A DNA stretch of 64,000 nucleotides from Clostridium sp. MB40-C1 (GTDB lineage: Bacteria; Bacillota; Clostridia; Clostridiales; Clostridiaceae): the NCBI RefSeq assembly GCF_030913655.1, contig NZ_CP133189.1:2790001-2854000 (forward strand). The letters run 5' to 3'. Below, piece after piece: positions 1 to 64,000 of the stretch; the stretch's first letter is position 1; the number at the start of each line of letters is the position of its first letter. Under the pieces are notes generated by a model. That model searched no databases, was not told the DNA's origin, and worked only from the letters and a program-made list of their open reading frames with translations. The position numbers and the translations under genes were made by a program.

Positions 1-457
1 GCCCTACCAATTCTAAAGCTTTGTATGCTTTCTCCTTTCTTACTTTACTGTCTATTCCCTGAATTTCTAGTCCATACTCTACATTGCTGCAAATAGTTCT
101 ATGGGGAAACAATGCAAAATTTTGAAATACCATAGCTATTTTTTTTCGTCTAATTTCACGAAGCTTTTGTTCATCACTCTTTAATATATCTTCTCCATCA
201 ATTAATATCTCTCCACTAGTGGGATTAATAAGCCTATTTAAACACCTTATTAATGTAGATTTTCCACTTCCGGACAAACCCATAACTACAAAAAATTCTC
301 CCTCATTTACTTTAAAACTCACATTGTTGACTCCAACAGAGTTCCCTGTTTTTCTGTATATTTGATCTTTAGTCATTCCTTTTTCCAAAATGGGAATAAC
401 TTTTTTTGGATTTCGTCCAAAAATTTTATACAAATTATTTATTTCTATTTCTGCCAT
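1..457 (-). CDS. opuAA: Glycine betaine/proline ABC transporter ATP-binding subunit (5' part only)
   Basis: The first 152 codons of an ABC ATPase of the OpuAA/ProV/BusAA class; the rest runs off the left edge. The Walker A motif GLSGSGKST is visible near residue 60, preceded by the long N-terminal extension typical of this class (KVIPILEKGMTKDQIYRKTG), and followed by the Q-loop region VFQNFALFPHRT. The family energises uptake of osmoprotectants at the cytoplasmic membrane. ATG at 455-457 follows a clear GGAGG at 460-466. Its promoter region carries the same operator block as the second osmolyte transporter at 25-27 kb, so both are probably under one repressor. The permease/binding-protein partner would lie outside the window. 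Confidence 0.9.
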   Translation of the reverse strand, partial: MAEIEINNLYKIFGRNPKKVIPILEKGMTKDQIYRKTGNSVGVNNVSFKVNEGEFFVVMGLSGSGKSTLIRCLNRLINPTSGEILIDGEDILKSDEQKLREIRRKKIAMVFQNFALFPHRTICSNVEYGLEIQGIDSKVRKEKAYKALELVG

Positions 458-511
458 ACTTACCTCCACAAACTGTATTTTCTTCCTTAGCACTTAAAAT
501 TAAGAGCCGTT

Positions 512-590
512 CCAACAACCTTAATAATTCAATAAAGTTGTATCTAATAACAACTTTAATTTATCATATAAGTTGTTACTTTGTCAAATA
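512..590 (-). promoter_or_regulatory. Promoter and probable BusR-type operator of opuAA
   Basis: On the minus strand a -35 TTGACA (582-587) and a -10 TAAATT (558-563) are separated by 18 bases. Half-sites of the form AAGTTGT/ACAACTT occur at 535-541, 550-556 and 570-576, with a further AACAACC at 514-520. The half-sites sit in the spacer and just downstream of the -10, a repressor-type layout. 35 of 43 bases from 535 match the block at 26836-26878 upstream of the opuCA-like gene without gaps. Confidence 0.75.
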
Positions 591-661
591 CATGGGATAA
601 TTTTTATACAAAAATCTTAACAATAAATTATCTCTACTTTATTACACAAAACCTATGTCAT

Positions 662-928
662 CTACAACAGGGTCTCTTTATTAGCAGGTTCCATAAATAT
701 ATTTTCCCTACTTATTTCTGGCAACTCCTCTGAAATTTTATCTATATAATCTTTATTTGTAACTACACATATATTTTCTTTATTAACTAAAGGCATTATC
801 CTGTCTACAGTATTTCTTAAAAAGCTCTTATCATTTATAACTTTTAGAAACTGCTTTGGACTTTTATCACGTGACAAAGGAAATAATCTTGTCCCTTTTC
901 CACCGGCTAATATTAGTGCATATATCAC
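662..928 (-). pseudogene. Truncated mannose-1-phosphate guanylyltransferase remnant
   Basis: An 88-residue frame with the nucleotidyltransferase signature LILAGGKGTRLFPLSR followed by KSPKQF, the start of the GDP-mannose pyrophosphorylase (ManC) family. The family is normally about 350 residues or longer; here the frame ends after NKETLL, just before the conserved active-site regions. The best start is GTG at 926-928 behind GGAG. Only the N-terminal quarter remains and no downstream continuation is visible in the next 200 bases, so I call it a decaying remnant rather than a working enzyme. Confidence 0.75.
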
Positions 929-1099
929 CCAGATACACTCCATCTTAATTGTTTATACTCTATATTATGTACAGCGTGTTTCATAGGTGAATAGTATTTT
1001 ATTTAATTTTAAACAGCTGGATTTTTACCATTCCTATATCTTCTGAAATTGCTTTGATAAATATGCTATTACCTTATTCATTCTTCTTTTTTGGTACCG

Positions 1100-1137
1100 A
1101 ATGTCATTTTCATGAATTATTTAACGAAAATGGCATT
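1100..1137. other. Imperfect inverted repeat
   Basis: AATGTCATTTTC (1100-1111) and GAAAATGGCATT (1126-1137) pair at 11 of 12 positions. There is no clear T-run on either side, so this may be an old terminator of the remnant region or an operator. Function is not assigned. Confidence 0.4.
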
Positions 1138-1163
1138 ATTAAAAATGAAAATAAGTCATAAAC

Positions 1164-1192
1164 AAAAAACCAGCAATAATTTTGCTGGTTTT
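1164..1192 (-). terminator. Terminator of the methylthioribose operon
   Basis: Stem AAAACCAGCA/TGCTGGTTTT, followed on the minus strand by a T-run, 10 bases after the stop codon of the NhaC-family gene. Confidence 0.85.
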
Positions 1193-1200
1193 CATATTAT

Positions 1201-2514
1201 CTAATTAGGTTGTCTTTTAAATCTTGGTATTCCAAAAATTATTGATAATGCTCCAAATACAATCATCAAAATAGAATATATACTATAAGGCATCAATTGA
1301 ACTGGGGATATTTTAGCTAATCCGGCTGCAACAAGTAGTTGTCCCCCATAAGGAACTAATCCTTGAAAGGCAGATGAAAATATATCAAGTATACTTGCTG
1401 TTCTTCTTGGATCAATGTCATATTCTTCTGATATATCTTTAGCTAAAGGACCAGCAGTTACTATTGAAATAGTGTTGTTTGCTGTTGCTAAATCTATCAA
1501 ACTAGCAAGTGCTGCAATTCCTGCTTCCGCACCTTTTTTACTTTTAACTCTAGAAGTTACTTTATCAAGTAAGAATCCTATTCCACCGTAATATTTCATT
1601 AATTCTATTATACCGCCAATAACAATTGCTATTAAACTTAAATCTTGCATCCATCCAAAACCACGTTGAATAAAACCAAATAATTGTACCACATTAAATG
1701 AACCAAGTGCTAATCCTAAAACTGAACCAGTCAAAATACCTACTGCCAATACTACCATTACGTTAAATCCAATTAAAGCACATATAATTATTGATACATA
1801 TGGTAATACTTTTAATAGAGAATATGCTCCAACTTTAATACTAGCATTACCTATTGGAATAAAAGCTAATATTATTAAAGTAACAATAACCGCTGGTAAA
1901 ACAATTAAACCATTCATTTTAAACTTATCTTTAAGTTCCACTCCTTGAGTTCTTGTAGCTGCTATTGTAGTATCAGATACAAATGAAAGATTATCTCCAA
2001 ACATTGCACCACCTACTACTGTTCCAACAATCAGTGGTAATGCAATACCTGTTTGTTGAGACATTCCAACTGCTATTGGTGTAAGAGCAGTAATCGTTCC
2101 CATTGAAGTCCCCATAGCAAAAGAGATTATACACCCAATAATAAATACTCCAGGTAAAATCGCCTTAGTTGGCAAAATACTTAAACCTAAATTTACAGTG
2201 GATTCAACTGAACCCATTGCGTTTGCTACAGAATAGAAGGCACCAGCCAATATAAATATTACTACCATGAGTATAATAGTAGATTCCCCTCCACCACGAG
2301 AGAAAATTTCTATTTTCTCGTCTAAAGATAGTTTTTCTCCTTTTCTATTGAGGCATAAAGAATATGCTAGTACAAACATAAATCCAACAAGTATAGGCAT
2401 ATTAGTAAAACTTTTAGTAATTGCACCTGTTGACATAAATATAACTAAAAATACAATCAATGGAGTTAGCCCTAAAAAACTCTTGTACTCTTCATCTTTG
2501 TGTTGTTTTTTCAT
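1201..2514 (-). CDS. NhaC-family Na+/H+ antiporter-like transporter
   Basis: A 437-residue polytopic membrane protein with about 10-12 hydrophobic segments and the NhaC-family core GTVVGGAMFGDNLSFVSDTT, plus a second half-repeat around ATANNTISIVTAG. Family members exchange Na+/H+ or organic substrates such as malate/lactate or amino acids. The ATG at 2512-2514 is 8 bases behind AGGAGG; the upstream TTG overlaps the ribosome binding site. It is the last gene after mtnK (217-base gap with a possible cre site). Its place in the operon suggests it moves a substrate or product of methylthioribose/deoxyribose breakdown, or balances ions; this is inference. Confidence 0.8.
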   Translation of the reverse strand: MKKQHKDEEYKSFLGLTPLIVFLVIFMSTGAITKSFTNMPILVGFMFVLAYSLCLNRKGEKLSLDEKIEIFSRGGGESTIILMVVIFILAGAFYSVANAMGSVESTVNLGLSILPTKAILPGVFIIGCIISFAMGTSMGTITALTPIAVGMSQQTGIALPLIVGTVVGGAMFGDNLSFVSDTTIAATRTQGVELKDKFKMNGLIVLPAVIVTLIILAFIPIGNASIKVGAYSLLKVLPYVSIIICALIGFNVMVVLAVGILTGSVLGLALGSFNVVQLFGFIQRGFGWMQDLSLIAIVIGGIIELMKYYGGIGFLLDKVTSRVKSKKGAEAGIAALASLIDLATANNTISIVTAGPLAKDISEEYDIDPRRTASILDIFSSAFQGLVPYGGQLLVAAGLAKISPVQLMPYSIYSILMIVFGALSIIFGIPRFKRQPN

Positions 2515-2614
2515 AAACAATTCCTCCTAAAGTTAAAATTATTTTTATTAATTAAAAATATTTTGATAGAAATTTATTACCCTAATAAAAGCAATCCTTG
2601 TTTGATCATTCAAT

Positions 2615-2630
2615 CTGTTTACGTTTACAG
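2615..2630 (-). promoter_or_regulatory. Candidate cre site (catabolite control)
   Basis: The perfect palindrome CTGTAAACGTAAACAG fits the CcpA operator core TGNNARCGNWWWCA on the minus strand. It lies between mtnK and the nhaC-like gene. A CcpA-like regulator gene is present at 38437-39441. Confidence 0.5.
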
Positions 2631-2730
2631 TACTATTTGAAATACCCTATACTTTTATGAATAATAATTTCTACATATTTATAACAAATTATAATTTTTT
2701 TGTTTTTAGTCACCCAATTATTTCTTGTTA

Positions 2731-3993
2731 TTAGTTACATTTACTATATTTTCTGAGTGTTTCTATAAAATCTTCTCCTAATACATATTTGTTCCTATTT
2801 AAAATAAATTCTTTACCTGATAAAATTAATATTTTTTCAACTTTAGCTCTTTTTTCTTCATTTTTAATACTAGTAATATCTTGAACTTTAGCATCTCCCA
2901 CAATACGCCTTATCATCTCTAAACCTACACTTCCAGCTGTATCTTCTAGCACACCTCTAAGGTACCAGTTGTCAAATTCTTCACTTTTAGCTAACAAGTC
3001 TGTAGCTTCTTCTCTAAATTTTTTAATAAATTTATCTTTAAACATATCTACAATGTCAATAATACTTTGTTCTATACTTGATAAATAATTTGCTCTTTCA
3101 GCTTCATTTTCAATAGTTGCATATCCATGTCCCCACGCTAAGAATAGATTTGCTATTACATTTCCAACATCATATCCTATTGGTCCATAAAATGCGAATT
3201 CAGGATCAATAACCTTTATATCGTTTTCATTAATGAATATTGAACCAGTATGAAGATCTCCGTGTAATAGTGCTTGTGCATTATTCATAAAGTTAAATTT
3301 TAATTTTGCAACTTCAAGTCTTAACTTCTTATCATCATAAAGATTCTCTTGTACAAAGTCTTCCATTGAATTAAGAACAACGTTTTCTCCAGAGAAGTTA
3401 CCAAATGGGTCTGTGAAAACTAGTTGCTCACTTATATCACATAAATCTGGATTTATATGTCTTTTTACCAATTGCTTTTTCTCCTTATGATTTAAAACAA
3501 CATCAGTTGTTGGCAATAACGTATTTACCATAAATGTTGTTATATTATCTGCAAAATGGGAAAACGTTTTATTCTCTAGAAGAGCAGTACGCATAATTGC
3601 ATATTGAGAAAGGTCTTCCATAGCATAACAATTCATAACTTCATCATACATATATATTTTTGGTGCAAATCCAGGGCAATATTTATTGTAAAGTTGCAAT
3701 ATCTTGCATTCAAGAATGTTTCTATCAATATTTAATTTTCTTCCTGATTTTGCTCTAGTATCTTCAGAAGAATGTTTCAAAATCAATGACTTATTAGACT
3801 TTGTATCAACAATCTTAAAAACATAGTTTAAATTTCCATCACCTATTTCTTTACACTCTAAACTTGTTGTATATTCAAAGAAGTCTAATTTTTCTTTTAC
3901 ATATTCAAGTACATCCTTCTCTTCCATTAAGAAATACTTATCAAAACGACTTGATCCTTCTGTAGTCATTTTACAACTTTTTTCTTGATTCAT
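2731..3993 (-). CDS. mtnK: S-methyl-5-thioribose kinase
   Basis: A 420-residue protein kinase-like fold enzyme that phosphorylates methylthioribose (and in some bacteria 5-deoxyribose) at C1. The catalytic loop HGDLHTGSIFIN and the metal-binding VIDPEFAFYGPIGYDVG are both intact, as are the N-terminal DGNLNYVFKI and LILKHS segments. Length is close to Bacillus MtnK. The ATG at 3991-3993 was chosen because the upstream ATG is part of the ribosome binding site GGAGGGG. It lies 232 bases downstream of mtnA in the same transcription unit; the gap contains a structured element. With MtnA, the class II aldolase and the alcohol dehydrogenase it forms a DHAP shunt. Confidence 0.93.
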   Translation of the reverse strand: MNQEKSCKMTTEGSSRFDKYFLMEEKDVLEYVKEKLDFFEYTTSLECKEIGDGNLNYVFKIVDTKSNKSLILKHSSEDTRAKSGRKLNIDRNILECKILQLYNKYCPGFAPKIYMYDEVMNCYAMEDLSQYAIMRTALLENKTFSHFADNITTFMVNTLLPTTDVVLNHKEKKQLVKRHINPDLCDISEQLVFTDPFGNFSGENVVLNSMEDFVQENLYDDKKLRLEVAKLKFNFMNNAQALLHGDLHTGSIFINENDIKVIDPEFAFYGPIGYDVGNVIANLFLAWGHGYATIENEAERANYLSSIEQSIIDIVDMFKDKFIKKFREEATDLLAKSEEFDNWYLRGVLEDTAGSVGLEMIRRIVGDAKVQDITSIKNEEKRAKVEKILILSGKEFILNRNKYVLGEDFIETLRKYSKCN

Positions 3994-4122
3994 AATTTTC
4001 CCCTCCATTAAAAAATTATTAGTTATCTAAACTTTTTACATACCCTACTAATATTTTTTTATAAATAGGCTTCTTAACTTCAAATGAAGTTTTAAACTCA
4101 TTTTGAAGTTTAAAAACCATTA

Positions 4123-4234
4123 ATCCAATGTCTTAGCGCCACCTATTATCTTCATACTTTAAAATTGAATTATTAGTGGCGGCGGACATCGGATAAAACG
4201 CTTCTCACCCTTGAAGGAGCACCCTTACTCCTTC
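4123..4234 (-). other. Structured intergenic RNA element between mtnA and mtnK
   Basis: Nested pairing: ATCC/GGAT, ATGTC/GACAT and CGCCAC/GTGGCG (4123-4194, 33-base loop), and next to it a 7-bp hairpin GAAGGAG/CTCCTTC (4213-4234) directly behind the mtnA stop. The GC-rich arms stand out from the AT-rich surroundings. There is no T-run, so it is not a standard terminator. It does not resemble the SAM-I consensus. A further hairpin of ACTTCAAA-type arms lies at 4078-4112 near mtnK. Confidence 0.5.
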
Positions 4235-4240
4235 TTATTT

Positions 4241-5272
4241 TTATTCATAATATTTTTTCAAATTATATGGAGAATATATTCCTTTATCTGTAACAATTCC
4301 TGAGATTAATTTAGGTGGAGTTACATCAAATGAAGGATAAAATCCTTTAACTCCCTCCATAGTAGTTTTCACTCCCATAGCTTGTATTACAAACTCTCCA
4401 TCTCTTTCCTCAATCTTAACAGAATCAATATCTTCATGCTCTCTATTAGGCATACCTGTAGTAAAATAAGGTATTCCCCAATAATGAGCTGCTAAAGCCA
4501 TTTGGAATGTGCCTATTTTATTAACAACATGTCCATCCATTGTTATAGCATCTGCTGCTGAAGTAAACAAATCCACATTCTTTAACTTCATTACATACCC
4601 TGGCATATTATCAGTTATTACAGTAACATCAATCCCCATATCTCTTACTACACTAGCTGTTAGACGAGCTCCTTGGAAATACGGTCTAGTCTCTGCACAA
4701 ATAACTTTGATATTGTTGTTATTTTCCTTGCAAAGTCTCATTAACATTCCAATAACTGTTTCCCCAAAACATTGTGTCATGATTGTTCCATCTTTAGGCA
4801 CTTTCTCATATAAATATTTAGCTACCTTCTCATACCTTTGATATTTTTTGTTGGCCTCATCAATTGCAACTTCAAATACAGTTTGAACTGCATTTTCACG
4901 ATTTTCAGCAACCTCAAGAGCGGTCTTGTAACACCTTTCTACAGCTTTTATCATATTTGCAACTGTAGTTGGTCTAGAATGACATAATGTATGAGCAGCC
5001 TTATTGATAAATTCGATATATTCATCATGTGGTAAATCCTTCGCCTCATGAACAGCTAAAACCATTCCCATATTTACTGCAATATAAGGTCCTCCACTTT
5101 GAGTTACCATATCAGCTAAAGCCTTAGAAACTTCAACATGAGTTTGACACTCTACAAATTTTGTTTCTAAAGGATAGATTCTTCTATCCAAAATACGAAC
5201 TTTTCCATTTTCATACCATGCCACATTTTCATATTGTAATATAAATGCTAATCCTTTATCAGCTCTAAACAT
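4241..5272 (-). CDS. mtnA: S-methyl-5-thioribose-1-phosphate isomerase
   Basis: A 343-residue enzyme of the eIF2B-alpha/MtnA family that turns methylthioribose-1-phosphate (or 5-deoxyribose-1-phosphate) into the ribulose isomer. Visible family signatures are TQCFGE around Cys168 (the catalytic Cys region), ETRPYFQGARLTA near 195, SAADAI near 245 (catalytic Asp) and NKIGTFQMALAAHYWGIPYF. Sequence around AAD differs from the textbook GADR, so it may be a divergent subgroup with deoxyribose preference. ATG follows GAGGTG. The next gene upstream is the aldolase (72-base gap). Confidence 0.9.
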   Translation of the reverse strand: MFRADKGLAFILQYENVAWYENGKVRILDRRIYPLETKFVECQTHVEVSKALADMVTQSGGPYIAVNMGMVLAVHEAKDLPHDEYIEFINKAAHTLCHSRPTTVANMIKAVERCYKTALEVAENRENAVQTVFEVAIDEANKKYQRYEKVAKYLYEKVPKDGTIMTQCFGETVIGMLMRLCKENNNNIKVICAETRPYFQGARLTASVVRDMGIDVTVITDNMPGYVMKLKNVDLFTSAADAITMDGHVVNKIGTFQMALAAHYWGIPYFTTGMPNREHEDIDSVKIEERDGEFVIQAMGVKTTMEGVKGFYPSFDVTPPKLISGIVTDKGIYSPYNLKKYYE

Positions 5273-5343
5273 TTACTACACCTCTTTTTTTAATATTACT
5301 GCAACTCAACCCTTGTTATTTTATAAAGTTTCGTATAATTATA

Positions 5344-5967
5344 TTAAGAATTTCTCATAGCATCTATTTCTTTTTCAGAAAGAACTTTTACATCTCCAGC
5401 ATTTTTAGCAATGTGATATATTTTTGCAGCATCTTCAAGATAAATTGATGATATAAAAGCTTTATCAATAGTTTCTCCAATTGCTAAAGTTCCATGATTG
5501 CTCAATAAACATGCCTTTCTATCTTTTAAAACTTTTAATGCTTCAATTCCAACACTATCTGTTCCTGGCATTCCAAATTTTGCAACGGGAACATCTCCTC
5601 CAATAAATGGTACCATCTCAATTAGAATTACTGGTATAGATTCTCTACATACAGCAAAACCTGTTGCATATGGAGAATGTGTATGCAAAACACACTTAAT
5701 ATCTTGTCTTTCTTTAAAAATCTGTGCATGCATCCTCCACTCCGAAGAAGGTTGATTGTGCCCTTCAACAATTGTTCCATCAAGTTTTAATACAACTAAA
5801 TCTTCTAAAGTCATTGTTTCATAAGGTATGCTTGATGGAGTTATAATCATAGCGTCCCTCTCATCATCATAAACACTTACATTTCCACTTGTCCCAGCTA
5901 CAAGTCCTAATTTATAACTTTCTTTTGCCGTTTCTAATAATGCTTCTTTTAATTCTTTTGAATTCAT
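5344..5967 (-). CDS. Class II (FucA/AraD-type) aldolase
   Basis: A 207-residue zinc aldolase. Zinc and catalytic residues are visible: Glu76 in SSEWRMH, the pair HTH at 95-97, and a third His in LSNHGTLAIG near 160; the phosphate-binding TSGNVS loop is at 26-31. The fold is L-fuculose-1-phosphate aldolase. In this operon the expected substrate is 5-methylthioribulose-1-phosphate or 5-deoxyribulose-1-phosphate, split into DHAP and (methylthio)acetaldehyde, as known for Ald2 of the DHAP shunt. Its translation start is unusual: the strong ribosome binding site is about 50 bases upstream, separated from the ATG by a hairpin. Confidence 0.88.
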   Translation of the reverse strand: MNSKELKEALLETAKESYKLGLVAGTSGNVSVYDDERDAMIITPSSIPYETMTLEDLVVLKLDGTIVEGHNQPSSEWRMHAQIFKERQDIKCVLHTHSPYATGFAVCRESIPVILIEMVPFIGGDVPVAKFGMPGTDSVGIEALKVLKDRKACLLSNHGTLAIGETIDKAFISSIYLEDAAKIYHIAKNAGDVKVLSEKEIDAMRNS

Positions 5968-5978
5968 ATATTGTCTCT

Positions 5979-6029
5979 AGTGAGATTTTGTATCTATTAC
6001 AAAACTCTCACTAAAGTCCACCTCCTTTC
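5979..6029 (-). promoter_or_regulatory. Hairpin between a strong SD and the aldolase start
   Basis: On the minus strand AAAGGAGGTGG (6019-6029) is followed by a 14-bp hairpin with AGTGAGA arms (5979-6012), then AGAGACAATAT and the ATG. A four-codon frame GTG AGA GTT TTG TAA begins 9 bases after the SD inside the hairpin. This is either a looped-out SD or a mini-ORF that couples translation to the aldolase. Confidence 0.45.
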
Positions 6030-6089
6030 ATTACGTGCACTTTTTAGTGTCCAATTAGTTATATAATAAATCTTACTTATTTTTATCTT

Positions 6090-7253
6090 CTAAACTGATA
6101 ATTTTAAAATCTCAACTATATCATTTTTTCCTATTCTTTTAAATCTACCTACATATCCTGAATCACCTACAGCTTTTTGTGCCATTTCTTCAAACTTATC
6201 CACAGGAACCCCAGCTTCAGTTAAAGTAGTATTTAATCCTAATGACTTGAAAAAGTCTTCTAAACAAGCTATTCCTTTATTAGCTACTAATTGTTTATCG
6301 TTTTCACACTTAACTCCAAAGACTCTTGTAGCTAATTGTACAAATCTATCTATATTTTCATTCTTAACATATTTCATCCATGCTGGGAAAACTATAGCCA
6401 TCCCTGCACCATGAGTTATATCGTAAAGGGCACTTATTTCATGTTCTATTCTATGAGAACCCCAGTCTGAAGTTCTTCCAGCATCCAACATACCATTATG
6501 AGATACTGTTGCTAACCACATAATTTCTGAACAATAATCATAATTTTTAGGTTCTTTCTTTATATTAGGTGCAACTTCTAAAAGTGCTTTCATTGCACCC
6601 TCTAACAAATGATCACTAAGAATTGAACTTTTTGTAGTAGTAAAATACCTTTCAAATAAATGAGATAAAATATCAGCTATTCCACAAGACATGAGGTAGG
6701 GTGGTATTGTATAACACATTTCAGGATTTAAAATAGAAAATTCAGGAACTATCAATTCACAATCTATACCAAATTTTAAATTTTCTTTTTCATTAGTAAT
6801 GATACTACTCTCTGACATTTCTGAACCTGAGCCTGGAATTGTGAGAATTGTACCAACCTTTAGAGCTGACTTAGGGCTTGCTTTACCACAATAAAAGTCC
6901 CAAACATCTCCATCATACTTTGTTCCTAAAGCAATAGCTTTAGAAGAATCAATAGAACTTCCTCCTCCAATAGCTAGTACAAAATCAATGTTTTCTTCCT
7001 TACAAATCTTAATACCTTGATATACTAATGATAATCTCGGATTTGGAACAACACCATCTAAAACAACATATTCCACACCGCTTTTTTCAAGTGACTGAAT
7101 AACTCTATCAAGAATACCAAACTCTTTTAGATATTCTCCACCATAGTGAATTAATACCTTGCGACTATGTTTTGCTACATGTTCACCTACAGTATCTTCA
7201 GCACCTTTTCCAAAAATAATTTTGGTAGCACTTTTAAATTTAAAATCTTCCAT
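6090..7253 (-). CDS. Iron-containing alcohol dehydrogenase
   Basis: A 387-residue group III dehydrogenase similar to clostridial butanol dehydrogenases. The cofactor loop GGGSSIDSSKAIA is near residue 97. Metal ligands are in DILSHLFERYF, HRIEHEISALYD and THGAGMAIVFPAWM. It probably reduces the aldehyde released by the neighbouring aldolase (acetaldehyde or 2-methylthioacetaldehyde) to the alcohol, the last step of the DHAP shunt; substrate assignment is by context only. ATG follows AAGGTGG. It is 98 bases downstream of the DeoR gene and 122 bases upstream of the aldolase. Confidence 0.9.
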   Translation of the reverse strand: MEDFKFKSATKIIFGKGAEDTVGEHVAKHSRKVLIHYGGEYLKEFGILDRVIQSLEKSGVEYVVLDGVVPNPRLSLVYQGIKICKEENIDFVLAIGGGSSIDSSKAIALGTKYDGDVWDFYCGKASPKSALKVGTILTIPGSGSEMSESSIITNEKENLKFGIDCELIVPEFSILNPEMCYTIPPYLMSCGIADILSHLFERYFTTTKSSILSDHLLEGAMKALLEVAPNIKKEPKNYDYCSEIMWLATVSHNGMLDAGRTSDWGSHRIEHEISALYDITHGAGMAIVFPAWMKYVKNENIDRFVQLATRVFGVKCENDKQLVANKGIACLEDFFKSLGLNTTLTEAGVPVDKFEEMAQKAVGDSGYVGRFKRIGKNDIVEILKLSV

Positions 7254-7351
7254 TACTAATTACCACCTTTCCCCCATATCTCGTATAGCTTAATGCTAAA
7301 CGGTCTATATTTTTATTGCATAACTAGATCTTAACAATCTTCTTAATTTAA

Positions 7352-8119
7352 TTACTTACAATAAACTATCTCAACTTCATTTCTTACTAGGACTTCTTTA
7401 TATTTTTTAGGTATTGTTTTATCTGTTATAATCATATCTAAATCATTTATCTTACAAATTTGATTAACTGAAGGTGAGTCAAATTTTGTATGATCTACAA
7501 CTAAAAACTTTTTCACTGAATTCTTTAGCATAATATTCCTAACCATTGCTTCTGATTCATTGTTATCTGTTGCTCCAAAATCTACACTTATAGAAGAACA
7601 ACTTACAAAAGCTTTGTCAGCAAACAACTTCCCTAAGCTATCGGTTGCTATATATCCAATAAAAGAACTAGTAGATTTTCTAAATGTTCCCCCTAATGAA
7701 ATTACTTTAACATTTTTGCTGTTTTCAAACTCACATATAATCTTTACAGAGTTTGTAATAACAGTGGCTTTTTTCTTACTTTTATTTAAATTCTTAGCTA
7801 TATATAAAGCAGTTGTACTACTATCAAGCATTATACAATCACCTTCTTCAATTAATTCAACACACTTTTGTCCAATTAATTGTTTTTCTTCTAAAAATAT
7901 ATTTTCTCTTATTCTAATTGGAACTTCATTATCTGATGTTTCAGGTAAATAAGCTCCACCTCTAACACGCTTTAATTTATTTTCTTTTTCAAGTTTCTCT
8001 AAATCTCTTCGAATGGTTTCTTCAGAAACATCTAACAACTCGCTTAAATTATTAATCATTACACTACCATTTTCAATTAATAATTCTTCTATTTTTTTTA
8101 ATCTATCAACTGCTAACAT
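7352..8119 (-). CDS. DeoR-family transcriptional regulator
   Basis: A 255-residue regulator: N-terminal winged HTH (about 1-60) with the DeoR signature SEETIRRDLEKLEKENKLKRVRGG, then a DeoRC sugar-phosphate sensor domain with LDSSTTALYIAKNL and ITNSVKI. It is the first gene of the methylthioribose/deoxyribose operon and very likely its own repressor. The expected inducer is a phosphorylated sugar of the pathway. A phased array of short repeats overlaps the promoter just upstream. Confidence 0.92.
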   Translation of the reverse strand: MLAVDRLKKIEELLIENGSVMINNLSELLDVSEETIRRDLEKLEKENKLKRVRGGAYLPETSDNEVPIRIRENIFLEEKQLIGQKCVELIEEGDCIMLDSSTTALYIAKNLNKSKKKATVITNSVKIICEFENSKNVKVISLGGTFRKSTSSFIGYIATDSLGKLFADKAFVSCSSISVDFGATDNNESEAMVRNIMLKNSVKKFLVVDHTKFDSPSVNQICKINDLDMIITDKTIPKKYKEVLVRNEVEIVYCK

Positions 8120-8163
8120 TAATTTTTATCACCTTACCATTCTTTACTTTATCTATTAACAAC

Positions 8164-8257
8164 ATTTTATCACATTTAACAACTTTATTCAACATTAAAA
8201 AATATTTTATCACATAAAATTGCATTTAACCACATTTATACACATATTCGCACACAT
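8164..8257 (-). promoter_or_regulatory. Operon promoter inside a phased DeoR operator array
   Basis: Promoter on the minus strand: -35 TTGAAT (8187-8192), 17-base spacer, -10 TAAAAT (8164-8169). In plus-strand reading, TTTTATCACAT occurs at 8165-8175 and 8205-8215, TTTAACCACAT at 8225 and TTTATACACAT at 8235, with weaker forms at 8185, 8215 and 8245. All start positions are multiples of 10 bases apart, so the sites lie on one face of the helix, and one covers the -10. Confidence 0.7.
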
Positions 8258-8302
8258 TTTTAATGATTTTCACCTAAACACTTGTAAAAAAACAAATTCT
8301 CC

Positions 8303-8923
8303 TCATTTATTTTTCCTAAATTTAGAAACATATGGATTATCCTTAACATAAAATCTCCAAAGATAATCTTTTGCTTCCTCTGCATAATCTATTCCTATAC
8401 GTTCTGAAACTTCAACAGTAAATTCTTGATTTCCATCTTGTAGTATATATAAGTTGTCTCCACATAAATCCTCTCCATTTTTAGTTTTATCTATTTTTAG
8501 AGCATTACAAAGCTTAGAAGGTCCATTTGTCAAATTAATTATTTCTCTTTTAGTAAGAGTCTCTAAAGGTTTTTTGAATCTATTTTTACTCATTACTTCT
8601 TTACCTTCTAAAGGCTCTAACGCCCTAACAAGAACTGCTTGGGGAATTCCTTCTTCTTTTGCCACAACATTAAAACAATAATACATACCATAAATAAAAT
8701 ATACATATGCAAGTCCTGGCTTTCCATACATTACTTCAACCCTTGGAGTTCTCTTCCAATTGTATGTATGAGCCCCTTTATCTATTGCTCCCATATATGC
8801 TTCTGTCTCTACTATCTTACCCGAAATCTTAACTCCATCTACTTCATGTACCATTACCTTTCCTAATAACTCTTTTGCCAATATAGTTGCATCTTTAAAA
8901 TAAAATTCTCTGTTTAATTTCAT
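8303..8923 (-). CDS. 3-methyladenine DNA glycosylase (AAG/MPG family)
   Basis: A 206-residue base-excision repair enzyme of the alkyladenine glycosylase fold, which removes alkylated purines. Family motifs are KIVETEAYMGAIDKGAHTYNW, TPRVEVMYGKPGLAYVYFIYGMYYCFNVV and PQAVLVRALEP, with catalytic Glu in VETEAY. The second ATG (8921-8923) is better spaced from AGGTGG than the first (8924-8926). It stands alone, outside the neighbouring operons. Confidence 0.93.
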   Translation of the reverse strand: MKLNREFYFKDATILAKELLGKVMVHEVDGVKISGKIVETEAYMGAIDKGAHTYNWKRTPRVEVMYGKPGLAYVYFIYGMYYCFNVVAKEEGIPQAVLVRALEPLEGKEVMSKNRFKKPLETLTKREIINLTNGPSKLCNALKIDKTKNGEDLCGDNLYILQDGNQEFTVEVSERIGIDYAEEAKDYLWRFYVKDNPYVSKFRKNK

Positions 8924-9077
8924 CATTATACCACCTTTCTTTAATAGGTATTAGTTAACTTATAACAATCAAAACAATTAATTAATGTACTTTTAATCAT
9001 ATTACCTTCTCAACTTTCTAATATTAATATTTATTTTATTTTTATACATAAATCCCTTCAATAAATGGGATAAAAAT

Positions 9078-9107
9078 AAAAGCTTAAATCATTAAGATCT
9101 AAGCTTT
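9078..9107 (-). terminator. Terminator of the Xaa-Pro aminopeptidase gene
   Basis: Stem AAAGCTTA/TAAGCTTT overlapping the stop codon and followed on the minus strand by TATTTTTAT. Confidence 0.75.
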
Positions 9108-10343
9108 ATTCATAAACTCTTCAATTTCTTCAACTGTTTTAATCATATCTTCTGAAAGATTTTCACATCCATCTTTAGTAACTAAAAGATCATCTTCTAT
9201 TCTTATTCCTATACCTTCTTCTGGAATATATAATCCTGGTTCATTAGTAAATACCATTCCTTCTTTAAGTATGGCTTCTCTATCACCTACATCGTGAGCA
9301 TCTAATCCTAAATAGTGGCTTACTCCATGAAAATAGTATTTTGAAAGTTCATTATCTTCTTTTATTAATCCCAATTCTTTACATCCCTCTGCTAGTACCT
9401 TTTTTGCTATCTCATTAAGTTCTGAAAAAGGCATACCTGGTTTAACAGCTTTTATAACCTCTACATTGGCTCTTAAAACTGCATTATAAACTTGTTTTTG
9501 TCTTTCTGTAAATTTACCAGACACAGGGAAAGTTCTACTAATATCTCCATTATAGTAATTCCATTGAGCCCCTACGTCAAATAAAATTAAACTATTATCC
9601 ATACATTTACTATTATTATCAGAATAATGAAGTATAGTAGCATTTTTTCCAGCAGCAGCTATACTTTTAAAAGCTTTATCTTTAACTCCTTGTGCTGTAA
9701 GAACATAATCAAAATAGGCTTCTATTTCATATTCCATCATTTTAGGTTTTGCATTTTTCATCATTTCTTCTATACCCATTTTTGTAATACTAATGGCTTT
9801 TCTGATTTCCTCTATTTCCTCTTCACTCTTTATAGTCCTAAGATCACATATATCACTATAAATATTTTTTATTACTATGTATGGATATTTAACTTTCATA
9901 TCTGATGCAAAATTTTGTGCTTCTGTAAATTGAATACCCCATTCTTGTCTCTCAAAATCTAAATACATTTTATCATAATCAAACCTTGAAATAAGTGAAC
10001 CAACATCCTCATAGAAATTCTTAATGTAATCTATAGACTTTATTCCAGAACATTCTTCTGCTTCTCCTGCATTCATTCTTTCTCCAACCCACCTTGCCAT
10101 AACTGGGTCACATTCTTCTATAAATAAAGTTTCCTCTATTTTATTATGTCTTTTTCTCATTAATAAAATTATATTTTCTCTATCTATACCTGTTAAATAA
10201 TAAAAATTTCTATTTGGTGTAAAGGAATATGTTTCATCTGCAGATTTGTATGGTGCTCTACCTGCAAACAAAATTACTATAGAATTGTCTTCCATTTTAT
10301 TCATTAAGTTTTTTCTGTTCTTTATATAAAACTCTTTTTTCAT
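9099..10343 (-). CDS. pepP: Xaa-Pro aminopeptidase (M24 family)
   Basis: A 414-residue cytoplasmic metallopeptidase that removes N-terminal residues ahead of proline. An N-terminal aminopeptidase P domain (to about 170) is followed by the pita-bread domain. Five dinuclear-metal ligands are visible: LFDVGAQ, NGDISRTF, GVSHYLG, TNEPGLY and RIEDDLL. The ATG at 10341-10343 was chosen; the upstream GTG is inside the GGGGTG ribosome binding site. Confidence 0.93.
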   Translation of the reverse strand: MKKEFYIKNRKNLMNKMEDNSIVILFAGRAPYKSADETYSFTPNRNFYYLTGIDRENIILLMRKRHNKIEETLFIEECDPVMARWVGERMNAGEAEECSGIKSIDYIKNFYEDVGSLISRFDYDKMYLDFERQEWGIQFTEAQNFASDMKVKYPYIVIKNIYSDICDLRTIKSEEEIEEIRKAISITKMGIEEMMKNAKPKMMEYEIEAYFDYVLTAQGVKDKAFKSIAAAGKNATILHYSDNNSKCMDNSLILFDVGAQWNYYNGDISRTFPVSGKFTERQKQVYNAVLRANVEVIKAVKPGMPFSELNEIAKKVLAEGCKELGLIKEDNELSKYYFHGVSHYLGLDAHDVGDREAILKEGMVFTNEPGLYIPEEGIGIRIEDDLLVTKDGCENLSEDMIKTVEEIEEFMNKA

Positions 10344-10424
10344 AAATATCACCCCAAATAATAATTTTACATTTCATAATCATTTAAAAAATTAATAGTA
10401 TGGAGATTTTTCTTTAAATACAAC

Positions 10425-10454
10425 AAAAGTGATATTCTTAAGAATATCACTTTT
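10425..10454 (-). terminator. Terminator of the cold-shock gene
   Basis: A perfect 15-bp palindrome AAAAGTGATATTCTT/AAGAATATCACTTTT, 120 bases after the cspA stop, with T-rich sequence on both sides. It could act in both directions. Confidence 0.65.
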
Positions 10455-10573
10455 TAAAACTATCTGTAGTACAAATACTATTTATAATTAAATATTCCTT
10501 TATTATATATGTAATAATTAATATGACTATATAATAAAAACTATTTGCATTACAAATACAGCTTGAAAGTCAA

Positions 10574-10774
10574 TTATGCTCTAACTACGTTAGCAGCTTG
10601 AGGTCCTCTAGCACCTTCAGTTATTTCGAATTCAACTTTTTGACCTTCTTCTAAAGTTTTGAATCCATCTATTTGGATAGCTGAGTAATGTACGAATACA
10701 TCATCTTCTCCTTCTACAGATATAAATCCAAATCCTTTTTCAGCATTAAACCATTTTACTGTTCCAACTTTCAT
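10574..10774 (-). CDS. cspA: Cold-shock protein
   Basis: A 66-residue CSD/OB-fold RNA chaperone. RNP1 is KGFGFI and RNP2 is DVFVHY; the start [14 protein letters not shown] is typical. It binds single-stranded RNA and keeps it unfolded at low temperature. AGGAGG stands 8 bases upstream of the ATG. The transcript has a short 5' leader of about 35-40 bases from the promoter given separately. Confidence 0.97.
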
Positions 10775-10816
10775 TAAAAAATCCTCCTAATAACTATTAT
10801 TAAATGTAATGAAATA

Positions 10817-10845
10817 ATGTTACCATATACCTCAATTTTTGTCAA
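10817..10845 (-). promoter_or_regulatory. cspA promoter
   Basis: Minus strand TTGACA (10840-10845), 17-base spacer, TAACAT (10817-10822). Confidence 0.65.
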
Positions 10846-11040
10846 CGAATACATCCATTTTAAAGACTTCAAAAGCATTGTATTTCGTTTGTTCTTTTAA
10901 TAAATAACCCTTTCATTACATTCTATCTTTTCAATCTTATTTTTACCATATTTTCATTTATAATTCATAAAAATAATTTTTTTTAGATTTATGTAATATA
11001 CTCCCCTTTTATACAAATAATAAAACTAGAGGTGATAAAA

Positions 11041-11412
11041 ATGTACTACATTGCTGTTGAAAATGGATTAGATAATTTAGCAAATTATTTAACAGAAAAA
11101 GGTTATAAAGTTGACTCATTTTATGAAAGCCAAAAAAATAATTCAGAATACTTTCAAAAATATGATGCCATAGTAACCAATAATATTAATAGAAATATAT
11201 TAGAAATCCAGGATGAGATTACTGGGGCTTCAGGAATAAATTCAGATTTGCTTGGAATTCAATATGGAATTTCTAAAGATACCCCTATTAATACGGGTAT
11301 TTTAAATGAAAATGCCCTAGGACTAACAGAAAATTTTACATCTGTACCAATAATAAATGCATATAATTTAACACCAAAAGAAGTCACTGAAAAATTACAT
11401 AGTTTAAGATAA
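11041..11412 (+). CDS. UPF0180 (YkuS-like) protein, extended form
   Basis: A 123-residue protein whose start (YIAVENGLDNLANYLTEKGYKV) and end (PIINAYNLTPKEVTEKLHSL) match the two ends of the YkuS/UPF0180 family, which is normally about 80 residues. The extra 40 residues lie in the middle (about 55-95), so this is an enlarged family member. Function of the family is unknown. ATG at 11041 follows AGAGGTGA; the GTG upstream is part of that SD. It is a single gene with a possible terminator 145 bases later. Confidence 0.7.
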   Translation: MYYIAVENGLDNLANYLTEKGYKVDSFYESQKNNSEYFQKYDAIVTNNINRNILEIQDEITGASGINSDLLGIQYGISKDTPINTGILNENALGLTENFTSVPIINAYNLTPKEVTEKLHSLR

Positions 11413-12007
11413 TTAAAAACTGAGAAAATTCCATATTGGAAACAGTGAACAATGAAACTTGCATGAAGTTATATATTTGTAAAATTATGTAATTCTCTCA
11501 ACTATAAAATATATTAAGTTTGCCAATTTAATGGCTATATTATTAAAACAAATCCTAGACACAATATATTGAAATTATAGTATAAAAATCAATCAATGTA
11601 TTGTGTTATTTTTCTGTTTTGATACATACCTTTCATTTTTTATCTATTACTTTTTTATAAACTTCAGTTAAAGTAATATATTTATTTTTCCACAAACTCT
11701 ATGTTACACTAAAAACCACTTTATTAATATGTGTTTTAGATAATCTTTGAAATATAGGATATCAACAAATTTTTACATAGCTTGTCCACTTTTCTCATAT
11801 TTTTGTAGCGAAAATCTTCGAATTTTTACCCTTTTGTTACCAACATATATGTAACAATAGTTATACTATTGTTATATATTATATTAAACATTTATTGTAA
11901 TTAGGATTTAAATGATTAATCATATTCTATTCTATAGATATATATTATAAACATATCTGTGGATTTAATACATTCATTATAAATAATTATAGAAAGCTGG
12001 GATATTT
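11413..12007 (+). other. Intergenic region with hairpin repeat, terminator-like stem and palindrome
   Basis: No gene seen. It holds one copy of a repeated hairpin element (11454-11503, second copy at 16414-16463), a terminator-like stem ACACAATA/TATTGTGT (11559-11606) followed by TATTTTT, and a perfect 10-bp palindrome TAACAATAGT/ACTATTGTTA (11852-11874) with GTTAC/GTAAC arms just before it. The palindrome lies 133 bases upstream of the deacetylase gene and could be its operator. Confidence 0.5.
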
Positions 12008-12919
12008 TTGAGTAATTATAATCAAAAACATAATTCTAAAAATCCAAGAAAAAAAACAATATTATCTGTTTCTATTTTTGTTGTTCTACTAGTTGGATTA
12101 GGCTTTTTCTTTGTGAATAATCATACTAAAAAAGCCACTGTACAAGCTTCTAAAAACAATATAGCATCTGAAAATTCTAAGGCTGTTAGTCAAGAAAGTA
12201 CTAAAAATGATAAAACAGTAAAAAACAATGAAAATACAAACCAAGTATTAACTACTAACCAAGAAAATACTGATGGAAAAAATAATCAAACTCCTAAACC
12301 AACAGGAGATAAAGCAGTTTATTTAACTTTCGATGATGGTCCAAGCACTAAGGTTACACCTCAGATACTTAAAATTTTAGAGGAGTATAATGTAAAAGCT
12401 TCATTTTTCTTAGTAGGTAAAAGTGTTACTATGTATCCTAATTTAGTTAAAGAAGAAAAAGCTAAAGGTCATGCAGTATGTAATCATACCTATTCCCATA
12501 ATTACAAATATTTATATTCAAATCCAAATACGTTTATAAAAGATGCACAAAAATGTGATGATGCTATAAAATCTGTACTAGGTCAAGAAACTAATAAAAT
12601 AATCAGATTTCCAGGTGGAGGATTTTATAAAAAACGTGCTCCTTATAGAGAATTAGCAAAAAATAAAGGATTTAAAGCTATTGATTGGACTGTTGAAACA
12701 GGAGATGCAAGGACTAATAATGTTCCAGTAGATAAACTTCTCTCTAATTTAAAAACAGAAATGGGAAGTTGTCCTAAAAGCAAAAAAAATAATGTAATAG
12801 TACTAATGCATGATATTTCTACAAAACAAACTACTGCAGATGCTTTACCTCAAGTTATTCAATATTTTAAGTCTCAAGGATATACTTTTAAAACTTTAGA
12901 GGATTATCCTTCTAAATAA
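12008..12919 (+). CDS. Membrane-anchored polysaccharide deacetylase
   Basis: A 303-residue protein with one N-terminal membrane segment (about 17-37), an Asn/Lys/Thr-rich linker (40-100) and a NodB homology domain (about 105-300). Catalytic motifs are TFDDGPS (metal-binding Asp), HTYSH (two His), RFPGGG and LMHD. It acts outside the membrane on acetylated glycans, most likely peptidoglycan GlcNAc; substrate is inferred from the family. The start is TTG; no ATG occurs until deep in the domain. A terminator follows. Confidence 0.9.
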   Translation: MSNYNQKHNSKNPRKKTILSVSIFVVLLVGLGFFFVNNHTKKATVQASKNNIASENSKAVSQESTKNDKTVKNNENTNQVLTTNQENTDGKNNQTPKPTGDKAVYLTFDDGPSTKVTPQILKILEEYNVKASFFLVGKSVTMYPNLVKEEKAKGHAVCNHTYSHNYKYLYSNPNTFIKDAQKCDDAIKSVLGQETNKIIRFPGGGFYKKRAPYRELAKNKGFKAIDWTVETGDARTNNVPVDKLLSNLKTEMGSCPKSKKNNVIVLMHDISTKQTTADALPQVIQYFKSQGYTFKTLEDYPSK

Positions 12920-12950
12920 ACATTTAATCATATTTATAAAATAAGTTTTT

Positions 12951-12985
12951 AAGCCCAAGCCAAATTTAATCTTGACTTGGGTTTT
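12951..12985 (+). terminator. Terminator of the deacetylase gene
   Basis: Stem CCCAAG/CTTGGG, extended by CAA/TTG inside, followed by TTTTA. Confidence 0.8.
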
Positions 12986-13159
12986 ACATTTTCCCAAATA
13001 ACACTTTGAATTATTACAATAAAATTAGATTTTTAATGTATAATTAGACTATTCCTTATTAAATTTATAATTTTCCCTAATAGCAATTGTGGATAATTTA
13101 TATTTAAATGTGTATATTAAAAATAATGAATATTTCTTATAGAATAGAGGAGAACTGAA

Positions 13160-13324
13160 ATGAGTAATAATGAAGTAAAAATTGCTTTAATTAAAGAAGA
13201 AATAAATGAATTTAAAGAAAGTATGAAATATCAATATGGTGACAATTACATGGATTATCCTGAAGTTACAGCTAGAATAGAAGTGTTAGAAAACATGATA
13301 AAGATTTTATCAACTGCTGATTAA
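13160..13324 (+). CDS. Small hypothetical protein (54 residues)
   Basis: A short frame beginning MSNNEVKIALIKEE and ending KILSTAD, with a good GAGGAG 8 bases upstream and its own terminator. It is acidic/amphipathic and largely predicted helical, with no membrane segment. I do not recognise a family. The full expression signals argue that it is real. Confidence 0.7.
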   Translation: MSNNEVKIALIKEEINEFKESMKYQYGDNYMDYPEVTARIEVLENMIKILSTAD

Positions 13325-13342
13325 AAAACTGAATATATCCCT

Positions 13343-13379
13343 AAAACCAGTTTTTCTAATGTTGATAAGCTGGTTTTTT
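13343..13379 (+). terminator. Terminator of the 54-residue protein gene
   Basis: AAAACCAG/CTGGTTTT stem followed by a run of T. Confidence 0.85.
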
Positions 13380-13461
13380 ATGTGTAATACTTCTGTAAAC
13401 TTTCTCTCTTTATTTGTATATATAATAATAAATAACATCTATTTGATATGGAGGAATTTAC

Positions 13462-14433
13462 ATGAAATACAAACTCATAACTTTAGGAGTATGTATTGGA
13501 GTATTAATACTATCCTTCAGTAAAATTACTTTATTTCATAAAGCCCCCCCCTTAGATACAGGTAAAAATATAATTAACACTATTAAAAATTCATCAAACT
13601 CTATACAATATGAGGAAAATATAATGGATAATTTTAATTTACTTCTCAATAATAAGAATTCTTCTGAAAAAGAAGTTATAAATTTTGTAGATGTAAATAT
13701 AAAAAAAGTTTCTAAAGTTAATGCCTCTAAACTAGTTCTTGGAATAGAGGATATTCAAAATAGAAATTACCATAAAACTATAGAAAATTGTTTTAAAGGT
13801 AATATTCAAAATAAATTTATTGAAGAATTTAGAAATAAAAAATCTATAGATAACTATAATGTAAGTAATATTAAAGATCCTGAGCTTAAAAAATATTTAT
13901 CAACACTTACAGAAATGGGATATAAAATTATCTGTTCTGAAGGACAATACTTTCCTATTCAAAACTATGAATGGATAAAAAAATATAGTTTTTATATTAC
14001 AGAGGATATCAGAGAATATATAAACTTAAAATCAGTAGAATCCACTTCACCTTCTGTAACAGATTCAGCTTTAATTGTAAGTTGGGATGAGATTTTTAAT
14101 AGAGCTATACAATGTGAGAATTTCTTAAAAAAATATAGTTATTCAAATAAAATCGATGATATAAGAAATCAGTATATTTTTTATGTGGGTTCTTACTTAT
14201 ATGGTCAGGATAACACACCTACTTTTGATTATAAAACTAATAAACTTAAACAATCGGTAAAAAAAAGTTATGAAAATACCTATTTTCATGGTAATGAAAG
14301 CAATTTAAGCAAAATAATAATAAAGTACACAGAACAATTAAAATCCACTAACTATAAACTTACAAAAGACATTGAATTCTATAGAAAAAATATCATGGAG
14401 AGTTTAAAAAAATATTTTATTACAATTAAATAG
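13462..14433 (+). CDS. Secreted or membrane-anchored protein of unknown function with C8 tract
   Basis: A 323-residue protein with an N-terminal hydrophobic segment (about 4-22) that can act as signal peptide or anchor; the rest is hydrophilic, Asn/Lys-rich and probably extracytoplasmic. No domain is recognised. A run of eight C (13544-13551, codons for Ala-Pro-Pro) sits just after the membrane segment; in such AT-rich DNA this is striking and could slip, switching the protein off. RBS GGAGG before the ATG is good. Confidence 0.7.
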   Translation: MKYKLITLGVCIGVLILSFSKITLFHKAPPLDTGKNIINTIKNSSNSIQYEENIMDNFNLLLNNKNSSEKEVINFVDVNIKKVSKVNASKLVLGIEDIQNRNYHKTIENCFKGNIQNKFIEEFRNKKSIDNYNVSNIKDPELKKYLSTLTEMGYKIICSEGQYFPIQNYEWIKKYSFYITEDIREYINLKSVESTSPSVTDSALIVSWDEIFNRAIQCENFLKKYSYSNKIDDIRNQYIFYVGSYLYGQDNTPTFDYKTNKLKQSVKKSYENTYFHGNESNLSKIIIKYTEQLKSTNYKLTKDIEFYRKNIMESLKKYFITIK

Positions 14434-14517
14434 AGCTATGTTCTAAGAAGTTGTTAATTTATTACGATTTCTAAAACAATTATCATCATAATAAATACAA
14501 TAATTTTAAACATAGCT
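14434..14517. terminator. Possible weak convergent terminator
   Basis: AGCTATGTT (14434-14442) and AACATAGCT (14509-14517) pair over a long AT-rich loop between two convergent genes. Only low support. Confidence 0.35.
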
Positions 14518-14547
14518 TTTAAACTGATAAAAATTACTTTGCCCTTT

Positions 14548-14991
14548 TTAAATTTTATTTTCTTTTTTCATATTAATTAATCCTTGTATAGCCATTACAT
14601 ATCCATAACTTCCAAATCCACAGATTTGTCCTATACATGCAGATGCTGTTATAGATTTTCTTCTAAATTCTTCTCTTGCATGAATATTGCTTATATGTAC
14701 TTCTATTATAGGCATCTTTACAGCCCTTAAAGCATCGTATATAGCTATACTGTAATGAGTATAAGCACCAGGATTTATTATAATTCCATCATACTTATTG
14801 TAGGCATTTTGAATATGATTTATTATCTCCCCTTCTATATTACTCTGTACAATTTCTATTTCTTGATTTAATTCTTTTCCTTTTTCTTTTATAAATTTAC
14901 ACATCTCATCATAAGTCTTACTTCCATAAATGTGCTTTTCCCTAATTCCTAACATATTTATATTAGGCCCATTTATTACTAATATCTTCAA
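14548..14991 (-). CDS. aroQ: 3-dehydroquinate dehydratase, type II
   Basis: A 147-residue dodecameric enzyme that dehydrates 3-dehydroquinate to 3-dehydroshikimate. Family motifs are NGPNINMLGIRE, the catalytic Tyr in YGSKTY, NPGAYTHYS and the catalytic His in EVHISNIHAREEFRRKS. The start is TTG (14989-14991) behind GAGGAG. Last gene of the aro operon, 33 bases after aroK. Confidence 0.95.
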   Translation of the reverse strand: MKILVINGPNINMLGIREKHIYGSKTYDEMCKFIKEKGKELNQEIEIVQSNIEGEIINHIQNAYNKYDGIIINPGAYTHYSIAIYDALRAVKMPIIEVHISNIHAREEFRRKSITASACIGQICGFGSYGYVMAIQGLINMKKENKI

Positions 14992-15024
14992 ATCTTCAAC
15001 TCCTCGCCTTCATAAATTTATATT

Positions 15025-15528
15025 TTAAATTTGTTTCAATTGTGTTATAATTTTATCCTTGACCCCATTTATATGACCATCATTTATTATTTCATAATCA
15101 CAATATCTTTTATATAAAAGATACCTTTCCTTATATAAATCATACAATTTTTCTTTTCCACTTTTCAACAATGGTCTGCTTAGAATATCCACATCTGTGG
15201 ATATCTTTTCAATTGATCTGTTGATAAAAAATATAATTCCATTACCTTTAAGTTCCTTTATGTTTTCAGAATCTTTAATCACTCCACCTCCAGTAGCTAT
15301 AACTTGAGGAATTACTTTAGATATTTTTTTTATAGATTCTTTTTCAATAGATCTAAATATATCCTCGCCTTCTGTAAAAATTTCTCCTATACTTAATCCT
15401 GTAGTTTCAACAATGTATTCATCTATATCACAAAACTTCACTTTAAGTTCTTCTGCTAATTCTTTTCCTATTGTACTTTTACCACATCCTGGCATTCCTA
15501 TCAACACAATGTTTTTATTTAAATTCAT
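15025..15528 (-). CDS. aroK: Shikimate kinase
   Basis: A 167-residue P-loop kinase that phosphorylates shikimate at O3. Walker A is GMPGCGKST (11-19), the shikimate-binding DIDEYI motif follows near 35 and the ATGGGVI motif near 79; the lid contains SRPLL. The ATG has only a weak, distant GAGG, so it may depend on translation coupling from aroE (21-base gap). Confidence 0.95.
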   Translation of the reverse strand: MNLNKNIVLIGMPGCGKSTIGKELAEELKVKFCDIDEYIVETTGLSIGEIFTEGEDIFRSIEKESIKKISKVIPQVIATGGGVIKDSENIKELKGNGIIFFINRSIEKISTDVDILSRPLLKSGKEKLYDLYKERYLLYKRYCDYEIINDGHINGVKDKIITQLKQI

Positions 15529-15549
15529 AATTTACAACTCAACCTCATT

Positions 15550-16365
15550 TTAATTAATTTTCAAATTTATTTCCTCATATATTTTATCCACAACTTTATT
15601 ATCCATTTTTATACCATTCCACAATCCCTCAGCTTTTACTGCTTGCCCAATAAGCATATATAATCCATTTACAATCTTTAACCCTTCTTCTTTTGCATAC
15701 TTTAAAAATAAAGTTTCTTTAGGATTGTAAATTAAATCTACCGCTACTTTGAATTTTGAAATAGTACTTCTATTTATTGGAGAATCATTCAGATTAGGGT
15801 ACATACCACAAGGAGTAGAATTAACTACTATATCTCCTTTATCTACACTTTCTAAATCTTTATAACTTATAACATTAAATTCTTTAAATTTTTCTTTTAG
15901 ATTTTCTTTATTTCTACTTACAACATTAATTTCTTTAACTCCATTATCTATTATATACTGAAGAACTGCCCTTGCAGCCCCTCCTGTTCCTAAAATAAAC
16001 ACTCTCTTATTCTTTAAACTTATATTAAATTTATCTAGCATCATACCAAATCCATAATAATCTGTGTTATATCCCTTTAACTTTCCATCTTTAAAACATA
16101 TTGTATTTACTGCACCTATCTTTTCAGCTTCCCTTGAAATACTATCTAAATATTTCATAACTTCAACTTTATAAGGTATTGTTACATTTAATCCACTTAT
16201 TTTTAATGCTTTAGCTCCAAACACTGCATTTTTTAAATCTTTATTTTCTACATTAAAAAGATGATAGTAACCATCAACTCCTATTTCTTTAAATATTTCA
16301 GAATGTATTTCAGGAGAAAAGCTATGAGATAGTTTTTCCCCTAAAAGCCCATATAAATTTCTCAA
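15550..16365 (-). CDS. aroE: Shikimate dehydrogenase
   Basis: A 271-residue NADP-dependent enzyme reducing 3-dehydroshikimate. The N-terminal substrate domain has GEKLSHSFSPEIH and NVTIPYK (catalytic Lys); the Rossmann loop is LGTGGAARAV; NGLYMLIGQA is the C-terminal signature. A TTG start at 16363-16365 behind AGGAGAG gives the canonical N-terminus (LRNLYGLLGE); the longer open frame upstream has no family similarity and runs through a hairpin element. It lies 141 bases after pheA. Confidence 0.93.
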   Translation of the reverse strand: MRNLYGLLGEKLSHSFSPEIHSEIFKEIGVDGYYHLFNVENKDLKNAVFGAKALKISGLNVTIPYKVEVMKYLDSISREAEKIGAVNTICFKDGKLKGYNTDYYGFGMMLDKFNISLKNKRVFILGTGGAARAVLQYIIDNGVKEINVVSRNKENLKEKFKEFNVISYKDLESVDKGDIVVNSTPCGMYPNLNDSPINRSTISKFKVAVDLIYNPKETLFLKYAKEEGLKIVNGLYMLIGQAVKAEGLWNGIKMDNKVVDKIYEEINLKIN

Positions 16366-16413
16366 ACATTTCACTCTCCTAATATATTTTTGCACAATTA
16401 TATTATTTCTATT

Positions 16414-16463
16414 AATTGAGGAAATTGCATAATTTGTGAACTGCATAGCTACATGCAAGTTTC
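16414..16463 (-). repeat. Hairpin repeat element, copy B (pheA-aroE gap)
   Basis: On the minus strand GAAACTTGCATG is followed by a region that folds back through ATGCAATTTCCTCAATT. 38 of 50 bases match copy A at 11454-11503 (+). Both copies lie sense to and downstream of a gene. Confidence 0.5.
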
Positions 16464-16506
16464 TCAATTACTTTATAATCTAATAAGTATAGAAGACATT
16501 CAGTAA

Positions 16507-17679
16507 CTAGTCCATTTTATGAAGCTTATAATTTCCAAGAATTTTAAAATAAGAACTATTAGTTTTAATACATTCTAAAGCCGTCTTCACATTTTTCATA
16601 GTTATATTCCCTTCAAAATCTATATAAAAATAGTACTCCCACGGCTTTCCTATAATAGGCCTTGATTCTATCTTTAACATATTCAAATTGTTTTCTGCAA
16701 AAATACTTAAAACATTATATAAGGCCCCTGATTTATGAGGCAACGCAAGTATAATGCTTATTTTATTACAATCACAATCGTACTCTAACTCTTTTCCTAT
16801 AACTATAAATCTTGTATAATTATTTTTATTATAATTAATATCCCCTTCTATAATATCCAATCCATAAACTTCTGCACAATTTTTACTTCCTATGGCAGCT
16901 TTACACTTACAATTTTCCTCTTTTACATACTTGGCACTAATAGCTGTATTTCTGTATGGTATACACTTCCAATCATTATGCTTTTTTAGAAATTCACTAC
17001 TTTGACAGAAAGCTTGAATGTGCGAATAAACTTCTGTTATATTATCTAACTTACTCCCTGGTATTCCTAGTAAATTATGATTAACTTTAATTATTTTCTC
17101 CCCTATTATAAAAAATCCATACTTTCGCAAAAAATCATACACATCAGATATTCCTCCCGTTGATGAATTCTCTATAGGTAGTACGCCATAGTCTATATCA
17201 TCATTATTTATTGCCTTAAATACATCTTCAAAACTTTCTACATTATATGTATTCTTATTACTACCAAAATACTCTAAAAGAGCCTCTTCACTAAAAGATC
17301 CTTTAACCCCTTGAAATCCTACTCTTATATTATCCAAACATGCTGTTTTTAATGGTTTATTAGAAGAGTTTACTTCCTCTTTATACTCTTCTTCATAATT
17401 ATTTTTCTGCTTAAAAGTCTCTTCACTTTGAATTTTTCTACTTATATCCATAGTATCCTTGAAAAATTTTTCTAAACCTTCCTTAAATTTTTCATTCTTT
17501 AAATAATTTAAGTTTTTCTTTATAACTTCCTTCTCTCTATTTTCATTTAAAATAGGTATGTTTTTCTCTTTTTTATACTTTGCTACTTTTAGTACAATTT
17601 CCATTCTTTTCTCAAAAAGCTCTGTTAAGTCTTTATCTATATCATCTATTTTTTCCCTTAATTCTTCTAATTGCTGCAT
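16507..17679 (-). CDS. pheA: Bifunctional chorismate mutase/prephenate dehydratase (P-protein)
   Basis: A 390-residue fusion: AroQ-type chorismate mutase (1-85, REKIDDIDKDLTELFEKR), prephenate dehydratase (about 115-295; VGFQGVKGSFSEEA, the catalytic NYTRFIVIG), and a C-terminal ACT domain (about 305-385) with the phenylalanine-binding IESRPI motif. It converts chorismate to phenylpyruvate and is expected to be feedback-inhibited by Phe. Good AGGGGG before the ATG; 16 bases from aroC. Confidence 0.95.
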   Translation of the reverse strand: MQQLEELREKIDDIDKDLTELFEKRMEIVLKVAKYKKEKNIPILNENREKEVIKKNLNYLKNEKFKEGLEKFFKDTMDISRKIQSEETFKQKNNYEEEYKEEVNSSNKPLKTACLDNIRVGFQGVKGSFSEEALLEYFGSNKNTYNVESFEDVFKAINNDDIDYGVLPIENSSTGGISDVYDFLRKYGFFIIGEKIIKVNHNLLGIPGSKLDNITEVYSHIQAFCQSSEFLKKHNDWKCIPYRNTAISAKYVKEENCKCKAAIGSKNCAEVYGLDIIEGDINYNKNNYTRFIVIGKELEYDCDCNKISIILALPHKSGALYNVLSIFAENNLNMLKIESRPIIGKPWEYYFYIDFEGNITMKNVKTALECIKTNSSYFKILGNYKLHKMD

Positions 17680-17695
17680 ATTATAGCCCCCTTAC

Positions 17696-18772
17696 TTATA
17701 TTGAAATTAAATCTAATATGCCCATAGCTGTAACTGCTTCTACTACTGGAACTGCTCTTTGCACTATACAAGGATCATGTCTTCCTTCTATCTCAATTGT
17801 GGTATTTTCTTTTTTTTCTATATTTATTGTCCTCTGTACTTTAGCTATAGACGGTGTCGGTTTAAAAGCTACTCTAAAGATTAAGGGCATAGAGTTAGTA
17901 ATTCCTCCTAATATTCCACCATTATTATTAGAATAAGTTTTAACGCTTCCTGCTTCTATATATAATTCGTCATTTACTTCTGAACCCTTCATTTTGGAGA
18001 TTTCAAAGCCTGCCCCAAATTCAACTCCCTTAACTGCAGGAATAGAAAATATTATATGTGATAAAACACTTTCTACAGAATCAAAAAATGGAGAACCTAT
18101 ACCTGCTGGAAGATTTAAAACTGCACATTCTACAACTCCACCTAATGAGTCTTTTTCTTCCTTTGCTTTCAATATTTCATCCTGCATTTTTAATCCTATA
18201 TTATCATCTATAATAGGAAATGCTTTATGTGAAAGTTCATTTAATAATTCTTCTTTAATATTTATATAATCAAAATTATCTTCCTCTATATAATGTATAC
18301 TTTTTATATGACTTCCTATTACAATACCTTCACCTTTAAGCATTTGTTTTGCTACTGCCCCTGCAAAAACTATAGGTGCCGTAATTCTTCCTGAGAAATG
18401 ACCTCCCCCCCTATAATCATTAAATCCATTATATTTAATATATCCTGTATAATCAGCATGAGAAGGTCTCATAATATTTTTTATTTTTTCATAATCTTTT
18501 GAGCGTTTATCACTATTTCTTATAATTGCACAAAGAGGAGTTCCTGTGGTTCTTTCATTAAAGTATCCACTTAAAATTTCAAATTCATCTTTTTCATTTC
18601 TAGCTGTAGATATCTTATTTTTTCCTGGGGCACGTCTTTTCATTTCCCTATTTATTTCTTCTAAATCTAATTTTACTCCTGGTTTCAATCCATCAATAGT
18701 TATACCTATAGCAACTCCATGAGATTCTCCAAAAATAGAGAACTTAATTTTATTCCCCCAAACTCCACTCAT
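17696..18772 (-). CDS. aroC: Chorismate synthase
   Basis: A 358-residue FMN-dependent enzyme making chorismate from EPSP. Signatures are GESHG near 15, RPSHADYTGYIKYN near 101, DYRGGGHFSGRIT and GRHDPCIVQRAVPV near the end. The start lies inside the 3' end of aroA (23-base overlap), with AGGAGG in the aroA coding sequence, implying coupled translation. Confidence 0.96.
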   Translation of the reverse strand: MSGVWGNKIKFSIFGESHGVAIGITIDGLKPGVKLDLEEINREMKRRAPGKNKISTARNEKDEFEILSGYFNERTTGTPLCAIIRNSDKRSKDYEKIKNIMRPSHADYTGYIKYNGFNDYRGGGHFSGRITAPIVFAGAVAKQMLKGEGIVIGSHIKSIHYIEEDNFDYINIKEELLNELSHKAFPIIDDNIGLKMQDEILKAKEEKDSLGGVVECAVLNLPAGIGSPFFDSVESVLSHIIFSIPAVKGVEFGAGFEISKMKGSEVNDELYIEAGSVKTYSNNNGGILGGITNSMPLIFRVAFKPTPSIAKVQRTINIEKKENTTIEIEGRHDPCIVQRAVPVVEAVTAMGILDLISI

Positions 18773-20051
18773 CTATTTTTCCTCCTAGACTTTTAAAATC
18801 CTCCCAAAATTGAGGATAAGACTTATTTACAGCTTCACTATTAGTAATTATCAGTGGTTCTTTACATCTTATTGAAGCTATTGCCATAGCCATAGCTATT
18901 CTATGATCATTCCAGCTATCAACTTTTCCTCCATTTAAACTCTCTTTTCCATTTATTATAAGCCCATCTTCTAATTCAATCACCTCTGCGCCTATTTTGT
19001 TAAGTTCAGATGCTATTGCCATTAATCTATCACATTCTTTTATCCTAAGCCTTTTAGCATTTATTATTTTAGTAGTTCCTTTACTCAATGCTGCTAATAC
19101 AGTAAGTACTGGAACCAAATCTGGACATTCAGATGCATCAATAACTACACCTTCAGTTGCAGAACTCTTACATTCTATATACTTCTTATCTATATATATA
19201 TTTGCTTTCATTTTATTTAGTATATCAACAATAACCTTATCTCCTTGTAATGAGGCACAATTTAAATCTTTACATTTGATTTTCTCTCCTATACTACCTG
19301 CAACGAGCCAAAAAGCAGCTTGTGAAAAGTCTCCCTCTACTCTATAATTTTTGCTGACATATCTTTGATTTCCCTTTATGTAAAATTCTTTATAGTTATT
19401 ATTTTCTATATTTATCCCAAATTTACTTAACATATCTATTGTTAAATCTACATATCCTTTAGACTCTAAATTAGATATAATTTGTATCTTTGAATCCTCT
19501 TTTAAAAGAGGTAAGGCAAACATAAGACCACTTATAAATTGGGAACTAACATTACCAGGAACGCTAAAATTTCCTGGTTTTAACCTACCTTTTATCTTTA
19601 GTGGAAGCTCTCCATTATTATTTTCATATACTATACCTTGTTCTTTAAAAATATCATAATATACATTTAAAGGCCTAGAAGTCAGCTTCCCACTTCCTGT
19701 AAAATTAACCTCTTCACCTGTCAGTAAAGCTATCGGTATTAAAAATCTTAAAGTTGAGCCAGATTCATTACAATCTATAGTATTGTTTACCAGAGTTAAT
19801 TTATCTTCTCCCTTTATATCAAAGCTTATTTCTTTACATCCTTCCATTTGTTTCTGTTTTGATATTTGCACCCCTAAATTTTGCATAGCCTTTGAAGTTG
19901 CTTTGATATCCTCTGAAATAACTATATTTTCTATAACACTTTCCCCTTTTGCAAGCCCTGCACAAATAACTGACCTATGTGCTAAACTCTTTGAAGGTGG
20001 AACTTTTATACTTCCTGTTAAAGTTTTTGGATAAATTATAACATTTTCCAC
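18750..20051 (-). CDS. aroA: 3-phosphoshikimate 1-carboxyvinyltransferase (EPSP synthase)
   Basis: A 433-residue enzyme that transfers enolpyruvate from PEP to shikimate-3-phosphate. Visible motifs are PPSKSLAHR (substrate Lys), DCNESGSTLRFL, SSQFISGLMFALP, PDLVPVLTVLAA, RLRIKECDRL and DHRIAMAMAIA. The GTG start at 20049-20051 is 6-8 bases after AAGGGGAG; the upstream ATG precedes that SD and is not used. Confidence 0.95.
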   Translation of the reverse strand: MENVIIYPKTLTGSIKVPPSKSLAHRSVICAGLAKGESVIENIVISEDIKATSKAMQNLGVQISKQKQMEGCKEISFDIKGEDKLTLVNNTIDCNESGSTLRFLIPIALLTGEEVNFTGSGKLTSRPLNVYYDIFKEQGIVYENNNGELPLKIKGRLKPGNFSVPGNVSSQFISGLMFALPLLKEDSKIQIISNLESKGYVDLTIDMLSKFGINIENNNYKEFYIKGNQRYVSKNYRVEGDFSQAAFWLVAGSIGEKIKCKDLNCASLQGDKVIVDILNKMKANIYIDKKYIECKSSATEGVVIDASECPDLVPVLTVLAALSKGTTKIINAKRLRIKECDRLMAIASELNKIGAEVIELEDGLIINGKESLNGGKVDSWNDHRIAMAMAIASIRCKEPLIITNSEAVNKSYPQFWEDFKSLGGKIDEWSLGE

Positions 20052-20120
20052 TTTATTCTCCCCTTCTATTAACATCTATTTCATTCATAAGAAAAATAAA
20101 TTATAAACAATCAATATACT

Positions 20121-21182
20121 TTATATAAACTTATTAATTTCTTTTCTCTCTATCTTATGAATAAACCCTTCTCCAATTTTTTTTAAGATTATTATATTTA
20201 TAAATTTACCACTATTTTTTTTATCTACCCCTATAGCTTCTAATATTGTATCTTTATTTTCTATATCTATCTCATATTGAAGATTATATTTTTTAAGCAT
20301 TTTAGCTATATTTTCACTAACACCTTTTTCTGTTAGTCCTAGTTCTTCACTTTTTTTAGTTATACTATACATGCCTAGTGCCACTGCTTCTCCGTGAGTA
20401 TATTTTTCAAAATTAAAATATTTCTCAATAGCATGACCTATAGTGTGTCCAAAATTCAAAATCATCCTATCCCCTATATCTTTTTCATCTCTCTCAACTA
20501 CCTCTTTTTTTACATTGCAACAAGTTTCAATTATATAATCCATATTTTTAATGAGCTCTTCTTTGCTATTGTAACTTAATAATCTGTAAAATAGTTTTTC
20601 ATCCTTTATACAAGCATATTTTATGACTTCTGCCATACCATCATATAAATATCTATCATCTAATGTACTTAAAACATCCGAATCTATAAAAACTGCTTCT
20701 GGATGATAGAAATTTCCCACAAGATTTTTACCCCTATTTAAATCTATTGCGACCTTTCCTCCTATACTGCTATCTATTTGAGCTAAAAGAGATGTTGGAA
20801 TTTGTATAAAAGGTATTCCTCTAAGAAATGTAGCTGCTGCAAAACCCGTTAGATCTCCTATAACCCCACCACCTAAAGCTATTATTAGATCTCCCCTGAT
20901 AACTCCGAAATCTAAAAGTTTATTATATATATTTAAAAGTACATCAAAAGATTTGCTTTTTTCACCAGGTTCTACAACAATTTTATTAACTTTAAAACTA
21001 CTGTTATTTAAATTTTCAACTAATTTATCTCCATAGAATCTCCATACATTTTTATCTGACACAATAACTATATTTTTTCCTGCATATATTTTTTTAATTT
21101 CTTCTCCTATAGAATTCATCAATCCTTTTTTAATATAAATTGGGTATGTCTTATGTGTAAGATTAATATTGAGTGCTTTCAA
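20121..21182 (-). CDS. aroB: 3-dehydroquinate synthase
   Basis: A 353-residue NAD- and metal-dependent enzyme that cyclises DAHP. Motifs include EPGEKSKSF, ALGGGVIGDLTGFAAATFLRG split by the NAD loop, PTSLLAQIDSSIGGK, and metal ligands in GMAEVIKYA, NFGHTIGHAIE and HGEAVALGM. The TTG start (21180-21182) is one base after the tyrA stop, with AAAGGAGATG inside the tyrA end. Confidence 0.95.
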   Translation of the reverse strand: MKALNINLTHKTYPIYIKKGLMNSIGEEIKKIYAGKNIVIVSDKNVWRFYGDKLVENLNNSSFKVNKIVVEPGEKSKSFDVLLNIYNKLLDFGVIRGDLIIALGGGVIGDLTGFAAATFLRGIPFIQIPTSLLAQIDSSIGGKVAIDLNRGKNLVGNFYHPEAVFIDSDVLSTLDDRYLYDGMAEVIKYACIKDEKLFYRLLSYNSKEELIKNMDYIIETCCNVKKEVVERDEKDIGDRMILNFGHTIGHAIEKYFNFEKYTHGEAVALGMYSITKKSEELGLTEKGVSENIAKMLKKYNLQYEIDIENKDTILEAIGVDKKNSGKFINIIILKKIGEGFIHKIERKEINKFI

Positions 21183-21183
21183 A

Positions 21184-22035
21184 TCAAGACATCTCCTTTC
21201 GTCTTTTTCTAGCATTATCCATACTTTTTATAAGAATTTCTCTGTCTTCCTTTATTATAGCTTCTTTAAATTTTTTTATGTTCTCTTCAAAAATCTCCAT
21301 ATTTTTAATTAAATTAATTTTATTTTCTATAAAAAGTTCTGTCCACAATTGAGAATTTATTTGGGCAATCCTCGTAAGTTCTCTATAACTATCTCCTGTA
21401 AATAATCCTATATCAAAATCCAAATTATTGCTATTTACTAGAGATACAGCTATTACATGAGGTAATTGGCTTGTAAAACTTATAATTTTGTCATGCTCCT
21501 CTGGAGTAACTGTCATTATATTTTTAAATCCTATCTTTTTAATAATACCTTCAACCAGCTTGATATTTTCACGTTTATTTCTACTTGTAGGAGTTATTAT
21601 GTAATTAGCTCCTTTAAACACTTCCTTTGAAGAAAATTTTAAACCCTTTTCTTCTCTTCCTGCCATAGGATGTCCAAATATAAAATCTAAATCCTCTCTT
21701 AAACCATAATTAATTTCATCCAAAATTTTGGTTTTTACTCCTGTAACATCTGTAATAATCGCTCCTGTTTTAAAATTATCTATATTATCCATAACAAATT
21801 TTTTTACTGATTTAGGATACAAACATATTATAACTAAGTCTGAATCTTTTAATGGAATCTCTGGTGATACATATCCCTTATCTATAATACCCATCATTTC
21901 TGCATCTTCTAACGCTTTTTCATCTATATCTATTCCATAGATTTTTCCTAAGCTAACTTCTCTTAGGGACATGGCATAGGATCCTCCTATTAATCCCATG
22001 CCAACAATACTTATATTAAAGTCTATTTTATCCAC
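21184..22035 (-). CDS. tyrA: Prephenate dehydrogenase
   Basis: A 283-residue NAD-dependent enzyme giving 4-hydroxyphenylpyruvate for tyrosine. Rossmann loop ISIVGMGLIGGSYA, then DVTGVKTKI, the catalytic HPMAGRE, and SQLPHVIAVSLVN. There is no C-terminal ACT domain, unlike Bacillus TyrA. The GTG start at 22033-22035 follows GAGGTG and leaves a 13-base gap after aroF. Confidence 0.94.
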   Translation of the reverse strand: MDKIDFNISIVGMGLIGGSYAMSLREVSLGKIYGIDIDEKALEDAEMMGIIDKGYVSPEIPLKDSDLVIICLYPKSVKKFVMDNIDNFKTGAIITDVTGVKTKILDEINYGLREDLDFIFGHPMAGREEKGLKFSSKEVFKGANYIITPTSRNKRENIKLVEGIIKKIGFKNIMTVTPEEHDKIISFTSQLPHVIAVSLVNSNNLDFDIGLFTGDSYRELTRIAQINSQLWTELFIENKINLIKNMEIFEENIKKFKEAIIKEDREILIKSMDNARKRRKEMS

Positions 22036-22048
22036 ACATATCACCTCA

Positions 22049-23062
22049 TCAAATCTCTTTATCCACAGCTTTTGCAACTTGTCTTAATGATTTCATTAAT
22101 GAATCAAATTTTTCTGGTTTTAATGATTGTGCTCCATCGCTTTTAGCATTTACAGGATCATTATGAACTTCTATCATAAGCCCATCTGCTCCTACAGCTA
22201 CTGCAGCTTTAGCTAAAGGTTCTACAAGCCACCACATTCCTCCAGCATGACTAGGATCTATAATTACTGGTAAATGACTTAATTTTTTTATTACTGGTAC
22301 AGCACTTAAATCTAAGGTATTCCTTGTGTATGTTTCAAAAGTTCTTATACCTCTCTCACAAAGAATAACATTATCATTTCCTCCTGCCATTATATATTCA
22401 GCAGACATTAAAAATTCTTCAATAGTAGCAGATAACCCTCTTTTTAATAATATAGTTTTTTTAGTTCTACCTAACTCTTTTAATAAATCAAAGTTTTGCA
22501 TGTTTCTTGCTCCAACTTGAATTATATCAACATCTTCAACAAATTTCCCAATCAGTTTTGTAGACATAATTTCAGTAACTATAGGAAGTCCTGTTATTTC
22601 TCTAGCTTTTTTTAATATATCTAATCCCTCTTCTTTCATACCTTGAAAACTATATGGAGATGTTCTTGGTTTAAATGCTCCACCTCTTAAAAAACCTGCC
22701 CCTGACTTTTTAATGTTCTCTGCAATTCCTATTAATTGTTCTTCACTTTCTACTGAACAAGGTCCTGCCATCACAGCTATCTTTGCACTTCCTATTTCTT
22801 CATTTCCAACCTTTATTATAGTATCTTCTGGATGAAAAAGCCTATTGGCCTTTTTGTAAGGTTCCTGTACATGTAATACTTTATCAACGCATTCATCTGC
22901 TTGAATTTGACTTGGATTGATTGAACTTGTGTCTCCTAATAATCCAAGGACAGAATATTTTTCTCCTTCCCATAAATTCACAACAATTCCTCTTCCATTT
23001 AGCTTTGTTTTCAAATCTTGAATTTTTTCTTTTGATACATTTGGTTTCATTACAATTATCAT
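22049..23062 (-). CDS. aroF: 3-deoxy-7-phosphoheptulonate synthase, AroF/type I-beta
   Basis: A 337-residue first enzyme of the pathway, joining PEP and erythrose-4-phosphate. A small N-terminal ferredoxin-like regulatory domain (1-70; Thermotoga DAHPS type) precedes the barrel with AVMAGPCSVES, GAFKPRTSPYSFQG, LLKRGLSATIEE and IDPSHAGG. The ATG at 23060-23062 follows GGGGG; the upstream ATG lies before that SD. The gene is downstream of an aromatic leader peptide and terminator. Confidence 0.96.
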   Translation of the reverse strand: MIIVMKPNVSKEKIQDLKTKLNGRGIVVNLWEGEKYSVLGLLGDTSSINPSQIQADECVDKVLHVQEPYKKANRLFHPEDTIIKVGNEEIGSAKIAVMAGPCSVESEEQLIGIAENIKKSGAGFLRGGAFKPRTSPYSFQGMKEEGLDILKKAREITGLPIVTEIMSTKLIGKFVEDVDIIQVGARNMQNFDLLKELGRTKKTILLKRGLSATIEEFLMSAEYIMAGGNDNVILCERGIRTFETYTRNTLDLSAVPVIKKLSHLPVIIDPSHAGGMWWLVEPLAKAAVAVGADGLMIEVHNDPVNAKSDGAQSLKPEKFDSLMKSLRQVAKAVDKEI

Positions 23063-23102
23063 AATAATTGCCCCCTTCATTTTTAAAAAAGTTTAAAAAA
23101 AT

Positions 23103-23126
23103 AAAACCCACTAACGAGTGAGTTTT
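23103..23126 (-). terminator. Attenuator terminator in front of aroF
   Basis: On the minus strand AAAACTCACT pairs with AGTGGGTTTT (9 of 10), tetraloop CGTT, followed by ATTTTTTT. It stands 40 bases upstream of the aroF start and 60 bases after the leader peptide stop, on the aro transcript itself, so it can only serve as a conditional terminator. Confidence 0.8.
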
Positions 23127-23187
23127 TATTATAATCATACTTTACAATATTAAATATATTAAAAAGTTTTTTATAATCATTTTTGTG

Positions 23188-23325
23188 TTAATTAACCCTA
23201 TAGTACTCATTAGAAATCGGAATATTTATTTTTTTGTACGCAAAATAGCTAGCGCTAAAATAAAAGCCCAAGCTAAAATACATATCAAATTTTACTGCCA
23301 TTCCCTTTCTAATAAGATTGTTCAT
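23188..23325 (-). CDS. Aromatic-rich leader peptide of the aro operon
   Basis: A 45-codon frame with GGAGG 8 bases before the ATG (23323-23325). It holds 5 Phe and 6 Tyr; nine of the eighteen residues 13-30 are aromatic (for example GFYFSASYFAYKK), and a Tyr-Tyr pair sits at 41-42. It lies on the aro transcript between a consensus promoter and the terminator before aroF. The arrangement is that of leader peptides that sense charged tRNA-Phe/Tyr. An alternative is a small membrane protein, which is less likely given the position. Confidence 0.75.
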   Translation of the reverse strand: MNNLIRKGMAVKFDMYFSLGFYFSASYFAYKKINIPISNEYYRVN

Positions 23326-23396
23326 TTCAACTTCCTCCAAAATATCTTTATTTTAAAAATATACTTAAAATTCAAAATTAATTTATATTGTTTTTC

Positions 23397-23424
23397 ATTA
23401 TATCATTTTTATTAACTATGTCAA
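23397..23424 (-). promoter_or_regulatory. aro operon promoter
   Basis: Minus strand TTGACA (23419-23424), 16-base spacer, TATAAT (23397-23402): a full consensus sigma-A promoter, giving a leader of about 330 bases before aroF. Confidence 0.85.
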
Positions 23425-23536
23425 TATTTTTATTAACATTTTTGACCAATAATTAATATACTATATTAACTCCCCTTTATCTGTACTTTGATATAAGACA
23501 AGCTACATCATTCTAATCCAGGGAGGTGATTTCTCT

Positions 23537-23881
23537 ATGGGAAGCGGTTTATTAATACTTTTATTAATCCTAGCTAAATGTGGATGCGGTGGTAATCGTG
23601 GTTTTGGTAATTCTTGTTGTTCTAATAATTGTTGTAGACCTATTAGCTGTTGTCAGCCTACTAGTTGCTGTAGACCTACTAGTTGCTGTAGACCTACTAG
23701 CTGCTGTTGTTCTAATAAATGTTGTCAACCTAATAATTGCTGTTGTTGTAAAACTTGCTGCTGTGAAAAACGTCATAAGCATCACAAACATCATAAAGAT
23801 TGTGACTGTTGTTGCTGTGATTGCGGATGTAATAATCCATGTAATTCTTGCGGATCATTCTTTGATTGGTTCTGCTGTTAA
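23537..23881 (+). CDS. Cysteine-rich repeat protein, candidate spore-surface protein
   Basis: A 114-residue protein with about 35 cysteines (roughly 31%). A short hydrophobic N-terminus (GLLILLLILAK) is followed by CC-x4 repeats (CCRPIS, CCQPTS, CCRPTS twice), a Lys/His-rich linker (KRHKHHKHHK) and a second Cys cluster. GGGAGGTGA precedes the ATG and a strong terminator follows. The pattern suggests disulfide cross-linking, as in clostridial spore coat/exosporium proteins, or metal binding. No family is recognised with certainty. The gene diverges from the aro operon. Confidence 0.7.
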   Translation: MGSGLLILLLILAKCGCGGNRGFGNSCCSNNCCRPISCCQPTSCCRPTSCCRPTSCCCSNKCCQPNNCCCCKTCCCEKRHKHHKHHKDCDCCCCDCGCNNPCNSCGSFFDWFCC

Positions 23882-23901
23882 TATAAAAGAATATAGAAAA
23901 G

Positions 23902-23936
23902 GCACAGGAATATCTACTAATCCTGTGCTTTTTTTT
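23902..23936 (+). terminator. Terminator of the cysteine-rich gene
   Basis: GCACAGGA/TCCTGTGC stem followed by eight T. Confidence 0.95.
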
Positions 23937-24005
23937 ATTCAACACTTTATTTTAAATTGTCAAATTCATTATAATACAAAATTACAACTCTCATTTAATT
24001 ATTTT

Positions 24006-25598
24006 TTACTTTAACAATCCCTTTTCCTTTAAAAATTCATCTGCAACTTCTCTTGGATCTCCTCCTAATTTATCAACTTTATAGTTCAATTCTCTCATAG
24101 TCTCATTATTAATCTGACCAGATAACTTATTTAAAACTTCTTTTAGTTCAGGATATTTTTCTAAAACCTCTTCTTTAATAACAGGAACTGCATGATATGG
24201 AGGGAATAAATGTTTGTCATCTTCTAATGTTTTCAGATTAAACGCTTTTAATAACCCATCTGTCATAAACGCATCCGTAACATCTGACTCTTTATTTTGT
24301 ATTGCCGTATATCTTATTCCTCCATCAACAGGCTTTACACTTTTAAAGTTAGTATTATATAACTTTTTCATTCCTACATATCCATCTTCTCTATCAGAAA
24401 ATTCCATAGTACAACCAAGGACAAGTTGGTCACTTACTCTGGCAAGATCAGATACCGTTTTAAGGTTATATTTTTTAGCTGTATCTTCTCTAACAGCCAT
24501 AACATACGTATTATTAAATCCAAGAGGTTTTAACCATTCAACACCATATTCTTCATGGAAATGCTTTTTAACTACATCATAAGCTTTATCTGAATCAGCA
24601 ATAACGTCTCTCTTCATTATACTTACAAGACCTGTTCCTATATATTCTACATATATATCTACATCTCCATTTTTCATAGCCTCCCAAATAACACTTGACC
24701 CACCTAAATTCATCCTTCTCTCAACTTTTATATCCGTATTATGTTCTACAAGTGAAGCAAACATATTACCTAAAATTAACTGTTCAGTATAGTTTTTAGA
24801 TCCTATTACTATAGTATTTTTTTTGCCAATAGCTTTATATCCAAATATTCCTGTTAATATAACCACTATAGAAACTAATATAGCTATAGCTGTGACTTTT
24901 TTTCTATTTTCTGTTTTTCTATTTCTACTTTTTCTTTTTTTGACTTTACCATTACCTAAGTTAGATTTTATACCTTCTGGAACCACGCCATCCTCTACCT
25001 TACCAATTACAAAATCCATAAGAAGAGCTAATATACATGCCGGAATAGCTCCTGATAAAATCATATAATTATCTACTCTTTGAACCCCTGTAAATACTAA
25101 ATATCCAAGACCACCAGCACCTATAAATGCTGCTATTGTCATAAGTCCTACTGCTGTAACTGCTGCTATTCTTATACCTGCCATAATTACCGGAAGTGCT
25201 AAAGGTAACTGAACCATTTTGAGGGTTTGTCCACCTGTAAGTCCTATACCTTTTGCTGCCTCTATTACATCTGGATTTATATTTTTAAGTCCTATATAAG
25301 TATTTTTCACTATAGGAAGTAGAGAATACAGAAATACCATAATTATAGCAGGCGTACTTCCTATACCTAAAATAGGAATTAAAAAACCTAAGAGTGCAAG
25401 ACTTGGAACTGCTTGTATTACATTAGTAACTCCTATTATAAAACCAGCTAATTTTTTCTTTCTAGTTATCAATATTCCAAGAGGTACTCCTATTATTATT
25501 GCAACCACAACAGCTGCAACAGTAAGTCCTAAATGTTGTGCAAATAACTGGAATATCTGATTGCTTTTATCTCCAAAATACGTAAAAAAACCTTTCAT
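24006..25598 (-). CDS. Osmoprotectant ABC transporter permease fused to its substrate-binding domain
   Basis: A 530-residue fusion. Residues 1-215 are a BPD_transp_1 permease with five to six membrane segments and an EAA-like loop ([24 protein letters not shown]); after a basic linker and one more membrane segment (about 232-255) an OpuAC-type binding domain (260-530) begins with [17 protein letters not shown]. This layout matches OpuF/BilE-type systems for betaine, choline or carnitine. Its ATG overlaps the stop of the ATPase gene (TAATG), so the two are translated together. No clear terminator is seen behind it. Confidence 0.92.
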
Positions 25599-26728
25599 TA
25601 TAGGCCTACCCCCTCTTCGTCTAAAAATTGTCCACTTAATACATTGATAAGACTACTTCTAGTAATAAGCCCTATTAACTTGTTATTATCATCTACTACA
25701 GGAATATATCCTACATTTTTTTCATTCATAACTTTTAATACATCAACAATAGAGTCTCCTTTTGTAACAGCAACAACATTCTTCTCCATAACATCATGTA
25801 AAGTTAGCTTTCTATCTATATTTCTTCTTACATCTTTTAATGTTGCAATCCCCTTTAATTTATCATCACTATCGACTACTATAATACTATCTACATGTCT
25901 TTCATTCATAATTCTAGTAGCTTGAAGAACAGTTCTATTTTCTAGTGCTTTTACTGGATCCTCAATAACTATATCTTCTGCTTTAATAAATTCTGGTTGA
26001 TTCCATATTCTATTTTTGCCTATAAATTCTTCTACAAAACCATGAGTAGGATTTTTTAAAATTTCTTCTGGAGTATCATACTGAAGAATAACTCCATCTT
26101 TCATAATACATATCCTATCTCCTAATTTTAAAGCTTCATCCATATCATGGGTAACAAAAACAATTGTTTTTTTAAGTTTTTGCTGAAGATTAAATAATTC
26201 ATCTTGAAGAGAATTCCTTGTTATTGGATCAAGGGCACTGAAAGGTTCATCCATTAAGATAATCTCAGGATTTGTTGCAAAAGCTCTTGCCACTCCTATT
26301 CTTTGTTGTTGTCCACCACTTAACTCATTTGGATATCTATCAATATATTTATCTGGATCCATTCCAACCATTTCTAATAATTCACAAGTTTTTTTTCTTA
26401 TCTCATCGTCATCCCAATTCTTAAGGTAAGGAACTAAACCTATGTTGTCGCCTACTGTCATATGAGGGAACAATCCTGTTTGTTGGATAACATATCCCAT
26501 ATTTCTTCTAAGCTCAATTGTATCTTTTTTACTTATGTCTTCTCCATTTATTAATATTTGTCCTGATGTTGGTTTTATTAACTTATTTAACATTTTTAAT
26601 GTTGTAGTTTTCCCACAACCACTTGGTCCTATAAATACAACTAACTCGCCTTTATTTATCTTTAAATTAATGCCTTTTAATACATGACTATTTTTAAAAG
26701 ATTTTTTTATATCTATTAGTTCTATCAT
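25598..26728 (-). CDS. opuCA: Osmoprotectant ABC transporter ATP-binding subunit with CBS domains
   Basis: A 376-residue ATPase: Walker [10 protein letters not shown] (34-42), signature [16 protein letters not shown], Walker B IILMDEP, then two CBS domains (about 250-370; [19 protein letters not shown] and [19 protein letters not shown]). CBS domains of OpuCA bind c-di-AMP in Listeria and Staphylococcus, so activity may be inhibited at high c-di-AMP. GGGGGAG precedes the ATG. The promoter block upstream is shared with the opuAA gene at the left edge. Confidence 0.94.
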
Positions 26729-26815
26729 AACTCTCCCCCTTTTAATACAAAATCAAATTTATTTACTTCAACATTCGATACAATATCTTATCTACATCTA
26801 TTCAACACTGAAACA

Positions 26816-26889
26816 AACAACTCCATTTTTTTATTAAGTTGTATCTAGCGACAACCTTATTCTATCATAAAGGTTGTTTGTCGTCAAAT
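26816..26889 (-). promoter_or_regulatory. Promoter and probable BusR operator of the opuCA operon
   Basis: Minus strand -35 TTGACG (26882-26887), 17-base spacer, -10 TAGAAT (26859-26864). Half-sites AAGTTGT (26836), ACAACCTT (26851-26858) and AAGGTTGT (26870-26877) form an inverted array over the -10 and spacer, with AACAACT further downstream at 26816. Closely matches 512-590. Confidence 0.78.
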
Positions 26890-26898
26890 TATAAAAAA

Positions 26899-26943
26899 AC
26901 ATAGATAACTACTTTGTTTAAAAATGAAAGTAGTTATCTATGT
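26899..26943 (-). terminator. Terminator of the GntR/RCK_C regulator gene
   Basis: Perfect 17-bp stem (ACATAGATAACTACTTT and complement) with an 11-base loop, followed on the minus strand by seven T. Confidence 0.92.
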
Positions 26944-26987
26944 TTTAAAAATAGCAAAATATTATAATTTAGTTACTTCTATCTTAC

Positions 26988-27623
26988 CTATTTTCTAATC
27001 TCATCAACACCTAAAAATTTTTTTATTTTATCTACTACACCCTCGTCACCAACCGCTAAAATCTTATCGCCAACTTTGAACTCTAAATAAGGTCCAGGTG
27101 ATATTAAAATATCATCGTTTCTTTTTACTCCTATTATAGTTCCTCCAGTATTTTGCCAAAATTCACTATCCCCTATAGTTTTACCTATTATAGATGCCGA
27201 CTCTGTTATTTCTACTTCTATAGTTTGTATCATGTCTATACTTCTAAATCTATATGAATAATCTATAATTTTTTCATTTATATCCTGGATTTTTCTTTCT
27301 ATGTCACTCTTATCTTGAAGTAGTTTCTTCATGTTATTTCTTAATGAACCTATGCTCTCTTTTTCTTTAAAACTTTCAATAAAACCATAAGCCTTATCAA
27401 TAGATTTTACAATAATTCCGCTACCCTTGTTAACTTCAACTACACCCTTATCTTCAAGTAGCTTCATTGATTTTCTAATAGTTTCTGGGGAAACATTATA
27501 TTCCCCTGCTAGTAAAGATCGTCCTCTTAGTTTCTCTCCCTCTTGTATATAACCCTTATATATTCTCATGGCAACATCTACTGCTATCTTTACATAACGG
27601 GGCATTTCAAGACGCTCACTCAT
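26988..27623 (-). CDS. busR: GntR-type regulator with RCK_C (TrkA-C) domain, BusR homologue
   Basis: A 211-residue regulator: GntR winged HTH (about 8-75; LAGEYNVSPETIRKSMKLLEDKG), a coiled-coil linker (80-115) and a C-terminal TrkA_C/RCK_C domain (about 120-210; ITESASIIGKTIGDSEFW, LEFKVGDKILAVGD). This combination is BusR, which in Lactococcus and Streptococcus binds c-di-AMP and represses betaine uptake genes. It lies directly upstream of the opuCA operon with its own terminator between, and matching operator blocks lie before both osmolyte transporters in the window. GGAGG stands 7 bases before the ATG. Confidence 0.88.
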   Translation of the reverse strand: MSERLEMPRYVKIAVDVAMRIYKGYIQEGEKLRGRSLLAGEYNVSPETIRKSMKLLEDKGVVEVNKGSGIIVKSIDKAYGFIESFKEKESIGSLRNNMKKLLQDKSDIERKIQDINEKIIDYSYRFRSIDMIQTIEVEITESASIIGKTIGDSEFWQNTGGTIIGVKRNDDILISPGPYLEFKVGDKILAVGDEGVVDKIKKFLGVDEIRK

Positions 27624-27701
27624 GCTAAAACCTCCAAAATTTGTTATAGTACAATTGCCAACTAAGATTATAACATAAAGTTCTTTTGAAGGGAAATTTA
27701 T

Positions 27702-28658
27702 TTAAACTACTTGTTTTTCACTCCATTTACCACATCTATCTCCAAAACACCCAACTACAGATATACCATCTTTTATATTAACCACTTCACACCTATTAGG
27801 GCATCCCTTACATTCAAAACTTGAAGATACAAATTCTCTATCTGCTATATCAAATCCTTTAAATTTAGTTTTACCAACCTTTTTTACTGCTTCAGCTCCT
27901 AACATAGCTGCTCCTATAGAACCCATAACATCATAATTCTCTGGAACATAAACTTGAAATCCCAAAGCATTTTCAAAAGCTTTTTTTATTCCACTATTAG
28001 CTGCTACTCCACCTTGGAAAAATACTTTTTGCTCTATATCTTTTCCTTTTGCTACATTGTTTAAATAATTTCTGACAAGCGCTTCGCATAGCCCCATAAT
28101 TATATCAGATTGATCATATCCTAACTGCTGTTTATGTATCATATCTGATTCAGCAAAAACTGCACACCTCCCAGCAATTCTTACTGGAACTTGTGACTTT
28201 AAAGCATAATCACCAAAATCTTCAATTGGTATTTCTAATCTTTCAGCTTGCCTGTCTAAAAAAGATCCAGTACCAGCAGCACAAACTGTATTCATAGCAA
28301 AATCTGTTACAACTCCATCTTTTAGAGTTATTATCTTAGAATCCTGCCCACCTATTTCTATTATAGTTCTAACATTTTTATCTACAAATAATGATGCATA
28401 AGCGTGAGCAGTAATCTCATTCTTTATAGCATCTGCACCAACTAAAGCTGCTGCAATATGCCTACCACTTCCTGTAGTACCTACACTTTGAATTTGCTTA
28501 CTGTCATACTTTCCTTGTAACATTTTAAATCCCTCTTGAACTACATTTATAGGCTTTCCTTTAGTTCTTAAATATATTTTTTCAACTACATTCATAGCAC
28601 TATCAGTAATTACTATATCTGTGCTTACTGATCCTACATCAACACCCATATGATACAT
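27702..28658 (-). CDS. BadF/HgdC-type CoA-substrate enzyme activase (ASKHA ATPase)
   Basis: A 318-residue ATPase of the 2-hydroxyglutaryl-CoA dehydratase activator family: phosphate loop GVDVGSVSTDIVITD, second ATP motif IIEIGGQDSKII, the cluster-binding CAAGTGSFLDRQAERL and RCAVFAESDMIH (one [4Fe-4S] per dimer in the family). It has an extra C-terminal Cys cluster, CKGCPNRCEV and CFGDRCGKW, suggesting a second iron-sulfur cluster. Such activases inject an electron with ATP hydrolysis into a partner. Overlaps the preceding gene by 20 bases. Confidence 0.88.
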   Translation of the reverse strand: MYHMGVDVGSVSTDIVITDSAMNVVEKIYLRTKGKPINVVQEGFKMLQGKYDSKQIQSVGTTGSGRHIAAALVGADAIKNEITAHAYASLFVDKNVRTIIEIGGQDSKIITLKDGVVTDFAMNTVCAAGTGSFLDRQAERLEIPIEDFGDYALKSQVPVRIAGRCAVFAESDMIHKQQLGYDQSDIIMGLCEALVRNYLNNVAKGKDIEQKVFFQGGVAANSGIKKAFENALGFQVYVPENYDVMGSIGAAMLGAEAVKKVGKTKFKGFDIADREFVSSSFECKGCPNRCEVVNIKDGISVVGCFGDRCGKWSEKQVV

Positions 28659-29739
28659 CTTTTTTTCTTCTCCTCTCTAATAGATCTAGGAAAGCTTCTA
28701 TTCTTGTTACATATCCACCTTCCCCTGTCATTTCATCTACTACTAAACTCATTATTGGAAAATCTTTATCTTTGGATATAGTCGGAAGTATGGCTTTTGT
28801 TATAATCTCTGGCATACAGCCCATAGGAAATATTTGAATAGCACCATCGCAATTATCTTTATAAGCCATTACAGCTTCACCTATACATTCTCTAGCATGC
28901 CCACCTACATAGTAAGGTAAGTACTCCCTAGAAGCTAATCTTAAATCTATAGAATTAGCTTTTATCGTTTTCATTAATGCATCTTTTACCCACCAACTAG
29001 GTGTTAATTTTCTTTTACTACATACACCATAGTCCATAAGCTTTTCTTCAATATTTAGATTTGGGAACTCATCTATTACTGTATAAATTTCACCTATTAT
29101 AGATACTTTAATAGGATTCTTGTTCCTATCTATCTTTACTTTACTAATCTTCCTATTGTATTCTTCTAAAATTTTTAGCGCTTTTGTAGAATCATTTGTC
29201 TTAAATACTTCTTTTTTACAATTATTAAGTATTTTTTTACATTCACCTTTGTTTATCTCATACCCTGCTAAGTAATGAGCTCTTTCTTCGATTTTATCTA
29301 TTAAATTTATGGCTCTAAGTCCTTTTAAGCCCGCCTTTATTTTCTCTCTATTACTCTTCTTACTTTCAGATAATAACAAGTTTACTCTACGCATAAACTC
29401 TTCTTTGCCAATAGCTTTAGGATAGTCTAACACTATAAACTGCAAATCATGACCCATTTTTTTTAAAGTATTCATTTGAAGCTCGCAGTATTCTCCAAAT
29501 CTACACGGGCCACAGCTACCTACTATCAAAATAGTATCAGCTCCATTATCTATGCTTTGTAAATAATTTCCCATCATTATTTTAAATGGCAAGCACATTT
29601 CTTCTGGAGAACAAGCTGTCCCAATTTCAAGAGCAGTTTTATTATTTATTGGAGGGACAACATATTTCACTCCTATATCGTCAAAAAAAATTTTAGCAGC
29701 TATATATACATTACCCATGTGCGGAAAGGTTATTTTCAA
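28639..29739 (-). CDS. Acyl-CoA dehydratase/reductase-like protein (HgdB/DUF2229-type)
   Basis: A 366-residue protein with conserved Cys motifs CSPEEMCLPFKIMMGNY and GSCGPCRFGEYCE, and the terminal DEMTGEGGYVTRIEAFLDLLERR shared with its upstream neighbour. It is related to the 2-hydroxyacyl-CoA dehydratase component family and the DUF2229 half of large activase proteins; substrate unknown. TTG start behind GGAGGAG. Overlaps the neighbour on each side, so the three genes are one translational unit. Confidence 0.75.
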   Translation of the reverse strand: MKITFPHMGNVYIAAKIFFDDIGVKYVVPPINNKTALEIGTACSPEEMCLPFKIMMGNYLQSIDNGADTILIVGSCGPCRFGEYCELQMNTLKKMGHDLQFIVLDYPKAIGKEEFMRRVNLLLSESKKSNREKIKAGLKGLRAINLIDKIEERAHYLAGYEINKGECKKILNNCKKEVFKTNDSTKALKILEEYNRKISKVKIDRNKNPIKVSIIGEIYTVIDEFPNLNIEEKLMDYGVCSKRKLTPSWWVKDALMKTIKANSIDLRLASREYLPYYVGGHARECIGEAVMAYKDNCDGAIQIFPMGCMPEIITKAILPTISKDKDFPIMSLVVDEMTGEGGYVTRIEAFLDLLERRRKKDVSYGC

Positions 29740-30631
29740 TTTTTCTCCTCCTCTCTAACATATCAATAAATGCTTCTATCCTAGTGTTAAATCCTGCTTC
29801 ACCTGTTTGCTCATCTATTTTTATTACAAGCAGTGGAAAATCTTTTATTCTGTCTTTTATTAATTCTATAACTACAGAATCTATTCCACATGCAAAAGAT
29901 GACATGTAAATAATTCCATTAATTTTTTTTTCTGAAACTAAATAAGAAGCAGCCCCATAAGAATTTCTTGCAAAACTCCAAAACGGTCTTTTAAACAACC
30001 TGTTTATTTCTTCATCTATATATTCCTCTTTAACAAATTCTTCAGTTATAACCCCCACTTCAAACTTGTGAAGCTTTTGGACTATATTCATATTAATATA
30101 ATTATCATAAACATTATATGGATGTCCTAATAAAGCAATTTTTGTATTAAACTTATCATCATTTATTCCAACCTTAAATGTTCTTTGTTTCTCATGCGCT
30201 TTTAAATAAGCCATTTTTATAGAATATAAATTTTTTGTTATCATAAATCCTAACTTTTTTACCCATTCATATAAAGCCTTTTCATCATTCATGTATAATG
30301 GCAATTCTGTAATTAAAGGCATATCATCTATACTATACTTTATCATTTCAGGAAGTCCGCAAAATTTAGGGCAAATAAATTCATTATCTCTTACTCTCAT
30401 AATTCTTGGAACAATTATAATATCACATTTATCCTTTATACTAGCCACATGCCCATGAAACACTTTCACGGGTAAGCATGCTTCATCAACACAACACTTA
30501 ACCCCTTCATTTAGTATGTTCTTATTGGTATCATCAGAAACAATAACTTCTGCTCCTATTTCTCTTAAAAATGTCTCTATAAATGGATAATATTTATAAT
30601 ACAAAAGCCCTTTTGGCACTCCCACTTTCAT
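29711..30631 (-). CDS. DUF2229 acyl-CoA dehydratase activase-related protein
   Basis: A 306-residue protein starting MKVGVPKGLLYYKYYP with CCVDEACLPVKVFHGHV and CPKFCGLPEM, probably iron-sulfur ligands, and ending DEQTGEAGFNTRIEAFIDML, closely parallel to the next gene. DUF2229 is usually one segment of a giant activase in clostridia; here the parts are three separate overlapping genes. AGGAGG before the ATG. Function is not established beyond the family. Confidence 0.75.
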   Translation of the reverse strand: MKVGVPKGLLYYKYYPFIETFLREIGAEVIVSDDTNKNILNEGVKCCVDEACLPVKVFHGHVASIKDKCDIIIVPRIMRVRDNEFICPKFCGLPEMIKYSIDDMPLITELPLYMNDEKALYEWVKKLGFMITKNLYSIKMAYLKAHEKQRTFKVGINDDKFNTKIALLGHPYNVYDNYINMNIVQKLHKFEVGVITEEFVKEEYIDEEINRLFKRPFWSFARNSYGAASYLVSEKKINGIIYMSSFACGIDSVVIELIKDRIKDFPLLVIKIDEQTGEAGFNTRIEAFIDMLERRRKIENNLSAHG

Positions 30632-31257
30632 ATAATACCTCCTACATTAAATAAAAACTCACATCAATTATTATTGAACAATTAATTACTTTTTATTCAT
30701 ATTTAATCCATTAATATAAATTTAATTTATTAGTTGATTAATAAAATTTATCCACAATTTTAGAATCTTAATTGTTAAATTTACTTAAATAGTAATATAT
30801 AGTAAACATCTGACTTTAAACTATAATGTTTTTTTGTTGTTATCTATAAAAATCCTAAAATAACCTATTTATTAAATTATTTAGTTTAAAGATTTTCTCA
30901 CATTAGGAAGAAAATCATCATTTAGTCTTCCTCTTCTCCCCAGTATACATATTAGACTATATTACTTATAAAGAAACTAAGGCAGAGAAATTGGATTTTC
31001 TTATATATGTAGTTAGCCAATTAAACTTTGAAGTAGCAACTAGAAATACTTAAGGTGTAGGTTTCTAAAAATACGTAATTGTCGGAACGGACTCCGACAG
31101 CCTAGCTGGGGAATGGACTCCCCATAGCGAGGGTAGCATTTTTAGAAGAATACACCTTTAGTATTTCTTTGCCTTCTGAAGGTTTAATGGATAACTACAT
31201 ATATTCTAGAAAATTCTATTTCTCTGCCGTTATTCATTACATCGCACTTTTATTCTA
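30632..31257 (+). other. Intergenic region holding structured RNA element copy 1
   Basis: No gene seen. 30632-30887 is AT-rich without clear signals. 30888-31246 is the large RNA element described separately. The remaining 11 bases reach the stop codon of the minus-strand DMT transporter gene. Confidence 0.7.
30888..31246 (+). ncRNA. Large structured RNA element, copy 1
   Basis: Closely similar to 55353-55709. Long-range helices: GGCAGAGAAAT with ATTTCTCTGCC (30981-30991/31218-31228), 13-bp 31003-31015/31192-31204, ATTAAAC/GTTTAAT (31020/31182), AGAAATACT/AGTATTTCT with AAGGTGTA/TACACCTT (31042-31059/31151-31168), TTCTAAAAAT/ATTTTTAGAA (31063/31138). Inside are twin 6-bp hairpins with hexaloops ACGGAC (31087-31092) and ATGGAC (31113-31118), 8 bases apart. 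Helices change together between copies, and U-G wobbles occur only in the plus reading, so I assign the plus strand. No promoter or terminator is certain. I do not recognise an Rfam family. Confidence 0.75.
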
Positions 31258-32100
31258 TTATTTATCATAAAAATAAGATATAACTGCCATAATAACTATC
31301 ATAAGTCCACCAATTAAACTAAACAAATCAGGAACTTCATTCCATATAAATAATCCTATAATTGCGGAAAAAATTATATTTGTATAATTGTATATTGCCA
31401 CCTCTGATGCAGGAGCATATCTATAAGAATATGTTAAAGCAAATTGGGCTATTGCTGCAAAAACACCTGTTAAAATTAAATACATAAATTGAATTTTTGT
31501 TGGCATTATAAAATTTAACATCATCAATGGAAAAGTTCCTACAACTGAAATAAAGGAAAAATAAAAAACTATAGTGGAAGGATTTTCTCTATCTTTTAAA
31601 AATCTAACCAAAGTATAGGCTCCACCAGCAAAAGCAGCTGATAAAAATCCAGCTACTGCTGGAACTATGCTTAAATTCCACTGAGGTTTTATAACTAAGA
31701 GTGCTCCTATAAATACAACTATTATAGATATAATTTTTATAGGATTTAATTTTTCTTTAAGAAAAATAGCTGCAAAAAAAGTTATAAAAAACGGAGATAA
31801 TTTATTAAGCATTGATGAATCTGCTAAATATAGATTATTTATAGAATAAAAATATAAGAAAACTCCCATTAATCCTAGTAAAGCTCTTGCCAATAAATAC
31901 TTTTGATTTTCTCTTTTTCCAAACATACTTCCACTCCTTTTTTCCAAAATACCAAACGCAACAAAAAGACTTATAAAATTTCTAAAAAACACTTTTTCAA
32001 ATAATGGTATATCGCCTGCCAATTTAACCATAGCTGCCATAAAAGCAAAACATAAAGCTGATAAAAGCATAAGCAATACCGCTTTTAACTTACTATCCAT
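31258..32100 (-). CDS. EamA/DMT-family transporter
   Basis: A 280-residue inner-membrane protein with ten predicted helices in two EamA repeats (about 5-137 and 148-278; FFRNFISLFVAFGIL, VFAAIAQFALTYSYRYAPASEVAIYNY). Family members export amino acids, nucleotides or other metabolites; the substrate is not apparent. GGAGGGG before the ATG. Stands alone; its 3' end abuts the RNA element. Confidence 0.88.
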   Translation of the reverse strand: MDSKLKAVLLMLLSALCFAFMAAMVKLAGDIPLFEKVFFRNFISLFVAFGILEKRSGSMFGKRENQKYLLARALLGLMGVFLYFYSINNLYLADSSMLNKLSPFFITFFAAIFLKEKLNPIKIISIIVVFIGALLVIKPQWNLSIVPAVAGFLSAAFAGGAYTLVRFLKDRENPSTIVFYFSFISVVGTFPLMMLNFIMPTKIQFMYLILTGVFAAIAQFALTYSYRYAPASEVAIYNYTNIIFSAIIGLFIWNEVPDLFSLIGGLMIVIMAVISYFYDK

Positions 32101-32359
32101 TTTTCCCCTCCTGATTCTAAAACTACTTTATCCTTTAATATAATATAAGACTTTATAATACACTTGATAGTTTTATTATTACATTAATCAAAACATAAAG
32201 ATTATTAATTATACATATTTTCAGTCCATATTTTCCCTTATAAAAAATACATACTTTTTACATTCTAACACAATACTAATGGGTAAACTATGAATAATAA
32301 TGTTTTATACAAAGAAAACTATTTATAACATATAATTTTTTCAGAAATGGGGAATAAAA

Positions 32360-33175
32360 TTGAGAAGAATAAATAGAAACAAAATACAGCTCTATGGATT
32401 TAATAACTTAACTAAATCCCTAAGTTTTAATATATATGATATATGTTATACTAAAACTGAAGAAGATAGGAAAAAATATATTCAATATATTGATGAACAA
32501 TATAATTCTGAAAGATTAACCAAAATTCTAACAGAAGTAACCAAAATAATCGGTGCGAGTATTCTTAATATAGCTAAGCAGGATTATGATCCTCAAGGAG
32601 CAAGTGTAACCCTATTAATTTCAGAGGAAGAAGTCCCTATATATGTACTTGATCCATCTTGCAATAGAGGTGTAATAACTCCAAATAGAGAAAATATAGT
32701 TGGTCACTTAGATAAAAGCCATGTTACAGTACATACTTATCCAGAAAGTCATCCTCAAAATAGTATTTCTACATTTAGAGTAGATATAGATGTATCTACT
32801 TGTGGCACTATTTCTCCTTTAACTGCACTAAATCACCTAATAGGTAGCTTTGATTCAGATATTATCACTATAGATTATAGGGTTAGAGGTTTTACAAGAG
32901 ATATAAATGGCAAAAAATATTTCATAGATCATAAGATTAATTCTATACAAAACTTTATTTCAAAAAAAACTCTAGATAGATATAACTTAATTGACATGAA
33001 CATATATCAATCAAATATATTTCACACTAAAATGATGCTAGAAGATTTTCACCTTAGCAATTATCTATTTGAGATAAAAGAAGACGAACTATCTGAAGAT
33101 GAAAAAAATAAAATTGTAAATGCACTAAAAAAAGAAATGACGGAAATCTTTTATGGTAAAAATGTATTAGAATAA
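32360..33175 (+). CDS. speD: S-adenosylmethionine decarboxylase proenzyme
   Basis: A 271-residue SpeD of the E. coli type. It makes decarboxylated SAM for spermidine synthesis and cleaves itself to form the pyruvoyl cofactor; the cleavage site is K119-S120 in [16 protein letters not shown], with the catalytic Cys148 in STCGTISP. The start is TTG (32360-32362) behind GGGG. No spermidine synthase is adjacent. Its product, methylthioadenosine, is the source of methylthioribose consumed by the operon at 1.2-8.1 kb. Confidence 0.95.
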
Positions 33176-33197
33176 AAGTGCAAAGCACTTTTATTCT
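33169..33197. terminator. Bidirectional terminator embedded in two stop codons
   Basis: Perfect 13-bp stem (AGAATAAAAGTGC and complement) with loop AAA. Both convergent genes end in GAA TAA inside the stem. Confidence 0.85.
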
Positions 33198-33832
33198 ATA
33201 ATGCATTTCTTTGGACATGCACTTACACATTTTCCACACTGAATACAATCTGGATGATCTATAATATCTCCTTTGTAATCATATGGAACTATACCCATAG
33301 GACATTTTTTCTCACATAACTTACAAGAAACACAAGATTCTTTTACAATTAATGACTTTCTGTTCTTTTTAAAGTAAGATATAATTGCTGCTATACTTCC
33401 CATAGGGCAAAAATTACACCATGTTCTATGGTTAAATACTAACCCTAATACTATTCCCACAAATGTAGTAACAACTATCATTCTATAAAATACCATACCT
33501 ATTCCATTAATATCTCCCCAATTCTTATAAATACCAGCTCCAAACACATAAAACATAAAAATTATAAATATTCCTCTAAATATCCTTGATTTAAAAAATC
33601 TAGGCACAGATTTTTTAGGGCTATATTTAGCAACTAAACTATCATAGAATATACCCCTTGGACATATATTACCGCACCAAAATCTTCCTCTATTAAACAA
33701 AGCTAATATTATAGGACCTAACATACATATAACAGCTACTAATGCTATTTTTCTATTGAATAAACCTGACACAATAAATATTATCAATAACATATATCCA
33801 TATTTTTTCCAATTTTTTAATATATTTTGCAT
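33191..33832 (-). CDS. Membrane 4Fe-4S ferredoxin protein (NapH/CcoG-like)
   Basis: A 213-residue protein with about four membrane helices, two CxxxCP motifs in membrane-adjacent loops (CGNICPRG, CNFCPMG) and two C-terminal bacterial ferredoxin clusters (CVSCKLCEKKCP, CIQCGKCVSACP). Such proteins pass electrons across or along the membrane; the partner is unknown. ATG follows GGAGGTG. A long palindrome resembling a CsoR/CstR-family operator lies directly upstream. Confidence 0.85.
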   Translation of the reverse strand: MQNILKNWKKYGYMLLIIFIVSGLFNRKIALVAVICMLGPIILALFNRGRFWCGNICPRGIFYDSLVAKYSPKKSVPRFFKSRIFRGIFIIFMFYVFGAGIYKNWGDINGIGMVFYRMIVVTTFVGIVLGLVFNHRTWCNFCPMGSIAAIISYFKKNRKSLIVKESCVSCKLCEKKCPMGIVPYDYKGDIIDHPDCIQCGKCVSACPKKCIIE

Positions 33833-33846
33833 TAAAACACCTCCAT

Positions 33847-33883
33847 AAATCTTAATATACCCCCTATAGGTATATTAAGATTT
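33847..33883 (-). promoter_or_regulatory. CsoR/CstR-like palindromic operator
   Basis: Perfect 15-bp arms (AAATCTTAATATACC and complement) around CCCTATA; the centre ATACCCCCTATAGGTAT resembles operators of the CsoR/CstR/FrmR family. It lies between the start of the ferredoxin gene and any upstream promoter. Confidence 0.5.
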
Positions 33884-34021
33884 TATTATATACTTATTTA
33901 TATGTCAATTAAAAATATTATCCATTAAATATATACCTTACTTTATCAGCACTCTAGATATAGAATTTTTTTATATTTATTTTGCTAATACAAATTTTTA
34001 ACCAACATATATACTATAAAA

Positions 34022-34062
34022 AAATATGCCTGAAAGCATATTTTATGCTTTCAGGCATATTT
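34022..34062 (-). terminator. Terminator of the DUF488/helicase region
   Basis: 19-bp perfect stem around TATGCCTGAAAGCATA with a 3-base loop, followed by T-run on the minus strand; it overlaps the DUF488 stop codon. Confidence 0.92.
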
Positions 34063-34699
34063 TTGAAATTATTTCCTTCCATTTCATATTATAACCATAT
34101 TCAATTATCTTTCTTTTACTATCTTTAGGCGATACATCATCATATTCTGTAGAATTCAAAATATCTTGCATACTTATTTTAACTAATTCATTCTTTAGTA
34201 TTGGTTCATAAGTTAAAAATATTTCTTCTTCTATTCTAGATTGACTTTTACTAACATTCTCATCGATTATATGGTCAACAAAAATACCCTTTCTAGATAA
34301 TGCATACCCCACTAAAATACTTCTATGGCAATTTAACGGATTTCTTTCTGAACACATAAGAACTACTCTTTGTCTTTCTCTTAACATTTGAATTATTTGA
34401 TGGATTCCTTTTTTGAATAAATTACATTCAATAACTTTATCAAAATCCACATTGATCTTTTCATCTAACCCTATCCCATCCTTCCTTATCTCACCTAACT
34501 CTTTGCCCAAATAAAAGTATTTTATTTTATTTTCTTTTAACTTATTTTCTAACTCCCCCCTATTAAATTTTTTAGTATATTTATTAGATGTAATAGCCTT
34601 ACTCCTTATGTCTATAACATAATCAATCCTGTATTCTTCAAGAATAGTAATAAATTTATTTAAATTTCTAGTTGAATGTCCAATAGTATAACATACCAT
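34043..34699 (-). CDS. DUF488 family protein
   Basis: A 218-residue protein with the DUF488 start YTIGHSTRNLNKFI, the DIRS motif and the signature CSERNPLNCHR (116-126), which resembles a phosphatase/rhodanese-like loop. The family has no established biochemical role; members are often next to DNA-related genes. The helicase-nuclease gene lies 86 bases upstream on the same strand and a strong terminator closes both, so they may be one unit. Confidence 0.85.
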   Translation of the reverse strand: MVCYTIGHSTRNLNKFITILEEYRIDYVIDIRSKAITSNKYTKKFNRGELENKLKENKIKYFYLGKELGEIRKDGIGLDEKINVDFDKVIECNLFKKGIHQIIQMLRERQRVVLMCSERNPLNCHRSILVGYALSRKGIFVDHIIDENVSKSQSRIEEEIFLTYEPILKNELVKISMQDILNSTEYDDVSPKDSKRKIIEYGYNMKWKEIISKICLKA

Positions 34700-34785
34700 A
34701 ATAATTCCCCCGTTTTTAAAGCTATTTGTCTAAAACTGCTATACCTAATGTAAGTTTAACCAATGCTCCGATTCTAGAATGCTCT

Positions 34786-37700
34786 TTATGCTATTCCCGA
34801 ATCAACATCAATATCTCTTATTTTTCTGCACAACTTATCCATAGTTTCCTCTGGATTTCTATAAAATTCACTTCCATTTATCTTTAAAAATCTCCATCCC
34901 ATTCTTTGAAGACATATTTGTTTATTATATTCTTCTTCCCAATTTTCTATTTTTGATTCCTTATCTCCATTACAATCAATAGCTATTTTATGATTAATTC
35001 CTTCTATTACAAAATCTATTTTATATTCTCCAACTATAACTTGTGGTTTTACTTCATAACCATTCTCTTTAATCATTCTGTAAACATCCTTTTGGAATTG
35101 AGATTCCAGTATATTTTTTAAATCCATATGTTTATTATTATTTATATTTATACAATAGTTTAAAAGCTTTGAGCGAATACATTCTGGATTTAAATCTTTT
35201 AAATCTATAGAGTGAAATAAAATCATTTTATTTCTTGCTCTACTTGTTGCCACATTAAATCTTCTTATATCAGATTCTTTAGTTAAAGTACTAAATTTAA
35301 CATTGTTTGAAACCACCATAGATAAAAATATTATATCTCTCTCATCCCCTTGAAAAGAGTAAGCATTGCCACAAATAATTTTTCTTTCACTAATTTCCTT
35401 ATTTCCTATTTTGTTTCTTAAAATACTTTCTATCAATTCTGATTGTGCATCCCCCAAAAGAGAGATAACTCCCATAGTCATGCCTTTATACCTTGGATTT
35501 CTACAATACTCTGATATCTTGTTTACTATTGCTTCAGCTTCCTTATAATTAATAGGTTTCACTGTATCTCTTTCTCCATTTATTCTTATAGCCTTTACTG
35601 AAAAACCAAATCTTTCAACACTATTAGATTGTCTTAAAGGAATTATTTCATTTGAATAACAAAGCTTATTGCTAAATCCTATTATTTCTGGTACACATCT
35701 AAAATGTTCTTTTAGCATAATTCTATCTGGAAATATTCTAAGAGCAGTGCTGTATAGACTTGTTTTCATGTCAAACCATTCAGAGTGAGGTATATCCTTT
35801 AAATATTTTTCTATAAGTGTCTGTGTTTTACAAGTATTAGTTCCTATAGCTTCCGGAGTTATTTGATTATCGTCCCCGATAATAATAGCTTTTTTAGCTC
35901 TAAATAATGCTGAAATAGCAAAAATGTCACATTGACTACCTTCATCAATTATTACTATATCAAACATACTGTGAGAAACAGGCAAAGTTTCTATAACGTT
36001 GTCTAAAGGCATTATCCATACAGGAATTACCCCTTTGCAAACCTCTAATTCCCTAGATGCCAGTTTTTTGTACATATCTGAGTGAATTCCTTTTCCTTTT
36101 CCAACTTTCTTAACAGCATCTAACCAAGCATATAAACTCCTTTTTTCTGTTTCACCTATATTGCATGATTCATTATACCAAGACTTTTTAATTACTATTT
36201 CTTCTATAAGTTTACTTTCATTATTTTTCTCAACTTCTATCTTATCTTCTATATCATTAATTTCAAATTGGTGTGCTTTATCTAAAATATAGTCAAACTG
36301 CTTCCATTTCCACGCTATACTGAAATTCTTATATTTTACTAACATATTTAATTTATCCTCATCTCTTAGCATTTTATCTAAAAGTTTAGGACACTCTCCT
36401 ATTTGTTGAATTAAAACATTTATTTCTTTAAGTTTAGGTGCTTTTTCTTTTAATCTATCTAACTTCTTATAAGTACTTTTTAAAAGTTTAATGTCACAAC
36501 TATCTATAGCCTGTACAATTTCCTTGAATCCTCCTATTTTGCCTATAGTTGATTTTAAATTTATTAGATATGTCTTTAAGTTTTCATATTCGTTCAGACA
36601 CTTAATACTTAACATTCCCTGTCTTAGATGTATATATGTTTCTTTCTTGTACCAATCCATATCATTTAAAAAAGCAATATTTCTCATAGCAATAGAAACT
36701 TTATTTTTCACTATATTATCCCAATTAATTAATGTCTCCAATTTATTTATTGTATCTTCTAATTCAGATAGCACAGTCAAATCAATCTCATCTATTTCTT
36801 TTCCTTTATAAACATTTATAGAACTATTCCAAAGCTTCTTTAAACATTCCTCAACATATTTTTGTTCAACATATTTTATTGCTACTTGAGCTTGTTCTTT
36901 ACTTTCAATTAGCTTACCATCAACTTTGCATTTTTGAAGTATACCCTCACATTCAGGGTGTAAAACCCTAAATAATCTATTTATTTTACCCTTTTGCTCA
37001 TATTGCTTACATATAATTTGAAGCTTTTGTGCTAAAGACATAACATCCATATCGCTTACTATCTCTACATAGTGATAATTAATTTCTTTTATAATACTGC
37101 AAATTTTTTTAATATAAAAATTACATCTTAAAATCATATTATCTAAAACTACTCTTACAGTCTCACTTTGATGTGCAGATTGAAGAATATTTTCTAACCA
37201 AGTTCCTTCGATATCATTCAAAAATCTTTCTGTGCTTTCCAAGATATGTATTACTCTACTATAATTATAATCCACATTATATGATACACACCAATCTTTT
37301 AATATAGTTATATACTTATTATAGTTAGACTTTAAATATATAAACTTTTCCATATTAGCAACAACTTCTAAAGTTGAAGGTATATTGTATAAAAAACTTT
37401 CCATCCTTGAAAACTGGATTATTTCTTCTCTTTCTGAATTACTAAGTAAATATATAAGCCTTGAAAATTTAGCATCTGTCATTGGGCATTTTTGCCTAGG
37501 CTTGATCTCATCTTCAATCCAGGAGTATTGTTTTTCATTTTCCTTAAGCCACTTAGCTATATTTAATAACTTGTAATATCTGCCACCATACTTTACAGTT
37601 CCATTCTCTATCTTCTCAGCCCTCTTTAAGTTGTTATATAACTGTTTCTGCCTATTGGTGCACTTACTTAACTCCTCCTGCAAAAAGTTAGTTTCCTTAC

Positions 37701-38286
37701 ATAACTTATCTCCATCTAAAGATATATTCTCAGTTATTTTCCTTATAGAATACTCTACTTCCTTCATCTCTTCCATATTATTATCAATAATACTCATACA
37801 TAATGGTTTTATATCTTCAGGAATCTTTTTAAGTAACATTTTTAGTGATTTATCACTTTGACTGGTAACTAAAATTTTTTTATTATGAGCTAAGAAATGG
37901 CAAATTAAATTAATTACTGTTTGACTTTTACCTGTTCCGGGTCCCCCCTCAATTACAACCCCAAAATTTTTACCTATTTTTTCAACTACCTCTCTTTGAG
38001 CTTGGTTATATGGAAGAGGGAATAGTAACTTATCGCTACTTTCCTGCCACTCATTAAAATCCTTATTTTCATAAGCTATGTCGTCTTCCACTAAAGCTCT
38101 AATGGAATTTGGAACAAATCCACCTTCATCTACTTTATTAATGATGCTTTTTAACTCTTTTTCCCACTTCTTACACAGAAGTTCCTCATCTTCTCTTCCT
38201 GTGCCTTTACTATATTTTTCGAATTTCATTTTTTTTACGTTTAATAAATAATAAACTACTTTCTTAAACTTCTCTTTATAATCCAC
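34786..38286 (-). CDS. SF1 (Upf1-like/COG1112) helicase with C-terminal nuclease-like domain
   Basis: A 1166-residue protein. Helicase core: Walker A GGPGTGKSQT (about 114-123) and DEAD-box equivalent IIDEGSQCD (about 780) followed by GDDNQITP, with motif VI region NVATSRARNK near 1025; a long helical insert lies between them (about 160-760). The C-terminus (about 1055-1160) resembles the DUF559/Vsr-type PD-(D/E)xK fold: QVIVGEYKIDFVIEG followed by IAIDCNGD, so one acidic position differs from the ExK norm. Start GTG behind AGGAGG. This architecture is common in anti-phage or DNA/RNA-processing loci; function unproven. Confidence 0.85.
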   Translation of the reverse strand: MDYKEKFKKVVYYLLNVKKMKFEKYSKGTGREDEELLCKKWEKELKSIINKVDEGGFVPNSIRALVEDDIAYENKDFNEWQESSDKLLFPLPYNQAQREVVEKIGKNFGVVIEGGPGTGKSQTVINLICHFLAHNKKILVTSQSDKSLKMLLKKIPEDIKPLCMSIIDNNMEEMKEVEYSIRKITENISLDGDKLCKETNFLQEELSKCTNRQKQLYNNLKRAEKIENGTVKYGGRYYKLLNIAKWLKENEKQYSWIEDEIKPRQKCPMTDAKFSRLIYLLSNSEREEIIQFSRMESFLYNIPSTLEVVANMEKFIYLKSNYNKYITILKDWCVSYNVDYNYSRVIHILESTERFLNDIEGTWLENILQSAHQSETVRVVLDNMILRCNFYIKKICSIIKEINYHYVEIVSDMDVMSLAQKLQIICKQYEQKGKINRLFRVLHPECEGILQKCKVDGKLIESKEQAQVAIKYVEQKYVEECLKKLWNSSINVYKGKEIDEIDLTVLSELEDTINKLETLINWDNIVKNKVSIAMRNIAFLNDMDWYKKETYIHLRQGMLSIKCLNEYENLKTYLINLKSTIGKIGGFKEIVQAIDSCDIKLLKSTYKKLDRLKEKAPKLKEINVLIQQIGECPKLLDKMLRDEDKLNMLVKYKNFSIAWKWKQFDYILDKAHQFEINDIEDKIEVEKNNESKLIEEIVIKKSWYNESCNIGETEKRSLYAWLDAVKKVGKGKGIHSDMYKKLASRELEVCKGVIPVWIMPLDNVIETLPVSHSMFDIVIIDEGSQCDIFAISALFRAKKAIIIGDDNQITPEAIGTNTCKTQTLIEKYLKDIPHSEWFDMKTSLYSTALRIFPDRIMLKEHFRCVPEIIGFSNKLCYSNEIIPLRQSNSVERFGFSVKAIRINGERDTVKPINYKEAEAIVNKISEYCRNPRYKGMTMGVISLLGDAQSELIESILRNKIGNKEISERKIICGNAYSFQGDERDIIFLSMVVSNNVKFSTLTKESDIRRFNVATSRARNKMILFHSIDLKDLNPECIRSKLLNYCININNNKHMDLKNILESQFQKDVYRMIKENGYEVKPQVIVGEYKIDFVIEGINHKIAIDCNGDKESKIENWEEEYNKQICLQRMGWRFLKINGSEFYRNPEETMDKLCRKIRDIDVDSGIA

Positions 38287-38403
38287 AATAGCACCTCCTA
38301 TAACTTTTAACTTGGAGATTAATTTTATTAAATGATATTAATTTACATTTTTTACCTTGTTTGTTATAGATTATACCATATTATTCCATGTATTTATATA
38401 AAA

Positions 38404-38432
38404 AAAATACATGTCTTTTCGACATGTATTTT
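38404..38432 (-). terminator. Terminator of the CcpA-like gene
   Basis: 12-bp stem AAAATACATGTC/GACATGTATTTT, loop TTTTC, long T-run on the minus strand. Confidence 0.92.
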
Positions 38433-38436
38433 CCAT

Positions 38437-39441
38437 CTACTTACACGAATCCCTCTCCACCAGTTCATATGGAAGAATAAATAGTTCCTTATCAAGAGGT
38501 TCTTTATTTATTTTCTTTATAAGCATTCTTGTGGCTACAGACCCCATATCATATAAAGGTTGAGCAATAGTAGTCAATTTAGGATAAAAAGCAGAAGCCA
38601 AATAAGTATCATTAAATCCCATCATATCTACATCTTCAGGAACATTAATTCCACTTTCTCTTAAAGCATTTGTTGCACCTATAGCTATATCATCACTAAC
38701 ACAAAAAACAGCATCTATATCTTTTGTTTTTTCAAGAATTGCTTTCATTGCATCGTATCCATCATCTGCCTTAAGAGAATATTTACAGAAATAAACTAAA
38801 TTCTCATCATAATTCAAACCATTTTTATTAATAGAGGATATATATCCTTTGTATCTAATAGCACTAGCATTTACAGCATCTTTATCAGCTCCTATATATG
38901 CTATTCTCCTATTTCCTTTTTTAATTAAGTAATTAACAGCATCTTCTGCTGCTTTTTCATTATCTATAATTACACTTGGAAATTCACTTTCTCTTCCATG
39001 AGTTTCAATTAAAACAATTGGCATATTAGTTGTCTTAATAGTTTTAACTATATTATCTTCTAGTGAATTACTTATGTAAATTGCTCCATCTACCATTTTT
39101 TCACTAAGAACTCTCAAGTACTCCATTTCCTTTTCTGGGTCTAAATCTGTATTACAAAGGATTATATTATAATCATAGATATTTGCTACATCTTCAGCGC
39201 CCCTAACTATCTCAGGATAAATTTGGTTTGAAATATCTGGTATTATTATACCTATTGTCTTCGTTTTTTGTGTTTTTAAGCTTCTTGCTACTATATTAGG
39301 TCTATAATCTAATTTTTTAATCGCTTCCAATACCCTTTTCTTTGTATCTTCATTTACAACATCTACATTATTTAAAACCCTAGACACTGTAGCAATAGAC
39401 ACACTTGCTTCTCTAGCCACATCTTTTATTGATGCTGCCAT
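38437..39441 (-). CDS. ccpA: LacI-family regulator, probable catabolite control protein A
   Basis: A 334-residue regulator: N-terminal HTH (SIKDVAREASVSIATVSRVLNN), hinge (RPNIVARSLKTQKT) and periplasmic-binding-like core (TIGIIIPDISNQIYPEIVRGAEDVA). The C-terminal LTTIAQPLYDMGSVATRMLIK matches the CcpA signature that contacts HPr-Ser-P. Overall it follows Bacillus CcpA closely, so global carbon regulation is likely, but a paralogous LacI role cannot be excluded. ATG at 39439-39441 is 9 bases behind GGGAG. Confidence 0.8.
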   Translation of the reverse strand: MAASIKDVAREASVSIATVSRVLNNVDVVNEDTKKRVLEAIKKLDYRPNIVARSLKTQKTKTIGIIIPDISNQIYPEIVRGAEDVANIYDYNIILCNTDLDPEKEMEYLRVLSEKMVDGAIYISNSLEDNIVKTIKTTNMPIVLIETHGRESEFPSVIIDNEKAAEDAVNYLIKKGNRRIAYIGADKDAVNASAIRYKGYISSINKNGLNYDENLVYFCKYSLKADDGYDAMKAILEKTKDIDAVFCVSDDIAIGATNALRESGINVPEDVDMMGFNDTYLASAFYPKLTTIAQPLYDMGSVATRMLIKKINKEPLDKELFILPYELVERDSCK

Positions 39442-39549
39442 ATCTATCAACTCCCGTTAATTTTTCTTTTACTTATTATATCTATAAAATCGTTTAATTG
39501 CAATATAATCCATATTATTATGTATAAAACTTGTAAATACTATAAATAG

Positions 39550-39574
39550 AAATGACATATTGGATATGTCATTT
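39550..39574 (-). terminator. Terminator of the CPA2 antiporter gene
   Basis: AAATGACATA/TATGTCATTT stem with a 5-base loop between the antiporter stop and the CcpA-like promoter region. Confidence 0.7.
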
Positions 39575-39655
39575 TCAATTCATAGTATTTATACTTAATT
39601 TATACCTTATATAGTTTCTACTATAATTGATTTTGTTTATAGATTATGTGATACT

Positions 39656-40858
39656 TTATATTATTTCTAAATCCATTTTATTATTAATATTAGCATATAC
39701 AAACTTTAATAATATAGGTGTTAAAATAGTCGTAACTATAACAACAATTACAATTGGCGTAAATAATTTACTTGGCATAAGTCCTAAAGGAACTCCTACA
39801 TTTGCAACTATAAGTGCTACTTCCCCCCTAGAAATCATTCCTGTACCAATTTGCAATGACTCTTCTTTTGAATAGCCACACATTCTAGCTCCTAATCCAC
39901 AACCTACAAACTTTGTAATCACAGCTACAATTAACAATAACGCAGTAAAAATCATAAGACTATTGTTCATTCCACTAATTGTTGTTTTTATCCCAATACT
40001 TGCGAAAAATACAGGTGATAATAACATAATTGATAATGGTTGCATTTTTTGTTCAACATATTTTAAAGCAGGTGTACATCCTACTACTATTCCTGCAAAA
40101 TATGCCCCTGTTATATCCGCCACTCCAAAATAACGCTCAGATACATAAGCCATTATTAAGCAAAATGAAAAACTAATTATTCCTGTTGCACTATTTACAC
40201 CATATTTTTTTATTAAGAACATTAAAATCTTATGCGTAATATACCCTAAAATTAATGCAGTTATAAAAAATCCTACTATCTTTAAAATAACTATTCCTAT
40301 TTTTACAGAAGGATTAGATACACCTGTTATAACAGCTAAAATTATAATTCCTAATATATCATCAATTATAGCTGCACCTAGTATAGCTGTTCCTGATGAA
40401 GTCTTAAATTTACCCATTTCTTGAAGTGTCTGAACTGTAATACTTACAGAAGTAGCTGTTAATATAACACCTACAAAAATATCTTGAAGCAATTGAACTT
40501 TGTTTATATCAGCCATACTTTTTCCATCAAAAGCTCCAGCTACAACAAATCCTCCTATTAATGGTATTAATACTCCTAATACAGCTATGATAAAAGATGC
40601 CTTTCCACATTTTTTAAGCTCTTTTAAATCAGTTTCTGTTCCAGCCATAAACATAAGCACAATTACACCTAGCTTAGCTATCTCTGTTATAAATTTTGTT
40701 TCATGTTCAATTCCAAGAACCGCAGGGCCTAATACTATACCAGCAATTAACGCACCTACCACCTCTGGCATACCAAATTTTTTGGATATTGCCCCAAATA
40801 TTTTAGTACTTAATAAAATTATTGCAAGATCCATAAGGAATTTAATCTCAGTGTGCAT
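39656..40858 (-). CDS. CPA2-family Na+(K+)/H+ antiporter (NapA/GerN-like)
   Basis: A 400-residue membrane protein with about 12-13 helices. The ion-binding Asp-Asp pair is in GAAIIDDILGIIILA, and the helix-breaking GVIVLMFMAGTETDL and GMISRGEVALIVANVG segments are typical. It lacks the C-terminal TrkA-N regulatory domain of KefB/C. Related GerN/GrmA proteins act in ion flux during spore germination, but housekeeping Na+ export is equally possible. AGGGGTAATT before the ATG; monocistronic. Confidence 0.9.
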   Translation of the reverse strand: MHTEIKFLMDLAIILLSTKIFGAISKKFGMPEVVGALIAGIVLGPAVLGIEHETKFITEIAKLGVIVLMFMAGTETDLKELKKCGKASFIIAVLGVLIPLIGGFVVAGAFDGKSMADINKVQLLQDIFVGVILTATSVSITVQTLQEMGKFKTSSGTAILGAAIIDDILGIIILAVITGVSNPSVKIGIVILKIVGFFITALILGYITHKILMFLIKKYGVNSATGIISFSFCLIMAYVSERYFGVADITGAYFAGIVVGCTPALKYVEQKMQPLSIMLLSPVFFASIGIKTTISGMNNSLMIFTALLLIVAVITKFVGCGLGARMCGYSKEESLQIGTGMISRGEVALIVANVGVPLGLMPSKLFTPIVIVVIVTTILTPILLKFVYANINNKMDLEII

Positions 40859-41331
40859 AATTACCCCTACCTTTTATAAATTTAAATAAATTAATGGTTG
40901 TATATAACTATTATAAAAGTTGCCATATATATAATATGCGATATGATTAATGATTTTCTCTTGTATGTTTATACCTCTAATATAGTATTTTATTCTATAT
41001 TATTTTACTATACTTATAAACTCTTTTCAATCTTTTTTGAATAAAGAATTATCAATTTATTCATTTTCCATTATCTTTATATAATTTTCATTATTTATAA
41101 TATTTTTCCAATCATTCTTTAATGTATATGTTATACGTTTTCAAATATTTTTAAAATATACTTTTGTAATGTTATAAATGAATAATATGGTTTTTATTTA
41201 TTCATTTTCAATCCTTATTTTCATAGTGCATTATCTTGCTGAAATTAATTATAGACCAACCTAATATCTTTATAAATACAAAAGCTCTTCTAGGAGAATC
41301 ATCTCCTAAAAGAGCATGTTATTATATACTT
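40859..41331 (-). other. AT-rich intergenic region
   Basis: 473 bases without a gene; apart from the ileS terminator near its right end I see only AT-rich sequence. Confidence 0.6.
41284..41315 (-). terminator. Terminator of ileS
   Basis: GCTCTTCTAGGAGA/TCTCCTAAAAGAGC, 13 of 14 paired, short loop ATCA, T-rich flank on the minus strand. Confidence 0.85.
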
Positions 41332-44300
41332 CTAGTTTTGTTTTTCAACAGCCATCTGTAATTCTTCCCCATTTATCTTATAATCGTTATAATCTCTATC
41401 TAAGTTATAAGCTACTTCAACTGATAATGTTTCATTCTTTATATGACTTTCAAACTTTCTTATAACTTCTTCTAAATACTTATTTCCAGCAATATAAAGT
41501 TTTATTTTATCTGCAACTTCAAAGCCACTTTCTTTTCTTAAATTTTGAACTTTACTTAGGATTTCACGAACATATCCTTCTTCTTTAAGTTCCTCTGTTA
41601 TGTTAGTATCTAAAACTACTCCTACTTCTCCTTCTCCTGCAAAAGCAAAACCTTCAAGTCCTTGCATTGTTACAAGTAAGTTTTCCGAAGTAAGTTCTAT
41701 TTGATCCTCACAACCTTCTACATCTATAAATACAGATTTTCCACTATTTATTGTTTGAGCTAATTCCATTTGATTTATTGCACTTATTGCTTTTCTAATT
41801 CCTGGTATAAATCTTCCGTAAGCTCTTCCAAGTACAGGTAGGTTAGGTTTTATTTCAAAACTAACATATTTTGAAAGATCTGCTCCAAACTCTACAGTCT
41901 TTATGTTAAGTTCTTCTTTTATAATATCTCCATAATATTCAGGAAGAGATTTTGTACTAACTAGCATCTCTGCAAGTGGCTGTCTGTTCTTCATGTTTGA
42001 AGCATTTCTAGCACTACGTCCAAGCTTAACTATTTTGTATGCTAAATCCATTTTTTCTTCAAGTTCAAAATCCATAGCATTAACATCATATTTTGGCCAC
42101 TCACATAAATGTATACTTTCTTTAGCATCTTTATCTAATCCAATAACTAGATTTTGATATATTTCTTCTGCCATAAATGGAACAAATGGGGCTGCAACTT
42201 TTACAAGAGTTACAAGTACATTGTAAAGAGTTGTATATGCACCTATCTTATCTTCTGTAAGTTCTGTAGTCCAGAATCTTGATCTATTACGTCTTACATA
42301 CCAATTTGAAAGCTCATCAACAAAGTCTTGTAATTCTAGAGCTGCTTGAGTAATCATATATTTATCCAAGTACTCTTCAATGTCTTTTATTAATGTATTA
42401 AGTTTCGACATTATCCACTTATCCATAACATTCTCTGATATAAAATCTTTATGATCAAGAGGATTAAATTGGTCTAATTCAGCATATAAAACGTAGAACG
42501 AGTAAACATTCCATAATGTACTTAAGAATTTCCTTTGAGTTTCTTTTACGTCTTCCTCTGAAAATCTTGTTGGAAGCCATGGTGCACTAGCTGTATAGAA
42601 GTGCCATCTTGTAGCATCTGCTCCCTCATTTTCAAGTACATCAAATGGATCTACTACATTTCCTTTTGACTTAGACATTTTAAGTCCTTTTTTATCAAGA
42701 ACGTGGCCTAAAACTATACAGTTTTCATAAGAATTTGTATCGAATAACGCTGTTGATATTGCAAGTAATGTATAGAACCATCCTCTTGTTTGGTCTACAG
42801 CTTCTGATATAAATTGTGCTGGGAATGTTTTTTCAAACACCTCTTTGTTTTCAAATGGATAATGGTGTTGTGCAAAAGGCATTGATCCTGAATCAAACCA
42901 ACAATCTATAACTTCATTAGTTCTAGTCATTTCTTTTCCACAATGTGGACAATTCAACTTAACTCCATCTATGTATGGCTTATGAAGTTCTATATTTTCT
43001 GGAACATTTATTCCTTTTTGTTTAAGTTCCTCGATACTTCCTATACATTCTCTATGACCGCAATCACATTCCCAAATTGGAAGTGGAGTTCCCCAATATC
43101 TATCTCTTGAAATACCCCAATCAATAACATTTTCTACAAACTTACCAAATCTACCTGTTCTTATATTATCAGGATACCAATTTATTTTATTATTATTTTC
43201 TACAAGTTTATCTCTAAGAGATGTCATTCTTACAAACCAGCTATCTTTTGGATAGTAAAGAAGTGGTGTATTACATCTCCAACAGTGTGGATATGAGTGA
43301 GTAAATTTTTCTGATTTATAAAGAATACCTTTTTCTTGCATATACTCAAGAATTTTAGGATCTGCCTTTTTAACAAACATACCCTTCCATGGTTCAACTT
43401 CATCAACAAATTTACCTTCAGCATCAACAAGATTTATAAACGCCATACCATTTTTCTTACACACAAGACTATCATCTTCTCCATAAGCTGGTGCCATATG
43501 TACAATTCCTGTACCGTCTGTAAGCGTTACAAAATCCCCATGTATTACACAGAATGCTTTTCCTTCTGGAGTATAGAATGGCATTAATTGCTCATATTCT
43601 GTACCCACTAATTCTTTTCCTTTAAACTCTTTTACTACTTCATATTCTCCACTTATTACTTTTTCAACAAGTTCTTTTGCAAGAATTAAATGTTCTTCAT
43701 TATTAATTATTTCTATATAATCATAATTTTCATTTACAGCAAGAGCTACGTTACTTGGAAGAGTCCATGGAGTTGTTGTCCAAGCAAGTATATATTTATT
43801 TTCTTCACCTTTTACCTTGAATTTAACAAATGCTGTAGCTTCTTTTACATCTTTATATCCTTGAGCAACTTCGTGAGAAGATAATGCTGTTCCACATCTT
43901 GGGCAGTATGGTGTTACTCTGTGTCCTTTGTATAAAAGTTCTTTGCTCCACATTTGTTTTAATGCCCACCATACAGATTCTATATAATTATTATCATAAG
44001 TTATATATGGATCATCCATATCAACCCAGAATCCTAATTGTTCTGACATCTTTTTCCAAAGACTCGTGTACTTGAATACACTTTCCTTACATTCCTTAAC
44101 GAATTTCTCTACCCCATAATCCTCTATTTGAGGTTTACCTGAAATTCCAAGTTTCTTCTCTATTTCAAGTTCTACTGGAAGTCCATGAGTATCCCAACCA
44201 GCTTTTCTTAAAACCTTATACCCCTTCATAACCTTGTATCTTGGAATTAAATCCTTCATAACTCTAGTAAGTACATGACCTACATGTGGCTTACCATTAG

Positions 44301-44448
44301 CTGTTGGAGGTCCATCATAAAAAGTGAAATATTCTCCATCTTGGTTTAAATTAAAACTCTTTTCGATAACATTTTTTTCATTCCAAAGGCTAGCAATGCT
44401 TTTTTCCATTTCTACAAAATTTGTAGAGGCTTCTACTTTTTTATACAT
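41332..44448 (-). CDS. ileS: Isoleucyl-tRNA synthetase (type 2)
   Basis: A 1038-residue class I synthetase. HVGH (the HIGH motif) at 55-58, KMSKS near 590, a CP1 editing domain with [10 protein letters not shown] and the tRNA-binding C-terminal region. The length and spacing are those of the type-2 (eukaryote-like) IleS, the group known for low mupirocin sensitivity. It is controlled by an isoleucine T-box located about 240 bases upstream of the ATG. Confidence 0.97.
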
Positions 44449-44693
44449 TATTGTTATCCCCTTTCAGTAAACTATTTTCAGCTCCTAGGCTATATTTTAC
44501 AGTTATTTTTTACTATTTTATTAAAGCTAAATATACCAAATACTAATTCTTACTATTAAAATGTTTTACTGTAATCTAGTACCCTTAACTGATTCTCATC
44601 CTTTATTTTTTTATTATTGACATAAATTCTTATCTTTTATCATTTATTGCATTAATATTTACCGTAAATAACATTTGTTATTTATATAAAAAA

Positions 44694-44947
44694 GCCGCGT
44701 CCATAAGGACGCAGCTGCATAAACCACCTATGATAAGCTTCAAGTACCAACATACTCTATTTCTTAACGCGAAATAACGGATAAACTTACTTAGTAAACA
44801 CCTTTCAGTCTTCAGCTCCCAGGTGATTTTCATAAAACCTTAGCTATGGGCTCTCACCATCCCCACTCTCTTTAAGCATACAGCCAAATTACTTCTCCTG
44901 TTCGTTGCTTTTTAGTAATTAACATAATAGAACATTAATTAACTTTT
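44694..44947 (-). promoter_or_regulatory. Isoleucine T-box riboswitch with terminator
   Basis: On the minus strand: stem I with AGAGAGTGGGG and GGTGAGAGCC, specifier segment GAAAATCACC offering the Ile codon ATC, then GCTGAAGAC, the T-box bulge region AGGTGG (TGGT, matching an ACCA tRNA end), and terminator GCTGCGTCC/GGACGCGGC followed by seven T (44694-44715). The T-box strand (GGTGGTTTATGCAGC) departs from the usual RGGTGGNACCGCG. Confidence 0.88.
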
Positions 44948-44953
44948 TTAATT

Positions 44954-44982
44954 ATTATATTATAACATAAATTTATTGTCAA
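44954..44982 (-). promoter_or_regulatory. Promoter of the T-box/ileS transcript
   Basis: Minus strand TTGACA (44977-44982), 17-base spacer, TATAAT (44954-44959). Confidence 0.85.
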
Positions 44983-45037
44983 TTTATGTTTATAAATTTA
45001 TAATTTAATTTACATTTTTAATAAACATACAGCAAAA

Positions 45038-45061
45038 AAGACTGGTCTATATGCCAATCTT
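45038..45061 (-). terminator. Terminator behind the mazF unit
   Basis: Stem AAGATTGG/CCAGTCTT (7 of 8) on the minus strand followed by TTTTTT, after two tandem hairpin repeats. Confidence 0.75.
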
Positions 45062-45081
45062 CCTTGCTTATATAGTATGTT

Positions 45082-45164
45082 ATATAGTCTCCTAGCTTAA
45101 ACTAGGTATGGTATACAATCGCAAATAAATATGTGATATAGTCTCCTAACCTACATTAGGTATG
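45082..45164 (-). repeat. Two tandem 29-base hairpin repeats
   Basis: Copies at 45082-45110 and 45136-45164 (54-base period). Each has ATATAGTCT, a 5-bp hairpin and TATG in plus reading. The stem is CCTAG/CTAGG in one and CCTAA/TTAGG in the other, a compensatory change. They lie between the mazF stop and its terminator, so they are transcribed. Confidence 0.6.
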
Positions 45165-45273
45165 TAAAACTGTCTCAATGATTAAATTTTAACATTAATA
45201 TGTCATTTAATCAATATATTTTTACACGTTTTTTATAATCTTAGTAATATTATATTCAAATAATATTACTAAA

Positions 45274-45867
45274 TTACAATTCTAATGAAATTTTAAGCTT
45301 TGAATCCAAAATTTTCATGAATTCTTTATTGACAGTTGCAATATGTCTCCCTAATCTAGCTTTAGAAACTACTTTTATTTGTTCTGCGAGTATAGTACCA
45401 GTTACATAATTCTTTTCTCCATTTTCTAGCTTATAGTCATCTTCTCTAAGTTCTATATGTACAGCTATCTTTTTGGGCCTATTAGATATTGGAGCAACTA
45501 TTGTAGTAGGTGATTTTTTATTACCTGTATTATTTTGAATTATTATAACAGGCCTTACCTTATTCTCTTCCGAACCAACATTTTGTCCTAATTCACACGT
45601 CCAAATTTCCCCTCTTCTAGGAACTATTCTAGAACTTTTTTGGGGATTATCATTAATTTTTATCTGTTCATTTACCCATAAAGCATAATTATATATGCGT
45701 CTTATATGGTAGGCCCTCTTTTTCATATCCTGTAAAGAAGTTCCTTCTTGTATCTTATTATCAATAGTAGTCGCATATTCATCTACCATAATTTCAATAT
45801 CTTTTACTCGCTTTTTAATAAATGCCTGTAATTCTACATTATTCATACGATTTATGTCGTTTTTCAT
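45274..45867 (-). CDS. MazF/PemK-type protein with N-terminal extension
   Basis: A 197-residue protein. Residues about 83-195 are a PemK/MazF endoribonuclease-like barrel: RGEIWTCELGQNVGSEENKVRPVIIIQN, TIVAPIS, GTILAEQIKVVSKARLG. The first 80 residues, mostly helical, are not part of normal MazF (about 115 residues), and no separate antitoxin gene is adjacent. The extension might be a built-in antitoxin or adaptor; this is inference. The SD is a run of eight G (45872-45879), so its strength could vary by slippage. Confidence 0.82.
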   Translation of the reverse strand: MKNDINRMNNVELQAFIKKRVKDIEIMVDEYATTIDNKIQEGTSLQDMKKRAYHIRRIYNYALWVNEQIKINDNPQKSSRIVPRRGEIWTCELGQNVGSEENKVRPVIIIQNNTGNKKSPTTIVAPISNRPKKIAVHIELREDDYKLENGEKNYVTGTILAEQIKVVSKARLGRHIATVNKEFMKILDSKLKISLEL

Positions 45868-45998
45868 ATAACCCCCCCCTACATTCTTAACGCATTTTCA
45901 TATATTTATATAACTTATACCCCAACCTCATCTTATTTTCCTTTAATTTCTTTAATTGTTAATAATTAATTTTCAAATCTAAACTGACTTATTAGGCA

Positions 45999-46355
45999 TT
46001 AAATATATTCTTTTATAACTTCATATGAATAATCTATAATCTCAATACAAGATATTCCCTTTCTCTTAAGCTCTTTACAGTTAACTGTTCCATAATCTTC
46101 ATTTATCTTGTTCATTATTTTCCTAGCAACTTCTCTAGATTCGTTTACTTCTTCAGATGATTCTCTTCCCTTTATCGCTCCCAATGCCATCATTGCTCCT
46201 GTTATTGCACCACAAGTACTTCCTACTGCCATACCTCCGCCAAATGGTGAGGCTACAGATACTGGTATGTTAAGTCCTTTTTCCTCATTTATTGCTTTTA
46301 TTATAGATTCTGCACAATTATACCCTTGTTTAAAAAACTCTGCTGCTTTAGACAT
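45999..46355 (-). CDS. C_GCAxxG_C_C family redox protein
   Basis: A 118-residue protein with Cys14 (GYNCAES), the signature GSTCGAITGAMMALG, and later Cys residues in VNCKEL and ISCIEI, matching the C_GCAxxG_C_C family (TIGR01909-type), thought to be redox active. It follows the CPBP protease gene by 26 bases with AGGAGG before the ATG, so the two are one operon. Confidence 0.88.
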   Translation of the reverse strand: MSKAAEFFKQGYNCAESIIKAINEEKGLNIPVSVASPFGGGMAVGSTCGAITGAMMALGAIKGRESSEEVNESREVARKIMNKINEDYGTVNCKELKRKGISCIEIIDYSYEVIKEYI

Positions 46356-46381
46356 TCTTAGATCCTCCTATATTAACCTTG

Positions 46382-47320
46382 TCATTTGTATATTTTAATC
46401 AATTGATTTACTATTATGAAAACATATAATATTACTGATACATATACTGGCCAGTTTATATATTTTATATTGTTTTCATAAACTCCCTTTGATTGTATTC
46501 CTATTTTTCCATGAATTTTAATCAATTTTTGTATTAAAATTACTATAACACCTAAACAAATTACTGCTAATACTAAATAAAATAGAACAGCATTTATTTT
46601 TTGGGACATTGTAAAACTTGACAAACCTGCTCCTTGTACTGCTTTAACATCTTGATTAGAAAGCTTTGAAATATACTTACTTAGTTCTAACAAAAACACT
46701 TGTGTACCATTTATAATAAAGTGACATATCATAGATGAAAATATAGAATTTGTAATTCTTACTAAATAGGCAAATATTATTCCTAATGCAAAAGCATACA
46801 AGAATTGATTGCCATCCATATGAATCATTCCAAAAAACAATCCTGTCATTATAGCTGCTTTCTTAACACTAAAATCATTATATCCTGATAAAATAACACC
46901 TCTCATAGTTATTTCCTCACAAATAGCAGGCGTTAAAGCTATAACAAACAACTTTATGATAAAAGGTATATTGTCTAACCTATTTACTATTTGGCCTATT
47001 CTATTCGGAAAAATAAATTGAGTTATTAGGGATAGAAAACTCGCTATAGGCATAGATAGAAAACCTATTGCAATTACTATAAATATCGTCCTAAGCCCTA
47101 CTTTATTTAGCCTAAGAGTATCTTTTATTGATTCCTTTGTTATAATAAAATATATTACTGTAGGTACCACTAATAAAAGTATTTGAGGAAGTACAAGATA
47201 CATGGGAAGTGATAAATTCATTTTTTTAAATATAGGTGCCAGTACCTCTCCTCCTAATGAATATAAAATTAATAATATCATAGCAAATAAATTTGCATAA
47301 AATACTTTGTTTTTATTCAC
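46382..47320 (-). CDS. CPBP-family intramembrane protease
   Basis: A 312-residue membrane protein with about eight helices. Catalytic motifs of the ABI/CPBP (Rce1-like) family are intact: EEITMRGVI, HMDGNQFLYAFALG and HFIINGTQVF. Such glutamic proteases act on membrane substrates; some confer bacteriocin self-immunity. The GTG start (47318-47320) is better spaced from AGGGAG than the preceding TTG. Confidence 0.88.
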   Translation of the reverse strand: MNKNKVFYANLFAMILLILYSLGGEVLAPIFKKMNLSLPMYLVLPQILLLVVPTVIYFIITKESIKDTLRLNKVGLRTIFIVIAIGFLSMPIASFLSLITQFIFPNRIGQIVNRLDNIPFIIKLFVIALTPAICEEITMRGVILSGYNDFSVKKAAIMTGLFFGMIHMDGNQFLYAFALGIIFAYLVRITNSIFSSMICHFIINGTQVFLLELSKYISKLSNQDVKAVQGAGLSSFTMSQKINAVLFYLVLAVICLGVIVILIQKLIKIHGKIGIQSKGVYENNIKYINWPVYVSVILYVFIIVNQLIKIYK

Positions 47321-47388
47321 CAAACTTCTCCCTTCCTTATTTATTGTTAATTAATTTTTTAAAATATATACTAATATTAACATAATAA

Positions 47389-47438
47389 AGGAAGAGGCAT
47401 AATATTACAATATCATTTTGCAATTATCATACCTCTCC
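47389..47438 (-). terminator. Terminator of the first amidase gene
   Basis: GGAAGAGG/CCTCTCCC stem with an inner pairing region, followed by T-rich sequence on both sides. Homologous to the structure at 49806-49857, so it was duplicated with the gene. Confidence 0.65.
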
Positions 47439-47520
47439 CTTTTTATTTTTATATTTCCTCTTAATTCATAAGCAAAATAAATATAGATCATTCAATTGCA
47501 TTTAGTATTCTAGTTATTAT

Positions 47521-49512
47521 TTATTTAAGTGTTTTCATAATTCCTCTTGCTATAGCTTCTGCACATTTTTGTTGATATTCTGGAGTTTTCAATAATTTTT
47601 CCTTTTCAGGATTACTAATAAATTCTAACTCAACTAAAGCAGAAGGTGCATCTGTCCATTTTACAACATAAACTGCTCTCTTTTTTAGTCCTCTATCTTT
47701 TCCTCCCATTGTAGCGACCATTTCATTTTGTATATTAGTAGCCAAAGGAATTCCATCTGTTCTATTATCACCATAAAGGGTTTCAATTCCCGATGTTGAT
47801 GGACTTCCATCTACACTATTTGCATGAATTGATACAAAATAATTTACCTTAGCTTTATCTGATATATCACATCGCATCTTAAGTTCTTCACTCTTATTTG
47901 CTGGCCATGGAACATTATCACTAGTTCGTGTATAAACAACATCTATTCCATTATTCGCTAAGATTTGTCCTAACTTTAATGATACTTGCAATACTACATC
48001 CTTTTCTTTAGTTCCCCCCGGACCTACAGCCCCTGAATCATAACCACCATGACCAGGATCTATACATATTTTATACTTAGCTACAGGTTTAGGAGATACA
48101 ACTAGAGTCAATGTAATTAATTTAGTATACCCATTAACTCTTCCTTTAATAACATAAGTTCCTACTTTGCTTGTATCTACACTATTTACTTCCCATATAA
48201 CATCAGCTTGAACTGAATTGTTTTTATCATCTATTGCTGTAACTCTTGTTGGTAAAGCATATGAATTACCTTGAATTACATTAGCACTAATATCTTTTAC
48301 AGACGTAATTGTATTGCCACTAGAAGCATTTATGCTATCTGCTACACCTTGTGCTATTTTATCTTGATATAGCGGATCATTTAATAGCTTTTCTTCATTA
48401 GTATTAGATATAAATCCTCCATATACTAAAATGCCCACACCATTAAGTCCCTGTAAAAAGTTAATATGACTTTCTCCTACTTCTTTTGCTCCCCTATCCT
48501 TTGCACTTGTTTTAGAAATCACATTTTTTTGAACCTGTTGTGCTAAGGTACTCCCTTTACTATCAGTTCCTAAATAATATGTTTCCATTCCCTCTGCTGT
48601 TAGAGATGAATAATAATTAGATCTTATACTTACAAAAACTTCAGATTGTGAATCGTTTGCTATTTTATCTCTCTTTAATACATCTTCACTTTGACTCCAA
48701 GGAACAGAATCACTTTGTCTTGTATATGTAACTTTTATACCTTTATTTTCTAATAATTTTCCAAGTTTTGATGCTATAGCTAAATTAACATCTTTATCTT
48801 TAACTCCAGTAGGTCCTGTTAACACTTGAAGGTTAGATGCACTAGCAGCATCTATACAAACCTTAGTTATTCTTGATAAATCTACACCAGAAGATGTGCT
48901 CACTACTATCTTTAAGTTAACTAGTTTATCATACCCCGATACTGTACCTTTATAATAATATGTTCCTGGTTTTGAGGTATCTATATATGTATTATCCCAT
49001 TTAACACTAACATTTTGTTCAGTATTATCATTCATAATAGCTTTGACAACTGAAGGTAATGAGTATTTTTCACTCTTGTATAGAATTTGAGTAATATCTT
49101 CAATAGTTTTAATAGTAGCATTACTAGTCTTAGTTGTAAACTTCATCTGTATAGTTTCTTTCATGCCTTTACCACTTTTAGATTTCACCGTATCTTTTAC
49201 TACTAATGTATAAGTTTTTCCATACTGATAATTATTTACCGGTGAAATCAATAAAGTCTTATTATCCTGATACTCAATCTTTATATTTACTTTAGATCCT
49301 TTATCATCTAGAACCAATATATTATCGCTTCCATCTATTGTTGACTTGTCCAATTCATTATTAAATTTAACAGTCCAAATCTTATTCACATCCACATTTA
49401 CTTTATCTGTAATGTTTAAACTTGTAGCTGCAAAAACATTTGGAGGTATGTTTACTCCTATAAAGAGTATAAAAATTATAGTATATGCTAGAAATTTTCT
49501 CCACGTTCTCAA
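47521..49512 (-). CDS. Secreted N-acetylmuramoyl-L-alanine amidase with Ig-like domains (paralogue 1)
   Basis: A 663-residue wall hydrolase: signal peptide (1-28, VNIPPNVFA), SbsA-like Ig domain (about 36-128), Big_4-type domain (133-205), a degenerate Amidase_3 domain (213-395) that has lost the GHGG and SIHAN zinc motifs (CIDAASASN, SIRSNYY), a second Big_4 domain (400-475), and a C-terminal catalytic Amidase_3 (482-663) with DPGHGGYDSG, KEKD, SIHANS and LVELEF. TTG start behind GGAGGGG. It is a tandem duplicate of the gene at 49888. Confidence 0.93.
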   Translation of the reverse strand: MRTWRKFLAYTIIFILFIGVNIPPNVFAATSLNITDKVNVDVNKIWTVKFNNELDKSTIDGSDNILVLDDKGSKVNIKIEYQDNKTLLISPVNNYQYGKTYTLVVKDTVKSKSGKGMKETIQMKFTTKTSNATIKTIEDITQILYKSEKYSLPSVVKAIMNDNTEQNVSVKWDNTYIDTSKPGTYYYKGTVSGYDKLVNLKIVVSTSSGVDLSRITKVCIDAASASNLQVLTGPTGVKDKDVNLAIASKLGKLLENKGIKVTYTRQSDSVPWSQSEDVLKRDKIANDSQSEVFVSIRSNYYSSLTAEGMETYYLGTDSKGSTLAQQVQKNVISKTSAKDRGAKEVGESHINFLQGLNGVGILVYGGFISNTNEEKLLNDPLYQDKIAQGVADSINASSGNTITSVKDISANVIQGNSYALPTRVTAIDDKNNSVQADVIWEVNSVDTSKVGTYVIKGRVNGYTKLITLTLVVSPKPVAKYKICIDPGHGGYDSGAVGPGGTKEKDVVLQVSLKLGQILANNGIDVVYTRTSDNVPWPANKSEELKMRCDISDKAKVNYFVSIHANSVDGSPSTSGIETLYGDNRTDGIPLATNIQNEMVATMGGKDRGLKKRAVYVVKWTDAPSALVELEFISNPEKEKLLKTPEYQQKCAEAIARGIMKTLK

Positions 49513-49887
49513 TATATCCCCTCCATATTAATATATTCCTTTGTTAATAGCACTTAAGTTAATGCTACTTAAGTTAATTTTATTTCATTTATGAAAATAA
49601 TTCAATTTAATTAGAAATATTTTTTAAATTATATAATATAATTTGCTTAATGAGTTTTTTATTTCCACTTAGTTACATATATTGAGCTATTGAATAGTCT
49701 TAAGTAAAATTAATCATAATTCAACTTAATCTTATTAATTAATTCGAGTTCATTCTAAATTACTTAACTGTATAATTAATAAGTAAAAATAAATACATAG
49801 AATAAAGGAAGAGAAATAGAATCACAATATTACTTTGTAATTCCTATACCTCTTCCTATTATTTTAATCACAAGATTTAGTTACTAA
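49513..49887 (-). other. Intergenic region between the amidase paralogues
   Basis: Contains the direct repeat ACTTAAGTTAAT at 49552-49563 and 49567-49578 (15-base period) in the promoter region of paralogue 1, and the terminator of paralogue 2. Otherwise AT-rich with nothing recognised. Confidence 0.5.
49806..49857 (-). terminator. Terminator of the second amidase gene
   Basis: AGGAAGAG/CTCTTCCT stem with an inner ACAA/TTGT pairing; similar in sequence to 47389-47438. Confidence 0.65.
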
Positions 49888-51885
49888 TTATTTAAGTGTT
49901 TTCATAATACCTCTTACTATAGCCTCTGCACATTTTTGTTGATATTCAGAAGTTTTTAGTAATTTTTCTTTTTGTGGATTGCTAGTAAACTCTAACTCAA
50001 CTAAAGCAGGAGGTGCATCTGGCCATTTAACTACATAAATATTGTTTCTTTCCTTTATTCCTCTATCTCTTCCACCTGTTGCAGCAACCATTTCCCTTTG
50101 TATATTTTTAGCTAAAGGTATGCCATCTGTTCTATTACTACCATAAAGAGTTTCAATTCCTGATGTTGATGGACTTCCATCTACACTATTTGCATGAATT
50201 GATACAAAATAATTTGCCTTAGCTTTATTTGATATATCACACCTCATCTTAAGTTCAATCTCCTTAATTGGAGGCCATGGAACATTATCACTAGTTCTTG
50301 TATAAACAACATCTATTCCATTCTTTTCCAAAAGTTGTCCTACTTTTAATGAAACTTGTAATGCTATATCTTTTTCTTTTGTTCCACTATACCCAATAGT
50401 TCCTGAATCATAACCACCATGACCGGGGTCTATACATATCTTATATTTAGCTGCTTTCTTAGGAGATACCACTATAGTTAATGTAACTAATTTAGAATAA
50501 TTATTAACTCTTCCTTTAATAACATAAGTCCCTGCATTACTTGTGTCTACACTACTTACTTCCCATATAACATCAGCCTGAATTGAATTATTTTTTTCAT
50601 CTATAGCTGTAACTTTTGTTGGTAAAGTGTATGAATCCCCTTGATTTACATTAACATTAATATCTTTTACAGAACTAATTGTATTATTGCTAGAGCTATG
50701 CATTATACTATCAGCTATACCTTGTGCTATTTTATCCTGATATTCTGAACTATTTAATAGCTTTTCTTCATCAGGATTAGATATAAATCCTCCATACACC
50801 AAAATACCACTTCCCTTGAACCCTTGTAAAAACTTAACATGATTTTGACCTATTTCTTGGGATGTCCTATCTTTTGCATTAGTTTTAGAAATCATATTTT
50901 TTTGAACCTGTTGTGCTAAAGTTTTACCTTTAGTATCTGTTCCTAAATAATAAGTTTCTATCCCCTCTGCTGTTGAAGAAGAATAATAATTAGATCTTAC
51001 GCTTATAAGAACTTCTGATTCCGAATCATTTGCTATTTTACATCTCTTCTCTACATCTTCACTTTCATTCCAAGAAACAGAATCTTTTTGTCTTGTATAA
51101 GCAACTTTTATACCTTTGCCTTCTAATAACTTCCCAAGTTTTAGTGATATGGCTAAATTAACATCATTATCTTTAACTCCAGTAGGTCCTGTTAATAGTT
51201 TAAGATTAGATGCACCAGCTGGATCTATACAAACTTTATTAATCCTTGACAAATCCACTCCAGATGAAGAGCTTACTACTACCTTTAAATTAACTTGCTT
51301 ATCATATCCCGATACTGTACCTTTGTAATTATATGTTCCCGGGTTTAAAGTATTTATATATGTATTATCCCATTTAATACTAACATTTTGTTCTGTACCA
51401 TTACTCATAACGGCTTTAACAACTGAAGGTAGTGTATATTTTTCACCCTTATATAAAATTTGACTCATATCTTCAATAGTTTTTATTTGAGTAGCATTAC
51501 TCTTAGTTGTAAAGTCCATTTGTACAGCTTTTTTCATGCCTTCTCCTTTTTTTGATTTTACTGTATCTTTTACTATTATTGTATATTTCTTGCCATAATC
51601 ATAATTTTTAATAGGAGAAATCAATAGGGTTTTACTATCTTTATATTCAATTTTCGTATTTACTTTAACTCCCTTATCATCTAAAACCAATACATTATCT
51701 TTTCCATCTATCGTTGACTTGTCCAATTCATTATTAAATTTAACAGTCCAAATCTTATTCACATCTACACTTGTCTTACCTATAATATTAGAACTTGTAG
51801 CCGCAAAAACATTTGGAGGTATATTTATTCCTATAAGAAATAGAAAAGCCATAATACTTATTAGAAATTTTGTACACTTTTTCAA
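49888..51885 (-). CDS. Secreted N-acetylmuramoyl-L-alanine amidase with Ig-like domains (paralogue 2)
   Basis: A 665-residue protein with the same order as paralogue 1: signal peptide (ending PPNVFA), SbsA-like Ig, Big_4, a degenerate amidase half (about 215-398; IDPAGASN, SVRSNYY in place of the zinc motifs), Big_4, and an active Amidase_3 (485-665; DPGHGGYDSG, KEKD, SIHANS, LVELEF). Also TTG start, behind GGAGGCG. Cleaves the MurNAc-L-Ala bond of peptidoglycan. High identity along the whole length marks a tandem duplication. Confidence 0.93.
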   Translation of the reverse strand: MKKCTKFLISIMAFLFLIGINIPPNVFAATSSNIIGKTSVDVNKIWTVKFNNELDKSTIDGKDNVLVLDDKGVKVNTKIEYKDSKTLLISPIKNYDYGKKYTIIVKDTVKSKKGEGMKKAVQMDFTTKSNATQIKTIEDMSQILYKGEKYTLPSVVKAVMSNGTEQNVSIKWDNTYINTLNPGTYNYKGTVSGYDKQVNLKVVVSSSSGVDLSRINKVCIDPAGASNLKLLTGPTGVKDNDVNLAISLKLGKLLEGKGIKVAYTRQKDSVSWNESEDVEKRCKIANDSESEVLISVRSNYYSSSTAEGIETYYLGTDTKGKTLAQQVQKNMISKTNAKDRTSQEIGQNHVKFLQGFKGSGILVYGGFISNPDEEKLLNSSEYQDKIAQGIADSIMHSSSNNTISSVKDINVNVNQGDSYTLPTKVTAIDEKNNSIQADVIWEVSSVDTSNAGTYVIKGRVNNYSKLVTLTIVVSPKKAAKYKICIDPGHGGYDSGTIGYSGTKEKDIALQVSLKVGQLLEKNGIDVVYTRTSDNVPWPPIKEIELKMRCDISNKAKANYFVSIHANSVDGSPSTSGIETLYGSNRTDGIPLAKNIQREMVAATGGRDRGIKERNNIYVVKWPDAPPALVELEFTSNPQKEKLLKTSEYQQKCAEAIVRGIMKTLK

Positions 51886-52256
51886 TATATCGCCTCCACA
51901 ATAATATATTACTAATTTGATTTTATCTTATTTGGCAAAATAATTCAATTTATTTGTAAAAATCCTATCAAATTGTATTTTATAATTAAATGTAGTAAAT
52001 TTTAATTTCACTTCAAGTCCTATATCAAATATAAAAACTAATGATTATAATTAGTTTTTATATTTAATGATTATTTTATATTAATATTGAGTAAAATTAT
52101 ACTTAAAGAGAAAATTTAAAAGTATCCTACAATGAAGATTGTATGTGATTATACAGTTTTAGAATAATTCAATTTTGTAACCTCTATATAGTTGAGATAA
52201 TAAGTTATAACGTACCTAAATAATAAACATTTACTTTATAAGGAGAGTGTTAAATA
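51886..52256. other. Divergent intergenic region with perfect palindrome
   Basis: Lies between amidase paralogue 2 (-) and the MBL hydrolase gene (+). A perfect 16-bp inverted repeat, AAATATAAAAACTAAT and complement with loop GATTATA, is at 52027-52065 and could be an operator or bidirectional terminator. Nothing else recognised. Confidence 0.5.
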
Positions 52257-52895
52257 ATGAAAATAACTTGGTTAGGCCACTCATCTTTCTTAATTGAAGA
52301 CTCTAAAGGAAGAAAATTATTGACTGATCCTTTTGATGAATCAGTAGGATATAAAACCTTCGACGAGAAAGTAGACTTGGTATCTATAAGTCATCACCAT
52401 TTTGATCATGATTATATAGCTAACCTTAAAGGCGATCCAAAAATTATAGACAAAATAGGATTATTTAATTTATGTGATATTCCTTTAAAAGGAATTCCCT
52501 CCTTTCATGATGATGTAAAAGGAGCTAAAAGAGGGGAAAACATTATATTTGTATTTGAAATTGATGAATACAAAATATGCCATTTAGGTGACTTAGGGCA
52601 TGACCTATCACAAGATTGCATAGATGAAATTGGAGATACTGATCTCCTTCTTATTCCTGTAGGTGGAAACTATACCCTTGATGGTAAAACAGCAGCTAAG
52701 GTAGCTAAAAGAATTAATAGCAAAATAGTTATACCCATGCATTACAAAACTCCTCATTTATCTTTTCCTCTTGAAGGAGTAGAAAACTTCATTGTAAATA
52801 TGGGAAACTGTGAAAGAATAAAGAATTGCTCTTTGATTATAGATAAAAATATTCTTGATAAAAATACAGTTAAAATATTAGATCCAAGGGAATAA
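52257..52895 (+). CDS. UPF0173-type metallo-beta-lactamase fold hydrolase
   Basis: A 212-residue metal-dependent hydrolase of the YtkL/UlaG-like group: WLGHSSFLIE, metal motif SHHHFDHD, HLGDLGHDL, IPVGGNYT and IPMHYKTP. The substrate is unknown. AAGGAGAG before the ATG. Convergent with mgtC; the two stop codons share a terminator. Confidence 0.88.
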   Translation: MKITWLGHSSFLIEDSKGRKLLTDPFDESVGYKTFDEKVDLVSISHHHFDHDYIANLKGDPKIIDKIGLFNLCDIPLKGIPSFHDDVKGAKRGENIIFVFEIDEYKICHLGDLGHDLSQDCIDEIGDTDLLLIPVGGNYTLDGKTAAKVAKRINSKIVIPMHYKTPHLSFPLEGVENFIVNMGNCERIKNCSLIIDKNILDKNTVKILDPRE

Positions 52896-52920
52896 AATTG
52901 CCAAGCAATTTTATTCCCTT
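52886..52920. terminator. Bidirectional terminator embedded in two gene ends
   Basis: Perfect 16-bp stem AAGGGAATAAAATTGC and complement, loop CAA; it covers the last codons and stops of the MBL and MgtC genes. Confidence 0.88.
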
Positions 52921-53612
52921 GATACTCTCACAACTTGATCGATTTTTTTTATTTCTCCTATAACACTACTTACTTTAACATTTCTCGGTACTACTATTAC
53001 ATATAAAGATTTTTTAAATAACAAATCTTCATCTTTTTCATCCACTAAAAATTTAGAATCTTTTACGACTATATTTTTACTTTTAAAATAATTATTTAAT
53101 CTCAAAGTTACTTCTTCGTTATTATGATACTCTATTAAAAGTTTTACAGTAGATACCTTTTTTAGCACCTTAAATTCAAATTTTTTTAAAGAAACTAAAG
53201 TAAAATAAACAACACCTGTAGATACAGTTGCTAAAAAGTAATATCCCATACCAATAGCAATACCAATACATCCTATAGTCCATAAACTTGCAGCTGTAGT
53301 GAGTCCCTTTACTGACCCTTTTTCATGTATTATAGTACCAGCTCCTAAAAATCCTATACCTGACACGACTTGAGCTGACATTCTTCCTATATCTGCTTTA
53401 ATGGAGTTAGCAATCTGTGGATGTGCCTTTATAAGTTCCATAGTATCCCAAGCAATATAAAGTTGTATAATAGATATTATAGCCGCACCTACGCAAACTA
53501 AAATATGAGTTCTAAGTCCTGCCGGTCTATTTTTAAATTCTCTTTCATACCCTAAAAGTCCTCCAGCAAAAGCGGCTAATACTAATCTAAGAACTACTTC
53601 ATAGTTATTCAT
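52911..53612 (-). CDS. MgtC/SapB-family membrane protein
   Basis: A 233-residue protein with five N-terminal helices carrying the family motifs GGLLGYEREFKNRPAGLRTHILVCVGAA and GIGFLGAGTI (split here into shorter pieces), and a C-terminal ACT-like cytoplasmic domain (about 150-233). Members relate to Mg2+ limitation and ATP synthase control. Its ATG overlaps the stop of the GGDEF gene (TAATG), so expression is coupled. Confidence 0.9.
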   Translation of the reverse strand: MNNYEVVLRLVLAAFAGGLLGYEREFKNRPAGLRTHILVCVGAAIISIIQLYIAWDTMELIKAHPQIANSIKADIGRMSAQVVSGIGFLGAGTIIHEKGSVKGLTTAASLWTIGCIGIAIGMGYYFLATVSTGVVYFTLVSLKKFEFKVLKKVSTVKLLIEYHNNEEVTLRLNNYFKSKNIVVKDSKFLVDEKDEDLLFKKSLYVIVVPRNVKVSSVIGEIKKIDQVVRVSRE

Positions 53613-54724
53613 TATCTTTTTATATCTCCTTTTTCCCTTTTATTCTTATACATATTTTTATCAGATATAGAAAAGACCTCATCATAAGATAATATATTGT
53701 CAGAAAACACCTCACATATACCATAACTAAAGCTTACTCTTAAATTATTTATATTATTAATAGTCTTAGAAAAAAGCATTTGATTTATGTTATCTAATAA
53801 TTGTATAACTTTTTCCTTTGAACAGTTCTTAAAGAAAATTGCAAATTCATCTCCTGATATTCTAGCACACATACTATTTTTTCCTATATTATCTCTTAAT
53901 GTTTTTGTAAATTCTTGTAACACCTTATCACCCATTATGTGTCCATAAGTGTCATTTATAAATTTAAACTTATCTATATCTATTAAAACAAATATTAAAT
54001 TTAATTTATTATATTTAACATTTACTAATTCTTCATTAATGATATCTTTAAAGATTCGTCTATTATATATTCCTGTTAAGTCATCGTGATTTACTAAATA
54101 CCTTAATTCATCTTGAATTATAAAATTTTTTAGCACTATCTGCATCTCATTTTTTATATAATTCATTAATTGTAAATCATCCTTAGTAAATGCTCTATCC
54201 TCGTAAGAAGAATCCACATTTATTAATCCAATTAGTTCATTTTCAATATAAATAGGAGCACTTAAAGTATATTTAATGTTTAAAGCCTTAAATTTATTCA
54301 TTTTATCTTTATTCTCATCATTTAAATATTTCTCATCAAACTGAGCTGGATTTTTTATTATTGTAGTATTTTTAAAATTGTTATATTTACATAAATAACA
54401 CTCTTCTCTACTTAAAGACACTTCTTTTAATTTATTACCAAATCCCTTTATTGCTTTAAAGTAAAATCGTTCATCTTCTTCTAGTATAAGTATACTCCCC
54501 TTATCTGCAGCTTTAATTAAACTTACTGCAGCACTAAGCATAACATTATATAGATCATCTTTACTTTTCACTTTGCCAATCTGATTCCCCAAGCTATAAA
54601 ATTCATCCTTTATTCTATCTATTGAAATTAATCTATCTCTTGTTTTTTTCATCAAGTAATATTGAATCAAATTTAAAACTATTAATACCGCAATAATAAG
54701 ATATAACCCATAATCCCTGACCAT
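53612..54724 (-). CDS. GAF-GGDEF diguanylate cyclase
   Basis: A 370-residue signalling protein: one N-terminal membrane helix (about 6-25), a GAF domain (about 45-195) and a GGDEF domain (about 208-368). The active site reads ARISGDEFAIFF (SGDEF, a functional variant in other proteins), with HDDLTGIYNRR at the domain start and DIDKFKFINDTYGH. No RxxD inhibitory site is seen at the usual place. It should make c-di-GMP in response to a GAF ligand. Coupled to mgtC. Confidence 0.93.
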   Translation of the reverse strand: MVRDYGLYLIIAVLIVLNLIQYYLMKKTRDRLISIDRIKDEFYSLGNQIGKVKSKDDLYNVMLSAAVSLIKAADKGSILILEEDERFYFKAIKGFGNKLKEVSLSREECYLCKYNNFKNTTIIKNPAQFDEKYLNDENKDKMNKFKALNIKYTLSAPIYIENELIGLINVDSSYEDRAFTKDDLQLMNYIKNEMQIVLKNFIIQDELRYLVNHDDLTGIYNRRIFKDIINEELVNVKYNKLNLIFVLIDIDKFKFINDTYGHIMGDKVLQEFTKTLRDNIGKNSMCARISGDEFAIFFKNCSKEKVIQLLDNINQMLFSKTINNINNLRVSFSYGICEVFSDNILSYDEVFSISDKNMYKNKREKGDIKR

Positions 54725-54817
54725 AAACTCTATCCCCTTTTAAATTGTTTTCTATAACATAATTAATATACATTAGTAAAAACTACTTAATAAATATTTT
54801 GTAAAGGAGCACTTTAA

Positions 54818-55003
54818 ATGCAAGGAAAAATACTTGATATAAATGACATGGATGCCTTCATAGTTTTTGAAAATGGTATAACTATGGATTTATGTACATC
54901 ACATCTTCCTCCTAATTCAAAAATTGGAGATAAAATCAACATAAATACACCATCCTCATCAACAGAAATAGCTAATGATAAAATGACAAACTTTTTTATT
55001 TAA
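54818..55003 (+). CDS. Small protein of DUF3006-like type
   Basis: A 61-residue protein (MQGKILDINDMDAFIVFENG, then LPPNSKIGDKIN) that resembles the small beta-rich DUF3006 proteins of Firmicutes in its pattern of a short KG-D-xx start, an ED/ENG turn and a P-x-K-xGD motif. AAAGGAG stands 8 bases before the ATG, so it is probably real. Function unknown. Confidence 0.6.
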   Translation: MQGKILDINDMDAFIVFENGITMDLCTSHLPPNSKIGDKININTPSSSTEIANDKMTNFFI

Positions 55004-55183
55004 TTATAACATAATCGAAAAATGTTGCGACGCAACATTACTTAGTAACCAGATACCAAGCTAGTGAAAGAGGATTTTTTTCTGGTGTTAAAAAATCTTT
55101 AAATTTTAAAAGCAGTTAACGAAACATCATCTTTTTCATTAACTGCTTTTGGTGTTATTCTTAAAAGAACTGGTAAGCTCTCA

Positions 55184-55209
55184 GAGCGATAGCTCAATTG
55201 GAGTAGAAC
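55184..55209 (+). other. tRNA 5'-end-like fragment
   Basis: GAGCGATAGCTCAATTGG followed by AGTAGAAC looks like an acceptor strand plus D-arm. No anticodon stem, TTCGAAT arm or 3' acceptor follows, so it is at most a relic. Confidence 0.35.
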
Positions 55210-55352
55210 TTATCCTAGATTAATTACCTATGCTTTAAAATAACTTTAAAATATTCTTTTGTCCGTTAGGACTTAGAAACTTTCTTTAAAAATTTTGTTT
55301 CACATCTAAATTTTATATGACCACTCAAATCATGAATAAAGCATTTAAATTC

Positions 55353-55709
55353 AAAGATTTTCTGACATAAGGAAGAAAATCATCCTTTAGTCTTCCTCTT
55401 CTCCCCAGTATACATATTAAATTATATTACTTATAAAGAAACTAAGGCAGAAGAATTGGATTTTCTTATATATGTAGTTAGCCGATTAAACTTTGAAGTA
55501 GCAATTAGAAGTACTTAAGGTGTAGAATTCTAAAAATCCGTAATTGCAGGAATGGACTCCTGCAGCCAAACTGTGTCATGGACGACGCATAGTGAGGGTA
55601 GGATTTTTAGAAGGCTAAGCCTTTAGTACTTCTTTGCGTGCTGAAGGTTTAATGGATAACTACATATATTTAGAAAAACCTATTCTTCTGCCGTTATTCA
55701 TTACGTCAC
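55353..55709 (+). ncRNA. Large structured RNA element, copy 2
   Basis: Same order of helices as copy 1. Paired changes relative to copy 1: outer stem GGCAGAAGAAT/ATTCTTCTGCC, AGAAGTACT/AGTACTTCT, first hairpin GCAGGA-ATGGAC-TCCTGC (55546-55563), second hairpin TGTGTC-ATGGAC-GACGCA (55572-55589, with one U-G pair). The 8-base spacer between hairpins and the hexaloops are kept while the stems differ. Ends 12 bases before the mrp stop codon (minus strand), the same placement as copy 1. Confidence 0.75.
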
Positions 55710-55721
55710 AACATTATTATA

Positions 55722-56564
55722 TTATTTGTTTAATTTCTTAACAAAGTTATTATAAAGTTCATCATATTCTTTTGACTCTCTTATAAAACTTTCCATTTTA
55801 CCTTGTTCTAAGCTCTCAACCATATCTAAATTTATTGGCATCTCTGCTAAAAGATTAGTGCCTAAATACTTTGCATGTTCTTCAGATGGTTTTTTGCTAA
55901 ATACTCTTATTTTATCTCCACAGGCTTCACATTTTATGTAAGCCATATTTTCTACAACACCTAGTAGATTTATTCCCATTTTTTCTATCATTATTACTAC
56001 TTTTTTAACTATCATAGAAACCATGTCTTGTGGAGTTGAAACTACAACCATTCCTGTTATAGGAAGGCTTTGCATTATTGTTAAAGCTATATCTCCTGTG
56101 CCTGGAGGCATGTCGATTAAAAGATAATCTAATTCACCCCAAATTGTATCAGTATACATTTGATTTAAAACTCCAGTTATCAAAGGTCCTCTCCATATAA
56201 CTGGTTGTTCCTCCTCTTCTGTAAGAAGATTTAAAGACATTACCTTTACTCCACCTTCTGTTTGTATAGGCACAAAATTAACTTCTTCTGTACCTTCATG
56301 TTGGATTGCTTGAGCTCTTTGATTATTAATACCAAATACTCTAGGCATTGATGGACCAGTAATATCTGCATCTAAAACTCCAACTTTGTATCCATTTTTA
56401 GCAAGTTGAGTTGCTAAAATTCCTGTTACTGTAGATTTTCCAACTCCACCTTTACCACTGATAACACCAATTATATTTTTTATATTTCCATTTTTAGGAA
56501 ATGTCTTTGAACATTCTTGTTCATTACATGTTCCCTTGCTTGGACAAGTATCACAACTGCTCAT
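55722..56564 (-). CDS. Mrp/NBP35-type iron-sulfur cluster carrier ATPase
   Basis: A 280-residue P-loop protein with a deviant Walker A GKGGVGKST (about 35-43), LDADITGPSMPRVFG and DMPPGTGD. An N-terminal Cys group (CDTCPSKGTCNEQEC) and a central CEACG motif suggest cluster binding as in NBP35/ApbC. It delivers Fe-S clusters to apoproteins. Good AGGAGG before the ATG. Confidence 0.93.
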   Translation of the reverse strand: MSSCDTCPSKGTCNEQECSKTFPKNGNIKNIIGVISGKGGVGKSTVTGILATQLAKNGYKVGVLDADITGPSMPRVFGINNQRAQAIQHEGTEEVNFVPIQTEGGVKVMSLNLLTEEEEQPVIWRGPLITGVLNQMYTDTIWGELDYLLIDMPPGTGDIALTIMQSLPITGMVVVSTPQDMVSMIVKKVVIMIEKMGINLLGVVENMAYIKCEACGDKIRVFSKKPSEEHAKYLGTNLLAEMPINLDMVESLEQGKMESFIRESKEYDELYNNFVKKLNK

Positions 56565-56645
56565 TTTTATTCCTCCTAATTGTAATATGAAAAATTAACA
56601 ACAATATTATATCATTATATCTATTTTTATCAAATGCCAAAAACC

Positions 56646-57470
56646 TTAAAAATCTTTTGGTTTTTCGTCTTTACTCATATTAAAACCCCATGAATTAAAA
56701 TCATATTTATTAATAAAATAATACTTAACTTCTTTTTTAGTTTTCTTATTAAAAAAGGTAATTATACATTTATATAAATCACTCTTATAACCTTCAGTTA
56801 ATATATCCATAGTTATTTCATACTTATCTCTTTCGTCATTTTTTATTATTTCTGCATTTTTACTTAATTGCTCTTTAAACTCTTCTATATCTGTTGTTAA
56901 AACAAATTTTGCACCTTCTTCATCATTTATATCTATACCTATCTTTTCATTAGAGCTTAAATTCTTACTGTAATCTTCTAATGCTTTAAGCATAGAACCA
57001 TAATAAACATCCTTAAATTCCTTTGGTATTCTTAAATTTAAAAAGTTCTTTAAAATATCATCATCTAATCTATTAGACACAATATAAACTTTCCCATCAC
57101 TGTAAAGATTACCTGCATCACTTTTATCTAATCCTGCAACATATTTAAACTTGTGAACTTTATCTATACTTTCATAAAGTTCAATATTATAGTCAGGCTC
57201 TAAAGATGTCTTTTTATTTACTTCTTTTCCTGATGATAAAATACCATATAAATCTTGTATAGATTTTTTATCTGTAACAATAAACGTAAAACCTTTGTCT
57301 CTTATATTTTGTATTATTACTTTGTTTATTTTCCCTTGTTTTATGTATTCAAAATCTTTATTTTGCATTCCTAATTTAACCTTAAAAGCATCAATTTTGC
57401 TACATCCTAAAAATGTAGTGTTAAAAATAATAATGATTAAAACAAGTATAGCTTTAAGCTTCTTATTCAC
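56646..57470 (-). CDS. Lipoprotein of unknown function
   Basis: A 274-residue protein starting at GTG (57468-57470) behind TAGGAGGTG. Signal peptide with lipobox TTFLGC (Cys near residue 24), so it is a lipid-anchored surface protein; the mature part is Lys/Asp-rich without a recognised domain. It is 23 bases downstream of lgt, the enzyme that would lipidate it. Confidence 0.82.
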   Translation of the reverse strand: MNKKLKAILVLIIIIFNTTFLGCSKIDAFKVKLGMQNKDFEYIKQGKINKVIIQNIRDKGFTFIVTDKKSIQDLYGILSSGKEVNKKTSLEPDYNIELYESIDKVHKFKYVAGLDKSDAGNLYSDGKVYIVSNRLDDDILKNFLNLRIPKEFKDVYYGSMLKALEDYSKNLSSNEKIGIDINDEEGAKFVLTTDIEEFKEQLSKNAEIIKNDERDKYEITMDILTEGYKSDLYKCIITFFNKKTKKEVKYYFINKYDFNSWGFNMSKDEKPKDF

Positions 57471-57493
57471 AAATTCACCTCCTAAAACATCAA

Positions 57494-58258
57494 TCATCTT
57501 TTATAAACTATTTTTCTAATTTTACTTAAATTAAAAAGGACAAGTCCTATTACTAGTGTAAATATAGCAATAAATTGAGAAGTTGAAAAAATTCCTACAG
57601 TTCCTCTTGGGTCATTTCTAAAAAATTCCACAATGAACCTCCCAACACTATAGATTATAACATACATCGAAAAAACCTTGCCATTTTTCCTTTCCTTTTT
57701 ATCATACCATAATAAAAATAAAGCTAATCCAAAATCAAATATAGATGAATATAATTGAGTTGGATGAAGTGAAATATGACTAGGTGCAAATGGTGATTCT
57801 TTAAATATAACGCCTATAGGTAAATGTGTTTCTCTTCCATAGCAACATCCAGCTAGAAAACACCCTATTCTTCCAAATCCTTGTGCTAAAACCACACTTG
57901 GTGCTACTAAATCAATAGTCTTTAAAATACTCCATCTTTTTCTTTTGCAATATATTACTATACCTAAAACTCCTCCTATTATAGCTCCATATATAACAAA
58001 CCCACTTCCAAATTCCTTAATGATTGCCACTGGATTAGATTTAATATAATTAAAATCAGTTAATATATATAATACTTTACCGCCTATAACACCCGAAATT
58101 ATAGTAAATATAGACATGTCCCACAACATATCTTCATTATATCCTCTTTCTTTGCTTCTTTTATTTAAAAGTACGAGAGCAAATATTATTCCTATTGTTA
58201 TCATAAATCCATATCCATAAACTTTTATACCGAAAACTTCAAACAGAATGGGTTTCAT
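57494..58258 (-). CDS. lgt: Prolipoprotein diacylglyceryl transferase
   Basis: A 254-residue membrane enzyme with seven helices that attaches diacylglycerol to the lipobox cysteine. The Lgt signature AQGFGRIGCFLAGCCYG (around 125-141) and HPTQLYSS near 165 are intact, plus GRFIVEFFRND. Adjacent to a lipoprotein gene in the same operon. Confidence 0.96.
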   Translation of the reverse strand: MKPILFEVFGIKVYGYGFMITIGIIFALVLLNKRSKERGYNEDMLWDMSIFTIISGVIGGKVLYILTDFNYIKSNPVAIIKEFGSGFVIYGAIIGGVLGIVIYCKRKRWSILKTIDLVAPSVVLAQGFGRIGCFLAGCCYGRETHLPIGVIFKESPFAPSHISLHPTQLYSSIFDFGLALFLLWYDKKERKNGKVFSMYVIIYSVGRFIVEFFRNDPRGTVGIFSTSQFIAIFTLVIGLVLFNLSKIRKIVYKR

Positions 58259-58305
58259 TATCTTACCTCCTATAGTTTAAAATATATATTTTAACATAAA
58301 ACAAC

Positions 58306-58330
58306 AAAAGAAGCTTTAAGCTTCTTTTTT
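58306..58330 (-). terminator. Terminator of the 193-residue protein gene
   Basis: AAAAGAAGCTT/AAGCTTCTTTT stem with T-runs, between the gene at 58393 and lgt. Confidence 0.75.
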
Positions 58331-58392
58331 ATTTTCCTATTATAAAATTATAATACTTAAAAAAGACTAAATCAATGAAATCTATAATTAGA

Positions 58393-58974
58393 CTACTGTA
58401 TTCTTATAGTTTGAACTATACTATCAAACAACGCCTTAAAAGCTTCTTTAAAATTCTCATTTTTAACAAAAAAAGATACTCTAACTATCCTATCATTACT
58501 CTTGATAAAATACTCATTAGCTACATAATAAATGTCATTTGATAAAATCACATATCTAACCCAATAGCCCTTCTTATTATCTATATTTATATCTTTTATT
58601 TTATAATTTAAAATATTATTCTGTTTCATAGATATTTGTTTGCTATTTTCTAAAAATTCTTCTAAATTACCTCCTATATTCCAAACTTGAACAAGTCCAT
58701 TTATTCCTAAGTCTTCTGCTTTAAAATTATTATGATATATTATTTCGCTCCCTAGGGAATTCTCAGTTTCAGTATTCCACTTCTCGGGGAGCTTATAAGT
58801 TAACCATCCATCTAAAACTTTATATTCTTTTAAAGAATTTATATTATTCTGTATAAAACTTACATATTTAATACGTTCCTCGAACAATTTTCCAATTCCA
58901 AAAAGAGATACCATTAATACGAAAGCAATAACAACAATTTCTATTCTCCTTTTGTTTATTAATATAATTTTCAT
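58393..58974 (-). CDS. Single-pass membrane protein of unknown function
   Basis: A 193-residue protein with one N-terminal membrane helix (about 10-30). The outer part (GWLTYKLPEKWNTE, YWVRYVILSNDIYYVANEYFI, VRVSFFV) has a PsbP/PsbP-like pattern seen in many clostridial proteins, but I cannot assign a function. GGGGGAG before the ATG, own terminator. Confidence 0.75.
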   Translation of the reverse strand: MKIILINKRRIEIVVIAFVLMVSLFGIGKLFEERIKYVSFIQNNINSLKEYKVLDGWLTYKLPEKWNTETENSLGSEIIYHNNFKAEDLGINGLVQVWNIGGNLEEFLENSKQISMKQNNILNYKIKDINIDNKKGYWVRYVILSNDIYYVANEYFIKSNDRIVRVSFFVKNENFKEAFKALFDSIVQTIRIQ

Positions 58975-59044
58975 AAAACTCCCCCATATCTATTATAAAG
59001 TACACCCTACTAATATACTATATGAGTAGGAATCAAAAAATATT

Positions 59045-59078
59045 AAAACTAACTGCAATTTAAAGCAGTTAGTTTTTT
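59045..59078 (-). terminator. Terminator of the Lys/Asp-repeat protein gene
   Basis: AAAACTAACTGC/GCAGTTAGTTTT stem with T-run. Confidence 0.9.
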
Positions 59079-59081
59079 TAT

Positions 59082-60764
59082 TTACATAACAGGTACCATA
59101 ATCCTGCAATTTTTAAAGTCATAAAACATTACCCAGTACCCCTTGCTATACATTTTATTATCATCATATTTTTTACAAGTCCAAGTAGTAAAACCTGTTG
59201 TTCCTCCAAAAGGTTGATCATAAATCATCTTTGTACCAGGTATTGCGTATACTATATATTTCATGTTTCCTCTTGAATCACATTTATATCCAACAAGATA
59301 ATATCCTTGTTTCTTTATATAAGGATAATAATAACTCATAGGATAATACAACATATTATATATCCTAAAATCCGCTAATGGGCTTATTGTTTCAAGCTGT
59401 CCCACTGGCACCTTATACCATTTACACTTACCCATCTCAGGACATATCCCATGGATTTCCTCAAGATTTTTTGCTAAGTTCTTGAAAAACTCTCCTGTAG
59501 TTCCTAATGGATACTCATCTTTACATTTGTCATCTTTATCTTTGTATTTATCATCTTTGTCTTTACATTTATCATCTTTGTCTTTACATTTATCATCTTT
59601 ATCTTTGTATTTATCATCTTTGTCTTTACATTTATCATCTTTATCTTTGTATTTATCATCTTTGTCTTTACATTTATCATCTTTGTCTTTGTATTTATCA
59701 TCTTTATCTTTGTATTTATCATCTTTGTCTTTACATTTATCATCTTTGTCTTTGTATTTATCATCTTTATCTTTGTATTTATCATCTTTGTCTTTACATT
59801 TATCATCTTTGTCTTTGTATTTATCATCTTTATCTTTGTATTTATCATCTTTGTCTTTATTTTTTTTACATTCATCCTTACTTTTTTTATTTCTTTCTTG
59901 ACTTTCCCTATGTTCTTCTTGTTTATATAAATTATCATTTGTTTCATCAACTTGTTTACTCAAATCTTCCTTTTCATTATGTGAGCCTATTTGATTGCTT
60001 AAATCCAACTCCCTATTTAACTCCACCTTTTCATTTGATTTGTCTATGCTATCATTAATTTCCTCAACGTCCTTATTTGATTTTTTTGCATCATTATCAA
60101 TATCTTTAACTTCTTTATTTATGTTCTTAAATTTTTCTATGTCTCTTTCATATTCATCAAACATATTACTTTCCGCTAAATTTCTATCGCTATCTATTTC
60201 ATCTTGCATTTCTTGCTTTAGGCTCTCTTTAATCTTTGAGTCTTTTGATTTTACTTCTTTACTACCATCATTATTTGACTCAACATCTTGTTTTATGTTT
60301 TTATCCATTTCAGAATCTCTGAATTTATCTTTAGGTTCCATAATAGAGTACGCTTTCCAGTTATCTAACTTAACTCCATTTATAAACCCATTCAAAACAA
60401 CCCTCATATTAGCATCTTTAAAATTCACTATACAAGCGCCCTTTATTGCATCCATTCCTATGCCACTACCAGCTAAATTACTTACCTCATATTCATAAGA
60501 AACCTCTGTGCTTCCAAAATTATCTAAATTCATTTTCCCCAATTTAATTAGTTTTTTAGTATCTTTACTGTTGCATATTAACACCATATAATACGGTTCT
60601 TTATCCTGTTTTAAATTTTGAACATAGTATGATACTTTACATTTGTCATTTTTCTTCTCTATCTTAGTATATCCTGTAGGAAATTTATTTGCATCTGCTG
60701 AAAAACCTTTTTCATCTTCTTGTAATATAATAAAATACCTACTATAACTTTTTTTCGTAGCCAA
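59082..60764 (-). CDS. Large repeat protein, candidate spore-surface component
   Basis: A 560-residue protein in three parts: a conserved-looking N-terminal domain (1-150; YFIILQEDEKGFSADANKF), a charged low-complexity region with 16 seven-residue units DDK(Y/C)KDK (about 301-416), and a Tyr/Cys-rich C-terminal domain (about 417-560; YYPMSYYYPYIKKQGYYLVGYKCD). No signal peptide. The repeated Cys and Tyr could cross-link, as in coat or exosporium proteins; this is inference. Monocistronic with a terminator. Confidence 0.75.
   Translation of the reverse strand: MATKKSYSRYFIILQEDEKGFSADANKFPTGYTKIEKKNDKCKVSYYVQNLKQDKEPYYMVLICNSKDTKKLIKLGKMNLDNFGSTEVSYEYEVSNLAGSGIGMDAIKGACIVNFKDANMRVVLNGFINGVKLDNWKAYSIMEPKDKFRDSEMDKNIKQDVESNNDGSKEVKSKDSKIKESLKQEMQDEIDSDRNLAESNMFDEYERDIEKFKNINKEVKDIDNDAKKSNKDVEEINDSIDKSNEKVELNRELDLSNQIGSHNEKEDLSKQVDETNDNLYKQEEHRESQERNKKSKDECKKNKDKDDKYKDKDDKYKDKDDKCKDKDDKYKDKDDKYKDKDDKCKDKDDKYKDKDDKYKDKDDKCKDKDDKYKDKDDKCKDKDDKYKDKDDKCKDKDDKCKDKDDKYKDKDDKCKDEYPLGTTGEFFKNLAKNLEEIHGICPEMGKCKWYKVPVGQLETISPLADFRIYNMLYYPMSYYYPYIKKQGYYLVGYKCDSRGNMKYIVYAIPGTKMIYDQPFGGTTGFTTWTCKKYDDNKMYSKGYWVMFYDFKNCRIMVPVM
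59515..59858 (-). repeat. 21-bp minisatellite in the repeat protein gene
   Basis: About 16 units of 21 bp. The variable Y/C codon makes a higher-order pattern YYC YYC YYC YC YC C YC, which means 63-bp blocks were amplified first. All other frames stay open through the array, producing spurious long frames on the plus strand. Confidence 0.9.
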
Positions 60765-60898
60765 TCATTTTCCCCCCAAAACAAACTTATTCATTATTAT
60801 AATATATGCTTACTTTTTAAAAAATGAACTTTTTTTAGGAAAAACTATATTCAAACTTAATGTTTACTTTTAATTTTACATATTAGTTGGATATTATA

Positions 60899-60923
60899 AA
60901 ACCCACATTAAAAATGTGGGTTT
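60899..60923 (-). terminator. Terminator of the rnmV-ksgA unit
   Basis: AAACCCACAT/ATGTGGGTTT stem behind the ksgA stop. Confidence 0.85.
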
Positions 60924-60955
60924 ATTGATACCATGAATTATATATTCATATGCTA

Positions 60956-61798
60956 CTAATTAATGATTTCATATATTGAATTAGTTAGATTAGCAAACTC
61001 TTGAAGAGATAACGTTTCTCCTCTTCTCTTTAAATCTATATTAGAATTATTAAAAGCTTTCTCCATATTACTATCATCTAAAAGATTAAGACTCTTTACA
61101 ACGTTTCGTAATGTTTTCCTTCTCATATTAAAAGATTGTCTCACTATCTTGAAAAATAGCTCCTCATCATTAACACCTACTCTAGGTTTATCTAACTTAT
61201 CTAGTCTTATAACTATTGAATCTACTTTAGGTTGTGGTATAAATGAGGAGGGAGACACTGTTCGTATTATTTTTGTATCACAATAATATTGTACCAATAC
61301 TGAAAGTGAACCATATTCTTTACAATTAGGCTCAGCATCTATTCTTTCTGCCACTTCCTTCTGAATCATAATTGTTAAAGACTTAAACTTATAGTTTTCA
61401 TTTAATATTCTAGCTATAATAGGGGTGGTAACATAATAAGGAAGATTAGCAACCACCTTAACACTTTCCTCATCACCTATTATCTCATTAAAGTCTACCT
61501 TCAAGGCATCCTTATGTATAACTTGAAAATTTTCAAAAGAAGAAAGTTCATTTTTAAGTATAGGAATAAGTTCCGAATCTAATTCAACTGCACATACTTT
61601 TTTCGCTTTCATTAAAAGTTCTTTAGTTAAAGTTCCTACTCCAGGACCTATTTCAATAACAAAATCTTCTTTTGAAACCTCTGCACTTTCTACTATATCA
61701 TCTAAAACAGTATCATCTATTAAAAAATTTTGTCCTAAGCTTTTTGTAAACTTAAAATTATATTTTTTTACTAAATCCTTAGTATTCAGTTTTTCCAT
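60956..61798 (-). CDS. ksgA: 16S rRNA dimethyladenosine transferase
   Basis: A 280-residue SAM-dependent methyltransferase that dimethylates A1518/A1519 of 16S rRNA. The SAM loop is [10 protein letters not shown] near 47, the catalytic [10 protein letters not shown] near 118, and the C-terminal helical domain contains [10 protein letters not shown]. It overlaps rnmV by 20 bases, with AAGGAG inside rnmV. Confidence 0.97.
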
Positions 61799-62345
61799 CT
61801 TCTATCTCCTTATTTACTTTATTTAAAGCTGCTACAAATTCTTCTCTAGCTATACCATAATTATTTAACCTAGTAATAAATTGTGCAGAATTACAATACC
61901 CTATACCTAATTCTTTTCCTAACCTCTCTCTTCTTTTCTTTGAATCCCCTTCACCTGTAAGTTTAAAGAAATATAAGTCTTGAGTATTAAAAAAACTTCT
62001 TTTTTCCTTAACTTCACATTTTGCATTTTGAAGAGCTCTTCTTATAGTCTCTGGAGAAGCATTTTCAACTCCAATATCATCATCTTTCAATCCTTCTTGC
62101 TTTGTTATATATGCGTGCTTAGCTCCACTAACTCTTTTAGTTATTATTCTTCTTATCTTTTCACCTGCAAAATCAGGATCTGTAAATATTATTACTCCCT
62201 GTCTTTTTTGAGCTTCTTTTATTCTATCTATCACCTTACTATTTATACCAAATCCACCTACTGCAATTATCTCTGCCTCTACAGCTCTTTTAACCGCAGT
62301 TATATCATCTCTTCCTTCTACTATAATAACTTCCTTTATCATCAT
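61779..62345 (-). CDS. rnmV: Ribonuclease M5
   Basis: A 188-residue TOPRIM nuclease that matures 5S rRNA. TOPRIM motifs IIVEGRDD near the start and [12 protein letters not shown] near 60. Start ATG at 62343-62345 (or the next ATG) is 9 bases from GGAGG; the longer frame upstream has no SD. Coupled to ksgA. Confidence 0.95.
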
Positions 62346-62464
62346 AAAAATAAAGCCTCCACAAATTAATCTAAACAACATTATCTTTTTATATTATAAA
62401 CCAAAGAAATCTTTATTCAAATTATTTTTAATAATTTCATAGTTGTACTTTTAAGCAAAAGAAA

Positions 62465-62481
62465 AGAGCGCTTAGCGCTCT
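62465..62481 (-). terminator. Terminator of the yabE-like gene
   Basis: AGAGCGC/GCGCTCT stem over the stop codon, then TTTTCTTTT on the minus strand. Confidence 0.88.
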
Positions 62482-63517
62482 ATTGTACAATATATACATT
62501 TAAGTATCTAACTCCAAAATTATGAACTTCACTATCAGAATTAAAATATAAATCTATTCTATTTCCTTTTATAGCTCCTCCTGTATCTTCAGCAATAGCA
62601 TATCCATAGCCTTCTATATACAGCTTTGTTCCAAGTGGAATAATTGATGGATCAACAGCCACAGTACTATATCCACCTGAAGTTCTTTTAGTTCTAGTAC
62701 CAGATGCTGTAACTCCAAACCCTCTATCTCCAGGTCTCTTACCTGTATCTTTGAAACTGGATGTATAAGCAGTAGCTCTCATCCTAATTTTTCTTAAATA
62801 AGACGAATCACCACGGGACAACCTTACTGTTTGCATAGTTCCCATTGCAACAATCTTATCTTTGGGTTGCTGAATTACTGTTTGATTAACCATCTGTCTA
62901 GAAACTTCTTTTCCATCTTCATAAATAACTTTATATTGTATTTCTTTCTGTCCTGCTGTACCATCTTGTACAACTTTTTTATATCCCTCTTTTAAATTAC
63001 TATCTTTCTTAACTACAGTAGTAAATTCTAAAGGTTCAACCTTTTTTTCTATCTTAGAATTCACTCTAACTATATTAACCTTAAGGCCTTCTCTAATAGT
63101 TTCTTCTTTTGATGGTGAGATTTTATCTTCTTGTGAAAATTTTATTCCTTCTTGTGACAGCATTTCTTTAACATTATCTGCTGTCGTAGCGACATTTTTA
63201 CTTTTACCATCAACCTGTAGCTGGATATTAATAGCTCTTTCTATCTTTATGGTGTCTCCTGATTTTATCTTGCTTTTTAAGTCTGGTTCTACAATATCCT
63301 TGGGACCCAGTGCAATATTATTTTTCTCTAACACGTCTTTTACATCGTTTTTGTAAGTCATTACACTAATTTCTTTTCCATCGACTACAATATTGACGCT
63401 CTTTTGCATGGTAAACATTCCAATAAGCGTACATATAAGAACTAGTCCAAATAAGAAAAGAATCTTAGGTCCATTTGAGAAGTAGGTCTTTATGTCGCTA
63501 GTAATTTTTTGTAACAT
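62480..63517 (-). CDS. yabE: YabE-like G5/3D-domain cell-wall protein
   Basis: A 345-residue exported protein: N-terminal membrane helix (about 18-38), two DUF348 ubiquitin-like domains (about 40-150; VNIVVDGKEISVMTYKNDV), a G5 domain (about 155-230) and a C-terminal 3D domain (about 245-345; RMRATAYTSS, AVDPSIIPLGTKLYIEGYG, AEDTGGAIKGNRIDLYF with the three Asp). Related to Rpf-like proteins and MltA-type lytic transglycosylase folds that trim peptidoglycan. It precedes rnmV-ksgA as in Bacillus. GGAGG before the ATG. Confidence 0.93.
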   Translation of the reverse strand: MLQKITSDIKTYFSNGPKILFLFGLVLICTLIGMFTMQKSVNIVVDGKEISVMTYKNDVKDVLEKNNIALGPKDIVEPDLKSKIKSGDTIKIERAINIQLQVDGKSKNVATTADNVKEMLSQEGIKFSQEDKISPSKEETIREGLKVNIVRVNSKIEKKVEPLEFTTVVKKDSNLKEGYKKVVQDGTAGQKEIQYKVIYEDGKEVSRQMVNQTVIQQPKDKIVAMGTMQTVRLSRGDSSYLRKIRMRATAYTSSFKDTGKRPGDRGFGVTASGTRTKRTSGGYSTVAVDPSIIPLGTKLYIEGYGYAIAEDTGGAIKGNRIDLYFNSDSEVHNFGVRYLNVYIVQ

Positions 63518-63531
63518 AATTTAACCTCCTT

Positions 63532-63595
63532 GACAAAAGTGCCTAAGTCATTATACCTTGAATTTCATTTTTCGTCAAATTCAGCACTTTTTGTC
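63532..63595 (-). promoter_or_regulatory. yabE promoter flanked by an inverted repeat
   Basis: Minus strand TTGACG (63573-63578), 17-base spacer, TATAAT (63550-63555). The promoter is bracketed by GACAAAAGTGC (63532-63542) and GCACTTTTTGTC (63584-63595). Confidence 0.85.
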
Positions 63596-63795
63596 CTTAT
63601 TCTGTGTAAATTATAATGCATCATATGCATAACTATTTTTTAATAGTGAAACACTACACATAATATTATTATTAGGACAATTTCAATTTTATGTTACATT
63701 ATGAATAGCTTGTACTTTTTTATTTTTATTAAATAAGTTTTCTATATTATATATCATTTACCTTTTTATGTCAATAAGATGTGATTGTTACACAC

Positions 63796-64000
63796 CTATA
63801 TACTAAGCATATTTTTAACATTTTTTATAGTTATATATTGTATTTCTTCTATAGAAATTTTTTTAACCTCTGCTATCTTCTCCATTATGTATTCTATATA
63901 CTCTGATCTATTTCTCTTTCCCCTATACGGCACAGGAGCCATATAGGGACAATCTGTTTCAACTAAAATCCTATCAAGAGGAACTTCCTCTGCTACCTCT
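63796..64000 (-). CDS. tatD: TatD-family metal-dependent DNase (C-terminal part only)
   Basis: The last 68 codons of a TatD hydrolase; the start is beyond the right edge. The signature LDRILVETDCPYMAPVPYRG with the metal-binding Asp is intact, followed by KRNRSEYI and a typical C-terminal helix. TatD-yabE-rnmV-ksgA is a conserved Firmicute order. 205 bases separate it from the yabE promoter. Confidence 0.95.
   Translation of the reverse strand, partial: EVAEEVPLDRILVETDCPYMAPVPYRGKRNRSEYIEYIMEKIAEVKKISIEEIQYITIKNVKNMLSI

What the first reader, a model, noticed from the sequence alone, without database searches (positions are those of the whole stretch)
30888..31246. Two genomic copies of a large, covarying structured RNA
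Seen directly: 30888-31246 and 55353-55709 are close copies of about 358 bases in otherwise unrelated intergenic DNA. At least five nested helices can be drawn. Differences between the copies are concentrated in helices and are compensatory (for example GGCAGAGAAAT/ATTTCTCTGCC versus GGCAGAAGAAT/ATTCTTCTGCC; AGAAATACT versus AGAAGTACT with matching partners). U-G wobbles at several changed pairs exist only if the plus strand is the RNA. Compensatory change is the hallmark of selection on RNA structure. No open frame or known riboswitch/RNA signature is recognised.
Basis: partly seen in the sequence, partly recalled or inferred. Interest (0 to 1): 0.85.

Follow-up and report, generated by a model that had tools for sequence, protein, structure and literature searches.

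The report
Mobile repeat carrying a TwoAYGGAY RNA
The two look-alike stretches belong to a family of about forty jumping-gene-like repeats in this Clostridium genome, each built around a long folded RNA of an already catalogued but poorly understood type that may soak up the regulatory protein CsrA.

Summary
Pairing co-varies beyond both controls. Changes inherited between copies favour G·U over A·C on the plus strand (17:3 on internal branches), so a plus-strand nucleic acid is probably selected.

It is not an unknown RNA. Its apex is a divergent member of Rfam RF01731, TwoAYGGAY: one copy passes the cut-off (43.9 bits), window copy 2 scores 33.8, and window copy 1 joins only through its relatives. 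A 2014 paper proposed that TwoAYGGAY binds CsrA; this genome has three CsrA genes, and 39 of 44 copies keep both GGA loops.

What looks new is the setting: here the RNA is cargo of a ~700-bp dispersed element with terminal palindromes; in another genus it sits in a 313-bp element with other ends and 5-6-bp target duplications (13 of 16). Searches found no such link in print. Transcription and CsrA binding are untested.

The parts
55016..55721 (+). Window copy 2: full-length element (~695 nt from palindrome to end of the 3' half-palindrome; outer limits approximate)
   Evidence: 98.4-99.4% identical over 692 nt to copies L018, L019, L020 at other sites; site without the element in congener G005
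55021..55039 (.). 5' terminal palindrome AATGTTGCGACGCAACATT; also a terminator-like hairpin on the minus strand
   Evidence: 39 distinct places at <=2 mismatches in the genome (69 rows, since a palindrome is met on both strands) against 0 control rows; terminator scan
55350..55391 (+). Module A with a local hairpin; an inverted second copy lies further upstream in 17 of 40 copies by BLAST, not in this one
   Evidence: module A also at six loci read in G003, G005, G012 and G022, where the Rfam scan saw no TwoAYGGAY
55446..55692 (+). Long imperfect hairpin (plus-strand RNA)
   Evidence: fold z -10.5; covariation over 44 copies
55494..55644 (+). Match to Rfam RF01731 TwoAYGGAY, 33.8 bits, E 0.0013 for 461 bases (cut-off 43)
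55552..55557 (+). First apical loop, AUGGAC (CsrA-type GGA loop)
   Evidence: sequence; GGA kept in 42 of 44 copies
55578..55583 (+). Second apical loop, AUGGAC
   Evidence: sequence; GGA kept in 41 of 44 copies
55704..55715 (+). 3' terminal half-palindrome CGTCACAACATT (inverted relative to the 5' end)
30880..31251 (+). Window copy 1: element without the 5' palindrome part; 3' end degenerate (CATCGCACTTTT at 31240-31251)
30981..31228 (+). Long hairpin of window copy 1
   Evidence: fold z -11.1; aligned in A1
31087..31092 (+). First apical loop, ACGGAC
   Evidence: sequence
31113..31118 (+). Second apical loop, AUGGAC
   Evidence: sequence

Best explanation
The finding is two copies of a dispersed, mobile-type intergenic element whose cargo is a TwoAYGGAY-family structured RNA. 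Shown: many copies at unrelated sites, some nearly identical over the whole element; shared ends; a site without the element in a congener; a long covarying hairpin; two GGA loops at its tip; a match to RF01731. Inferred: the plus strand is transcribed; the two GGA loops bind one CsrA dimer; the RNA acts as a CsrA decoy, so the element family adds many CsrA sinks to the cell. Selection on the propagating copies keeps the plus-strand fold, while inserted copies drift. How this element moves is not known.
For: RF01731 matches: 43.9 bits (L022), 39.2 (L018), 33.8 (window copy 2); 13 copies at E<=1 genome-wide. 33 near-complete loci plus about 8 remnants; full elements up to 99.4% identical over 692 nt; site without element in G005. 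Covariation with both controls. GGA in loop 1 in 42/44, loop 2 in 41/44, both in 39/44, while pairs beside them (columns 117/132, 118/131, 147/156, 148/155) swap. Plus-strand bias: G·U against A·C gains 17:3 on internal branches, binomial p 0.003; with random ties 17:3 by site, about 16:2 by pair. Three CsrA genes, one beside fliW. TwoAYGGAY in 19 of 206 family genomes; all 19 have CsrA, against 172 of 206 overall (P 0.027 without correction for kinship). PMC4333381 (passages) proposed that TwoAYGGAY binds CsrA. Both GGA motifs in 22 of 22 readable family-wide hits, though those hits were found with a model that scores these loops, so this is weak.
Against: No transcript data. No sigma-70-like promoter above chance in either window copy (0 found against 2.9 expected; 1 against 3.7). 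Window copy 1 has no Rfam hit even at E<=10; only 1 copy passes the cut-off. CsrA co-occurrence is weak because CsrA is nearly ubiquitous in the family. The strand bias fades if variants seen in two copies are pooled (13:6 against 20:20, p 0.26; in two copies alone 3 G·U and 6 A·C), and the internal-versus-terminal contrast is p 0.054. A strict test saw both GGA hairpins in only 3 of 22 family-wide hits (second stem interrupted), while one of seven control triplets, CCT, reached 4 of 22. No target-site duplication was found for this element.
Confidence: 0.6

Rival explanations
1. A purely DNA-level long-inverted-repeat element. The arms are kept complementary by palindrome-templated repair or because single-stranded DNA hairpins are used in movement; no functional RNA.
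For: Both strands of copy 1 fold about equally well; terminal palindrome and half-palindrome; private changes show nearly equal G·U and A·C (20:20 by variant; 34:23 by branch); six deletion derivatives have lost the hairpin centre (L037, L040, L041, L043, L044, L046).
Against: Inherited changes favour G·U (17:3); unpaired GGA loops are kept while the stems swap; the same apical RNA rides in g47 on an element with different ends. A plus-strand single-stranded DNA hairpin would, however, also tolerate G·T.
Confidence: 0.2
2. A 3'-end module: a bidirectional terminator and mRNA-end stabiliser dispersed between convergent genes, as with REP- or ERIC-type repeats.
For: The nearest downstream ORF is antisense in 41 of 54 copies and the nearest upstream ORF codirectional in 35 of 51; a neighbour's stop codon lies within 30 nt of the hairpin-side 3' end in 35 of 52 copies and within 20 nt of the 5' palindrome in 19 of 29; the palindrome is terminator-like; the site without element in G005 holds, as read by eye, a terminator-like hairpin between two stop codons.
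Against: Termination needs only the 19-nt palindrome, which also occurs alone; it does not explain two conserved GGA loops.
Confidence: 0.12
3. The structured RNA serves the element's own movement (a guide, scaffold or intermediate for an unknown transposase).
For: Plus-strand fold selected in propagating lineages; no ORF of 80 aa or more in either window copy; no target-site duplication.
Against: The same RNA rides in a g47 element with ordinary inverted ends and 5-6-bp duplications, and several genomes have a single match, so movement and RNA look separable.
Confidence: 0.06

Closest known systems
TwoAYGGAY RNA, Rfam RF01731 (Weinberg et al. 2010, PMC2864571)
   Same: Two apical hairpins with NGGA loops on a long stem; one copy above the family cut-off, 12 more at E<=1 genome-wide; Clostridiales is among its listed taxa.
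   Different: Only 1 copy passes the cut-off; ~41 loci in one genome; embedded in a ~700-nt element with terminal palindromes.
CsrB/RsmZ-type CsrA-sequestering RNAs
   Same: Hairpin loops with GGA, in pairs; CsrA genes present in the genome.
   Different: Only two such loops per RNA (CsrB and RsmZ carry more, recalled); binding untested; dispersed in many copies.
bcr1 repeat of the Bacillus cereus group (mostly recalled; size and structure class seen in passages of PMC2267715)
   Same: Dispersed intergenic repeat with a conserved fold and mobile-element features.
   Different: Other sequence; 147-167 nt in that paper's table; no GGA-loop pair known to me.
313-bp TwoAYGGAY-carrying element of the unnamed genus g47 (G195, G196)
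   Same: Same apical RNA family, multi-copy, inverted ends.
   Different: Ends TGATTATCCCACAA; 5-6-bp target duplications in 13 of 16 copies with both ends; module A not seen in the copies read.

Membership tests
Rfam RF01731 TwoAYGGAY | covariance-model score at or above the cut-off of 43 bits | tested here: inconclusive
   1 copy at 43.9, 12 more at 28.7-41.4; window copy 2 33.8; window copy 1 no hit
Rfam RF01731 TwoAYGGAY | two adjacent hairpins with GGA-type loops | tested here: met
   GGA in loop 1 in 42/44, loop 2 in 41/44, both in 39/44; both window copies have both
Rfam RF01731 TwoAYGGAY | long closing stem supported by covariation | tested here: met
   helices 1, 4 and 5 have double changes, helices 2 and 3 none; 98.4% of cells paired
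CsrA-sequestering sRNA | binds CsrA | not testable with these tools
   only a published motif prediction
CsrA-sequestering sRNA | host encodes CsrA | tested here: met
   three PF02599 matches above cut-off; FliW gene next to one
CsrA-sequestering sRNA | expressed as a plus-strand transcript | not testable with these tools
   no promoter above chance; no RNA data
MITE | inverted ends, no coding capacity, many dispersed copies | tested here: met
   ends; no ORF of 80 aa or more in the window copies; copies
MITE | target-site duplication | tested here: not met
   no offset or length stands out in 30 copies with both ends; the g47 relative has it, 13 of 16
MITE | autonomous relative with the same ends | not tested
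   seven places of the palindrome (L060, L062, L068, L070, L074, L075, L077) were read by eye over ~50 nt before and 600 nt after it; no systematic search

The most novel reading that the evidence does not exclude
CsrA-decoy RNAs are recurrent cargo of mobile elements in Clostridiaceae. At least two element types with unrelated ends carry the same RNA family and have spread it to tens of copies, so copy number itself tunes the CsrA regulon, either for the host or as a selfish trait of the element.
Probability: 0.33. Interest if true: 0.8.

Novelty: new variant of a known kind. Interest (0 to 1): 0.52.

Why it matters
In the passages that I read, TwoAYGGAY is a catalogued RNA without a tested function, and its proposed role as a CsrA-titrating RNA outside Gammaproteobacteria rested on motif prediction (PMC4333381, 2014). 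A genome with ~33 near-complete copies, and congeners with filled and unfilled versions of one site, gives a natural dosage series to test that prediction. If confirmed, it would be a case where transposition multiplies a global regulator's decoy.

Tried and rejected
Rfam scan of the whole window at gathering scores: nothing. Scan around copy 1 at E<=10: only two unrelated low-scoring hits. A relaxed scan of eleven loci gave TwoAYGGAY in two. 'Two copies only': rejected. 'Single vertically inherited gene at window copy 2': the same intergenic site holds one TwoAYGGAY in G003, an inverted hairpin-less derivative in G007 and no element in G005, as read by eye. Orthology with G003 is possible, but repeated insertion at one hot spot is not excluded; the other four congeners were printed too and showed no element by eye, but gene order there was not checked. 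Plasmid and phage collections: no match. Target duplications of the G000/G007 element: none. Promoters: none above chance. Strict two-hairpin test on family-wide hits: met in 3 of 22, with one of seven control triplets at 4 of 22; a looser position test, whose windows I set after seeing the first, gave 22 of 22. Literature searches on Clostridium MITEs, structured RNA in miniature elements, and CsrA sponges on transposons listed no description (listings only). Seven papers hold the word TwoAYGGAY, five listed; I read passages of three. An alignment for a covariance model was made but the model was not built.

Full report
WHAT IS THERE. The two stretches are 87% identical. A search of G000 with copy 1 found many further places. 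A second search with the hairpin of copy L022 found 33 loci that keep at least 214 of its 249 nt and 7 remnant loci; one search adds an eighth. Both searches scored only 40 of the candidates of the first look (156 and 100), so the counts are floors. G007 has at least 15 further loci.

ANATOMY. Copy 2 is full length: a palindrome AATGTTGCGACGCAACATT at 55021-55039, a variable ~310-nt stretch, module A (55350-55391), a pyrimidine-rich stretch, a 247-nt hairpin (55446-55692) and an inverted half-palindrome (55704-55715). In 17 of 40 G000 copies BLAST finds an inverted second copy of module A upstream. Full elements of the copy-2 subfamily (W2, L018, L019, L020) are 98.1-99.4% identical over 692 nt at different places, so they spread recently. 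Copy 1 lacks the 5' palindrome. There is no ORF of 80 aa or more in either. With ORFs of 90 aa or more, the nearest downstream one is antisense in 41 of 54 copies and the nearest upstream one codirectional in 35 of 51 (55 copies examined, those without such an ORF left out). A neighbour's stop codon lies close to the ends in 35 of 52 copies (3' side) and 19 of 29 (5' side). No target-site duplication stood out in 30 copies with both ends.

STRUCTURE. Alignment A1 holds 44 of the 55 oriented copies; left out were 9 with deleted or partial hairpins and 2 diverged G007 copies, L093 and L094. 98.4% of pair cells are standard pairs against 94.1% in shuffles; 17 pairs have double changes against 11.7; covariation score 0.150 against 0.076; slid structures reach at most 0.046. 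Further standard pair types are less striking (56 against 51.4; 3 of 500 shuffles reach it), and helices 2 and 3 show no double change. Strand test: variants present in one copy are 20 G·U and 20 A·C; in two copies 3 and 6; in three or more 13 and 0, of which three G·U are the majority state. Taking 10:0 against 20:20 gives p 0.003; pooling two or more gives 13:6 and p 0.26. On a FastTree tree with parsimony, internal branches have 17 G·U and 3 A·C gains (binomial p 0.003), terminal branches 34 and 23 (Fisher contrast p 0.054); unpaired positions show more G-to-A (25) than C-to-T (14) on terminal branches, which would favour A·C. That run broke ties alphabetically; with 200 random tie-breakings internal gains are 17:3 by site and on average 16.1:1.9 by pair, terminal ones about 31:25. 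I read this as selection on a plus-strand fold in the copies that propagate, with relaxed drift afterwards. Copies may recombine, so the tree is approximate.

IDENTITY. A relaxed Rfam scan of eleven loci matched RF01731 TwoAYGGAY at 43.9 bits (L022, cut-off 43, E 0.00045) and 39.2 bits (L018). Genome-wide, 13 copies reach E<=1 and one passes the cut-off. Copy 2 scores 33.8 bits; copy 1 has no hit and is assigned through 86% identity to L022. The loops carry GGA in 42 and 41 of 44 copies, both in 39, while stem pairs beside them swap. Family-wide, 19 of 206 genomes have matches at E<=0.001, with filters that lose weak ones. Of 26 such loci examined, 4 could not be read as cut; both GGA motifs were present in the other 22, six of which are near-identical copies from two genomes, and all were found by a model that scores these loops. 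All 19 genomes have CsrA, as do 172 of 206 overall (P 0.027 uncorrected).

A SECOND ELEMENT TYPE. In genomes G195 and G196 the RNA is also multi-copy (9 and 12 matches), mostly inside 313-bp units with ends TGATTATCCCACAA. Of the 21 copies, 16 have both ends within 3 edits and 13 of these have a direct duplication of flanking sequence, 11 of 5 bp and 2 of 6 bp; shuffled pairings give on average 1.5 and 0.1, at most 6 and 2. This is clear transposition, with ends unlike those of the G000 element.

HISTORY OF ONE SITE. At the locus of window copy 2, between a small ORF and a ParA/Mrp-type ATPase gene (PF10609), G000 has the element, G007 an inverted derivative without a complete hairpin, G003 a single diverged TwoAYGGAY (50.5 bits), and G005 only a terminator-like hairpin (read by eye). 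So the site is variable; whether G003 is orthologous or a separate insertion is open.

FUNCTION. [quoted passage not shown] PMC2864571 (one passage) listed the motif as probably an RNA and probably not cis-regulatory, whereas the Rfam record is typed Cis-reg. The window's genome has three CsrA genes, one next to fliW. I therefore favour a CsrA decoy. Shown: dispersal, fold, loops, family match. Inferred: transcription, binding, titration.

NOVELTY. The RNA type is known; its spread as cargo of at least two mobile element types is, as far as reach (open-licence papers only), not described.

Noticed in passing
G195, G196 loci (L117, L118, L132, L133, L138, L139, L159-L173): A 313-bp TwoAYGGAY-carrying element with ends TGATTATCCCACAA and 5-6-bp target duplications (13 of 16 copies with both ends).
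   Followed up: yes
L049, L051, L055 (G003, G005); G000:C1:324786-327804 (L077): Sister elements with module A and its inverted copy in G003 and G005, seen without the long hairpin; near L077 the same 5' modules with a hairpin remnant at 325912.
   Followed up: partly
G000:C1:2935594-2937156 (L014): A broken DDE transposase gene (PF01609, two pieces) inserted inside the 5' part of one element copy.
   Followed up: partly
L062, L074, L075: The terminal palindrome occurs alone, with flanking A and T tracts in L074 and L075, resembling bidirectional terminators; their sharing one stem sequence is unexplained.
   Followed up: no
5' parts of many copies (for example L010, L022, W2): Short near-tandem words next to the palindrome (TAGTGAA, GTACTAG, AGTAACCAG types) that differ between subfamilies.
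   Followed up: no
L037, L040, L041, L043, L044, L046: Deletion derivatives that lost the centre of the hairpin.
   Followed up: no
G000:C1:752159, 2561030, 2564073: Three csrA-like genes in one Clostridium genome; two lie 3 kb apart, far from the only fliW match.
   Followed up: partly
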